A stretch of 64,000 bases of DNA from Daphnia carinata (Eukaryota; Arthropoda; Branchiopoda; Diplostraca; Daphniidae): contig NC_081338.1 in the NCBI RefSeq assembly GCF_022539665.2, forward strand, positions 5,331,679-5,395,678, read 5' to 3'. Both the position numbers and the translations under genes were made by a program. Shown here piece after piece: positions 1 to 64,000 of the stretch. A model generated the notes under the pieces. The model made no database searches. It saw nothing but the letters and a program-made list of their open reading frames with translations, and was not told where the DNA came from. Every line of letters begins with the position of its first letter. Position 1 is the first letter of the stretch.

Positions 1-3000
1 GACCACGTCCATCAGATGTTACTAATTGCAGGGGAATAATCGGAGAACTATGTGCTTGGTACGACGTTTGTCACTTGTTTGTCTTTTTGCAAATCTCGTT
101 TTCCCACGTCGAGAAAGTCATTGCCAAATGCCCTAAATTTTGACTAATGCAAATTTGTAATAAAATTACTCGATGATTTGACCTAAGAATTTTCTTTATT
201 TAAATTTATTATTAATATAAAACGTTTTCTCTGCTTCTTTTTATAAATATTTGGATATTTTCAATAAAACACCAAAGCAACATTGCCATAATAAAACACA
301 GATGGATTTGAATTTAAAAATTTTAAATAAAAAATTTTATAATAAAATGGACTAATAATTTGTATCCTGATTTGAGTAAACACAAACTCCCGTTTCTCAA
401 AGATATGTAAACAGGCATCAACACCGGTTATGCAAATCGTTAAAGAGTCTGCTGTCTTCTTAGTTCGTAGTTCGTGCCCCTGTTATTAGCTGACTTTTTC
501 ACGTACATTGTCCAGATTTGAATAAAACAAATCGTTATATCTGTTACTCAGTGATGGTTTAATAACAGGACTCATCTTCCAAAAATAAATACATCTAAAC
601 AAAGAACGTTTAAGGTAATAATATTCTAGCATGTGAATATCTTGAAATGACGTCGACATGGAAACCTGTTTTTGTGATCGCAATACGGGTAAAACCACAA
701 GTCAGAAGTTGAATTGATTAAGACCTGAATCTTTTTTTTTGTAGGCTACTTTATTTAATAAAATAAGACATCATTCCACGTCCAACCATCTAAACTTAAT
801 GGCTCCCTATGCACTTTCATAGGGGGGTTTTCCTTGCTATTCGAATGAGCAGCTTCAAACACTGATGGAAGACATTCAGTAGCACTATCCTGCTCCGGGA
901 TATGTTTTCCAGGTTTGGGGCAATATGAAACTCATCAATCCTTGCATCCTGACATTTGAAGAAAAACAATGGCATCAATGTCATGTTCTGTAATCCAGCA
1001 CTGGATTGCTTTACTTTTGAATTTCGCCATAAAACCGTACCCTGGAGGCACGGTCACCGGCACAAAAGTTTTCTTGGCGATATCCTTTATGTCCCGGTTC
1101 TTATACGGCACCATTCTTCTTAATCTTACATAGGTAAAACATAAAATCAATAAAAACAAATGCTAAAGCTTCAATTAAGACAAATCTCTTTAAGCTGGAA
1201 TAGGTCGAACGTAAGATAGAGGTCTCCAACGAATGATGCCACCTTAATCCTCTAGCCCTTCCCTTCCCAATAAGTGATTGGGGGCAAATAATCCAAACGC
1301 AAAGTGTTTTAAAATAATTCACCAACATCTAACAAGGAGGTCAATCCAAAAAAAAGTGAGAAAATGATACGAATTTGGCGTAGTTGGAAACCACCACGCA
1401 ATATAATGTTCTATTTTCTTGTGTCTCGGTTTAGGTGATGGAAGAGTTTTCAATGACACTAAAGGATCTACATAGTGAAAATAGGGGAATGTATAAAAAA
1501 AAAACCACCATATGGAGGTAAGCCAAAATACCCGTTATTTTTAAAAATGGTAATGACTTGCCCAATCGATGTCTTTCGTGTTGGAAGCCACACAATCGAT
1601 TGATTGATGAACGTCAATTAAGGCCCTCCTTATTTTATAAGTCAAACCAGCACCACGTCGTGCAGACCGATCTTTTTCAATGGAGATTAGATTGACCTTT
1701 GTTTTCTTCCATCTGACACTAGTCGAAGAATTGCGTATCGTGTAGGGACAAACAAAAATGCGGTCAGTTGATTACCATAAACTCTTGTTTAGAAGTGCAC
1801 ACCTTTCAGAATTTGAAGGATCGCCGTTTTTTCCCGCCGATAGCCATCCAGCAGGTCAAATGAGAGAAAGAAACAACAACACGATGGGCTTCATCTATCA
1901 TTACCTATATCCCAACAAAAAAGAAAAGCTATAAGACTATTATTAATCTTCTCTTTTTCAAATAGGATGCTCAGTGAATTATGTCATTATTGATGACATA
2001 ATCCCACGTAATTGGCGATTGGGGGGGGGGTGTATTTATCGACTTAGGTGATTGTCTTTCTACCTAATCATTTCGTAATTTTTAGACGAGTGAATGGCAT
2101 TTCTATGGGGGAACGTCGACCTCTTGTAATCAGCTTAGTTCGTCTTAGAAAGTCGTGAACTGCGTAACCGCATTGTATTCATAATAGGATGCAGTTGCTG
2201 TCTCATCGTCGTTTTTATCTCAAGCAAAAATGAAAACAACGTCGAGTAAACAGTTTCCATTTTTATCGATGACTCATATTAAAACAAAGATAAGGAAATA
2301 GACACGTGAATCACGCAATCAACTGTAAATGACAGGCACAGATGGTACAACTCGTTGAGTTAGACTTTGTCCCACGTTTACTCGGCTGAAATAGTTGATC
2401 CATGACTGCGTTTTAATTCTCGAAATTTGTCCATCAATTGTCGTGGCAGTTGATGGTCAAATAAAAGAGGCAATGATTTCAATTGTTCAAGATCTTTTCA
2501 TGCTAAATAAAAGCCGAGATAATGGTTAGCTTCTATTAAAATTATGGAAATAGAAATTCAAATGTTTTGCTAATCGTTTGAGAAAGACGAGTGCGGGGAG
2601 AAAGCTGGGCTGTGTAAACACGGAATTTGTTTCTTCGAGATTTGTCGTCGACAGGCCGTCGTGGTTTTGTAGGCACTCACGCCATTATTCAAATGTCGAC
2701 ACTACCGGTTTTCCCCCAAAACATTTGCTGAAAATAACTTGAAATTTTGAATTGTTTGCCATGTCAACAAGAGAATCGCATCCCGGTTTTTGTCGTCAAA
2801 CTGTCACCAATCTCATTTACAATGGCGGATTAAAAGGGAGAAAGTTTTTTTTTGTTTTTTTTTAACATTTGAAAGGGCCGCTTTTTATTGACCGTTGGCA
2901 GACTGTTGACCAAGTGAAAGGAATAAATTAGCACCGGTCCGCGTGATGCCACTCATTTTTTTTTTTAAAGAAAACGGGCCACGTAAAAAAAAGAGAAGCG

Positions 3001-3580
3001 GCCACTAGGTCGCTGATGGGATGTATAAAATCAATTAAGGGCGTATTGGCTTCAATGACGTCACCGCAAATGTTTTTAGCGCGTATTAAATGACGTCCCA
3101 GAAGACGCCGGTAAACCGCATTGCGATCATTTTCACTTTTCCAAATGTCGTGACTGTCCAATGATGTTGGTATTTAACGGCTTAATATCCTAGACGAGAT
3201 TTAGCAACGTCATCGTGATTTGTCGATGGTATGACTAGAAAAAAAAAAAATAAAATGTCCTTTGCGGCTAACGGTTGCCGAGAGTTGATCGATGAGCGGT
3301 CATTTACAGACCGCTATTTGTACAGCCATAACTTTAAACAAACACGAAAGGCCAGTGAACATTTCGAATGGCTCTGACGTTTGCTGTGATAAACGGCCTA
3401 CATTTTTTTTTATATGTCTGAGCCATCGTCTTTCGCCAGCTCTAACGATGTGTACTAGGGGGCGGTGAATAACGTGAAAATGTAATCAAACAGCTGGTTA
3501 ACGACCGGCCATTTTCAATTTCCCTTGCAACTTCGTGCCAATGAATATTGAAAATAATTATTTCACCTTTCTTTTTTATT
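1..3580. other. Intergenic DNA, no supported gene
   Basis: AT-rich sequence with scattered A, T and G homopolymers (for example a run of ten G at about 2021-2030). Short reading frames occur but none shows a domain, a coherent splice chain or sustained protein-like composition. A minus-strand stretch around 950-1110 reads for about 60 residues as a protein-like segment (PPGYGFMAKFKSKAIQCW) but has no recognisable partner exons; it could be a decayed gene or element fragment. Confidence 0.5.
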
Positions 3581-3583
3581 TAG

Positions 3584-3644
3584 GCGGTGAATGGGCCAAA
3601 GAGGAAGTCAACAACTGGAATGAAATGAACGTGCACAAAATTAG
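3584..3644 (+). CDS. Possible orphan coding exon, unidentified
   Basis: A stretch of about 61 bases is bounded by a good acceptor (pyrimidine tract then TTTAG) and a good donor (AG|GTAAAT), and reads GEWAKEEVNNWNEMNVHKI without a stop. The reading phase can continue through the acceptor at about 3708 into a frame that runs on to about 3956, but that continuation becomes homopolymer-rich and does not look like conserved protein. No upstream exons were found. It may be the last part of a gene that starts outside the window, or chance. I do not recognise it. Confidence 0.2.
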
Positions 3645-4313
3645 GTAAATCGTCGTCAATGCTTTTTGAAAATGTATTTTTTTTTTTTTTGGTTTCTTTT
3701 CCATTTCAGTTTGGAAACATTTCAAAGTAACCGAAGACAAAAACAAAACTTAAATGGTCAGCAATTTGGGAAACGAAAAACCGGTTTGGCAAGTAAAAAT
3801 GACTACACATGGTTGGCGTTCATTGGCAACTGTTATTTTTTGGGTTTGATTTTTCAAAGTTTGGGAATAAGAAAAACGAGTCACACAGTTTTCTTTTTTT
3901 TTTTTTTTTATGGCACTCAACTTGGACCCCCAAACGCAAAAACCAAACGATGGTAAACGCGTGTGCAGCTGACTCACGCGCGCGTCCACCTCAAAACGAG
4001 CCAGAAAGAGGAAATGCTGGAGAAAATCAAAAACGGAGGTATACAAGAGCTTTGGAACGCTGAAAGCCTTGACACCGATACAACGGAGGATAATAATAAA
4101 AAAGAAAATGCAGCAGGCAGACGGGCAGCAGCCAAGAAGGGAGGGCATAAAGTATTTGAACTGAAAGAGTTTCATTTTTTTTTTTTTTTTGTTCCAGTAA
4201 AGGAGCAGTTGTTAATAAGGTGTTTTTCTTTTAACGACTTGTTTGGTCACTTTTGTTTCATTAAAGGAGTATATTTCATATTTCATCGAGTGGACACGTT
4301 ATTGCCGGCCTTC

Positions 4314-7300
4314 TCATTTGGCGCCGGGAATCTTGCGCAGGACCTGATTTCCCGATAGAAAAATCCGATTAAAATAGAAAAATTATGAAAATGGATTCGG
4401 AAAATTCTTACATCGGATAAATCGACTCCTGTCAGCGCTTGAATGGCAGGCGGCACCTGGGCGACGAATTTGTTGATCTCGTTGGAGAAATTAGACGATC
4501 CGCTCAGCATCACGATTTCGTCCGTTTTGGCCAGCGGAGCGGCCACTTCAGCCGCAATCTATTTTTTTTTTTTTTTTTTTTTTTTTTTTGCATTTCAATT
4601 TTCCCGTTAGGTTTAAACATTCAAAATGCAAATGAAAGAGACGGACCTTTGGCAGAGCTTCAAAGACGAGCGAGAGTGTGGCCGCCTCGCCGTATTGTTT
4701 GTAAGCGGCCGCTTTGAGCCGCATGGCCTCCGCTTCTGCCCGGCCAACATTTTCGATGGCCGTCGCTTCAGCCGCCCCAACTAATTTAATCTTTTCTGCA
4801 TCGGCACGCGCTTTTTCCACCACTTGAGTCCTGAATAAAACAATCATTTTAAATCAAATTCATTCCCCCCCCCCCTCCTTGATGGCTAATTCCAAAAATA
4901 AATTCGCCGTTGTTCCGCTGATTCGGCAAATGGCCTGCGGTCACACGCCATTGGCTGTCGTAAGAGGTAGCGGGAGATGAGCCGACGGGGTATCACGTTC
5001 AAAATGATGACCAACGTCGGACATGTAATCACGTGCCACTCTTTTATTTCTACGACATGTAGAGCCACTTGTACCAGGCCACCTAATTTCCGCCCACCTA
5101 CAAACAGCAAGAAAAATACAAATGATCTTACCGCTGGCCCTGAGCGACGAGTTCGACTTTGAAACTTTCGGCCTCTGCGGGCAATCGAACGGTGGCGATC
5201 AGCTCCTTTTCGCGTCGCATAATCTCCTGCTCTTCGATTTCGATCAGCTTCCGGCGTTCGACGACCGTTATTTGCATCTCTTCCGTCCGGATCTTTTGGC
5301 GAGTCTTGGCCGCTTGCAGTTCATATGCTAATTGAGCCTCGGCTTTCTAACCCACCACCATCATAAATCAAGAATCAAAATGGCGAAATGCATCAAAAAG
5401 CAAAATGAATAAAAACTAAACCGCTGTGTTGATCTCACGATCAAAGTTGGATTTTTGGAGTTTGTAGAGTCGGGTGTTGTCCTCCACTTTGGTGTCCATG
5501 TTGTACTTGACGTCCATAGAAGCTTTCTCACACTCGGCCTCCTGCATCCGGACATTTTCAAAAACGAGGACGACGTGATGAAACATATCATTATCAAACA
5601 ACAACGACACTTGTTATTATTTGATCACGAGACTTTAAAGTGGGTCAATTTTTAGAACGTCTACTAAACTCGTCCAGAATACAGAACAGTTTGTAGACGC
5701 CCACCATTTTTTTGGGGGGCTTTTCTTTTTAACAATCGAAAACATAAAAAAAAAAAACAAAAAAAAAAACAGGTGGTAGGAAGAAGAGACTACAAGTCAA
5801 TCAATTGTTTTTATGGGATGCGTTTTTACCCGAATGCCGGCGTCCCTGTTCGCCTGGGCGACTCCAACGGCTGCATCTCGTTTGACGTTGGCCGTCTGCG
5901 CTTTTCCCAACGACGACAGGTACTCGACATTGTCGTAGACATCTGATATGGAAGACGGTGAGAAATCGAATTGATGACACACATCCCAACATGTTTTTTA
6001 CCTTTGATGGTGAACGAGAGGATTTCAATGCCCATCCGGCCGACATCGGGCGCTGCAACTTCTCGGACCAGAGAGGCGAATTGGTCACGGTCGCGATAAA
6101 CCTGCGTTCCACAGCAATAAAGAGAAATATGCAAATCATTGTTGTTTGAATGAAAAAAATCCAGGTTATCAGAACACGATCGATCCAACCCAATTCACCC
6201 AACACATTCGGGACGCTCTTCCTTTTTTGCGCGGTTTGTGCGGTCGTGATACCATCACATTCGATTAGCAACTGATTTCAATCTCTGATCGATCGTTTCA
6301 CGTCCAACTCGTTTCTGTCGTGAGCAAGTTATTCCACTTAAAAATCTGACGTTGATTACCGCAACCCTCAAATCGTTTCGGCTACTCGTTACACATTTTC
6401 TGTTTTGAACGTGCGGGCGACAGTCACGCCAAAAAATAAAATCCCGTTATTGCGGTCCCACCTCCCCCGATTTGATTATTCAAAAAAAAATAAAAAAAAC
6501 GGGAGCAAATAATAATAAAAAAAAAAAAAAAAAAAAGTGTAACCTCTTCGACGGAGAGAGTGCCGAGAATGGCACGCAAATGACCCTCGAGGGTCTGCAG
6601 GATGGTCAGCTGGACTTCTTGAGATGTCTTGCCTAGAAATTGTTCGGACGCCGTCGTCAGCAGCTCTTTGGCCGTCATAATCTTGCATTGGGCCACTCCC
6701 GTCACCGTCAACGGGACACCTTGGGCCGTCTCGACGTGCTCGCAGACCGGATTCAACGTCATTACCTGTCCGAGGGGGGGATAAAGATCATTAATTGATT
6801 TGAAACAGGACGAAAGGCAAGTGAATACCTCGAGTGACATGCGCTGGACGTCTGTGACGAGCCACCACGCCCATGCCCATCCGCCGACGATGGTCGTTTT
6901 GGAACTAGCGCCACAGCAACCGCCTATTTTCAATTTCAAATGAATATTTTAAACGAATCATTTTTTGCTAAAAGGCCAGACATAAATTTGGACCATTTCC
7001 AAATGGGTCAGACACACACAAGCCATTTCCTTCTTCCTCTTTCACGCCTTTTTCCCGACATCTTCGTGCGAGAAGAGAAAGTTTCTTGTTCCACGGATTG
7101 GAACACGATTCCCTTCAAAAATAACAATGTTTTTTTTTTCCAAGTGGCCTGTTGAAAGGGCGCGTCCTTGGTTGTTAACAACGTGAAAGTGCCATCGTCG
7201 AGACAACACGACGTCCGGAAACGTTTAAACAAATCATTGTGCCGGAACACGTTGTCGAGCGGGCACATGTCGACTACACCTGTTCCCTTGTGGTTAGACC

Positions 7301-10300
7301 TATGCCTACCTGTTGTGTCTCATGTAAAAATGGAAAACCGAGACGTGGCTGGAACACGCAAATCACAAGACGTCGAAATAAAAAAAAAAAGTCCCACATT
7401 CTTCCAAATTGGAGCGGACGAAATGATGATCAATGCGATGGACGATTGCGGATTCTCGTCATTCATCTTCATCACCTTGTGAACATGTCACTATCCTAAC
7501 GGGACACGTTTTCTCAAGGCAGCCGGAAGGACAGCCCGTCAACATTGTCCCATGTTTCTCCCATTTCTCTCCTAACCCCGAAAACATTTGCATTTTTTTT
7601 TCCCCGATGATGTTGGATCAATTTCCCATCGATATGGGCCAGCCATCTCATTGAGAGTAGCTTCAAAACTAAGAAAAGGTGGGCATTTCTTTAGAATCAC
7701 GTTCGTCCGAAGAATCAGATTGGAATGCGGTGCGTGTGCGGATCCCCATTGTGCATAAGCCGGGACTACACCCTTCTCCTTAAAAAAAAAAAAAAAAAAA
7801 AAAAGGAGCAATGAAACTAAAAATAAAATGGGTCGGCCATTGCGTGCATGTCGAGAGTCACGTGCTCACATTTGCAGTTATGTCGTCACGCGCGTGAAAA
7901 AAAATAGAAACATTTTCACATCGTCAAAGTTCCTGACTTTTCTCCTGATTTATTCACGACAACCCCATGCGCTACATTATAATTTTATTCCCAAATCAAT
8001 GAACATCAAACGTGTAAAAAAATAATATTACGATGCCAAAAACATTCTTTTCACTTGTCATTGAATCAGAGCGCATCGCAATGATAAGAATCTTGTTACC
8101 ACGCTTTTTAAAATCTATCGTTCATCATAAATTTTGGGGGGGGGACATAATTTTTCAAAAGAAAAAAAAAAATACCGGGATTTAGTGAGAGGAAAACCGG
8201 TTGAAAGAATCGGTACATGAAAAACAGATTTGAAGAAAAAAAAAAACGTGATGGTCGTGTGTTGAATGGAAAATGATTTTCGCTTTGGAGAGAAAGTTGT
8301 AATTCCTCCTTATATCCATCTGCCCTTACGTGTCTAATTATATTTTTAAGAAAAAAAAAAAAAAAAAAACGAGAGGGATTTTTTTTTTAGGTTTTCTCTC
8401 AATAAAATGCTTACATCTTTTTCCTTGTATGCGGGAGGAGGGAGAAGGAACTAGCCGAGCGTGACAAATAATGACGTACGTCGGTGGGCGGCATCATTTC
8501 GAGGTATTGCGCTGAATCATTTTCTTTTAAAAGAATTCTTTTCTCAACGAACAATTTCATAAATAATTATTCCATTTCAAAATATGATGTAATTTTATGA
8601 CATTCAAAAATGTCCCCGTTTTTTTTTTTTTTTAAGCTCGTAAAACGCGTTGTCATTGCCGGCTTGAAAATAAAATTTAAAAAAATGAACAGACCAGTCC
8701 AACACGCATGAGTTAAATGGCTAACAATTACGGCCGAACTTGAAAAGCCACCCGACGCACCAGACGAAAACGGCCGAAAAAAAAAAAAAAAAGTAAACGA
8801 CGTGGTTCAATATATTTCCTCTGTTTTTTGTTTTTTTTTTTCTTTAAAGAAAAGATGATACGAGTCTCGGTAAAGAATTCAAACCGGGACTTGACCGTAA
8901 CAGGATTCGAAAACATCTGGTGTCTATACGTTGTGTTGGACACGTTTCATTCGACGTTCACACGCATCCCCCCAAAAAAGCCGCATCCGAAAGAAAAAGC
9001 GATACGTAAAAACTCATCCATATCTGAAATGAAATGACGGAAACCGTATGGATCGTATAGAGAAATGGAAAACATCTTCACGAATGATCTATGCGTCACA
9101 CACCTGTTGTTGCTTCAAACCCTGAACTGCTCTCTTTAAACTAAAAGGAATTTAAAAAAAAAAGAATGTTTCCATTTAACACGGTCCGTGTTTGATTAAA
9201 GCGGATGGTGTTTCATTAGTCGTAACGAACCCGATACGGAAAAGAATCCCCCTCCCCCCCCTGGAAAACAATGGGGAGGTCGGGTGAAGTGAAGAGAAAG
9301 TCGAAAATCATAAAACGAACGGAGATTTGCCCAAGTTCTAGGTCGTCCATTTCCCAACGTCGTTCGATAACGCACAGACAAAGTTGAAGAAGAAGAAGAA
9401 GAAGAAGGCGGACCAAATGGCGCGCCTACCTGCCGGCCAACACGTAGACACCTGTAGGCCTTTCAGGTGCATACCAGAGACCGTCTCTCCGCTTGACCCC
9501 CCCAACGTCTCTTGATACAAACATTTTTCTTCCTTATTTATTTCGTGAATCGGTAGAATGGAAGGCGATGCCGCCAGCTATTTGAGGGCCTTTCTTTAAG
9601 AAGAAATAAAGGTTGGGGGGTCGGTGTGTCTGTTCAAAAAGAATTGAGGTCAAACGCTATGGAGAGAAAACGGGCGCGGACCCGGAATCAAAATCCCCCT
9701 CCTTTCCCCCCCCCCTTTTTTTTTTGATATGTGTACTATATCGTACGGGAATAGGGGCATAAATACGATCATTATTGAAGCTTTTGATGAATGCACACAC
9801 ACATTTTTCGAAGCAAAAAGAAGTACAGTTATGATAATTCCTAGATGCAACTGGCGACCGTGAAAATCCAAGATACAAAGAAAAAAAAAAAAAAAAGGAG
9901 ATGGTGCGACAACATGTGGGCAAGTTCACTCGTCTGGAAAAAAAAAAAAAAAAAGACTTGCAATCAGGAATAAGAAAGAAAAATTGAAAGGGCCGTTGCG
10001 ACGCTAGCAGACGGAACATGCATCGAAACGATGATGGCACACAAAAGCCGTAGGCGCAATCCCGAAAAAAAGTCCGTTTCTTTACCGACACCCGTTACGC
10101 GTACCTAACTGGTCATCACACCTGTTGTCTCTACCTGGTCCCAAACTGACCATCTTATGCCTTTCATCTGCCGCGCACTAAAGCCGTTACCAAACGGCAA
10201 AAAAAAAAAAAATGCATTGTTATTACAAAAAAATCCATCGAATTGGGAAAGGTGAATTCCAAAAATGTGCGATGTTATCCCCTTCTTAATCAATACAGAA

Positions 10301-13300
10301 GTTAAAAAAAAAAAAAACACAAGGTAAACACGTGTCTCGAATCACGTCAGGCAAAAAAAAACAAAAAAAAACAGGTATCCCGTTATGCAAATAGAGAGCA
10401 AGAAAAGAGAAAGAAATTGGGAAGGTGTTAAACGAAAAGAAGAGTAAAACTGGAGCAAATCCGGTCCGTCCAGATTTCTCGCAAACGACTTTCAATTTGT
10501 TGATTCAACTTGACCGTGCTAAACGAACCGGACCCACCCACACATCTCTTTTCTTGTTCTTTGTTGTCTGACACGCGAAATAGACATGAATTAATAGCAC
10601 AAAAAAAAACAAAAAACAAACCCGGCTTATTATGCCAACGTAAGCAAACCCCCTTCATCATATCATTAATATGGATCGATTTCATCCGAAACGCGAACAA
10701 ACCGGATTTATTTTTTTTTTTTAAAGCTTGGAGCTAAACCCAGACTACGGGATCCCGCAAATCGTTTGTGTACTTACTGTTTCTTACGTCTTTTTTTTTC
10801 CTTTTTTATTTTTAAAGGGGAAAAAAAAAATCATAGTGGCGACAGAAAAAAGAAAAGAGAGTCCAAGAGGCGGAGTGTCGAGTTTTCAAAAATGGCCGCA
10901 AGGACTTCCGCGTTGGTTTTGTGGGTACGCGGAGAAAGAGAGAGAAATGAAAAGAAAATATATATATATATATAAAGGGATGGCTTCTTAGGGCTCCCAA
11001 TTCCATCAGTTGCTCTCCGGCAGCCGTCACCTCCGCACGTCTTCCCCTTCCTAATTCTAGCCACCCTTGTTTTGGAATTGGTTTTGTTTTTTTTCTTGAA
11101 CTAAAGCCGCAAAGTGCGATTAAACTATTGTCTTCGGGGGAGAATGGTGTCGGATTTGATTCAACGGTGACCTTTCAAATCGATCAACGGATTAGTGCTC
11201 GCCTGTGTTCATCAGTGTTTGTTTTTTTTTTAGTGACGGTCTATAAATATAAGCAACAGGTGAGTTTAGGTTTGAAAAGAGCCGCTCTGTGTGTCTGTGC
11301 ATCGGTCAACTTTGAAATCGGGGGGAGAAAAAAAGTCCGAGGGGAGAGTGACCTCAATTTTTCGGTAGTCAAATTCAGAGTAATTTTTCTTCTATTCCCC
11401 TCCCATGTAAACCGACATCCATCAAGGAAGGGTAGAAAACAAGACAAAAGGTGTGCGTTTAAAACGATCGTTTTACCACGACAGGAAAAAAAAGTGAAAA
11501 TGGCCAGCAGGAAAAAAAAAAAATGCAATTTTCAATTAAGAACTGCGCGATAAATCAGCGTTAGAAAGAAAGCGTTTTTCTAAAATCTCACACAATCATG
11601 CTAATAACGTAGTCGCGGTCCGTTCAGTTTTCTTATGTCCAGTTGACCTCCTTTTTCTCCTTCTTCCTCAATCTTCATTTTGGGATGTTGTACACAAACG
11701 CATTTCATTTTCGACTTTGATCTCTACCCAACTGGAATTTGCAAATGTCTTTCAAATGACATGGCCATTAGGATTTTTTTGGCCCGTTTTTTTTTTTTTT
11801 GGTTCCTTATTTGTCCGTACCCATCCGCGGGGCTGTCGCATCTCCACCCACAAAACTGGGTCAGACAAATAGCTTTTCCCCCTTCTCTAACGGTGGAAAT
11901 GCCTTTTTCTTTTTAAAAGAAAAAAAAAAAACGGTTTTCTGATTATCGGAAAAAAAAACAAAAGCGGATCAGGATCTTGCCCTCATCCTGACCTGTTGAC
12001 CTAGTGACGTTCGTCTTCCGGGGCATTTCCGACTTTTAAAAACACGGAAATGATATTTGGTTTGTTTCGAAAACAGATCCTGTTCAAACTGTTGCCGGAG
12101 GCAGGACGTGATCTTAATACGACGTTGAAGAAATCAAGTGGAAAGGAAGAACTTTGTCAAGCAAATAAAAAAAAAAAAAGAGGAGAAATGAGTCTGATCG
12201 TGCCAGCCGCAACGGCCGCAGCCACGACAGCCACATTATGGTTCATTCCCATTCTGGTGGCAGCCGTTTCCTTTTATCAATACGACAAAACGGATCCGGA
12301 AGGACGGCCCAAAGACACCAAGGTAAATATCTAAACCGGAATCTCTTCCCGTACAAAATGAAATGGCTTTCTATTTTCTTTGCCAATAAACTCAAATGTG
12401 ACGTCATAGGTAAACATTACCCAATTCTTTTGGAAAGATGTTTCAAGAAAATGAAATAAAGAATGAAAATTGAATTAAAATTATTAGGTGATTTACAAGT
12501 ACTACGACTTTATCGTCATCGGGGCCGGATCGGCTGGGGCGGTCGTTGCTAACCGACTGAGCGAGCAACCCGACTGGAACGTCCTATTACTGGAAGCCGG
12601 TGGCGACGAGACGGAAACATCCGACGTGCCGGCCTTGGCCGCCTATTTGCAACTCTCTGAACTCGACTGGCAATACAAAACGGAACCTCAGCCAACTGCT
12701 TGTCTCGCCTTTAACGACAAAAGGTACACCAAACGCAATAACAGTAAAAAAAGAGCACAACAGGTGGCCAGCTGTGTTCAATACCCGTTTCATTTCGTTA
12801 AACAAAAAACTAGTTTTATATTTCGCACCAAAAAAAAAAAAAAAAAAAACTGGTTTCGCTGGGTCTCGCATTTCCAGTCTGTTTATCTACGCGACCTTGC
12901 GTTAACGGGTTGATTGTTTAAAACTAAAACGTCTATGTGTCATCAGGTGTTCCTGGCCGCGCGGTAAAGTACTCGGCGGCTCGTCGGTGCTCAACTACAT
13001 GTTATACGTTCGCGGGAACCGCCGAGATTACGACAGCTGGGCCCAAATGGGCAACTACGGCTGGAGCTACGACGACGTCCTGCCATATTTCATCAAATCG
13101 GAGGACAACCGAAATCCTTACCTGGCCCAGTCGCCCTATCACGGCGTCGGCGGTTACCTCACCGTTCAAGAGTCGCCTTACAAGACGCCTTTAGCTACTG
13201 CCTTTGTCGAAGGTGGTGTCGAATTAGGTAAACGTCAACCTCCTTACGCTTATCCACTGATAAAACATTATGTTTAATTATATACACAATAGGTTACGAA

Positions 13301-15962
13301 CATCAAGACGGAAACGGAGCCTACCAGACGGGATTCATGATCTCCCAGGGGACAATACGACGCGGATCGAGATGCTCGACATCAAAGGCATTCTTACGTC
13401 CGGTGCGGAAGCGCAAGAACCTGCACATCGCGATGCATTCGCACGTGATGCAAATCATGATCGACCCTGAAACGTATCAAGCTTACGCCGTCAAATTCGC
13501 CCGGAAGGGCAAGATCTACGTCATCCGGGCCACCAAGGAAATTGTCTTATCTGCCGGATCTGTCAACACGCCGCAATTGCTCATGTTGAGCGGTGTCGGG
13601 CCGGCTGAGCATTTGCAACAGCTCGGAATTCCCGTCATCTCCGATTTGAGAGTCGGCGACAACTTGCAGGACCATATCGCGGCCGGCGGAATGGTCTTTA
13701 CGCTGGAGCAGCCCGTCTCTTTGGTCCAGAGCCGCTTCGAGAATTTGCCCAGCATCTTGCGCTACGCCATGTTCGATTCGGGACCGTTGACGACGCTGGG
13801 TGGAGTCGAAGGCCTGGCCTGGGTCAACACCAAATACGCCAATCACAGCGACGACTGGCCCGACATCGAGTTCCATTTCGTTTCCGGCACGCCAGCCGCC
13901 GACGGAGGAGCTCAAATTCGTCGTGTCCACGGTGTCACTGATTTCGTCTGGGACAATTATTTCGCGCCAGTTGCCTACAGGGACACTTGGTCCGTCGTGC
14001 CCATGTTGCTGAGACCTCGATCGGTCGGCTACATCCGTTTGCAATCCGCCGATCCGTACGACAAACCGCTTATCTACCCAAACTACTTTGTCGACGACCA
14101 GGACGTCCGGGTTCTCGTCGAGGGCGTCAAAATCGGTTTGGCGCTGGGCGAGACGGCCGCCTTCAAGAAATTGGGCTCGAAATTCTGGGCGCAGCCTTTC
14201 CCCGGATGTGAGCATTTGCCCTTGTGGACGGACGAGTACTGGGCCTGTTTTGTGCGCCACTACTCGTCAACAATTTACCATCCGACTGGAACGGCGAAAA
14301 TGGGACCACCGGGCGACCCGACAGCTGTCGTCGATCCCGAGCTCAGAGTTTACGGCGTTCACAATTTGCGTGTCGTCGATTGCTCCATCATGCCCAACGT
14401 CCCATCGGGCAACACCAACGCCCCAGCGGTACGTTAAATAATTTTGTAAAAATTTAAGATTTCGAATTTACAAAAATTGAATTGATTTGCAGATTATGGT
14501 GGGAGAGAAAGGTGCCGATTTAATTAAATCATTCTGGTTAAATTACGCATCGAAGAAAAAGTAGGAATTTCAAAAAGGACCAACAACAACAAGGCGCATT
14601 TCCACAGATTTTTTCTCTCTTTCAACCTAGTCTCATCAACTTTGAAATCTCGTTGAAATCGGGACTCTATCTATTTCTCTATTATTTTATATCTCCCTGC
14701 GCATTTGTTAAAAGGATCGTCTGGAACATCCCCCCCCCAAAAAAAAACAAGAATGACTTGAGCACAAGAACAAAAGTGTGTGTGTGTGTGTGTGTCTACA
14801 AAGAAGAGAACAAATGTGAAAACTTGGCAAGTGAAATGTCGTAGAACCCTCGTTTTGGGTGTGTTTGTGAACCCTCAGGCTCGTCAAGTCACTTGGCTCA
14901 TCACCCATAACAAGAAATTTAACGAACAGAAAAACGAAAAAAAAAATCTGTTTGGCCCAACGTGTTTTTTTTATGTTTTTGACAAAATTTAGAAATCATC
15001 ATTCAATTTGTTTCGCCCCCCACTTTTTTTTTCGAAATAACACGAAACTTCATAAGAGTGCCATTAAGCGTCATCCATTTCACCCCACGTGTGTTTTGAT
15101 TTTCTATTTTAATTTTTTTTGCTTTTTCTCTTTACAAAAAAAATGTTAGTATGTATTAATTAATGAATTCTTTTCTTGGGAAGGTGTCAGTGTTTTCAAA
15201 ACAAAAAAAGGTGGGTTCCTTAAATGACCTTTTTTTTTAAACGTGTTCTTTCGAGCTGAGCTCGTGATTACACACGCATAAAAAAAGCACACACAGACGA
15301 AAAGAACAAAACAGTAATGTTGTCAATGATGTTCCAAAAAAAAATGAAAATGTCCTTCGTAAATTGTCAAAAAAATTAATACATTTTCGCCTTGTAAAAA
15401 AATGAGGCAAACGACCTATCGTTTCCTAACGAAAAGACTTGAAAATTCTAATTCTATTCAAATTATAGGGAATAATAAAAAAAAATGAGATAAAATAAAC
15501 AAACGGCTTGTACGGAAGCCAAACATGTTGTGTCTGCCCATCGCATTTGCAAGAGAAACGTCCTGCACTTGAATGTTTTCCTTGCCCCCTTGTTCCAACA
15601 ACGTCAGCCCCAAAAAAAAGGGGGAATGAAACCATGTATGGATAATAATAATCACAATCATATTCGTATGTCCTCCCTGTTCCCCCTAACCCCCTTCATC
15701 TAGGGCCCCACCCCATCGTTGCGATCAATAACACACTAGTCGCATACCCTATACACACAGCAAAGCGAATCTTAATTGCATAGCAAAAGAGATTCACACA
15801 ATTCAACATCAAATGAAATGTTACTACGCATCAATGTTAATTGAATATCACCTCAGGATAGGATTACGTAATTTCAAGGTGAAATAAACAATATAAAAGA
15901 AAAGGAAAGTTACCTGAGACGACCAAAGCTTCGTTCGGTCCAACAGTGTGGATGTTTCCCAT
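4314..15962 (-). CDS. Flot2: Flotillin-2 (reggie-1), lipid-raft scaffold protein
   Basis: Flotillin-2 is a peripheral membrane scaffold of lipid microdomains that acts in endocytosis, adhesion and signalling, usually as hetero-oligomers with flotillin-1. Ten coding exons join in frame to 424 residues (human about 428): 15962-15914, 6923-6829, 6765-6544, 6101-6002, 5942-5830, 5541-5422, 5346-5132, 4830-4647, 4558-4412, 4343-4314. The start [21 protein letters not shown] is the flotillin-2 N-terminus: Gly2 for myristoylation and the CC pair for palmitoylation are present, with Ile at position 4 where vertebrates have Cys. A PHB/SPFH domain follows (about residues 5-200: [21 protein letters not shown]), then the coiled flotillin domain with AE/EA repeats, ending near [18 protein letters not shown]. 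Intron 1 is about 9 kb and contains another gene on the opposite strand. Intron 8 (4559-4646) is nearly one third poly-T. Confidence 0.95.
10971..11263 (+). promoter_or_regulatory. Probable TATA/Inr core promoter and 5' UTR exon of the GMC oxidoreductase gene
   Basis: TATAAAG at 10971-10977, preceded by an (AT)n tract, is followed by an arthropod-type initiator TCAGTT at 11006-11011. A good splice donor (AACAG|GTGAGT) follows at about 11263. The next strong plus-strand feature is the start codon of the GMC gene at 12188, so this can be a noncoding first exon. The TATA-Inr distance of about 36 bp is slightly long. The link to the downstream gene is inferred. Confidence 0.35.
12188..14564 (+). 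CDS. GMC-family oxidoreductase (glucose dehydrogenase [FAD, quinone]-like)
   Basis: Glucose-methanol-choline oxidoreductases are FAD enzymes that oxidise sugars, alcohols or sterol-like substrates. In arthropods the group includes glucose dehydrogenase and expanded paralogues linked to cuticle, immunity and ecdysteroid metabolism; the substrate cannot be told here. Five exons, 12188-12322, 12488-12723, 12947-13227, 13293-14428 and 14493-14564, join to 619 residues. Residues 1-32 are a hydrophobic signal/anchor. The Rossmann FAD motif GAGSAG is at 57-62, followed by LLLEAGG (Glu81 for ribose binding). The first GMC signature ([20 protein letters not shown]), the second signature ([13 protein letters not shown]) and the C-terminal catalytic region (HPTGTAKMG, His547; then [20 protein letters not shown]) are all present, so the enzyme looks intact. 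The whole gene lies inside intron 1 of flotillin-2 on the other strand. A long minus-strand frame opposite exon 4 is a shadow. Confidence 0.93.
14776..14795 (+). repeat. (GT)10 microsatellite in the GMC gene 3' region
   Basis: Ten uninterrupted GT dinucleotides lie about 210 bp downstream of the GMC stop codon, possibly in its 3' UTR. Surrounding sequence has many A and T homopolymers. Confidence 0.8.
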
Positions 15963-16383
15963 TGTGTTTTTGTTATAAAAACGAAGTGAAGAAACAAGTT
16001 TTGATTGAAATCAGAGATGAAGGCAGTCAGGAACCACTGTCACTCGGCACGCGAAAGTTTAATTGTTAAATAGTCACGGCAGTCGCGTTCGTTCCTCCCC
16101 TTTTTTCAATCGCACATGATGGTGAAACGCTTACCGAGATCTTTTCACGTTTCCACAATTCATTCAAAACGAGCGCAACACAAATTCCCTGTGTGTCACA
16201 CCAGAGATAACTGTTGTTCAACGCCCTGCTATTTGATGTACAGTCACTCTCACTTTCTTTTCATGCACGTTCGGGTGCTTGTTAGTTATCTTTGCATCTA
16301 TTGACAGTCGACACAAACCAACAGCTCAACAGACGCCACAGAAAGTAATGCCATCTGTTGGCTGTTTTGCGCAACGCAGCCAT

Positions 16384-17012
16384 CTAGCGGCCAAATTTTG
16401 TACTACATGAAGATGTTTTTAATTTCTTCTTGTGTTTTCTTGCATTTCGGCTCACTGACCACTTTTCTTTTACATGTTTTTCTATCCGAGTACTTGGCGT
16501 CTTGCATTGTATGCATGATTCGGCAATGACTTCATCCGACATCACCATTCTTCTTTGCTTACGGCAGGCCTGCATCGCAAACACCTGAAAAAAATGTAGC
16601 TATTTTTACAAGCTCATACAACCTTTCAAGAAAACAAAAACACAACTTATTCAATCTGATACATTAACCTCGACTTGGTAATTATATTAAGACTTTTTTA
16701 CTCTTCAAACACAAAGTTTTGCACGCAAATGCCCGTAGTAAAGGCGTTACGCCTAAATTGGTGTTGTTGGCGCCATTACGTTCCACTGCAAGCAGAAATT
16801 GGCGGGACACTTCTTTTTAAGGGGCTAGTGCCCTTAATTGTTCTTTCTACGTCATTTCATCAGAGGTCTGGATTTTATTTATTTAATTTCCCATTACAAA
16901 AAATCTTATCTTGATTAATAGAGGATTATGATACTTACAATTTCAAATCTCCAACGCCCTCCTTTGTTGTAGTCCTGGATTATATTTGCACCATTCAAAT
17001 ACAAAAACAGCC
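16384..17012 (-). CDS. Possible small gene, unidentified
   Basis: Two stretches join across a normal intron. The upstream one (about 17012-16939) reads RLFLYLNGANIIQDYNKGG then RWRFEI and ends at a GTAAGT donor. The downstream one begins after a TTTTTTCAG acceptor at about 16586 and reads VFAMQACRKQRRMVMSDEV with a CIQC pair, then a Lys-rich tail to the stop at 16384. No start codon is visible in the same frame upstream. A neighbouring frame from 17291 gives a plausible N-terminus, so a frameshift or missing exon is possible. The family is not recognised. It lies upstream of flotillin-2. Confidence 0.25.
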
Positions 17013-17414
17013 GAGATAAAAGAGGAAATGCACGTCTACATTTGTAATGTCTTCATACATTGAAACTCGGTTGTAGGAAGACACAAAATATTTTAAATTC
17101 ACGAGCATCGCCATTCCTTGACTGAACGCGCGCTCATCCCTACGAACTACGACCAAACTTTGAACAACGTTGCCAAACTTCCTTTCTCTTCCCTCTAATT
17201 GCAAAACAAGTATGGCCGACTCTGGCCAATGAAAAGCGAGACTGGGCGGAAGAGGGTGAGTATTAAAAAGTTCCATCAAACAACGCGTCAAGCAGAATCC
17301 TCATTCTGTTGGCTGCCATTACTCAGTTAGGTTCACGTGGCGAGAGGGTGTTTCCCCATTTTTTTTTTTCTTTCTCATACCTTTTTTCGAACTGACAGAG
17401 TTTTTAAAAAAATA

Positions 17415-18388
17415 ATGGCCTACCTTACTAAAGCCCAACAGCATGACAATCACGACCAGTTGGAAATCGACATTGAAAATGCTTTTTCCAACATCAGTAT
17501 TGTTCCGAATTATCCTTTACTCAAGAAATTTTCCTTACCAAATATGCCGACAAGCTACGAAACCGTTGGTATAGCTAACCCTACATTAGAATGCATGATA
17601 AAAGAAACAAAGACAGTTTAGAATCTCACATTGGGCACATTATATTGTCAGGTATTCTGGACGGAGAAATCAGAAAGATTGAAAATAGTGCTAGACAACA
17701 TATCGAGTATCACTTTTGTCTACGTAATCACACATATTGGAACTGGAACGACGAAATTTTACCCGACATGTTGAAATGTGTTTTCTACACTACCTGCGAA
17801 AATTTTGCCGCCATTTTACCTAAGGAAACGAACATCTGGTGAGCAGAATATCGTATCAATGTTTGATTTTAATTCAAATGTTAATTTTTTAAATTTTGCT
17901 TTGTTTAATTTTCAGGGTGTGTGGCTATTTCTCGCCCTCTGGATTGTTCATAATTTGCCGAGAAGTTCGTCTAGCCAGTGATAGTGATATTGCTGCACTG
18001 TCACACTATGGAATTCCGTGAAAAATTACGTACTAGTAGTAGGAATTGCTGGACTGCCCAAGATTGTGTGGAACAGAATGGGAAGTGTTTTCTATTTTAT
18101 GTTAACTTTGTTTTAATTGTTTTCAAAATTGTTCACACTGATTTATTAATTAGTATAAAAGTTGTGAACTATTTCCAGTCTGTTTTTCATGATAATCTTG
18201 CTAGTCAACAGGATTACTCGAAGAAAGAAAAGGCTACCATTCATTTGTATAGTGCTATTCAGATGCTATCAAAGTCATGCCAAGTTGTGTGTGATATAAA
18301 AGTGGCTTCATATCTCCTCTGCTACACTCTCTGTTTCAATTGCCTCGTGGTTGCTGTGGATAAGGATTGCCATTTTGCCTTTAACTAG
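17415..18388 (+). pseudogene. Broken protein-coding gene, family not recognised
   Basis: From ATG at 17415 (MAYLTKAQQHDNHDQLEI) a protein-like frame runs to about 17605, where it must shift by one base to continue as DSLESHIGHIILSGILDG to a good donor at 17838. The next exon (acceptor just before 17916) continues in phase as WVCGYFSPSGLFIICREV, then meets a stop at about 18018. A one-base shift there resumes protein-like sequence (NYVLVVGIAGLPKIVWNRMG). A third block at about 18179-18388 (SVFHDNLASQQDYSKKEKA) cannot be joined in phase. At least two single-base lesions in one short gene favour a pseudogene, but assembly indels could also explain them. It faces the doubtful minus-strand gene across about 120 bp. 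Confidence 0.4.
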
Positions 18389-19893
18389 TAATTGTTTTTT
18401 AAACAAAGATTCTGTTCAAAGAAGGAGCAAAATGACCCATTCGGTTGAAAATTCTTGGATGTCCAAACTTGTCTCGTTCTCACCACATTAAAAGCTTATG
18501 GAAATAATGGTAAGTATTAGACATACAGTTATTGCAATTATTTCAATAAACCTCCTGATTTGTTCTTTATCATCCATTGAATTCTTCCAAATCAACTTGT
18601 ATGTATATTTTAGGTACTGGCTGTAAAGTGTCGAACGCTGTGCCTGCAATGAACCAAAATTTAATTCCCCATTCAAGAGATTAGTGAGCTAATGCCAAAC
18701 TTCAATGGCCCAAAGAATTCTAATTATTGGGGAGAAAAATCAATTAGTGCTTCTCCCTTACCCAAAGCTAACTGAAAATGGAACGGCTGGAAAGTATGCA
18801 GTTCATAATTCATGTAATTTTTTTTGTTTTTATTTTATTTTATATTTTCTTAAATCTTTCTTAAATATAAATATTTTACAGTAAATTTTTACAGATTATC
18901 ATGATGTTTCATTAATTTCATGGACACAAGCATAGATTTCTTCTTTGCCAATGATGTGTGCTTCCTGGTGATTAAGTGAAACATTGATGTGTTCTTTCTG
19001 CAGAACTAAATCAATGTGTGATATGCTTCTGTTGAAAATTGTGGCAATTTAATAGAATTGTGGATTGCAAGATTTTATGCCATTTTGAATAAAACTCTTA
19101 AAGAAATTATTTGTCAACTGTATTTGGTTTTCTGGCAACGTTGTACTTCGGTGGCAGTCCATCGTTCAGACTTGGGATGTGGCCAAAGTTCAACGTGTCG
19201 CCGCAGTTTGAACTCGAAATTGAAAATTGAAACAACAGTTTTTTCGCAGTTGCGAATATTTTGCTAATGTTTCCAGTTTTTGATCGATGGCAGTCACCTG
19301 AAGCCAAGGTATCGTCTTTTTTTCATAAAATTGTCGTATATTGTTGTAGTTGCCCCTATTTGTAACACCATGCTGCTGAGAAAAGACTAGAAGCATGTGA
19401 CTGACTTCCAATTCAATTTATCTTCTTATATTTTTCCTTTTTGTGTATCTTTTTCATTTTTGTCGAGTCAAACATCTGGGGAAGCAAAACCATTCCTGTA
19501 AATGGATAACATTTTATTATTCATCAAGGTAGAAACAAGCTTTTCAGCACTCGATGCTGTCCTGTTGACTCCATACATCTATGTTATACAGCCTAACAGA
19601 GCCAAAGGTCTGTTCCCCTCAGTGGGCATGTTACAGCATTTGTCTATTTGAAGGTTCACCTTGGCTACAAATCATCTTCTGAAATCCATTAATACTGTCT
19701 GCGCCACCCACAGTCTTTGAAAAATGGATTAATTTTTTTTTTTAGTACAAACAAGCAAATTCACTAGCAGTAGATGCAGATTCAGCAGAAATTGTTTTTA
19801 AAAACTGCTCTTATGTGTTTTATATTATAGAGCCACTGAAATTGATTTCGGGGAAAGGACTCAGGAATAACAAATTTTGGTCATCTTCATACC
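18389..19893. other. AT-rich intergenic DNA
   Basis: No convincing coding exon was found. The stretch from about 19700 to 19893 precedes the start codon of the next gene and may contain its promoter and 5' UTR. Confidence 0.4.
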
Positions 19894-21831
19894 ATGCACT
19901 CTCCATCCAATTGCAGTGCAAGCAACTTACCATTTGGTCTCCCACCTCATGTCTCAACCTTCTTCCCAAAATCTGAATCAGTTAATGGCTCTACTGGACA
20001 TCCATCCCAAGAAAATGCAGAAACGAGGTAAGTAAATTTCTTAAAAATAAAAATAAAATTATTTTAAATAACGATGACCAGGATTGACAAATGACATGAT
20101 TTGTGTTCTTATTTCCATTATGAAATCAATACTAGCAGATAGTTAAAACTGTTCCTAATCATTCCATTCATATTTTTTAGGGCAATTGATAATAAAAGGC
20201 AAGAATGCCATTCGCAGGAGCACCACCATTCAGGCAGATACTTTGACACATCCAATCAAGTGGCTGCATATGAAAACACTTCGCAGTCCTGTCAATACGT
20301 ACCCGAGGACGGCGTGTCTACCAATGGAAATAACGGAACAAAACAACGCGAAGTTGAAGTATACCTTTGCGACCCTCGTTTGAGCCGGAAAAATGGTGGG
20401 CAGGGTTTCCATAGTCCTCACCCCATTTCTCATCCTGATTGGATTAAACGTGGCCAAGGATCTCAAATGACTTCAGATTCATGGAGCAAACAGGTGCAAG
20501 AGAAACCCTTTGTTCCACCATTACCCTCTTCCCCTTCACTAACTCCACTAACCCCTCCTTCGCTTCTTCCTACCCATTCGCCATCACAAGAACCAGTGCC
20601 GGCTCTTCCCATTTCGGAGCCGGCTGGCCATCTTGAAACTAAATGGAAACCTAAAATCGCGTCTTGTCAAATCTTACAGCAAGAGACTGATACTGTCTCG
20701 TCTGTACTGAACAATTTGTCGACCGGTCGAATACCAAGAGATCATTCCACGCCAATGATACCATGCTTATTATCCCTACCTTTTCCGGTCTATTGCTTTA
20801 ATGTAAGTCACGGATAAAATATTCCATGTGTATCGTTAGCTAATTCTGTTTATTCTTTATAGTGCCATGAAGTTGGCCATGAGGCAAGACAATGTTCCAT
20901 TGGTAATTCCGTCAAGCAACCCAAAAAAAGGAAGTCAGATGAAAGTCAGGGGTGCTGTAAAGTATATTATATTTCCTTGTTTAATACCTTTCAAAAATTA
21001 ATTAAATGGCATTCTTTTTATCCTCGATCAGCACACTAAAAAGGGAAACCATGATATTGATTGTCCTAGTTTAGCGAGTGTAACTCAGGAAATTGGAAGC
21101 TCTGCTGAGAAACCTTCCGTTTCTCGATGGGCTACAGGTGCCAATGCAGTTCCCCAATTAGTAGGAGGAAAGACGCCAGTTGTCAGAATATCCGTCGATA
21201 ATAATCCAGTTGCTGCTGGTTCTTCGACAATGGAAGAAACTCTTCAAGAGAGTTTTGTCATTCAAAAAAATATTGCAAATGCCACGTTCTCCGTGGAATC
21301 GAAATCCGTAATAAATGAAGCCGACATTGACGAACTTCTAGCAAGCGCTAGACTTGCTGGAAGTAGAAAGGCGGATACCTTATCCAGTGAAAAGAGCGAT
21401 TCGTCAGTTTCCAAGACTATACTCATCCCCAATTATGCGGAGAGAAATGTAGGGAATACCAACCCTTGCTTACCTAGTATAACCAGCGCAGAAGGATCTT
21501 CCGGGACCAAAGATGACCAAAAAGGAAACGAGAAGGAAAAAACAGGCAAAAACAATAACGCGGACATTCAAATTTGCAATCTAGTAAATTTTCGTTTTTG
21601 TTTTATTTATTATTGTTATAATTTTGTTTTATCTCCAGTTTTGCCAGCCTTTTATTTTCATCTTCTTTTTTACAGTGCAAGAAAAAGAAGGGAGGCCATG
21701 TACAGGGTTGTCTTAATTCAAAAAATGGTCGTATCTTACACAATCTAGAGAAAAGGCTCAGCGAAAAATTGCCCAAAAAGATACGAAAGAGAGGAAAAGA
21801 AGTGGGCAATATTTTCCGAGATCTTAAATAA
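19894..21831 (+). CDS. Unrecognised protein with three zinc-knuckle-like motifs
   Basis: Five exons join in frame to 520 residues: 19894-20027, 20181-20802, 20863-20961, 21032-21583, 21676-21831. The protein is rich in Ser, Pro and Thr, with a Pro-rich stretch near residues 155-190, so most of it is probably disordered. Three short Cys/His motifs are seen: CFNCHEVGHEARQC (a true C-x2-C-x4-H-x4-C knuckle), CCKHTKKGNHDIDC (second ligand is His, irregular spacing) and CNLCKKKKGGHVQGC. Each is cut by a phase-0 intron immediately before the second ligand. CCHC knuckles usually bind single-stranded nucleic acid, so an RNA- or DNA-related nuclear role is inferred, not shown. The C-terminus is Lys/Arg-rich. 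The stop lies only 72 bp before the next start codon; an alternative donor (GTGGGC at about 21803) would fuse both genes in frame. Confidence 0.65.
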
Positions 21832-21903
21832 GGTGAATAACGTTAAAATTTTGGAAATCGTTCAAATAATATCTGACTTACCTTGGGCTTTAATCTTCGA
21901 TAG

Positions 21904-24534
21904 ATGAAAAGCGATGGGATATTTCCGCCGATGCCAGTAGAACGCCCTCCGCAACAAAGGCGAAAGAAAAGTCTGGAAGAACAACAGGTCTTGGAACGTG
22001 TAGAATTAATTAAAAGGGTACCCAGAGAGGTAAAACGTTTTATGTATTTTTTTTTATCAGGAGCTTTAATTCTTATTTATTTATTTTGTGTTAACATTAG
22101 GAACTGGAAGAAATTGTTTTGAGGCATGTTTATGCTTGTGATGCAAATAAATGCAGCAAAGCAGAATTGGACAAAGCTGAAGATGAGATATTAAACTTGA
22201 GAAAACATATTCTCATTACTAAAATAAATAATGTAAGAACAAGTTTTATTCCTAGAAATAACGCAATGATCTAGAAATTGACTAATACGATTCGTTACTG
22301 CAGCAAAAAGGTAAAAAGAAAGCAAAACCGACACCTAAGCAAACTCGTTCCATTGGCATACAAGTAGAATCGGTCAGTAGCAAATTTAAATATCGCATCT
22401 CTAGTTTCACATATGACATTCTTTTTCTGACAATCTAGCTGCATTGTGCAACATCTGGCCAGCAGAACATCCCGTTGACAGTTGAATGTCTTCCCCCTGT
22501 GCATATCAAATTAGAGAGGACTGAACCGCCATCACCAGAGTTATCCACTTCAAAGAAGGATAACTCAAATCGTAGTTGTCCACCGCCCAGTGTTGGCACT
22601 TCAGCTGTGGCTCAATTACCGTGCGATCCCATAGTCAGCAGCAGCAATACAACAGACGAAAGGATTGTGAAAATCGAAAAGCAATGCATGCCAATATTGC
22701 GTGATAACTCATTACATACCGAAAACAATCGTGAACACCAGGAAACAACAGTGACTCCTCATAGTCAACTACCTCTACAAGAATCCACATTTACTTATGC
22801 TAAACCTGCGCTTAATGTCAAGAATAACGTTCCGTCTTTACTTGGACATCCTCCGAAACAATTTCCAGTTTCTGCCGACCCGATCAATCCTTCCGCCAAG
22901 TATTACCAATCGTCCAAGGAGCGACCCACCAACACTACGACAGGTCGAATTGTTAGACACCTGGAACAGCAACGTGCATCCTCATCAAGCACTTTAGGTG
23001 AACTTTCATCGACGTCTGCTGGTATCACACGCCAAAGACAACAACCTTCAGCCGCTTCCAATTCGTATCAGCAACCGTACGTATGTACTTATGGGATCCA
23101 ACAGGTAAAAAGATTATCCCTGTTGAGGCTTTACTTAAATGGAATAATTAATTGTTATAGTATTATATAAGTAATTATTAATTGTTTACTTTGGTTCCAC
23201 AGAAAAGTCAAAGAATCGAGAACGTCCAATCGGATTTCCGACCGATAAAGTTGGAGAACATTAAAATTGAAGCAAACAAACCAAGGGAAGTGATTATTAT
23301 ACCAATTCAGAGAAGCAATGTGCACGCTTTAGGTTCACGCGAGCTCCCTATTCAAATTGAGGTATTTATAATTTAGAATTATTGAGTAACATTTTTCGCT
23401 ACATTTTATTGTTTTTCGTTTTACAATTAGTGATAACCAAATTTGTTGAGACTTCTTTCTACCTTTTTGTTCACCGTTATACCCTAGAAAAAGTAAGTTA
23501 TGATGGAGCTGTTATGCTCCATTAATTTTTCAGAAATGCGAATCTCTTTTTGTTTAGTGTTGGCAGTTGGAATTCCTTTGGTACTTCTGTATCATCCTAA
23601 TTTTCGTTGAGTTTCGGGCTGATCTTTTGGTGCCTACCAAAAGCGGTGGAAGAATACAAGCTCTAAACTCCTAGGTTCTTTTAAGAGTGCTCGATTTCTA
23701 ATGCGCCTGTATTCTATTCTTTAATTGTAGAAATACCGTTACTGATATTACTCGGGCAATATGCAGAGCTACATTGCATCCGTTTTGCCATTGTGATTAT
23801 AAATGTTAGTCTTATTGTGTTGCTCATTGGTTTCATATTAGTTCCGACACGTATCTTCGAAGAATATGAGGAAATATTTCCTCTTTCACTGCTATGCGAC
23901 TAAAAACGACGACATTGTTTTTATTTTTATTTATTTTTTAAAACTTTTTTCAGTTTTAATTAACCAGTTTGGCAATCCTGTAATCCTGATGTACTTGTTC
24001 GTTTTTAGTTCCATGAGCCATAGAACCCTTCTATGACTCATAGAACCCTTTTTTCTTAAGTAATATTTTACTTTTAGATTATTAATTTGTTACTTGTGGA
24101 ACGACAAATATTTCTTAACGATTTGCATGGTAGGAACATGCAGGTTTCGCTAAGAGACACATGAACGTTTTAAATGAAGTGTATATCAAGTAACGCTTTA
24201 GTTTCAGCCAAAGCATGAACCACGTGCTATTGGCACAGAAAAAGGCAGCATTCCTGTTAATTCACAGTGGGAGTTCGCGTGGTTGGAGGTTGGCATTCTT
24301 AAAGGTAAAGAACAAATTTTTATTGGAATTGGTGCAACAGTGGGGTGCCCAGTGCACACTTAATCAAACATTTTTTACTCGTCAGAAGGAGAAGTTGGAA
24401 TCTTTCCTCAATTAGGTGAATCAAGTTGTTCTTCATTTATAAGTTTGCAAACAATAATTTCACAAATTTCAATTAAATTGTTTTTAGTAGACATGAGGAG
24501 ATCAATGTTTAAAAAATCTATTAACTTGCTATAA
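21904..24534 (+). CDS. Unrecognised Ser/Pro-rich protein, possibly the 3' part of the preceding gene
   Basis: Eight exons join in phase to 441 residues: 21904-22029, 22101-22232, 22304-22372, 22439-23104, 23203-23361, 24208-24304, 24386-24415, 24488-24534. A shorter form stopping just after 23361 is possible if the acceptor at 23430 is used (immediate TGA). The N-terminal third is charged and helical (RKKSLEEQQVLERVELIKRV), the middle is low-complexity Ser/Pro/Thr, and the last 60 residues are compact and hydrophobic (QWEFAWLEVGILKEGEVGIF), the part most likely to fold. The first ATG directly follows a 3' splice site (CTTCGATAG|ATG), so this start may be internal to a larger transcript with the zinc-knuckle gene. 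No family is recognised. Confidence 0.55.
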
Positions 24535-26066
24535 ACAACTAAGGTAAGGTAGCTTTTGTAGATCAATCATTTTTCAATGATTAATTATTACTTTTCAGTG
24601 CATGTAGTTAACTGCATCTCATTTACTACTTTACTGTTGCATACATGGAAATTAACTGGTGAACTATTCACAATTGTGGCAGTATTGGTGATCTATACCT
24701 GGCAAAAGAGAACCAGGGCAACTGAAGAGCTATGGTAAGTGTAAGATCTTAGAAGATAATTCATGTTGCCCAAAAAATGTACAATTTAAATTCTGAATGA
24801 TTTTTGCAACTGAGGATTGCCTAGATGAGAGAGAGAAGCAGCTTGAAAGAATTTCTACGTACTGTCAGAAGAAAAATGTGTGTCCAGCAAAGCAAAATTC
24901 CAAGATTATTGAAGGAATCAGAGGCAGTTAAATTCCCGCGAGGCAATAAGTCGATAGCATTGCAGAAAAAATCCTCTTAACAATTTCATCATCGGCGTTG
25001 CTGTGACTAGTGGAAAGTTCAGGCTGACAACTCTTCAAAACCCCTTGGGAAGAATTTAATCATTTAACAAAGGAATTTTGACTTATTGTCCAAGCAAGGC
25101 CCCAATTTCTGCAAGTATTGAATGTAAGTCGTGTCTGTAACTCAACACAAAGATCTTGTTTAGAAGATTAGCAATTTAAACTGTCTTTTTTCCTAGGCAA
25201 AATTTTATTTGTTGATACCAATTTCTTTTAGAAAAGTCTTTTCAAGATTCAAGTGGACGCGCCTTTCCGATGAAAAAGACTTCAGGAGAAGCCTTACATG
25301 GTAAATTAAACGAAGTGAAAAGCAAATTGTGACTATGAAGAAGTTTTTCATTTCAAGTTCTGATGAATATCTTATTATTTTGCAGGCCGGTAGTGAATGA
25401 GTTGCGCAGACTGAGACGGTGACATTTCCGATGCTGAATTTTTACAAGCGAACGGATCCTTTTTAGTTATTGATCCGTATTTCATATGTTCGATAATTTG
25501 GCTTCTCTAACTGCTGTGTGGTTCCATAACAACAACATCGAATCTTCAATCTACGTTCATCTACAAATCGTACAAAAGTAAGTAATTTCCAATTTTACTT
25601 TAATCGGTTTTGAACTGAAATATCTACTTTACAACGACGTAGTCCTAATTAATTTATTGCACTTTGCAGCTCTACGCATTTACTTAAGGTTTATGGATAT
25701 TTGGTTTCTCTCCCTTTAAGTCTACTTTCAAATGAGCCGGTAGCAATGGCTTGTATCATTAAGGTGATACGATTTACGTTATTGATTACCAAAATGCTTT
25801 AGTAGCAATCATAGTTAGGTTAGATCTTGTACCATAGTTAGATTATTGGTGACGTCGCCTTTGTACCCAGAGTCAAACGGCGCAGTAATTACATTAGCTA
25901 TTATAGATAGAGTATTTGAAAAAGACGTCGTGACGTAGTGACCGTAAGAAACAATTAGTTGCCTAGAAACGAGCTATTGTAGTATTTGCACTTTCATTTA
26001 CAACGTGATATTACTTATGTGACATTAGGAAATAGCATTGTCCTGTGTTTATATCATATTTGTGGC
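24535..26066. other. Intergenic or UTR sequence, no supported gene
   Basis: Isolated donors and acceptors occur (for example AGCTATG|GTAAGT near 24736), but no frame of convincing length or composition. Part may be 3' UTR of the preceding plus-strand gene or of the opsin on the other strand. Confidence 0.4.
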
Positions 26067-27687
26067 TTAAGCAGGCTGATGATTTCCTCCGAAAGCATCT
26101 ACTGAAACGCCCGAAAAGCCTATAATTTCACTGTAGAACTCGGCGTTGCGGACTTTGTATCTTACATTGGAATGTGCTTGATGTCTAGATGTTCGAGTTG
26201 TGCCAGAAGTGCCACCAGCTCTACCGTTTGCTGCTCCCACCGCGCGATTATTTGCCGAAAAACTGGTCTGGGCAACGTCGTTGAGCGATAACTCGCGGAA
26301 GGTCCGGAGCATCCGGCCATTTCTTCGGTTCGTATTGCCTGCGTTATTGGCAACATTATTAGACGATAAAAATCGTGTACAAGTTTGTGGATCGCAAATT
26401 CGCAGGGCGCAACAAGCTGCCGTTGGATAAACAGTCATGCCGCGCGAATGGTGGCCGCTGGGCAGTCCGCCTGGCCAACTTTTGCTGCTACATTTCGAAA
26501 TGCCGCCGCTAGGATGGGGACGGATGTCGGAACCGATTTCAACGTGACGTGAAAAGCAAAAATTCAACAGGTAATTTTTGAGCGAATTTCGAAAATGTGG
26601 ATGACAGAAACTAAAAACTAACGGATCAATCAGAACTGCTGTTTTTGCGAAATAGGCTGTTATGGCGGTAGCCAAGGGCGACGGTGGGGAATCGTGTGGT
26701 CCAAACTGGCCTATGAGAGTAACAACTGAGTAAGGAGTCCAGGCAGTGAGATAAATGATGATGAGCGTGACGACGATTTGAGCCGTTCTGATTTCCGTTT
26801 GTCGCCGTAATTTGAGCAAGACGCTGTTGTGTGAATTTGTGCAAACCAATTGCCGGGCCTGTGATAAAACGGTCGTCAAAATGCGGCCGTAGCTGATGAA
26901 GATGAGCAAAACGGGCAGAAAAAATCCAGCGGTAAGTAGTAAAATATAGTAGGCTCTATTAGATATTGTTCTCGTCTTGTAATCCCAGGAGCAAGTGGTC
27001 AGCAATCCTTCCGGAACGTACGATGACCATCCGAAGATAGGCAAACTCACCAGGATGGTACAATGCAACCAGATGAAGCCACACACTGTTTTGGCCTGAA
27101 ATCGACTCGCTTTCCAGTGGCTGTCTGTCAAACTGATCACGAGGCATCTTTCACATGCGATGGCACTAAATGTCAATATGGAAACGAGGCCAAAACAGGT
27201 AATTCCCATTGCATACAGTTTACATCCAAGACTGCCGAATGCCCAACGCCCATTAAAATTTGAATAGGAAGCCATCGAATGAAGAGCTGATGCTGCCATG
27301 TCGCTTAAAGCCAAATTAATGATGAATGTATTGGCTGGAGGGGATCTTAGCCTTTTGAATCTGCAATTAAAAATCAACAAGTTAGAATCCTTTGATTATT
27401 TCATTGTCTACTGAACACTTTTGCCTTTTCAATTTATAGATTTAGCACCTCGAGAAGATGAAGAGGACGGTTCCGTTGTCCGCTAGCCCCACGATGCCTA
27501 TAGTTGAAACAATCAAGCCCATAATGACGAAGGCGTTTCGAGGGACCTGATTCAAAAACACCAACTGTTCCTTGCTCCAGAACGCATCCTCATTAGTGTT
27601 GGATAACAACAGTGAATCGTTGAAATCGATTTTCGTCGAGTTTCCCATACCGTCGATGGTATTGGCGACTGTCCTGCTAAAATTCAT
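26067..27687 (-). CDS. Opsin, r-opsin/arthropsin-like G-protein-coupled receptor
   Basis: Two coding exons, 27687-27449 and 27360-26067, join in frame to 510 residues. The seven-helix pattern is complete. The retinal-binding lysine is present in helix 7 (AYFAKTAVLIDPLVF), which separates opsins from other rhodopsin-family receptors. The disulphide cysteines are seen at LGCKLYAM and in extracellular loop 2. That loop (GWSSYVPEGLLTTCSWDY) matches rhabdomeric opsins and melanopsin, including the Glu of the PEG motif. The helix 3 motif is CERC instead of DRY, the helix 7 NPxxY is DPLVF, and the r-opsin HPK tripeptide is HPH. The about 180-residue C-terminal tail is long and rich in Ser, Arg, Ala and Asn. 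The single intron falls after helix 1. This fits the divergent arthropsin group described from crustaceans, but subgroup placement needs a tree. The N-terminus carries NxS/T glycosylation sites. Confidence 0.85.
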
Positions 27688-30600
27688 TTGTTCGGCAGCT
27701 GGAATTTGTCTCGAATTGTAAGCCGGGAAAAATCTGCTCCTTCTGTGGAAAAGGTATCAGATAATCTATTTGTGTTATTCATAGGGTTCTTTTCTAAGAT
27801 AATCTTTATTTGCCGATCGAATGCTACTTCGTGAATTAGATGTACTGTACCAGGAAGGCAAAAGAAAAGGGAGACGTAGTTACGGTTTTACCTTGCTGCC
27901 GTAAAGAAGTTTTGTAACCATTAAGTCCGGAGCTATCTAGTTGGAAAGTTTGTAAAAGCTTTATAAGAACGGCTTTGTCGCTACCTGAAATCATTCGACC
28001 AATCGTGAATGGCAGCACATAATTCGCATCGAGTTTGAGAGGTTTCATTTATTTTGGTCGATCTAAAGGGGGGCATTTATCGCGCCATTATTGAGTCTTC
28101 TGGAAAACGTTTTCGCTGATGCTTTACAGCACTCTTTGTTCGCCATTATACGGTAGACTTTCCAGTATTAAGTTTGGAGTTTTTAAGTAACGTTTCTGTC
28201 GGCTTTGCGATGGCCAAAGTGGTATGTCTATATTTAAACTGTAAGTTTCAGTGTCGAACGAGATCCGTTGTGGCATTGTTGCGAAATGCGATATCGATGA
28301 TTTTGTGTACACCATTTTAGGTACAGAATGGCTGTTTTTCATCAAATCGATCCCAAGAATAGGCACAAACTTCTTGAAGATGGAATTCCACGCTTCATTA
28401 TGTCTTCATGAAATTCGGTAATGCTCCCAATTTTTTTCCTCTTAGCTGGTTGATGATTTTCTGAGTAGTGAAACCCCAATTTTGTTTCTCTTTTGCTTTA
28501 GACAACAAACTATTAATAACACTATTCTAATAGTCTAATGGCATGAAAGAACAAGCCAGTTGCCTTGTTGCTGAGCCCTGGTGTGTTTGTATTTTTAGTG
28601 CCATTAGTGCAGGTTCTCCATGCAGCCAAAAATCGATTGTTGGCTTTTATTTAACTACGAAATGCAATAACAACTGATGAAATTTGTACAGGACAACCGT
28701 TTGTTTTATCAGCGTCCTGTGCCAGCTAGAATTTGTGATGGACGGAAATCTATATACGTCTTGGGTGATATTCCAGTTATGAATTTACAAGTCGTTGAAT
28801 GTAATATGGACATGTTGTGTTTTTCTTACAGGCCTGTTCAGCCGAGACGTCGCGTTTGTAAAGAGACATCTATTTGTTCTACTTGAAAAGCGTTCGCTCA
28901 GCAACAGTCAAGCCTGACAATGTGATGGTGGATTAAAATATTTGCACATGAGCAGTGTCTGTGCATACAGTGGAAGGCAGATACGGATAACTCTGGCACG
29001 AATATTTGCACAGACGAATAGATCCCTAACAAAGGTATGAAACAATTTTTTTTTCTTTTCTAATTGGAACATGGGATAGCCTAGATAGTCTTAAAGGGGT
29101 ACGTACGTGGGTGACGTCAAAGTCGAATAGACTTTTTTTTTTTTTTTGCTCAACTAACCAACTACCGATTTTTATAGTAATGCTTTTTAGATTATATTAA
29201 CAATCTGATGTAAAAAGATTAATGATTCCCCGGGCATATGGATGAGGTTAGTCGGTCTGGCGTTTAATATGTGCGGTAATAAAATACTTTGGAGGGTGAC
29301 GTTGAAAGGTAGTTAATCAATTCCCAGTAGATTTGTGATAGAAAGCGCATACAATGTTTGTACAGAATGAACCTCATAACTGAGATTCTTTTGATGCCGT
29401 CACTTTAAAAATGAAAAACCTAACGAAAAAAAGTAATAATAAATAAATAATAGAGAAAGTAAGGAGGGCGTAAAGATCGAAAAGTACTACTTGCGTCTTT
29501 GACGTCTCTTTCTCGTATATCCGGCATCATTATTCTCTTTATTTTCTCAGTATATTATAATAAGTTGTACGCACAGCAGTTATGTAACACCCACGTTGTA
29601 GTTGATAAGTTCAGTTCAATTAATGACGTATTCAACTAATTTCCTATCCTAATTTTAGATCTTGCAGGATTACATTACTGGCGTACCCGTAATTCGAAAA
29701 AAAAAAAATACGTGGAAACTTACAGAAGCCGCATCTAGGAATCTTCTGTCATACGTGTGTGGTAAGATTAACAAGAACAAAAAAAATACTTTGGCTTACG
29801 TTAGATTACATAATTTTTTATCACATGTAATGTTACCGCCAGCGAAAGATTATCAGTAACGATTGCTTTCAATGCGTGGCAAGCAAAAAGGAAATCCAAT
29901 TGCAGAGTGTATGTCAGGCACGACAGTTCAGTTATTGAAGCGCATAACACTCGATTGCGACACACTGGCAAGACCAACAATATGACTGGACAGGTGTTAC
30001 CGTAACTATTGCTTTTTTTGAATTACAATTGAATTGTTAATGGGACGTCTAAAATTTTTATTATCTGCAGAAATGCAACAGGATTTTAACCTTTAATCCA
30101 ATTTATCAACAATTGCTCGAATGATACGTAATGATCTGGGTTTGTTTCTATAAATGAATTCAATTAGTAGGCTAACCTTGAAAAACGATGATTTATTTTG
30201 TTTCCAGATGACGCAGTGGATTTCCTAGAGGAACAACGTCTAGTGGTAGAGCCTGCTACTAAAATTGGTTCTTTTCGTTTGGCTTACTTTTTCACGAATA
30301 CGTCGTCTTTAGTGTCTGTCTCCATACTGCCCACAAGTAAGTCTTTGCTCGATCATTCCAATCTTTATAGGACTAGTACAAGCGTTCCGCATTGTTATGT
30401 AAGGACCTGCGCCGTGTACGTGAGGGCGTAAAAGACAAGATTTTAGCATCTGCTATAGAAATCAAAGATTTTCAAAATTAAAACATTGCCCTTTTCTTTT
30501 TGTTTCCGATCTTTTACATATTCAAATTCCCTTTTTTTTTTAATTTTTTTCTTGTTCTTTTACCAATTATTGTAGTGGAATGCAGGTTGTTAGGGCAACA

Positions 30601-32776
30601 CCGGAAAAGACGTACGCGCATTGGGCTCTTCTGTGAAATTGCAAGTAGACTATGACGTCAATGACGACTTTGAAGTCTATCGCACAACTCCAATTTTTTT
30701 TTTCACGCAAACTATTTCTTTTGTTAACTGTATTATCGCAGTTTAACAAAAGAACCTCCAAGACGAAATTGCTGAGAGGATCCATGTTTTATTATTTAAA
30801 AGCGTAAAAGAGGGAGTATTTCTCCTTTCCCTTGGTAATATACTTATGATGGTGTGCATTTTTTTAAAATAGCTTTCTTTGTCTTTTACAGAAAGCAATT
30901 TCGGAAATCTTCTCTTGTTCCACTACCGGACTGCACAACCAGCATCATCGTAAAGGCATCCACTCGATTGTAATGAATCAAGATTGTAAGTAGGAAATCT
31001 GCAGGATGTGTTGATTCAACAGTTTTTCACTATTCATTTTTTGTTTTTGATTGCCTACATCTTTTTATATATTAATTTAAACAACCATTAAATAGATAGA
31101 TCACGCCGTCGCGTACACGAAACAAGTTGTCGCGATGGTGGACATTATGGAATTTTTTTTTACGGGTTCGTTATAGTTTCATAACAGCAGCTAATTATGC
31201 CTAAATCAAAATGCAATTCGGAAAGAAATTTAAAACAACAAGAGTTTGAAACAAAATCCGTTTATTGAGTCGCTTTAAAAACATCTAATTAGATTTTTAT
31301 CGTGATCGGCGAATTCCTACGTAACGCTTCGCGTAAACTGAACGATTCTGAAAAAGGTGAATCCGCAACAGAGGTGAGAAGAGCTAGTACCTTCTTCCGA
31401 CAGCTATGAGTAAGTACATCATAAATCAACAAACGTTTTCACGAATAAATATGTAATAACGCCACCCGTTTCATGGGTATTTTAGTTTTCCAGAAGAAGG
31501 CGATCGGATTAGAAGGTGTACGAATGGAAGGTGAGAGCCCAAAATGACAATGAAAAGTAAAATACATTTCCGGATTCACCAATCAATATCACAGGATTGC
31601 AACATGGGAAAAACGCCTTTCTGAAGTTAGGTTCTGATAAGTTCGATGAAAATAAAGTTGCGTCGTGGATCGATAGTGAAACTTCGATTCGGATTAGAAG
31701 AAACCGTTGGAATCATATGTCTACTGTGCCGTTGGAGTCGCAGCAAGTGCGATATTTCGTCCGCGTTCGTTGGTTCGTCATTTCGCTAAACCAGCACAGT
31801 GTCCTTGAGCTCAAAGTAATCGGCGTTTCGGTTTATCCGTTGTCCAAACTCACGGGCGACTTTCATTTTTGGTTGTATATTATGACAAAAGATGGCGCTG
31901 ATGGACTTGTTTTTTTATGACAAGTGAAATAGCAGTGAACTGTGAAACTGGTTTCTGATTATTTGTTTTATGTGTTACATTCCCAAGAAAAGTATAATAA
32001 AATCTAATGGTATGGTTCGTATTTTCAAGTTTTCATTCTTCTGTGTACATTTGAAGTGAATCACATTAAATGGATTGTTTCTCTGCAAAGATTAGTCAGG
32101 TGGTCAGCTGCCATAGCCACAAACTTCTGCAATTTATTATTTTGCTTTCATCATGCTATTCAATTGTTCGTTGATAGGTATAAAGTTTATATTTTGGCAG
32201 TCAGAATGATATGATATATATGATTCTGTTTTTAAGACGTAGCTCATGAAACTTAAACTGCAAAGGATGCTGACGGTGAAGGAAGGTCATAAACAACACA
32301 AGTCAAATGTGTTGGAACATCATAATTTCATTCTGCCACTCTTTGTCCATTCGTTGTGTCCTGTCTCGTCTGAGAAACACAGCATATGGGGTTTTGCAAA
32401 CCCCTAACCATCACCATTTCCTCAGTCTTCTCATCACATCTACTGAAGCGTTCAAGAAGCAAGATTTTGTATTGAGGAGTGAGGTATTATACTTATATTT
32501 TGGCAGTCAGTATGAAATTAGTGGGACTATGCCTTTTTTTAGCTTTTGGAATTAAAAGTACAAAGAATGCTGGCCCTGAAGGATGGTCACCAATCAAACC
32601 AAACTATGGATTGCAACGCATCATGACATTGTTAGGCTCTTGGACCACTCATCGTTTCCTGTAAGTTTTAATCTGGTAAAAAGCAGCCTGCTTTTCTATG
32701 TGTCAACGGTTAACAACCACTATTTCAGCAGGCTGCCTTTCGCTACTTTCCAGCCAACACATATCTTTCCTCCAGT
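27688..32776. other. Long AT-rich region with no supported gene
   Basis: I find no chain of exons with protein-like content on either strand. A plus-strand frame at 31597-31920 follows an acceptor-like site, but its composition is unconvincing and nothing upstream joins to it. Short donor-like and acceptor-like sites between 28.6 and 31.5 kb could belong to noncoding RNA or to the opsin 5' UTR. Poly-T and poly-A tracts are common. Confidence 0.4.
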
Positions 32777-32777
32777 C

Positions 32778-32928
32778 TTCGCCCGTCGCGCCTTCTTCGC
32801 CTCGCCCGTCGCCCCATTTTCGCCACGCCCGTCGCCCCCGTCTTCGCCTCGCCCGTCGCCACGTCACCTTCTCGCCCGTCGCGCCATCATCGCCTCTCCC
32901 GTCGCCTCGTGGTCGCCACGTCATCGCC
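32778..32928 (+). repeat. Degenerate minisatellite, about 23-bp period, about six units
   Basis: The core CGCCCGTCGC (last copy CTCCCGTCGC) starts at 32780, 32803, 32826, 32850, 32873 and 32896, giving spacings of 23, 23, 24, 23 and 23. It is GC-rich and pyrimidine-biased, in strong contrast to the AT-rich flanks. Long open frames across it are a product of the lack of stop codons in the repeat, not evidence of a gene. Confidence 0.85.
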
Positions 32929-32983
32929 TGGTGTTTGCGGTATCGTTGCATTTTTGTATTGTGTGTAATTGTGTAGTACTAAT

Positions 32984-33304
32984 TAACAGGTTGGCTGCCA
33001 CGCCCTTTTTCTCCCCTTTTTTTTGTAGCTTTATAGGGACGGGCCGCGCTGTTCTGCCTCATGGCCTATCTGCCATGAGGTGGAGCAGATGCCACTGCCC
33101 AAGATTCGCCGTAAGGCGCTTAGGCAACGCACCAGAGGGACTCCCTTTGCCCGATGTGTGGTGGAGACCAGGGGTGTGCGTTCCCACAACGGTCTCCATC
33201 ATCATGTCAGCCCGGACTTGTCAGCGGACAGTCCCCCTTGGTCGCTATCTTTATGATAGCGACGTAGAAATTGTAGACTTAGTGGCGTGGCAGCCAACCT
33301 GTTA
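32984..33304. mobile_element. MITE-like element with perfect 21-bp terminal inverted repeats
   Basis: The 21-bp sequence at 32984-33004 (starts TAACAGGTTGGCTGCC) is exactly inverted at 33284-33304. The element is about 321 bp and has no coding capacity. The TIR may begin at CAGG, in which case flanks TTAA (left) and TTAG (right) could be an imperfect target duplication; an 8-bp duplication with two mismatches is an alternative. The interior is GC-rich and carries perfect hairpins: 9-bp stems at 33057-33080 and 33241-33263, and a 7-bp stem at 33163-33169 with 33191-33197. The superfamily cannot be fixed from the ends alone. Confidence 0.7.
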
Positions 33305-33312
33305 GTTAAGTT

Positions 33313-33350
33313 ATGTATGTATGTATGTATTGTATTGTATTGTATTGTGT
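33313..33350 (+). repeat. Microsatellite (ATGT)n then (TATTG)n
   Basis: Four ATGT units run directly into about four TATTG units, nine bases after the right end of the inverted-repeat element. Such tails often follow mobile elements, but here it may be coincidence. Confidence 0.75.
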
Positions 33351-33455
33351 TCTAAAATGTAAACATTAGTGGTGGATTTGAGGGAGGATGGAGGGACAAT
33401 AAAAAATATATACATTTACTTGAATTGATTTTTTATTGAGAATTATATTTATCAG

Positions 33456-33526
33456 CTGCATTGGGGATCGAACCCTTAACCTTTAGCATACTAGTCCAAT
33501 GCTTTACCATTACGCCAATTACAGTG
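33456..33526 (-). tRNA. tRNA-like sequence, probably a degenerate tRNA or SINE head
   Basis: Read on the minus strand it contains an A box (TGGCGTAATGG, at 33507-33517) and a B box (GGTTCGATCCC, within 33463-33475) at tRNA spacing. The T-arm has three GC pairs closing a standard TTCGATC loop, but the outer two pairs mismatch. The anticodon arm (GCATT/TATGC) has one mismatch and lacks U33. A functional tRNA is therefore unlikely; a Pol III-type relic or SINE promoter fits better. Confidence 0.4.
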
Positions 33527-33607
33527 TTACGAACAACAAATTTTCTTCCTAAATATCCTTGTTTATACTGCAAAGGTAGATATGCTTTAAAAATTGGATT
33601 ATGTCAT

Positions 33608-33687
33608 GTACAGTTCTAAGTAGCTCAGTGGTAGAGCACTCGATTGAAATGTAGATAGTCTGAGGTTCGAATCCCAGGATAGTGTAC
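33608..33687 (+). tRNA. tRNA-like sequence, probably a degenerate tRNA or SINE head
   Basis: A consensus A box (TAGCTCAGTGG, 33621-33631) and a perfect B box (GGTTCGAATCC, 33664-33674) sit at tRNA spacing. The flanks GTACA and TGTAC can pair as a terminal stem, but the anticodon and T stems pair poorly. It lies about 80 bp from a similar tRNA-like sequence in the opposite orientation. A pseudo-tRNA or SINE promoter is more likely than a working tRNA. Confidence 0.4.
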
Positions 33688-33858
33688 AAAATGGAAACAA
33701 TGATTACCATCAAAGGTAGCATAAACAATAAAGGTAATAAAAAAAGATTTGATATATACATACACGGCGAACACAGACAATGAAAGAGACGAATTTTGCA
33801 AAACATATTTTATAAAAAAATTTTTATTGACAATTCTCTACAATTCAGAATTATTTGT

Positions 33859-34170
33859 GCAACTTTAAAAGGGCACAATAGCCCTTTCAAAAGTTGCCGT
33901 CAACCCAGGCAGGGGGAGACACTGCCTTGTTGACCCACCGGGGAGATTACCCGGTGATTGGCTAAGAGAAGCCGGAAGAAGAGCCGAAGATTTGGAACAT
34001 TTTTACAGGAGCGATTAACCTTTAATTCGGATTTGTGGGCATCCACGTCGCCCTCCGTGAACACATCATCGGACTAAGCGGAACCCCACGTCCCCTTTCC
34101 GGCCAGAGCCCTCCAAACCTCGGTATATGTTGTTTTTAAATATACCGTACAGTAGGGGCATGACCCCCTA
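33859..34170. repeat. GC-rich hairpin-dense island, probably a mobile-element part or structured RNA
   Basis: Consecutive perfect or near-perfect hairpins are seen: 33859-33897 (GCAACTTT with its complement, inner AAAGGGC/GCCCTTT), 33907-33912 with 33922-33927 (AGGCAG/CTGCCT), 33936-33956 (CACCGGG/CCCGGTG), 34121-34127 with 34141-34147 (CGGTATA/TATACCG) and 34153-34170 (TAGGGG/CCCCTA). Base composition differs sharply from the flanks. No open frame of interest is present. It resembles in style, but not obviously in sequence, the hairpin-rich interior of the element at 32984-33304. Confidence 0.5.
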
Positions 34171-35324
34171 CGGGCTTATTAGAAATTTAGGGGAAACGGG
34201 GCCACAGAAAGAAGGGAGCCCAGATATGCACTTTAACTTATGAAAATAAAAATGTTTACTATTCAGGATGAATCAGCAATTAACCGTGTGTAGCGGTCTT
34301 CAAAAATCTAGCCTCTCTTTTCGTCTTCTATTCTGAAACAGTAAAATGTAACTGCTGGACATCTTTTACGGGTAGCTGCAAAATTTCAACATGAAACCTG
34401 GAATGCAGAGAAAATTCAGATCAAGGTAAAATGGGGCCACAGAAAAGATGAGAAACCTATCTTTGTGCTTCAATTTGAAAGATACAAATACCATAACATA
34501 GGAGATGTGGATTACATTTTCAATGTGAACATAACCATGTCGCTCACTTTGAACACACAACGAGTGAGGGCTGGACCAAAATATCCATATCCTTTTCACG
34601 ATAGAGACAGTTTTCGATTGACAATATGTAGACCATCTCTACGGGCTTGGCATTTGGAACTTTCTTTTCTGTAACTAAAGATGTTTTAGTTAATTAACTC
34701 ATGATTTCTCAACCATCGACTAAATACCGTTTTGTTTAGGAAGACGTCTTTGGCAGAGTGGTAGCCATTGAAAGAAAATCCATAATCTTTGGCAGCATCT
34801 TCAATTGCGGGTAAGACAAAACACCCTTCATGAAAAGGGAAACAAGATCCAATTACTGCAACTGAATATCATCAGAGTTGCTTCAACTAAATATTCCAAT
34901 CTTTGTCAATGAGGGAACAGTTCACTAAAGAAAATGTGAACATTTCTTTCTTTATGCATTACTGTTCTAGCTATAGCAAATAATCAAAGTTGTCTCACAG
35001 ATTGGATGGGAAAATGGAAAAAGTTTGTTTCTAGATAACCCCACCAACCAGTACTGTCACATCACTGCCAATAAAGAGAAGGAAATTAAAAAGTTATTTA
35101 AAATTGAATAGATATTTTACCATCAGAATGATACAGCAACACATAGCTCTAGGAGATTCTTATTCCGCGAAAAATTGATCCCATTGTAGAGTAGGCCTTG
35201 GCTAAAATGTAACGCGAATGCCATCACCTTAAATTAGAAAACTTCGATTACATGCCAGCTAACAAAAATGCTGCAAGCTTACATATGATGATGAACCTTG
35301 GATTTATACTGCAGACGACCCACC

Positions 35325-36006
35325 AAACGGTATAGCCATCTATTGGTAAGGTATCCAGTTTTATTTCACTCAACGGCTCTCGATGTTCAAGAAGTTAGGG
35401 GCTTGAAAATAAGCCCGACAAAAAAAAATAAGCCCGACTTTTCCCAAACCGAAGCTGGCGCGCCTGTATGGGACAGCGCGCTGGCGAAAAACAGTGCATC
35501 ATACTATTCAATATATTTAAAAAAACAGCTGCATTGCACGACGTAAATACCGCAATGCAGTCCCACGTTTTCCAGTTGTCACTTTTCTAAAAAAAGACAT
35601 TCAGCCACCTATGGGGCGTTTTCTAAAGTTCAACAATAAATCCATCGAATTGAACTTTAGAAAACGCCCCATAGGTGGCTGAATGTCTTTTTTTTAGAAA
35701 AGTGACAACTGGAAAACGTGGGACTGCATTGCGGAATTTACCTGCAGGGCCATATTAGATCGAAATTCCTTTCGAAATATGATATATGTATGATATGATA
35801 TAAGGGCATGGCCCTGCAGGTAAATACTGTTTGGCGGACCATATTTCTTAGAAATACATTGTGCATTCCTCGCGCGGTTCAGTCTAAGAATATAACGCCA
35901 TTTGACATTTACAAGTTTGTACGCATCGCGCTGTAGCGTACTGGCGCGCCATCATTGTATTAAATATTCGGTAGAACTATTTTACCGCTAGATGGCTATA
36001 CTGTTT
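35325..36006. mobile_element. Foldback/MITE element with nested inverted repeats
   Basis: The outer ends (35325-35349 and 35982-36006) are inverted copies, about 22 of 25 matching, around the core TAGCCATCT / AGATGGCTA. Further inside, GC-rich blocks at about 35458-35485 and 35917-35950 also match imperfectly in inverted orientation. Two smaller inverted repeats lie in the middle: 35551-35633 with 35650-35733 (near-perfect, 16-base loop) and 35736-35753 with 35808-35825 (18 bp perfect). This looks like a foldback element that received one or two younger palindromic insertions. No coding frame is present. Confidence 0.65.
35551..35733. repeat. Near-perfect 83/84-bp inverted repeat (young palindromic insertion)
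   Basis: The left arm 35551-35633 and right arm 35650-35733 are reverse complements, differing only in the length of one A/T run (seven versus eight). The loop is 16 bases. The adjoining GTAAATAC (left) and GAATTTAC (right) extend the symmetry with one mismatch. Transcription would give a perfect long hairpin, a possible small-RNA source. Cloning or assembly artefact is possible but less likely, since the loop is unique. Confidence 0.85.
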
Positions 36007-36155
36007 GAAGGTCCATAATCGATAAAAATTCATTGTCCATTCAGATTTCAGATTTTATTTCAGTCTGTTATCCATTTATTGGAAGACTGGTTGTCGCTTT
36101 ATCGCTTTCAAAAAATATAGTTAAAATCAATCTAAATAATATTTAAGTAGGAGAG

Positions 36156-38131
36156 ATGTTTCATAAAGAATTTCGTGCCGTAGTTTTTCAAAATGTGCTC
36201 ATATTGTGTGCATCAGCAGTGCTTTGGAAACAAACAACGGCCACTGCTACCCAAGTGACACGTCCACGAGGAGTTTCGCTAGCACGTAAATTCTTCTTCA
36301 TCTTTAAGTTAAATGTAGTATTAAAATAACACATTAATTTTCTAGGAGCTTCTCTGTACGTCCCAGACAGTGATTTCACTTGTTTGGATGGCAGTGCAAC
36401 CATTCCGTTTAGATATGTCAATGATGATTACTGTGATTGCCAGGTATGTCATATTCTATAGGTTATGTAAATCTTTTAATTTTATGTCATATTCTCTCAT
36501 AGGATGGTAGTGACGAACCAGGAACTTCTGCTTGTCCAAATGGCTCTTTCTATTGTCGAAATTTGGGCCATGAAGCAATGGTTGTCCCATCTTCCCGAGT
36601 CAATGATGGCATTTGTGATTGTTGTGATGCAGCAGATGAGTACCAGTCTGGTGCCAAATGCATTAACACCTGCAAAGAGCTTGGTTCAGCAGCCCAAGAA
36701 GAAGCCCAAAGAAGGTAAAAATTGTCTTTTGATATCGAATTTGAAACATAGATAAAAAGATAATCTGTTTCCAGATATGAGTTGGAAAGTCAAGGATATG
36801 CCATCAAACTGGAGTACATTAACAAGGGAAAACAGGCCAAGCTGTCTCAGCAAGAGAGAAATATGGCTTTGAAAGCTGAACAGCTAGAGGCAGAGGCTCT
36901 TCGTTCTGAGAAGGAAAGAGAGAAACATGAAGCAGAAGAGCCCGAAAGACAAGCTCTAGACAAATATCGTCAAATTGAACAAGAAGCCATGAAAGAAAAA
37001 GAAGAAATAGAAAGATCCCAGCGGGAAACTGAAGCTTCGAAAGTAGTTTTTCACTACATTTCTGCTACAAAGAAAAACTATTTACCATATATATTTTTTG
37101 TTTGATTCAGGCATTTGATTGGCTGGACAGCAATCAGGATGGCAAACTTCAAGTTGAAGAACTGCAAACACACATAGCTTTTGATCAAAATCAAGATGGT
37201 ACTGTCTCTGTTGAAGAAGCCAAATTCTTTTTACATAATGAAGAAGAAATGGAAAGGAATGAGTTTGTGACCACTGGTTGGCCTTTGATCAAACCCTTTA
37301 TCATGAAAGCACAAGGCTTAGAAGCTCCTTCTCAGCCAGAGCAGCAAGCTGGGGAAATCCCATTACCTCGAAGACCATCACCAAGAAGAACCTATCCAAG
37401 AGGTAAATTTTAATTAAAAATGGTGATATCACTGTTGAAATTAACCAAGTATTTGCACTCAGACTGAGGGAGAGGAAGGAGAAGAAGAAGAAGAGGAGCA
37501 TGAAGAAGAGGGAGAAATTGTGAAACCTTCTCCTGTTACCCCAAGTTCAATTGAGTACGATGCTGAAACACAGTCGCTAATTGAAGGTATTATTTAGTTA
37601 ACCCAATTTTACTTCCAATGTCATCTTTACCTTTTTCGTTTTACAGCTGCCAATAAAGCCCGTAATGACTATGATGAAGCTGATCGTCGGTTGAGAGATC
37701 TCGAGCGAGAAATCCGTCAGTTGGAAGAATCCAACTCCAAAGATTACGGGCCCAATGAAGAGTTCCAGCCGATGGACGGACAGTGCTACGAGTACAGCGA
37801 CAGAGAATACACCTACAAGCTGTGCCCGTTCGACAACGGAAGTCAAAGGCCAAAACATGGAGGCAGTGAGACTCGCCTAGGTTCTTGGGATTCTTGGGAC
37901 GGTCCGGAGGGAAACAAGTTCGCAGCCATGAAGTATGATAAAGGAGTTCAATGCTGGAATGGACCACAGCGTTCTCTCAAGGTTCACTTGACATGTGGAA
38001 TGGAAAATCAACTTCTTTCTGTGTCCGAGCCGAACCGTTGTGAATACGAAATGAAATTCACGACACCAGCTGCCTGCAGTGAGCCACGAAAGCCGAACGA
38101 CGATGACTCGGAAATTCACGACGAGTTGTAA
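36156..38131 (+). CDS. PRKCSH: Glucosidase II beta subunit (PRKCSH, 80K-H)
   Basis: This is the regulatory, lectin-bearing subunit of ER glucosidase II, which removes the inner glucoses from N-glycans during glycoprotein quality control. Exons 36156-36285, 36346-36443, 36503-36714, 36775-37042, 37111-37402, 37463-37586 and 37647-38131 give about 535 residues. In order: signal peptide (about 1-33); Cys-rich LDL-receptor-like repeats ([20 protein letters not shown]); a charged coiled coil; two EF-hand loops at residues 242-253 and 261-272; an acidic Glu run; the MRH mannose-binding domain ([16 protein letters not shown]); and a C-terminal HDEL retention signal. All are diagnostic. One oddity: exon 5 is one base too long for the frame of exon 6. 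The reading must slip around 37351-37370 to give [11 protein letters not shown] and join the acidic region; as written it stops right after the junction. It is convergent with IFT74, stops 90 bp apart. Confidence 0.95.
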
Positions 38132-38221
38132 TGGAGTAGCTTTGAATTTCTGTGCAACAATTATATTTGCTTTCCAAGCAACATTCCTTTTCGAATACAT
38201 GCTAAAAATGATATTTTGTGT

Positions 38222-40728
38222 TTAATTTGCTGACGTATAAATTAATTGCAAACCTTCTAAGTACGTTTTCACTACATCCATAGTAGTTTCACGACGTGCT
38301 GTTACGTTGCAAAGGTCTTCGTTTTCAGTTAAGTACTTTGAAATGGACTCGTTTTCTTCTTCAAGCAGACGAAGTTTTTCGTCAAATACATGGAGAGCTA
38401 CATGAGTCTCGTTTTTGTCCAGCTCCATCTACCACATACATAAACTGTTGTACACTTTGACAGCTTAGCCTTAAGTTCTATTGTTACCTGTTGATTGTCG
38501 CACTGTGCTTGCAATCGACTAACACGAGCTTGTATTTCACTTTTCTTATCGGCTAAATCCTCCTGTTCCAACAGAAGCCGATTTCTTCTTTCTTCCGCTT
38601 CGTGCCGCAAATCGTCTACACCAGTGAATTTCAAGGAATTCATCTCGATTGTGGCCAGCTGTTCTTTTAGCATCTTCAATTCATTTTGGACTTTGTTTTC
38701 TAGGTCTTCCATCTAGATTACATTCAATAAATTGTGTTTTCTTTCCATAAATCAAATAACATATTAGTTTACTTTTTGCAAGTTGTTCTGCAACCGCTGG
38801 TACTCAACAGCAATGCCTTCAACAGTTGCTCGTGATTTCTCTAGCTCCCCTTCTTTGACCAGGTAATCTTCCTTGGCAGTTGAATATTCTGATATGCTAT
38901 TGATATTATAAAAAATGATATTGAGAAATTGAGAATGTCATTTTTTGTGGTAGAACCTGGGCACTAGCTGCATTAGAGATTGTTGTTTGCCAATCTTGTT
39001 CAAAGTTTGTGTGATCAGAGTCTCCAGTTCTTTGAGACGATCTACTTCACTGATACAATTGTCTTCCCATGAAGACAAGAATTCATCCATGACTTGCTCT
39101 CGTTTTCGCAAGTCTCGATATTTCTGGCCTCTTTCACTCTGACTCTCCTCGTACGTCTGTCAAATACTTTTTGAAAGAATTGAGAAAACGAGTAATAAAC
39201 AATTTGATAAAACTTACGTTGTCAACTTCTTGCAGTTCATTTCGCAATCTCTCTGTTTCGGCCAAGATTTCTTTGATTTGTAGCTCCATAGCAGCCACCT
39301 CGGCATTGTCACTTTTGACACTGGCCACCAGTTGAGCTCGCTCTCCTTCCGGATCCAGACGTTTTGCATCTTGTTCAGTCATCTGCTCGTATTTGGTTTC
39401 CAATTGAAATAGAGACTGGCGCAGTTGAAACATTTCTTCTTTAACCTGCAATGTCAAATATCTATTCTTTAAAAATCCAAATTCAAAAACTTCAAAACTC
39501 AATTTACGGGTGAGAGACGCAATTCTTCTTCCAATTTCCGAGCGCGAGCTTCCAGTACAGTCAACTGCGTAGTTGTATTTTCAACTTCCTTTGCTAATCT
39601 GTTCTGCTCAGTTTTTAACTGCGAGTATTTCTCTTGATCTTCTGGTGCTAAAGATGTTACAAACTTCTCTGCCTCATCGTTTTCCTGTGAAAACAAACAT
39701 TTTTGAATGAATTATACAAACGATGAAAGTGTTCTCGAAGCATACCATTTGAATCTCCCGTTCTAACGATGCAATTTTCTCTTTAACTGCTTTGACAATC
39801 TCAAATATATCTTCGGCTTCGTGAGCTTCGCGTTCATTCTGAATCAGCAACGATTGAAGTTCTATTTCCATTTGCGAGGCGTCACTACTGATGGCTATCT
39901 TTTCTTGAAGTAAATTCAAATCAGCAGCCTGGCTCTGCAAATCTACCTTGCGACGGAAACTAATAAGCTTTAACATGAAACATCAATATTATGAGTAACG
40001 TAAAGCAAACCTGTTATTTCCGTAGCCATTTCTTTCACTCGCTTTTCCAACGACGGTAGACTTTGCAATTCCTTGTTATTTTTCTCAATGCCCTTGGTAA
40101 GTTTTCCCATTTCTGCATTCACCTCCGTCATTTTGGCCCGCAACACTCCCAGATCTAATCAACGACAGGCTTTCATTATTCATCGTTAGCGATTCTCATT
40201 TCAAACTGCTATTCGTACAATAAGATTTGTCTTGTATTTGCCTTTGAGGGAGTCCACGTGAAGCTGTTTTTAAACCTCCCAAGTCCTTGCTGAGTTGTTG
40301 GTCGGTCAGCTGTTGCCGTATTCTGTTTAAGAATTCAGAAAAAAGGTGAGTATACAGGAAATTAAAATTAAAATGAAAAGAAATACATGACTGTAAGCCG
40401 TGACTGCTCTCATAGCATTGGTTCCTGATGTAGCCGTGCCAGCACGAGATCCAGGGCGATTGACGGTAGAGATCCTTTGTGCAAATCCAGCAGACACCAT
40501 TCCACTTGATTTTTGCACTCCGTACTCGTTCGCCTAAGTGAAAAATATTTTATTAGTAAGGTTTAGTAAATATTCATTAAAAAATATTACCATTCGTGTT
40601 AATGGTCTTGATGACGAGTTGATTATTCCACCGTCTGCACCACTTTGACTGGTATTGGCTTCCTGCTGATGTTGTTCCCAAAAGGAATTGGTATCTGAGC
40701 TTCCACGTCGAGTTTGAGGTCTTTCCAT
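38222..40728 (-). CDS. IFT74: Intraflagellar transport protein 74 (IFT-B subunit)
   Basis: IFT74 is a coiled-coil core subunit of IFT-B, which with IFT81 carries tubulin into growing cilia; in arthropods this matters mainly in ciliated sensory neurons and sperm. Exons 40728-40591, 40533-40387, 40322-40219, 40154-40011, about 39959-39746, 39684-39508, 39445-39218, 39156-38957, 38896-38773, 38712-38488 and 38428-38222 give about 635 residues (human 600). The basic N-terminal region has RPGSRAGTATSG and DRPTTQQGLGG, then LKTASRG, PQRQIQDKSYYLGVLRAKM, matching the family, followed by heptad-rich coiled coil to the end. Exon 3 needs a one-base slip at a GGG run (plus-strand CCC, 40278-40280). The exon 4/5 junction also appears one base out of phase. 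The other junctions join cleanly. Assembly indels or real damage are both possible. Confidence 0.85.
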
Positions 40729-41042
40729 TTCGTGAACAAAAGCTTGCCCCTATGTTCCTGTGATCTCAAATCATTGTCCGTAGACAAAGGGTACGGAAGG
40801 TACACAGCTGGTTCCTGTTCAATGTTTGGTTTACATGGAAAAGCGTTGCCTTGGAGACTTGTTCTCCCCCAAACATACCACGCACAGCCACTCATCACAA
40901 TTTTATTCATTTAGATGAATGATAAAGCCATTACATTATATATAACTAAACAAGTAGACGGAACACAGGAAAATTAATTAAAAGAAAAAATAATAAAGAT
41001 ATCTTCCCTGAAAATCTCCTGTTTTCATTTTTTGTTGGTAAC

Positions 41043-44000
41043 TTATTTATCTAATCTCATCGAACGTCGGACCGACGTTCGGGATTTGATTACAGGATCT
41101 CGTTTTGGAAGACTTTTGGGTGGTGGACGAGATGCAGGAGCAAAACGTAATTCTTCTTTACTCAATAAAATGAAATCAATTAAATACTGATGAGTACGAC
41201 ATCAAAATTAACACATACCTGTTACTTCCACTTCTTCCGCCTTCTTTCTCCTCTTATTTCGAACCACTCGCTTTGTTTGAATCGTCTTTTGACTTGATTC
41301 ATTCGATTCTTGATTCTCTTCTTCATCTTCACCTTCTTCAGTTGGTTGAGACGGGCCAGCCTGATCTGAGCTTTCTTCAGACGCATCTTCCCGGCCCCGT
41401 TTCATATTCGATGCCACTGTTTCAGCGGCTGCAGCAGCTTCCTCTGAAATGATGTCCAGTTCAGAAGTTCGTCCAGCACCTGCACGGCGCAAATTATAAC
41501 GGCCAGATGCAACAGACGATGGTCTGCTGAGAGGTTTCTTCTGTTTTTTGACTCCACTGGTGCTATCGCCTTGCAAACTGATTTCGTCTAGACTGATAGA
41601 CTCATCCGAGTCGACTGGGGCTACAGAAAGATCCTGATAAGACGATCCGGATTGCATTTTGGGTTGCAATTCAAATGGAAGTGCAAACTCTGTTTCTTTC
41701 TCTTCCTCGAGAGGGAACAAATTGAGGGCTACTGATTTCTGCCCGCTTCTTAATAACGATTTAGCCGGTGTGTGTTTCCTCCTGCTGGGCGTTAATTCTC
41801 GGCTGGTACTCACTGGAGGTGGCTCTGACGTCACACTATTGGTCGGTGAATTATCTCGTGAAACATTAGACGATTTTCGGCCGGATCTTCGCAGAGGTGA
41901 GGCTGGCAGGAGATCGGGTCCTCCCGGACCAGAACTATGTCTTCGGATGCGTCCAACAAGACTAGCTAAAAGTGCATCTGTCGAGGCTGTCGGTTCTGGC
42001 GTTCGATCACGTAATGCTGATATCCGGGCGGATCGTCGTATCGGTGTTCCAGTTACACTACTTCTTCCCGAATATGAACTCTCCGCTGGACTGACTTCAC
42101 AACTCGGTGGGGCTGAAGGCTGATCGCCCTTCGCTTCAGAGCGTCTTCTGCTAGCCTTGGGAGGCGTAGTTGGTAAGGTCGATGGAAGAACTTCTTCTTT
42201 GACTGGAGTAGTTGGACCTTCCATGACTGAAGTGGACAAACGGCTGGATCGACGTCGTGTAACAACCTGTGAGGTACTAGAAGTGGAAGAGCTATGCCTC
42301 CTCGTTCTCCTCTTAATATTACTCTCTATCATGTCCTCATACTTTTGCGGAGGTTCCGATGTGATGCTTTCAGGTGAACGATCCCTATCTTCTCGAGTTT
42401 CCCAGACACTTCGTCTCGATGTAAAGGGAAGTGGAACATGTGAGCCCATTATCAGCGATTTGGAACGTCCTTTTTGCTGTACTGGACGAGGCAATTCCAA
42501 CTCTACCGTGTCGTCATCAGAGGAAGATGGCGGTTCTAATGTGTTTCCTTTTTCTGCTTCATCATGCTCCTTGGCCGCAACCACATTGTCCAAATCAACA
42601 CTAGTGTCTCCAGCCTTATCATCCATTTCTGTGTTTCCCTCATCTTCAGTTTCCTTTTCTTGATCTTCCTCTTCTTCTCCGACATCATCCAGCGATGGAC
42701 TTTTCCCTGTTTTAACAAGCATCGTTGATTGATCCATTGAACGTTCCTCAACAATCGTCGACAGATCCACTTGTGACGTGATAACAGCCGCGTCGGGAAT
42801 GAAAGGCACTTCAAATTTCTCGTGGGCTTCCAAAATGTTCCTTAATTCCACATTTTCATCGGTCGTTGAACCTTCGGTATGATTTGATTCGTCAGAATGT
42901 TCAGCTTCGATTCCACCCTCGTCAGTTTCCACTTTACGTTCGGGTTCGACCACCTCCTCAACTGAACTGGACGTTCGTTCAGTTTCAGCTGCAGGAGCTT
43001 CCACATCATCTTGGCCATCTGATGAAGCTTCGCTATCGGTCAAATGAAGTCGACTCTACAAGATAAAGAAACGAAAGTTAATGGGAAATCCTTTCAAATC
43101 TAACTGAATTAATACCTTAAAGACGCTACTGCGCTGGGCATTGGGTTTCGGTTGTTCTTCTTCCTCAACATCTTTGAAATGAACATTCTGCGATTCGGCA
43201 GTCGGTGACATTTCAGGCTCAATGACTTCATCTTCTTCTGAAACACCTTCAGAACCGGCCAGTGAAGACATCGAGAACCGACGCAAACAGGAAGGACGAA
43301 CTGTTGAAATAGCCTTTGGTGTTTCTGTAAGTTTCAATTCGAAATCCTCCTCTTCTTCTTCTGCCTCGTGTTCATCCACTTTCTCGCAACCCTCTTCGTC
43401 TTCAGACCCCACATCAGCAGCTACAGGACTATGTGGTGAATCAATTGGATCTGGACTTGTTTCTTCTATTGGTTGAACATCCAATTCTTTTGGTTCATCT
43501 TCAACGGTCTCTCCATCATCCATATCAGGTTCAATTTGGCTGTAGCCGCTAGCTTCAGCTGGGCTTTGTTGGCTATCTTCCTCCTCCATTTGGGTAGGTT
43601 CAGGTTGGACAGCGACTGCTTCTGTTACATCAAAAACACTTTCAAAATCTGGTTCTATTTCACTGTAGCCACTAACACGAGGTTTGCGCAATGCAGCAGC
43701 TTCTTGCAATTGAAGATTGTCCTCTGAATCATTGGCTTCTTCTTCTGATGATGAAGAAGATGATGACATGGTGAACCTCTGCTTGTAAATGCTGGTAGAT
43801 ATAGTTGTCTGATGACCCACGGCTGAACGCACAAGACTTTGATGGGTTTCTGAAGAAGAAGAAGAATCTTCAAGATTTTCCTTCTTTGTTTGCAAATCTT
43901 CTTGTTCATCAACCGATCCTTCCATACTTTGCGAATATTCAGAGACTTCATCTTCTTCATCATAATCGATCGTTGGTACGAATGATTCTTCTTGTAAAAT

Positions 44001-47000
44001 ATCTACAGTTCTTTCACCAGTTTCGGTTGTTTGTGATACTTGTTCAGGCACTTTAGTTTCCGCTTCATCTTCTACTGGTTCAGAGATCGGCTCAACTTGA
44101 ACATCCGGCACAGCTGAAACCTGAGGTTTATCATCTTCTTCCACTGATTTTTCAGATTCAACTTCGGATTCTTCTTCCACTGGTCTACTGACGATGGGCT
44201 TCACTTCATTCTCTTCTTCTTCTTCTACAACTTGGTCTTCGTCTTCAACTTCTTCTTCATCCAAGACTTGATCATCTTCTTTAATCTCTTCTTCTTCTTC
44301 GATGACTTCGATATCGTCTTTGACTTCTTCAATTTCTTCTTGAGCTACTCCATGATCTTCTTCCTCTTCTTCCAGTTCTTCTTCTTCCGGTTCTTCCTCC
44401 TCCTCAACTTCATCGTAATCTCCTTCCAATTCTTCTTCCTCCTCTTTCTCAACTGATTTACTGTCAACTCCTTCAGCCTCATCGCTACTAGAATCGAGAC
44501 ATACAATGTCACTTTCATCATTCGATGATTCATCCATGTTTTGACTCTGTTGCACCCCCGGAATGACGAGCGTTGGTTGTTCTTTTTCGACAACGCGTTC
44601 CAGAACAGCTAACGTCGGTGCCTCTTCTACGTCATCATCCGGCAAAGCAGACTCGGATACAATGATGGGATGGGTAGTTGTGCTTTCTATGTTTGTTAGT
44701 TCCATGCCGCAACTCGAAATTTCTTCACTGGACATCACCTTCTCAACAGGCAAATCTATGTTGGTTAGTTCCATGCCACAACATGAAATTTCTTCATCGG
44801 GGATCACCTTCTCAACAGGCAAAGGACCTGGAAGTTCTTCTTGCACCTGTTTTTCTTCAACTTGTGCAACCTCTGAAACAAAAGCAGATTCGCTATCATC
44901 TTCAAAACTGAGAAACTGGGAATCCTCTCCCACTACAAGACTATGCTGATTAGAGTGCTGGGCATCCGTCACGACTTCCATGTCATCGTCTTCCTGTACT
45001 GAACAGACGGCCGCAATTTCTGAAATGTCCAGTGGAGGTGAGGCAGCATCTTGTGGTTGCGGCAGACGGAAACGTAATTGTTTGGCCGATGCTGTTGAAA
45101 CTTCCATTTCCGTCTCTGATTCTGACGGATCCGCTTCGCTTGCAGGTCGTCCGGCTGTCTCAAACGCAGAAAAGTTCATGAAACGCCGCATCTTATCTTT
45201 CAAAATGGATGAGGGTCGACTAGAAATGCTGCCATCTGCTTCAGTAATCGATGGATGGCACGGCCTGGATCGCCGGATAGGTGGAGTTTGTAAAACTGAA
45301 ACAACTTCTGCATCCGTTTTCATAGCTGCAATAGCTTTAGGAAATAAAGAGAATCGTGGCCGTTTTCCTTGTCTCGATTGACTTGCATCCGCATCTTGTT
45401 CCGTGACGGAAGTTATGTCCATTGAATCTGGAGCGCCTCTAGGCGAAGGAAAGCACAACGACATGCCTAAGGTTATGTTGCGCTGAGCTGGTTGTACAAT
45501 GTTGCATAAAAATGGAGTCGTTTCCGGCTGATTCTCATCCGGATACAGTACAGCCTCTGGATCGTCCAATTTGCGTTTCCTAGGCCTCAATGGCGTTTGA
45601 ACTTCTTCGTGAAGCTTCTGTTCAATTAGCCAAGTGGCTCGTGATTGTTCAATCACCGTGCGGAAGAAATTGGAACCGCTTGATTGGATTTTGGACGTAG
45701 CCGGCAACACAGAAACGGAAAGTGGCCGCGGGAATTTCAAACCACCAGAAGATGTCGATGAAGTCGGAGGACGAGAATTAGCGATGGCAGCTAATTTGCA
45801 TGTGATGGGCGGCAGGGCACCAATCAGCGTCTGCATCAACATTTCACGACGGTTGAATCGTTCCCTGGAAATGGTGTCACGGGCCGGCCACATCTGATTC
45901 AAACGTTGACTGTAGGCAATGGCATCCGGATATTTACAGCGTTGAATATAAAAGAGGAGCAAAGCTTCTTGCAGGTCGATGTTCCTGCTTTGTTTCAAGA
46001 AGTTAGTCACGTGATCTTCCTCCTCCTCAGACAATGGCAAAGTTAACAGAACGCTGACTTTGCGCATTTCCTGACATCCGTTGAGCAAATGCTGCATCAA
46101 TTCGACGCTGTTACGCTGATTGCGATTGCGTCTGATGTAACTCAGTGCATCACTGATCAAACCATTGGCGATCAGGATCGTCAGATGGAGCTGGATGTCT
46201 TCCAGCTCGGGACAGACAGGCCGTCGCAACGTAGCGTATTTTAACGCGTGCTTATGCTTGTCCTGGTAGAGAAACGCACGAAGGATAGCTCTCTGCTGGG
46301 CATTGGTAATGTCCATCGTGTGGACCAATGGATCAAGTAGCATTCCAAGAGCGTCGTCGAAATTTTGATGATCCAAATGCCAGAACGCCTGCGTCACTTT
46401 GATCATGCTGGGCTTAAGTGAATAGGTAGACGGAAAGGTCACTAGATGTTGCAAAATGTTTCCGTAATGAGCGTGACGGCCATAGATCCAAGTCAAATCC
46501 ATAAAGACGTATTGAACTAGACGATGTTTCGTAACATCGTCTACGTCCGGCCTTAAATATGCTGATAGCAAAGCATACAATGATGGAGGTGGATAAGTTT
46601 GAATGTCCCTTTGGTTTGTTGTGCCTTTTTCTTCTGCCCATAACTCCACGACAGATGCAGGGACCAGTTGGTCAATCAAAAGAACTTCAGCTGCTTTGAC
46701 AGAGGAGCTGAGACTCTCAATCTCAGATTTTCTATTCCGGTAGAATTGTTCCAGTTGACGGCGAGGATAGGGAAGTGAACTACATCCTTCAACGTCATCG
46801 ACGCTATCTTCGTCGATTTCCGGCAGGAGCCCGCCATGAAGGAACCACAGGACCGTCTCCAAATGCAAACTGAGCAGGTAAATGGCCCGCGATTTGTCCC
46901 GGAGTTTATCGTTGATTCCGGAATTCAACGATCGAATTCGTTTGTCCATGACGTCATAGAGGACGGACAAATTATTAAATTGATGCGTCACGTGATAGAG

Positions 47001-49189
47001 TTGACTGTACATCTGTCGCTCCATTTCTTGGCACGAGTGATCGAAAAGGATGTTGCAAAGATTTTCACGCAGTGATTTCAAGTTGACTACTTGCTGCCAT
47101 GCCCATTTTTCAACAAAGTTTAAATTGGCTCCTTCATCCTTGATGCAAGAAATCAGGAAAGACCTCGAATTGTTCTCTAGCCCAACATTCAACAAGGACT
47201 CTGCCATTTGGGCCGCGTGCGGTGCAATGATCTCGGTATGCGTGAGTCCGGCTTTCATTGCCTATTACAAACAAATCACGTCAATGAAAACTCAAAAAAA
47301 AAATCAATAAAAAATGTTACCTGAACGTAAAATCGGTGTGGATGATTAAGAACTTGAGATCCAGCTTGAGACAGTTTTTGAAGAAGAAGCGACTGCATGC
47401 CCAAGAACATAACACTTTCCGCTTCTTGGGGACACACGACCATTGCGCGGAAGCTTAATGCCGAAGGATAAAAAAAGGCTTCGGCCGGTGTAGTTGATGA
47501 GCGATGAAAGACGGAGAGTGTGGCCGGTTGAATCCAAACTTGCTGTACCGATCGATTGCGTCCAACAGATTGGCTCTGGTAAAATCCCAAAAAGGGACAC
47601 ACTCTGGATGTGTCATCGAAAATCCATCGCGGAGGCATTTGGGCCTGGTACCATTGGTTCAGGTCAAAAATGGCCAAGTAAATTCCGTTTTTCCAGCTCA
47701 TCGCAAAGTAACATAGGCCATAGCAACCTGTCGCTCTCGTGTTGCCATTAGATGAGGCTAGGCTTTGACATCTCAACAATTCGACATCTTCTCCATTCGA
47801 TTGGTCGCCTACCTAAAATGAAAAGGAAATTGTATTTTACATTTAACGTAATCATAAAGATATTCAACCCACGATCAAGGGTCCGAAGTTAAGATCCAAT
47901 CTTAGCGTTATGTACTGCAGATCTTCGTATAAAATACCGCCATCTGGGATGGCCTCTTTGCGGACGTACGTCAACGAGTAAAGCAACGCGTAAGGTGCTG
48001 CATGAGAATCCCACGATTTCTGCGCTACGACACTCAGGTAACAAAAATGTCGTGGATCATCTTCTGGCTCCAGAAACACAAAATCCAGAATTTGATCGAG
48101 CTTCTCGCCATTACAGCCTAAAATTGAATCTTTAAGTTGATTTATTGAACAACAGATTTTCAGGTCAAGTACCTGTAGCGAAACCACTAAAATCTAATTC
48201 CAATGACTTGAGGCTGAACATTTGGAAAGCTCCTTGAGTATTATAGCCAACACATAGGGTCTGATTCTGTGGTATGTATTTAACCACTGTTGCACTGACT
48301 TCTTCTTGTCGAACACTCAGCACTGCATTGGATTCATGCATTGACTCCAGAACAAATCGACCAGCCCTGAAATAATCAAAAAATTCCATTGCATAAACAA
48401 TAAAAGCTTAAAGGGATGTAGATGTGTTTACCTGTACATAGAGTCATTTAGAGGTATGACCAAAACCACTGGAGGTTTGAAAAACACTCGTTTTTGTAAA
48501 ATGTCATCTGTAGTGACATAGTGCACAATATTCAAATCAAGCTGATGTGTTCCTGCGCTAAATTTGAAATGCTGGTCGACAGCCAGTAGCATAACATGGC
48601 CTTCTTCTGTGCCCAGTGCAAAAAGAAAGCAGTCAGACTTCAAAAATTGCCTGTAACTTGCATTTGGAATTTCCATGCTACAAACACAAGTAACCTATTA
48701 TAGAAATTTCAAAAGAAGAATTTTGAATTATACTTTTGAATTGTATCAAAGTAACCATACCTTGTGAGACACACTCCAAGAATTTAATATCATAGATGTG
48801 ACATAATTATAAAGAGCCACCGCTCCAGAGCCGGTGTCAGAACTCAAGCCTACTAGGGCAAGGGTTTCATTTGGGATTGGAGCTACACAAGTAATTGAAA
48901 AGTCCTGTCCTTGCTGGCAAGAGAAATGTCTGCTTTGCACTCCGCAGTGGGTTGTTGACACAACATCGAGTCTATCTCCAGAAGCAAACCATGCTATGTT
49001 GGACTCTGGGGGGAAAAACAAACATACAAGAGTTGTACTTTTGCTTCCATATCATGTTTATGGGTATGATAAAACCTTACCGGTAATAGATCCATGGATT
49101 ATGTTTTGACGCTCTTGATCGGCCCCATCCACTAGTGAAGATGTGTATTTTACAGCGGACTTCACACTGACGGGCTCAATCCATTCCAT
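41043..49189 (-). CDS. AHCTF1: ELYS / AHCTF1 nucleoporin (MEL-28 homologue)
   Basis: ELYS binds chromatin at the end of mitosis and recruits the Nup107-160 complex, seeding nuclear pore assembly. Nine coding exons join in frame to about 2,547 residues: 49189-49081, 49005-48761, 48694-48432, 48366-48173, 48117-47869, 47808-47321, 47261-43116, 43055-41219, 41155-41043. The first about 516 residues form the N-terminal beta-propeller region (for example SWDSHAAPYALLYSLTY). Then comes the conserved alpha-helical ELYS domain (about 540-900: LHLETVLWFLHGGLLPE, DLTWIYGRHAHYGNILQHLV). The remainder is disordered: a long Glu/Asp-rich stretch encoded near 44200-44460, many Ser/Thr-Pro sites, and basic chromatin-binding patches near the C-terminus (VVRNKRRKKAEE, RTSVRRSMRLDK). 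It contains an in-frame 69-bp tandem duplication at about 44695-44832. The single 4.1-kb exon holds most of the helical domain and tail. Confidence 0.92.
44695..44832 (-). repeat. In-frame 69-bp tandem duplication within ELYS
   Basis: Two adjacent copies with period 69 bases encode LPVEKV-P/S-DEEIS-CGMELTNI-like 23-residue units (copy boundaries at 44695 and 44764 for GTTAGTTCCATGCC). A handful of substitutions separate the copies, so the duplication is fairly young. It lies in the disordered acidic part of the protein. Confidence 0.85.
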
Positions 49190-50119
49190 GATCGCAAATT
49201 AATTTTCTAAAAGCCTTGATATCATTCAAAGTAGCTCTGATAACAAATAATAAGTAACCAATGATGGAACTCGTGATTCAAAATGCCGACAATTACATTT
49301 GGTATGACGGTAGATCATACGTTTTTTTCCCACGTTTTGATCTTCTGTGTACTGATTTTCCACAAGGCGCCAATGGCAATTAATGAACATAGTGCTGAAA
49401 TATTGAAAAGACAAGTTGCTCTAGTGCTAAAAATTCTGCTATCTGGTAGACTGATAATTGATAACCAAAATGAAATTTTAAGTTTATCATCTCAAATATC
49501 CTAGTATTTAACCAAATTTACCGAATAGTTTAAAAAATAGGATATTGGACATTTCCTTTATTTTGTTTGCAATTTGATCTGGGACCCAGCAATGCTACCG
49601 GAAGCTATTGGCGCCAAATACGTAAAATGTTGTTTTTCTCACTCACATGGTTTCCTCAGACCAATTGCCAAAACAAAAGCGTGGCGTTAGCAACATGTTA
49701 CTTGTCATTATCTAAGACCCATGGCGACTACATCTATTTTAATAGAATAAGATAATGAATGTAGACCTATAGTGGAATAATGTTGGTAGGTGGAGTGTCC
49801 ACTCGTTTTAGCCACCTTTGGCGTACCATTCACCGGAGCTCTTCAAACAGTTTTGCCACTGCATTTAATTTTTAACCACCATTAACTATTCTTTTTGCCA
49901 CAACTAATCTACATCTGTAAATTTACGTACTTTTAATCGTTTACGATTAGATGCTTCACTTTGAAATCCATCCAAAAACGTGGGTCACCACCACATGGCA
50001 CACCGAAAGAGAGAGGAGCACGTAACTTGTTGGCAGCAGACGAATAAATTGAAAACATGCTACAATTCAAAATCCAGAAAAGATAAAAACGGTTTTCTTT
50101 TTATTTTAGTTAATTAACG
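49190..50119. other. Divergent intergenic region between ELYS and the CRLF3-like gene
   Basis: About 930 bp separate the two start codons, which face away from each other. Promoters of both genes are expected here. I see no TATA box at a convincing place and no coding exon. Confidence 0.5.
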
Positions 50120-52496
50120 ATGGATACATCACATTTTAGTTTCCAAGCTGATCATGACGCGAGGGAAAATGAAACAAATTTGAATGCTGAATTATCGAAT
50201 GTAATTTCTTCCAACAATGTTACCTCATTTGACAATATTACATTTTTTCTTGCCACACATAAATATCCAAATGGCCTGAACTTGAACCAAAAACGCACGC
50301 TTAGAAAGGCTGCCACGAACTTCTCGCTTGTCGGTAATTTCCCGCTACCTTAAAAATCTTGGTCTGAACTTTCAAGTACATTATTATTGTTTTAGACAAC
50401 AAGCTATACTATATCGGAAAGAATAAAAAAGATAAAAGACTTGTGATCTTGGATGAGGATGGGAAGAAACAAGTCTTCGAAGATTGCCATGGAAGCTCTT
50501 TGGAAGGTGGACATGGAGGACAGAAGAAGACTCTTGAAAAAATAGAAAGTCTCTTCTTTTGGAGTGGAATGGTTAAAGACGTCATTCGTTGGGTAATCAA
50601 CATTTTCTGTTTGATTGAATCTTACTCTACAGCTATTGTATCACAGGTTACAGCATGTGAAATTTGTGGCCACAAGGAAAAGAGATGTAATCAATTGTAT
50701 AAAAAAACAAAAACAGTAGACTTTGCCAATGACACAAGCCAGTCTTCAGATACATGTCAAGATGTCATAACTAGTGAAAATCCAACCAGTGGTCTTTATG
50801 AAACAGCCAAATATAGCATGGAACAGATTGAGCTATGCCTAAAAAAAATCCAGCACTACGAAATGGAAGTTATGAACATGTCCAAGATAGCAGAAGTTGA
50901 AATTGATGATATACTTGATTTCCTTCTTGCTAAAATTCTGAAACTCATTAGCCGGAAAAAACGCGAAATGAAAATTCAAGTATTTATAAATATTCCATAG
51001 AAGCATGATTTGTTGCATTCCAAAATAATGTTAATATCTCTTATGCTACATTAGGTTGAAGAACAGAGAATTAAGTCATTAAATTTACTGAAAACATTTC
51101 GTAAGCAATTCGAAGGAAGATCGAAGACTATAAGAAAGTTGATTTTGGATGTAGAAAAAACCACGAAAGGTTATCAGCTGTCGTTCTCGCCAAAAAATAA
51201 ATCACTAACTGCGAGGTACTTTAATAAAGCATTCGTCAAGCATCCAACACTCGAAAATTTAAAATTTTATATGCCAACAGCTTACCGGAGATGCCAAAAA
51301 TAGAAGAAATTGGTGGAATATGGAGCGTGTTTAATACCGAAGAAGCTCACGAAGAAATTGGAAAGATTATTAAAAAATGTGGCAATATATGCGAGCAGCC
51401 TCCGTACATAGTATCAAACATATTGCAATTACCAGCTTCCCTTCGCATCCAAATCAGCCATACCGCGTGTGGCAATCAGCTGGTGAGAATCTTTTCTTAA
51501 TATACACATCGTACTGCATAAACTAAATTCGATGAACATTTCAGTTATTTAGAGATGCTTACGACATGGGAAGCTTTACGCCAACAAGGAGTCTAAGGCT
51601 CTATCACTGTATCCACAATCCTGCTGCCCATACAGACAATGAGACAGTTTTCCATGAAAATCAAATTCAGATACTGAAAGATTTCAGTAAAGAAGATTAC
51701 GTTTACCTTAACAGTCTTGAACCGCATCAGGTACCCCTAGAAAACTGCCTTAATAAAACAACTAAAAAATTATTTTATCAAATTAGGTTTATGCCATCTA
51801 CATTAGTTATAGAGAGGAAGGCTCCTCCGATTGGTCTCCCTGGAGCTTCCCTATTCTAGCCAGCACTTCAATCCCAGGATATTGTTGGGAAACAATAAAT
51901 AGTGACTGGAACCTCTCTTCTGATCTACGGGTTGCTTCTAAGATTGTCAACTCTCCAACTCCGTTGTACTCGTCTAGTGCCCAATATTTTCCAGGGTGCC
52001 GCATCAGCTTGACCGTAACTTTCCTTTTGCTTAAATTCAACAGTTTAAAATGAAAATTACCGAGTAGTCTAAAAATTTAGTTGGAGAAGATACCCGACAT
52101 CGTAAACGCCGATGATGGATTCGCTCTGATTGATCAGTGGGTACAAGGAGGCACTCTCAATCAAGAGGGAACGTTCTTTGTGAATGTAGAAGGTAATGGA
52201 TAACATTCTACAGTATCAATTTTGTTTCTTTAACACTGTTTTTCTTTTAATTAGGGAAAGTGTTCATCAATGGTAAATTGTGTGATGCTATCACCCCTCT
52301 TTCGCTTGTTAATACCACTGTGACCTTCGACTGCCATCCAACTATTGAAACCATTCCCGATGGTCTGAGGATGCAAATAACGGTGGATTGTCACAACGAA
52401 TCTCACCTAGTTTACTGGAGTGTTCGGAACCAAATTACTAACGTCTACTTTGGTGTACGTTTCCATCAGCCAGGTGCACGGGTGAAGATTGGATGA
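50120..52496 (+). CDS. CRLF3-like protein with N-terminal integrase H2C2 zinc-binding domain (chimera)
   Basis: Nine exons join in frame to 624 residues: 50120-50333, 50396-50592, 50647-50979, 51055-51215, 51281-51482, 51545-51730, 51787-52014, 52081-52192, 52255-52496. Residues about 45-146 are an integrase-type H2C2 zinc-binding domain: NQKRTLRKAATNF and KLYYIGK lead into His103, His111 (GGHGGQKKTLEKI), the FFWSGMVKDVIRWV helix and Cys141/Cys144 (ACEICG). No DDE catalytic core follows. From about 175 the protein matches cytokine receptor-like factor 3: coiled coil (about 175-300), a fibronectin III domain with the cytokine-receptor WSPWS motif at 447-451, and a C-terminal SPRY-like domain (VFINGK..., ending VYFGVRFHQPGARVKIG). 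Exon 3 encodes both the second zinc-ligand pair and the start of the coiled coil, so the fusion is within one exon. Family CRLF3 is about 440 residues. In insects CRLF3 is reported as a neuroprotective receptor; the effect of the extra domain is unknown. Confidence 0.85.
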
Positions 52497-52647
52497 CTGG
52501 AACTTCTGTCATCTAATAACGTGCCCAATTGCATTAACTAAAGGGGGAAAAAAAGAATCAGTCGTTTCACTGTTCATTTTATCAAAAAACAATAAATTTG
52601 TCATAATCGTAGTATTAAAAAATGGATATTATTTGTGTTCGCATCCT

Positions 52648-53384
52648 TCATCCTGAGCAGCCACGGCAACCACAATGAACACACTCGACAATTTTGCCCT
52701 AAAACGAACGTTTAATTAGTTAATAAATAATAATAAACAAAGATGTTATGCTACCTCTTCCATTTTGGCTTTAGGCACACGACATATGCAGTTGGTACCA
52801 AAATTTGTATCTCTGGTTTGAATGCACCTGAGGCAGCACAAGTTCTCATACCCTTGCTTCTTCCATTTTGCAATTAGACTCTGATCAGCAATATGCTCTT
52901 TCAAGCAATAGTCGTATAACTCTATGAAATTATTCATAACGTTACGACCACTTTCAATAACGAAAAAAATCGATATGCAAATCGGTATTTACCTCGTGAA
53001 ATAGCTTTTCGTTTGTAAAAGAGATCAAAGATGTAACGCGAACGCTGGTGATGGATTTTAAAGATGGGCCACAATGCTTCAACTTTTCGTTTTCCTTCAT
53101 GGGGATCCGTTTCAGCTTCAAAGAAAAAGAGAAAAGGGGTTTTTAAATTTCATGAACATACAATAGCTGAAAATAATTAGGTCAACTCAGAACAATATGG
53201 ATATCCTTTTCTATAACAAAGTAATCAACATACTAATTTTATATTTAAAAATTTTCAACCTGTTAAGCAGCAAAGAAATGCCTGTCTTACCTTCTCGCAT
53301 TTTTGCTTCCAATTCTTCTAGTGTAGGTTCAATCAACTCCCAGCCTTCTGGAGGCGGCTTTTTACTTCTTTTGACTTTTGGCAT
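52648..53384 (-). CDS. BUD31: BUD31 (G10) spliceosome protein
   Basis: BUD31 is a small, extremely conserved nuclear protein of the activated spliceosome. Four exons, 53384-53291, 53115-52993, 52921-52755 and 52698-52648, join to exactly 144 residues, the usual length. It starts [21 protein letters not shown], continues with [20 protein letters not shown], and ends in the Cys-rich zinc-binding part ([20 protein letters not shown] then [12 protein letters not shown]). All conserved cysteines are present. It is convergent with the CRLF3-like gene (151 bp between stops) and divergent from ATP6AP1. Confidence 0.97.
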
Positions 53385-53924
53385 TGTGGTAAACTAGATT
53401 AAAAATAAAAAACAAAATGAAAATGAATGATGATTTCAGCAGTTGAATACTTCAGGCACAATGGCAAACCATTACAGGGTTACAACAAAAATATATGATA
53501 CGACCATGGTATAACAGTAGTCATAAGCTACCGTAATGGGGAAAATCATACCTTTGTATTACTGGTACAACTTAAAATTCTCCTTAGTCTTTTATAGGCT
53601 GGGAGAAATGATTGCGGAGATGAGCAAGCAGACTGCTCTTATTCGAAACGAAAACGCTTTCTGTCGTCAAAGGCACACAGGTGCCAGGCACCAATAATAC
53701 AATGAAACACAAATATCATTAAATAACACATATGTATTCCATTTTATTGTATAATAAAGATTTAAAAATTTATTAAAAGTAATATTTAATTTATGTACCG
53801 TCAAACACGAAATATTTTGTAAAAGCAGTGTTGCTCGGTCATCACATGATTGGCCCTAGATGACAGCCCCGTGACTAGTCCAAAACTTGACAAGCCGACG
53901 GTCGCCGAAGACATTCGCTTGAAA

Positions 53925-55737
53925 ATGATTCCTTTAACTGGAATCATCTCTTTGGTTGTATTTACTCTATTTTCCGGTGTTTTGTGCTTCGAAAACAATG
54001 TACCCGTTTATATGTGGAATATCGACACGTAAGTCTTTAACGTACTAAAACATATTGATTAGAGCCATCGGGATTGATCTCATCGTATCACTTGCATAAG
54101 TAGTTTGATATTACAATTTCGCGTTCATTGCCGATTTAGAGATGCCGTTGTGAATCCGTTACATTCGTTGAATGCAGAAGAACTGGTGGGAAAGGTGTCC
54201 CTGTCCTTGGAAGGGAAGCTTGTTGCCTTGTTCATGCAAGATGAGGTAACAAGAATTCTGTAGGGTTACGGCTATTTGCTAAATACATTTTCCACTGCAG
54301 CTGAGCGTAGATGACTTCAAGTCTAATGACCTTGCTGCTCTGAAATCGCTGGCTGAAATGGATAATGATGGAACATTCTATGCCCCTTCAGTCACCAAAA
54401 CCACCAAGTTGCCTGAAGTTTTGGCAGCTGCTGGATATAATGTAGTATATGTCAAGTCCCACCAAGACTTGCCTACATCTGCAGTTGTTGGTAAAACAGT
54501 GTTGGTTATTGACCTGCCAGCCACCCAACTTGGTGATTTGCGCAAGGAAAATTTGCAGCTCAACAGTAATTTCAATTTCCATTCTATGGGAAGCTATTTT
54601 TAAATAACTTTCTTTCCATTCCAAGGTAATGCCATCACCGAAATTTACGAAACCCTGAAGTCCCAACAGCCAGATGTTGTTGGTATTTTCACTGCAAAAA
54701 GGAACTCCCAGGTATCTTGTGTTTAATGGTAAAATGTAAACTAAATTTACCTGATGATTGCGTTCTGCTTAAAGCTTCAGCTGGACGAATCTAGGAGGCG
54801 CATCGCCCGAAGTGCAACAGCAAAGAGCGCACCTCGAGAAGAGACATTCGTTGATAAATTTTACAACATTACCCAGGAGAGCGGCAAACTGTTTCTCTTT
54901 TTCGAAAAGGCTCCTATCTTAAAAATCAAGGACGAGAACAAGACAGCGTAAATCTACACCCATCTCATGATTTAATCATCTCATCAAACATGAAATGTTT
55001 TTCTTAAAGGTGGGCCAATTTCACCCTGAACGTCGATCCCGTCTTCACCGGCACTGTTGTTAACGAAACCCACAAAACTGGCGTCCTTGTTTTGACTTAC
55101 GAAGCATTGGCTCCCTCTGGTCCGAAAAATGACTCTGGATTTCTGACTAAAGCCAAAATCAGGTACTGTTTTCGGTAATAGAAAAGAAACTTGAGGTGCT
55201 CAATGAATTGTTTTGTTTTAGTTTCCATTTGTCTACCAAACGAGGCTACTGGTACATCAACCAGACTACCATCGATTTTGATGTCAAAATCAATGATGCC
55301 ACATTCAAAGAGGACAATTTGGTGTTGGTTACAACGGATGTCTCTACCCCATTGGGTCGCTCTTGGCATTGCACTCCCAAGTCACGTTTGGCAAGTTACG
55401 GATATTATTTCAATGGCACTATCATTAAGTACACCAACAAAGTCATCTTGGAAACGGACGGCTTCCAATTGCAGCCTTTCAAAGTGTCCAAAGACAAGTT
55501 TGGCGATGGGTAAATAACAAAATGAATCTTTCATTTGATCAACTAATGAAAATTAACATCGTTTCTAGTTATGATTGCGTTGGGTTTTTCACCGAAGGTA
55601 TTTGGGCCGCCATCATCTTGGGTCTGATTATCGCCATGATGCTGGCCTGGGCCATTTCAATGCTGGCTGATGTAAGAACTCCTGATCGTTACGATGATCC
55701 TAAAGGAAAAACTATTACCATCACAGCCACTGAATAG
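53925..55737 (+). CDS. ATP6AP1: V-type proton ATPase accessory subunit 1 (Ac45)
   Basis: Ac45 is a type I membrane glycoprotein of the V-ATPase Vo sector that guides assembly and trafficking of the pump in acidic organelles. Eight exons, 53925-54028, 54140-54245, 54301-54565, 54626-54711, 54775-54947, 55010-55162, 55222-55509 and 55569-55737, join to 447 residues. The start at 53925 gives a good signal peptide (PLTGIISLVVFTLFSGVLCF); an upstream in-frame ATG at 53850 would bury it and is less likely. A furin-type site RRRIAR at residues 194-199 matches the known proteolytic maturation. The conserved C-terminal luminal domain carries several N-glycosylation sites (NFT, NQT, NGT). One transmembrane helix at about 404-426 (AAIILGLIIAMMLAWAISML) precedes a short cytosolic tail with endocytic/trafficking residues. 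Confidence 0.93.
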
Positions 55738-56243
55738 AAACAATTGGTAACTATTTCTTTACTTCCCTATCCATTGAAGACGGTTAGGATGCAATTCCTA
55801 ATTGCTTTCAATCAGCCAATTCTTTCTCTCTCCTTCTTCGTTCTAATCTTCAAAACAACAGCAAAAACAATTGGCTACAAAACAAGAGCCTGTATAGAAT
55901 GTCTATTAGAAATAATACTTATAACTAAATAATACCAAGTGAATTTGGTCTGGTGAGATACAAACAAAAACAGTAAAAAACATGAAGCATGGTTTATTTG
56001 ATTTTTTTTTTTCGTGACACGTCCGTTAGTTGTTTTTGGCTACGCTTTTCCTTGTCTTTTTACGTGTACATTTGCATAATTTGCATTCCATCAATAAATG
56101 TTTAGTGTGTTTATACCGTATTTACTCATTTGTACCAAAACATTTAGTGTTTCGTATGTTCCCAAAAATTATCGGGTAGGACACGCCAGGTGACATTAAT
56201 ACATTTCAAATAATTCGTGAGAGAGAAGTGAGTTAGACTGATG

Positions 56244-57119
56244 TTAACAAGGCACTTGCTTCCTTTGCCTACAGCACAGACGTTCGGGTTTTCTGAGTCC
56301 AGTGTCGATCCAATCGCTCCCACAATAAGCGAAATAGAAACCCATCTAGGCAACCAACAAATTAGTAAAAACGCCTAAACAATTACTCGTGAAAGTAAAA
56401 CTCACTTCGAGGCCGGGTGCTTTAATATCTCGGGGAATAGGTCCGCACAAATCATCGCCGATGGTATGGCCGGATTGCTTGCGGATGCGACTGGGGTTCT
56501 CAAAGTTCCACTCCTTCAGTCCCTTTCTCATCTGTTCATAGATTACAATTAATCAAGGAGAATAAAGAAAGGCAAAAAAAGAAAGAGGGGGGGAATTCGC
56601 ATTGATGACGGCGCATAATTATAATGAGCCAAACTTTCTAAAAAAACCGACATTTTACAGCTGCGTGTGTGGTTTTCTACACTCGTTTCGTGTTTGTCGT
56701 TAACATCTCATACGCGCATATTTGAAAAATTTAGGCTATGGCCACGCAAAAAAAGTGGTTTTTCTGCATGTGTGCAGGGAAAATGTCGGTTAATCGCCAA
56801 TGGTCAGAAAATAAAAAATTAGAAACAAAAGAAAAACGAACCACTTCGTAGCAAGTGCCGTTATAAGTATCCACTCGAGGTGCATTGCAATCGGCAGGGA
56901 ATTTCTTGGGCAAGATGAAGATTTTGGCACGAGGAGCAGTGCCCGGATTGCCAGCAAAAAAGATGCCACATCTCCAAGTGTCACTGTTAATAAAATTAAT
57001 TTAGAATGAATTAAAAATGAAGAATGTGAAATAGAATAAACTTACGCTGAATCTGAATTGCTGGCGATGACGAAAGGCAAGACGATGAATAAGAGCGGGA
57101 CGATGATTTTGACAGCCAT
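56244..57119 (-). CDS. Small secreted Cys-rich protein, follicle cell protein 3C-like
   Basis: Four exons, 57119-57046, 56983-56842, 56531-56406 and 56345-56244, join in frame to 147 residues. Residues 1-20 are a clear signal peptide (MAVKIIVPLLFIVLPFVIAS). The mature part has eight cysteines; the C-terminal spacing FAYCGSDWIDTGLRKPERLCC then QVPC resembles the insect follicle cell protein 3C family, which is secreted and linked to egg-shell or cuticle-like layers in flies. That assignment is from pattern memory only and moderate at best. The promoter has a strong TATA box, which suggests tissue- or stage-specific expression. Confidence 0.75.
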
Positions 57120-57246
57120 AGTCATCCGAATGTGAGCACACAAATGAATTGGAAAAGAAGAAAGTAACTTGCTTCGCCAAACTTGCACTTAACAAAAATA
57201 ATCTGCCGCTCTTTTTGTTTCCTTCTCGTTTTCTCTTTTGCTCAAG

Positions 57247-57289
57247 TCTGAATGATTTCCAATGACAGCGACTGTCTGAAATATATATA
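57247..57289 (-). promoter_or_regulatory. TATA box and initiator of the secreted Cys-rich protein gene
   Basis: On the minus strand TATATATA (57289-57282) is followed by GTCATTG about 30 bases downstream and TCAGAC about 40 bases downstream, either of which fits an arthropod initiator. The start codon is at 57119, giving a 5' UTR of about 130-140 bases. Confidence 0.6.
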
Positions 57290-58513
57290 GCCACGCGGAG
57301 AAAGGAGAGCTGTTTCTCTGTTGTTGCAAGTTTTTATTTTTTTAAAACCAAGATGGGGAGGAGTTTCCCAATGGGGGCGGTTCGCTGCGGGGCGCCATGT
57401 AAGCCAAAGTGTAGTCAGGGGGCATTTCTTTTTCTTTCTTCTAAAGCAAATGGGGGTGGTCCCCTCCTCCATTGTTTCTTATCGCCATCAACTTATCTAG
57501 TGAAAGTTGCAAAACTCCCTTGCAAGTTTTTGTTGTTTTCTTGGCTTCTTTTTTTTTTTTTCAAATCTGGGTTTTTTTTTGTGTGTTCTTTGGAAAACTT
57601 GAAAAACTCTTTTCACCGAGTCTGCTTCCAGTTTTTCTGTCTGTTTTTTTTTTCTATTCGTCTCATTTCCCTTGAAGACGTTCCTCTTCCCCCCCAGAGG
57701 AGATGATGAGCGATTCCGTTTTCTCCTAATTTCACAAAAACGTCGAATTAAAATGTGAAGGCCATTCAAAATGCCAAAAACATTTCCAAGGTCCTCTGCT
57801 ACATTCTAACTGCAAATAAAAACAAAAAGATTATCGATTAAAATAACACTTAAATGACTAAAAATAGAAATAAAGCAGACTTAACTTTTTATCAGAATAC
57901 CTGAAGACTTGCAAAGTTGAATAACATGCAAATCATTGTGTTTTCAAGGACAAGAGAAACCCATTTCCTTGGAACCGAGTATTAAAAATAAAAATAGATT
58001 TCAAGTCTCGGTCCATTCCATTGGTGAAACGAAAAAATCGACATTGAACAAAAGCAAGTTTCTCCGTCCGGAAGGCGGATGTCCATGTCCATCAGCTCAC
58101 ACACACGAAAACGAGCCGAACCATCAAGATGAGCTCGTGCGTGATGTGTTTTGACCTACTTTCTCCAGCCGACTTTACATAACATAAAAGAAAAAGGAAG
58201 GAGGTACAAGAAGGGGAAAGAAAGAAGCAGACACAAGCCGACGAACAGCAACACATTTTTCGTCGACAAATGCTCACTCACGAAAAAAAAAGAAAAAAAA
58301 ATATATATAAATATATATTTTCTTATTTCCGCGAAGAGAAAGAACAAGACGGGTGGGAAAAGGGAGAATAGAAAGTGTGTTGTGACGGAAGGGGGCGGGC
58401 GTTTCAACCAACGTCGTCATCATTCAATTGGCAGACGAGTTGGTGTAACGTTTTGACTGTTCGTCGGATGTCTGCCATCGGCGGGCCATCCTTTTATAGG
58501 GAAAACACACGAA
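57290..58513. other. Intergenic region, homopolymer-rich, no gene seen
   Basis: About 1.2 kb between the secreted Cys-rich gene promoter and the 3' end of CEP290. It contains T and A tracts (57551-57561, 58294-58320) and an (AT)n stretch near 58303-58320. No coding exon is supported; the end near 58400-58513 may be CEP290 3' UTR. Confidence 0.5.
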
Positions 58514-61500
58514 TCAATCAATCTGCAAAATGTGTAACTATCGAGAAAGGGAATTTTTCGTTTTACCTGAAAGCTGATGCGTTTCTCTCCGTTAGAACGT
58601 CTCGGTATTTGTACCAAACTATATACACAAAAAAAGATTTAGATAATAAAAATAAATCAATTGAATAAAAAGGGAAAACTCACTTGACTAGGCGTTGAAT
58701 GTTTTCTCGCAATTTTATCTCGATAGTTTTGATGTTATTCATTTTATCATCTTCGCTCAGTTCTACCGACTCATTGGGAGTTGATTTTATAACCGGTTTT
58801 GATTCCATTTCAGAAATTTGCTGCTCTTGTTTTCTGATACGTTCCTGCAACACCGAGATTTGCAATCGATGGCGATTCGTATCCGTTTGTTCTTCAGATA
58901 ATTCTCTCAGCTGACGTTCCAATCCTTCGAATCGAATACGCCATTGAGTATTTTCCTCTACCAGACGATGAATGCGTTCGTTATCATTGGCTTTGAATTT
59001 CAATTTATCTTCTAAAACTCGTTTTTCATTCACTAATCGATTGACTGTTTTACGAAGACTTTCATTTTGACGTTCATCTTCTTGGATACGATCCTGAAGA
59101 TCTTTGACTTTCAATTTTAAATGATCAATGACAGCCTGCATTTTCTTGCGCTCCTTCCATTGATCCATTGCTAAATTTCTGACCATCAAATTCTGTGGAT
59201 CTTCAGCCGTTGGTCTCTCGGCCGTGTGGAACATGGCCAACTGTCCTTCCAACTCTTTGATGCGTTTCAATAGACGACAGACTCCATCATCCGGCAAGGA
59301 TTGAGCGGCCGCTTTTTCGCCCGACAGTCGAGTTACACGCGTTCTAAGTGACACCATCTGTCGACTCAGATTGCCCTTTTCTGTTTGCAATTTCTCAACT
59401 AAAGATGATTGATCTTTCAATTGATTTCTTAACAACTCCAATTGCTTCCGTTGGGCTGCGGACGTCTTTTGAAGTTGAGTGTGTTGCAATTCCAAATCGG
59501 CTAGGGTATTATTTGATCCTGTTTCTCGTTTAGATGGACTAGTTTCAATCATGGCTGGACTTGGCAATCGGATCGTGATGGGCGTCGGTACTGGAGTGCT
59601 GGTAACTAATGGCGGGGGATTCACGGCGCACTCGAGACGACTATGCATGTCTTCCGCCAGCTGTTTCAGGAAATCCATTTGCTTTTCTTTCTTGTCCAAT
59701 TCCGTCTTCAGTTTTGCCACCAACACTTGGAGCAAAGTACTCCGTCTATAAATATTTAAATTAGTTCCATGATTTTAATAATTTAGAATATTTAAAATCG
59801 TACTGATTGTCGAAACGTTCTTCGTTCAGCTGACGTGTTAAATCAGATACTTTGTCACGTTGCTCTTTCAATTCTAATTGACTCGATTCCCATTGCGATT
59901 TCAGCTGTTCCACAACCAATTTATGGTCTACCATTAAACTGTGGATGAAATGATTAATACTTTTATGAATTTAATATGCTTTGAATGTGAAGTTTCACAC
60001 CTTTCTTTCAATGATTGTTTCTCCTTGCTGAGAATTTCGGCTGCTTGTTTCCATTGAGCGGCCTGTTTGCGAACAGTTTCCAGCTGACCTGATATATCAG
60101 AAATCTGAGAATGGAGTTGATGACTGGAATCTGCTTCCGTCTCTAAATGGCGTACTACGGCCCGGCTGGAAGCTGCAGAAGCAGCAACTTCCCTTTGCGT
60201 CTGTTCAACCCTGTTTCAAATTCGATTTAATTATGATTCAAATGATATTTCATAATGGCAATACCTGTGTAACGCTCTTTGTTGTTCGAGGATGGTGTCT
60301 TGCAAGTTGAGAACCTCTTGACTGTGATCTTCAATCATTTTCAGCTGTTCCAGCCGTACTTCATCGAGAAACTGTTGAGAACGTCTTAATGTTTGTTCTT
60401 TGTGATCCAACCGGACCTTTAATGTCACGAGTTCCTTTTCCATCCTCTGTAATTCAAACGATTAAATTTAAAACTTGAATAAAATTAACTCATTTAAAAA
60501 TATTACAATTCTGATTTCATCCATTGGTTCGCTGTTTGTCAATTCGCGACTTGAAGCAGCATTGGCGTCTTGCAATTCAATTAGCACTTTGTTTTTGGAA
60601 AGTAAATCTTGTTCGAGTTCTTCGATTTTGGTCCCGTTTTGAGCAATTTGATTCATCCAATCGATTTCACGGAGTTGCCAATTGACGATGGATGCTTCAT
60701 GCTTCTCCGTCACATTATGTAACTCATGTTTGACCTTGTCCAATTCTAATTCCAGATCACAGAGTTTCTGCTGGTATCGCTCCAATTGGCCGGTCAATTC
60801 GCATGGCGGTACAGCCTGTTGTAGTACAACAGTTTCTTTCGCTTGTTTAGGCGATGGAGGTCGATGAACTTCCACAACGGGCTGATTAACATTCTCAACA
60901 ATGTGGGGATCGCATCCAGAGTCGACTACTTTCACCGAAACTTGAATATCTTTATCGGTTTTTGATGTTTTCTCGGCACTGCTAGGGCGACTTGAATGCG
61001 TCGGTGATGGCCCAACTGGCGGTGGATGTTCGACTGTTATAAAAGTGGCCGATTTCATATCGCGGACTCTTTCTCTCAACAATTTGTTCTCGCCGTAGAG
61101 TCGACTATTTTCATTCATGATGTCGGCATAGGCGTCGTAATGGCCGAATAGCTTTTCGCTATTCAGTACCGTCACAAGCCGTTCCAGTATGGGCGATTCA
61201 ATTTTGACATCACTACTACCTAAATGGTACATTCAATTAGCGAATAAAATATGATTATATTTTTTTGTTTTATTTACCATCTTGTTGACGAACGGAATGT
61301 AAAATCTCGATTAATCCTTTCCTCAATACAATAACTTCCGAACAAGCTTTTTGATAGTCCAATAGAAGCTTATCGTTTGGTTGGGAAACGGGAGTAGAAA
61401 GAACATCAGGTGGCTGACGTTCTCCTCCTCGCAATAGGGCGCGTTTAAAACTTCGGTTCTATTCAATTCAATTTAACGAAAAATTCAATTTAATATAAGA

Positions 61501-63374
61501 ATATTAGGTATGACGATAATGTCATGATTACCTCTAATCCTAATTGCATGTTTTCTTCTTTCAGTTGCTGAATTTCTTGCTGATATGCCTCTCGTTGTTG
61601 ATTTAGTGTCATCTTTTTTAGAGGAAGGTCAAACAATTTAGGGTCGACATTATACTTTTCCCTGCGTAAAACATTAATCAAACAATCAATTTTTTCAAAT
61701 AAATTATTATAAACTACCTGAGATCAGTGTTCTCCAAAACAACGTCTTCCATTCGTTCCTCTAACGTATTGAGTTGTTCGATAAGGCGTTCGATGTGGTC
61801 GTCACGGATTTTCAATTGTTCACGAGTTTCTTTCAATTCTTTTGTGGCCTCAGCTAGTCCGTATGTTCCCGATTCGTAACGATGAACGACTCTGATGAGC
61901 TCAGCCACCTAAAAGACGTAAATACTATTTTTTAGATATTTTTAGATTAATAATATAATTTTATTACTTGTTCTTCCCGTTCCAATAGAAGTCGATCGTT
62001 TTCCTTTAGTGTAGCCTTCAGTGTTTCTAATTCTTTGAGTTTCCTTTTTACCCCGCTCGTAATGGCTTTCGCACCGTCGCTTAGATGCAGACCCTGGAAT
62101 CGCTCCATCAGACGGGCACTTTCTTCTATCTCTTTCGAGGCCGTGGCCAATTCAGCTCTTAGTCGTTCAATTTCCTTTTCTCTATTTGATAGGCCCTGTA
62201 CAAAGAAAGAAAGCAATTTTAGGATGGTTCACTTAACGTACAATATTTATTACTGAAGATCTATAAATTTCAAGCTTGGCTTGAAGCGTTTCGATCGTTT
62301 TCTGTTTGCTGTCAATAATTTCCTGCAAGATTAGATAATTAGTACATTTCAGTCATGGATTAGAAATATATATGTTACTTTGCATTTATTAATGGTGACA
62401 TCTACAGCTTCAGTTAACTTGTCCAAATTCTCTTCAGTTTTGTCCTTTTGCCATTGACATTCTCCGAGTTGAATACGAGTTTTATCGTTTTCTATCTCAA
62501 GTTGGCTCGTTCGTTCTGCATCATGCAACATACTTTAATTGTGAAAGGGAAAATTTTAGTTCATTCAAATACCTTTAAACGTTGACTCGAGAGTTTCGTA
62601 GTTGTGCGTGGCTATCTGAAGCTGCTGAGTGCATTCGTTAAAAGGTTGAGTTAGTTCCTGAATCTGACTGTTACATTGCTGGTTTTCTTGCTCCATTTTC
62701 CTGCAATCCCTTAAAAGTTGCTCTATGTGATCATTTTTTTCACGAACGACTTTTTCGAATTCAGCCAATCGAACTTCCAGTTTTCGACGTTCCCAAGGTG
62801 GATTATCCGAGTCTGAATTATTAGACTGTTGTGCTTCACCTTGTTTCTTTGACTTGTCTTCCTGAAGTTGCTTCGTCTCTCTTTTCAAAAGTTTCACCAT
62901 TTGACGGAGCTGAAAAAAGTTTAAAAGTCAAAAGTCAATATGGATCAATATCCGTGATTGTTTTATTACATGCCACTTTGTCATGCTGTTACTTTCCCTC
63001 CCACATACAATTTATTCAGTAGCTGTGAATAATAAAGTAGCACACCCTCTACCTTGTTGTTAGGGTTACAAAAAAGCTACTAGTTGGAGCAATAAAATAG
63101 TTCAACAACATACCTTTCTCGAAGCCTGTTTTTCTTCGTTGAGTTCTTTAGCTTGATCTTGAATAATTTTTTGCAATTTGTTGATCTCTTCATCTTCAGA
63201 TTCGCCATTGCTGTCCAACGAGGTATTGGTGTTTCGTTTCCTTCGACTGCTTTCTTTGTCGTCTTTCGCGCTACTCTTCCCCCTCGATTTGCTTCCACGT
63301 GTTCTTGCATCGTCGTCACTTGTTTCCGATGATACACTTGAATCCGTTTTTCTAAGCGAGCGATTGTCCGTCAT
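58514..63374 (-). CDS. CEP290: CEP290-like centrosomal/ciliary transition-zone protein, compact form
   Basis: CEP290 is a long coiled-coil protein that ties microtubules to the membrane at the ciliary transition zone. Fifteen exons join in frame to about 1,300 residues: 63374-63114, 62909-62573, 62515-62379, 62322-62254, 62196-61978, 61908-61718, 61661-61532, 61458-61278, 61219-60507, 60446-60265, 60210-60001, 59938-59804, 59745-58684, 58618-58567, 58537-58514. The segment RYESGTYGLAEATKELKETR, with IKIRD-like and LENTDLREKYNVDPKLFDLP, follows the conserved CEP290 core. Almost the whole protein is heptad coiled coil, apart from an acidic/Ser-rich N-terminus and a Pro/Ser insert at about residues 560-640. 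Human CEP290 is about 2,480 residues, so this is about half length; missing parts may be truly lost. An in-frame ATG at 63416 is an alternative start. The extreme C-terminal exon is the weakest call. Confidence 0.75.
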
Positions 63375-63625
63375 TATTGAGCAACGATTGCTTACCAACT
63401 GATTCAACCCATGCACTTTCCACTCTCTGCATTTTGAAAAGTTATGCCATGTTTGATTGAGTGAAAGATGTTTGTATTTTGGTGTTCGCTAGGGTAACTA
63501 TGGCAACGCGTCGCAAACTACCGCCTTGATGTAAACAGCTGATTCCATCAGTATTGACTTTTTTGCCGTGCCCGCCTCGGCTGGTGCCGAACTGTCATTT
63601 TCAATTTTAAAACTGACTGCACAAA
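63375..63625. promoter_or_regulatory. Probable bidirectional promoter between CEP290 and PIGZ
   Basis: Only 251 bp separate the start codons of two genes that face away from each other, so both must draw on this segment. The stretch is less AT-rich than the usual intergenic DNA here and contains GTTCGCTAGGGTAACTATGG around 63483-63502, an X-box-like imperfect inverted repeat of the kind bound by RFX factors, which drive ciliary genes. That reading is inference. Confidence 0.4.
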
Positions 63626-64000
63626 ATGCATTGCTGGTCTTATTTATTACTTTGTTTCGTGAGAATTGTTCTGACGTTGCTTCCACAGACGGGCTATATC
63701 CATCCCGATGAATATTTTCAATCGACCGAAATTCTTGCTGGTGGGTTTACAGTTTTTTACGATTAACATTTTCCTCAAATATTACTTTAAATCCAACTCT
63801 GCCTACTAGGTCGAATATTTAAATTAGAAACCTACACACCATGGGAATTCAATACCAGCTTACCCATCAGAAGCATGTTTCTACCAGTTTTAACTATCGG
63901 AGGGCCATATTCGTTGATGAAACTAGCAAAAGATTGGTGGAACTTTGATGTTTTGCAGCCATATCTGCTAGTAACCATTCCCAGGATCATGATGACTGCC
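63626..64000 (+). CDS. PIGZ: GPI mannosyltransferase 4 (PIGZ/SMP3), 5' part, cut by window end
   Basis: PIG-Z is a GT22-family ER membrane mannosyltransferase that adds the fourth mannose to GPI-anchor precursors. Exon 1 (63626-63740) begins [20 protein letters not shown], the first membrane segment, then [16 protein letters not shown] with the HPDE motif of this family's first luminal loop. Exon 2 starts at 63810 in phase ([20 protein letters not shown]) and runs beyond the window. The HPDE-FQS and PWEF pattern favours PIGZ over PIGB, PIGM or ALG9-type relatives. About 100 residues are visible; the protein is partial only because the window ends. Confidence 0.8.

Follow-up and report, generated by a model that had tools for sequence, protein, structure and literature searches.

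Integrase-type zinc fingers in host proteins are already known (Spt10, ZBTB11, NYNRIN, GIN1), as are Ginger1-derived host genes in vertebrates and malacostracans. The Spt10 finger is said, in a 2006 title by Mendiratta, to be homologous to foamy virus integrase. In both ZBTB11 and Spt10 an HHCC finger is attached to other host domains without an integrase core, and both proteins are transcription regulators, whereas CRLF3 is not so described in the accessible part of its literature (PMC12026705), which places it in the cytoplasm or at the membrane and considers that it may act in cytokine signalling, in microtubule stability or in stress signalling. GIN1 and GIN2 are host genes derived from Ginger1 (PMC2836005, PMC3424704). 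Imagin, also Ginger1-derived, is found in malacostracan crustaceans, mostly within an intron of MMUT, and carries the YPYY motif (PMC12863088). The GIN genes and decapod Imagin retain the integrase-core region, which amphipod Imagin has lost. Domesticated mobile-element domains have been documented mainly in vertebrates, and crustacean cases are few (PMC12863088).

Within a 64,000-nucleotide stretch of the Daphnia carinata genome, referred to here as the window, a single gene joins an integrase-type zinc-binding module to CRLF3. As in GIN1, GIN2 and Imagin, an HHCC finger lies in an intron-bearing host gene, but here the core is missing and the module is joined to an unrelated host protein; in lacking the core while being attached to other host domains, the finger is more like those of ZBTB11 and Spt10. 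The part that follows the module resembles ordinary CRLF3, with an FN3 domain carrying WSXWS and then a SPRY-like domain, and its length of about 436 residues compares with a median of 438 for CRLF3 (PMC6797617), whereas the Daphnia protein has about 185 extra N-terminal residues that include the integrase HHCC finger. In the literature searched, CRLF3 is new as a fusion partner of such a finger. Our main reading, to which we give a probability of roughly 0.7, is that CRLF3 captured a fragment of a Ginger1/GIN-type transposase, and that the product was retained as a host gene with a function of the kind attributed to other HHCC domains.

Rebuilt from the window, the gene spans 50120-52496 on the forward strand, and its nine exons encode 624 residues and a stop codon in a single frame from the ATG at 50120. 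All eight introns are bordered by GT...AG, their lengths range from 54 to 75 bases, and the predicted protein is 100% identical to the public record named 'cytokine receptor-like factor 3 [Daphnia carinata]' (P0001 of our protein search). Exon 1 (50120..50333) codes for the N-terminal tail and the first half of a YPYY-like segment (Tyr49, Pro50), and exon 2 (50396..50592) for Tyr76-Tyr77, His103, His111 and the Integrase_H2C2 helix pattern GGHGGQKKTLEKIESLFFW. Exon 3 (50647..50979, residues 138-248) runs without a stop from Cys141-x2-Cys144 through the linker into the coiled coil, and the join is therefore not between two predicted genes. The first-pass annotation had proposed one in-frame chain of nine exons, a join inside exon 3 and the fusion of an integrase-type zinc-binding domain with CRLF3 in a single gene, all of which our results support, the last also through the presence of the same fusion in three Daphnia records. 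It is very improbable that gene prediction took exons 1 and 2 from another transcript or merged two neighbouring genes. The case is built on sequence and gene models, and a prediction bias may be common to the models of all three species; against this stand the continuity of exon 3, the sizes of introns 1 and 2 (62 and 54 bases), which leave little room for a separate promoter, and the fact that the same structure is on record three times. A scan of 49200-52650 for bacterial-type signals, which is not meaningful for an animal gene, returned 10 promoter-like sites against 10.8 expected and 3 terminator-like sites against 2.0.

The module matches Pfam Integrase_H2C2 (PF17921) at residues 93-146 with 64.6 bits and an E-value of 8.7e-18, the curated cut-off being 25.5. 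Its four proposed zinc ligands, His103, His111, Cys141 and Cys144, are at the positions given for them initially, and their spacing of H-x7-H-x29-C-x2-C falls inside the canonical HHCC range of HX3-7H(X23-32)CX2C (PMC5384227); ZBTB11 differs in having H-x6-H. Among solved structures, Ty3 is the closest in sequence (E 6e-4), followed by the PFV integrase (E 0.016). The catalytic core had been described as absent, and this holds: the fused protein has no match to the integrase core (rve) in Pfam at E<=10, while for 11 of the 16 relatives scanned from the same genome this library does detect rve next to the zinc domain. Since only the zinc-finger end is present, without the DDE core, the module is at most a fragment and not a transposase. 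Both structure models were of low confidence, and fold searches gave no clear match. On its sequence, the module is a putative zinc-binding domain of mobile-element origin with intact ligands.

The remainder of the protein is encoded by exons 4 to 9, all on the forward strand. Exon 4 (51055..51215) codes for the remaining coiled coil, for which a helix at residues 195-285 appears only in a low-confidence structure model, and exon 5 (51281..51482) for the pre-FN3 region (SLPEMP...), which is CRLF3-like by its likeness to an approximate human CRLF3 sequence. Exon 6 (51545..51730) covers the FN3 region, exon 7 (51787..52014) its end, with WSPWS from residue 447, and the beginning of the SPRY-like domain, exon 8 (52081..52192) more of that domain, and exon 9 (52255..52496) its end and the stop codon. 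The WSPWS form of the WSXWS motif is invariant in the three species. A C-terminal query of 323 residues matches crystallised CRLF3 (6rpx_A) over query residues 116-321 (206 residues, E 8.2e-17), and this match covers the FN3 and SPRY-like parts. The human CRLF3 sequence, used as an approximate query, aligns to residues 291-623 (z 33) and, in the pre-FN3 region, with z 6.7; the coiled-coil part showed no detectable similarity to it (z 0.7).

Of the architecture first proposed, a coiled coil followed by FN3 with WSPWS and a SPRY-like end, the FN3 and SPRY-like parts are borne out by the motif at 447 and by 6rpx, but not by Pfam, as neither fn3 nor SPRY gave a match at E<=10 in the 624-residue protein with our local copy, in which Integrase_H2C2 did. 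Such Pfam matches may not be a defining feature of CRLF3, and for the identification as CRLF3 we rely on the name of the public record and on the PDB sequence match. The label 'receptor-like' likewise stands only in part: the protein is a CRLF3, but the word 'receptor' may mislead, given that hydropathy indicated no membrane-spanning stretch (highest 19-residue Kyte-Doolittle mean 1.2), and the fused protein is, on this basis, probably intracellular. In the database, P0001-P0003 all list PF27985 and P0002 also lists PF27984, neither of which our local Pfam copy reports for the window protein.

Upstream of the finger, Y49-P50 and Y76-Y77 fit, by letters and place only, the YPYY motif (Y/F-P-Y/F-Y/F), which, in Ginger1 transposases and in a few groups of Gypsy elements, occupies about 40 residues that directly precede the finger (PMC2836005). 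This YPYY-like segment points to a Ginger1/GIN-type source and not to the retroelement-type integrases that are common in this genome, where integrase zinc domains number at least 150 (150 of 952 candidates were scored, and 150/150 were over the cut-off). The 138 other matches of the module in the assembly are only 24-42% identical to it, with the top-scoring one at 36%. From 36 own-genome stretches that were aligned, 17 non-redundant relatives were obtained, 16 of which were scanned with Pfam. All 17 have H-x6-H where the module has H-x7-H, none has two aromatics at the YY columns, and Y/F-P is found at the YP columns in none of the 11 with letters there, the other 6 being gapped. In 7/16 the zinc domain is preceded by a reverse-transcriptase RNase H domain, in 11/16 it is followed by an integrase core (9 over the cut-off), and the presence of at least one of the two in 13/16 indicates that most of these relatives are of retroelement type. 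In a tree with them, the module sits on a long branch (about 2 substitutions per site) and has no firm neighbour. Among viral contigs, 353 pattern stretches were searched and yielded no relatives.

The N-terminus of human GIN1, used as an approximate query, scores 209 against the module, where the highest-scoring of the 17 relatives reaches 143, and the alignment with this approximate GIN1 sequence runs from before YP through the last Cys. Searched against the whole assembly, the same approximate sequence has its best match at the CRLF3 locus (57.8 bits), with the next at 54.2, a small margin. As the strongest sign of GIN ancestry comes from this approximate sequence, kinship with GIN is to be taken as a lead.

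An origin from a Gypsy/Ty3-type retroelement integrase, and not from a Ginger1/GIN-type DNA transposon, has several points in its favor. Integrase zinc domains abound in the genome and are often preceded by RNase H, Ty3 is the nearest solved relative of the module and also has H-x7-H in the printed alignment, and YPYY is carried by some Gypsy groups (Athila/Tat, Cer1; PMC2836005). We nevertheless consider such an origin unlikely, in view of the low identity of the other matches in the assembly, the uniform H-x6-H of the relatives together with their lack of the YPYY residues wherever letters align, and the higher score of the approximate GIN1 sequence. The two introns within the module also speak against it, though they could have been gained later. 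The source initially suggested, a retroelement integrase of Gypsy/GIN type, is accordingly kept as to the integrase-type zinc domain and judged less likely as to the Gypsy-type retroelement, and by sequence comparison the module likely derives from a Ginger1/GIN-type transposase.

No second copy of either the module or the CRLF3 body was found in the 108-Mb assembly, and the 920 bases upstream of the gene match only themselves there. Searches for the fusion in other animals were made in a database of about 5.8 billion public proteins, in which matching needs shared five-residue words and similar length. With the whole protein, 3 of 7996 scored candidates matched at E<=0.001: P0001, P0002 from D. 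sinensis (86% identical) and P0003 from D. magna (LOC116931701, 87%). These three records are 624 to 626 residues long, and PF17921 is listed for all of them. With the module as query, 3/81 candidates matched, from D. carinata, D. sinensis and D. magna only, and with the CRLF3 body (E<=10) there were 4 matches among 2590 candidates, namely P0001-P0003 and P0004. The search of other CRLF3 proteins for the same N-terminus thus gave the fused form in these three species only; ordinary vertebrate CRLF3 was likewise not returned, so that non-detection in D. pulex or other animals does not equal absence. P0004 is a 243-residue C-terminal fragment that stops short of the module and is identical to residues 378-625 of the D. 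magna protein except in one altered stretch, between the start of FN3 and WSPWS, where a short unrelated segment replaces about 33 D. magna residues; it also extends 15 residues beyond the usual C-terminal end. The altered stretch and the extension mean that variant transcripts exist or that the assembly is faulty, and P0004 may be a product of alternative splicing or of misassembly.

D. carinata, D. magna and D. sinensis all belong to Ctenodaphnia (PMC9820869), and the split of the Daphnia subgenera has been dated to 131 to 145 million years (PMC9820869, PMC3123605). Since the module search returned these three species only, the fusion, assuming a single origin, probably dates back at least to their common ancestor, and it may be older. 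In a survey of CRLF3 in 293 species, 34 of them invertebrates, the longest protein printed is that of D. magna with 625 aa (PMC6797617), and its position as the maximum speaks against a widespread fused form.

In an alignment of the three species, 89 of the 100 positions of the module (residues 47-146) are invariant, against 357/436 in the CRLF3 body (Fisher p 0.10), 34/42 in the linker (p 0.28) and 424/524 in the whole remaining protein (p 0.06), with segment limits that we set ourselves and with the weak power of three species that show few changes. The N-terminal tail and hinge have fewer invariant positions (35/57, p 8e-5), a comparison that was picked post hoc, after the counts. All four zinc ligands, as well as Y49, P50, Y76 and Y77, are unchanged. 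By these counts the module and the CRLF3 body appear to be conserved to much the same degree, and the module behaves in the manner of a constrained domain. The added exons could instead be a passenger that is transcribed and tolerated but has no function itself; such an explanation gains from the small number of species, from conservation that is not significantly above that of the body or the linker, and from the module having no known partner. The invariance of the four ligands and of most module positions, exceeding that of the tail and hinge in the post hoc test, makes it quite unlikely in our judgment.

According to our main reading, a common ancestor of D. magna, D. sinensis and D. carinata would have gained a new 5' part of CRLF3 from a Ginger1/GIN-type transposase gene, a fragment comprising the YPYY-like segment and the HHCC finger without the DDE core. 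The resulting fusion would then have been retained as a host gene, which is single-copy in the genome examined. The module would fold round one zinc ion and, lying next to the coiled coil of CRLF3, may serve for oligomerisation, docking or nucleic-acid binding like the HHCC domains of integrases, Spt10 and ZBTB11; the consequence would be an altered assembly state, different partners or a different location of the intracellular CRLF3 scaffold. HHCC domains have been reported to aid integrase multimerisation, and ZBTB11 ligand mutants lose activity (PMC5384227). In the same report, deletion of the whole N-terminus of ZBTB11 did not abolish rescue, which cautions against presuming an essential role for the Daphnia module. 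Among possible functions we prefer oligomerisation or protein docking, with nucleic-acid binding second, and the module has probably been domesticated, adding an oligomerising or docking surface to intracellular CRLF3. A bolder idea, that the captured finger turned an ancient cytoplasmic CRLF3 scaffold into a DNA-/RNA-binding or transposon-sensing regulator in Ctenodaphnia, seems doubtful to us; if true, it would be a new function of CRLF3 in one water-flea lineage.

The fusion had been put forward as one not known to be described, and in the literature searched we found no description of a CRLF3-integrase fusion, even though the architecture can already be seen in public protein records. Among the matches listed, PMC6797617 alone names both CRLF3 and Daphnia. 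A 2026 PNAS screen for arthropod HGT chimeras (PMC13389597) excluded metazoan transposable elements, and neither 'CRLF3' nor 'integrase' occurs in its main text. The fusion places a mobile-element module on CRLF3, a conserved and poorly understood protein that has been linked to neuroprotection and blood-cell formation, and the fused gene is recorded in D. magna, a laboratory species.

Several other genes can be recognized in the window. A gene for the splicing factor BUD31 (52746-53393, reverse strand, its start at 53393 read by eye) lies tail-to-tail with the CRLF3 gene and matches Pfam BUD31 at 52746-52988 (E 1.4e-28). On the same strand, a 1401-residue open frame at 43059-47261 contains an ELYS nuclear-pore assembly domain (E 2.7e-43), and a 442-residue open frame at 26070-27395 codes for a rhodopsin-family receptor (7tm_1, E 1.3e-36). 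A GMC oxidoreductase is encoded on the forward strand at 13232-14434 (GMC_oxred_C E 1.2e-39, GMC_oxred_N E 4.1e-24), and an open frame at 12488 looks, by eye, like the start of this gene.
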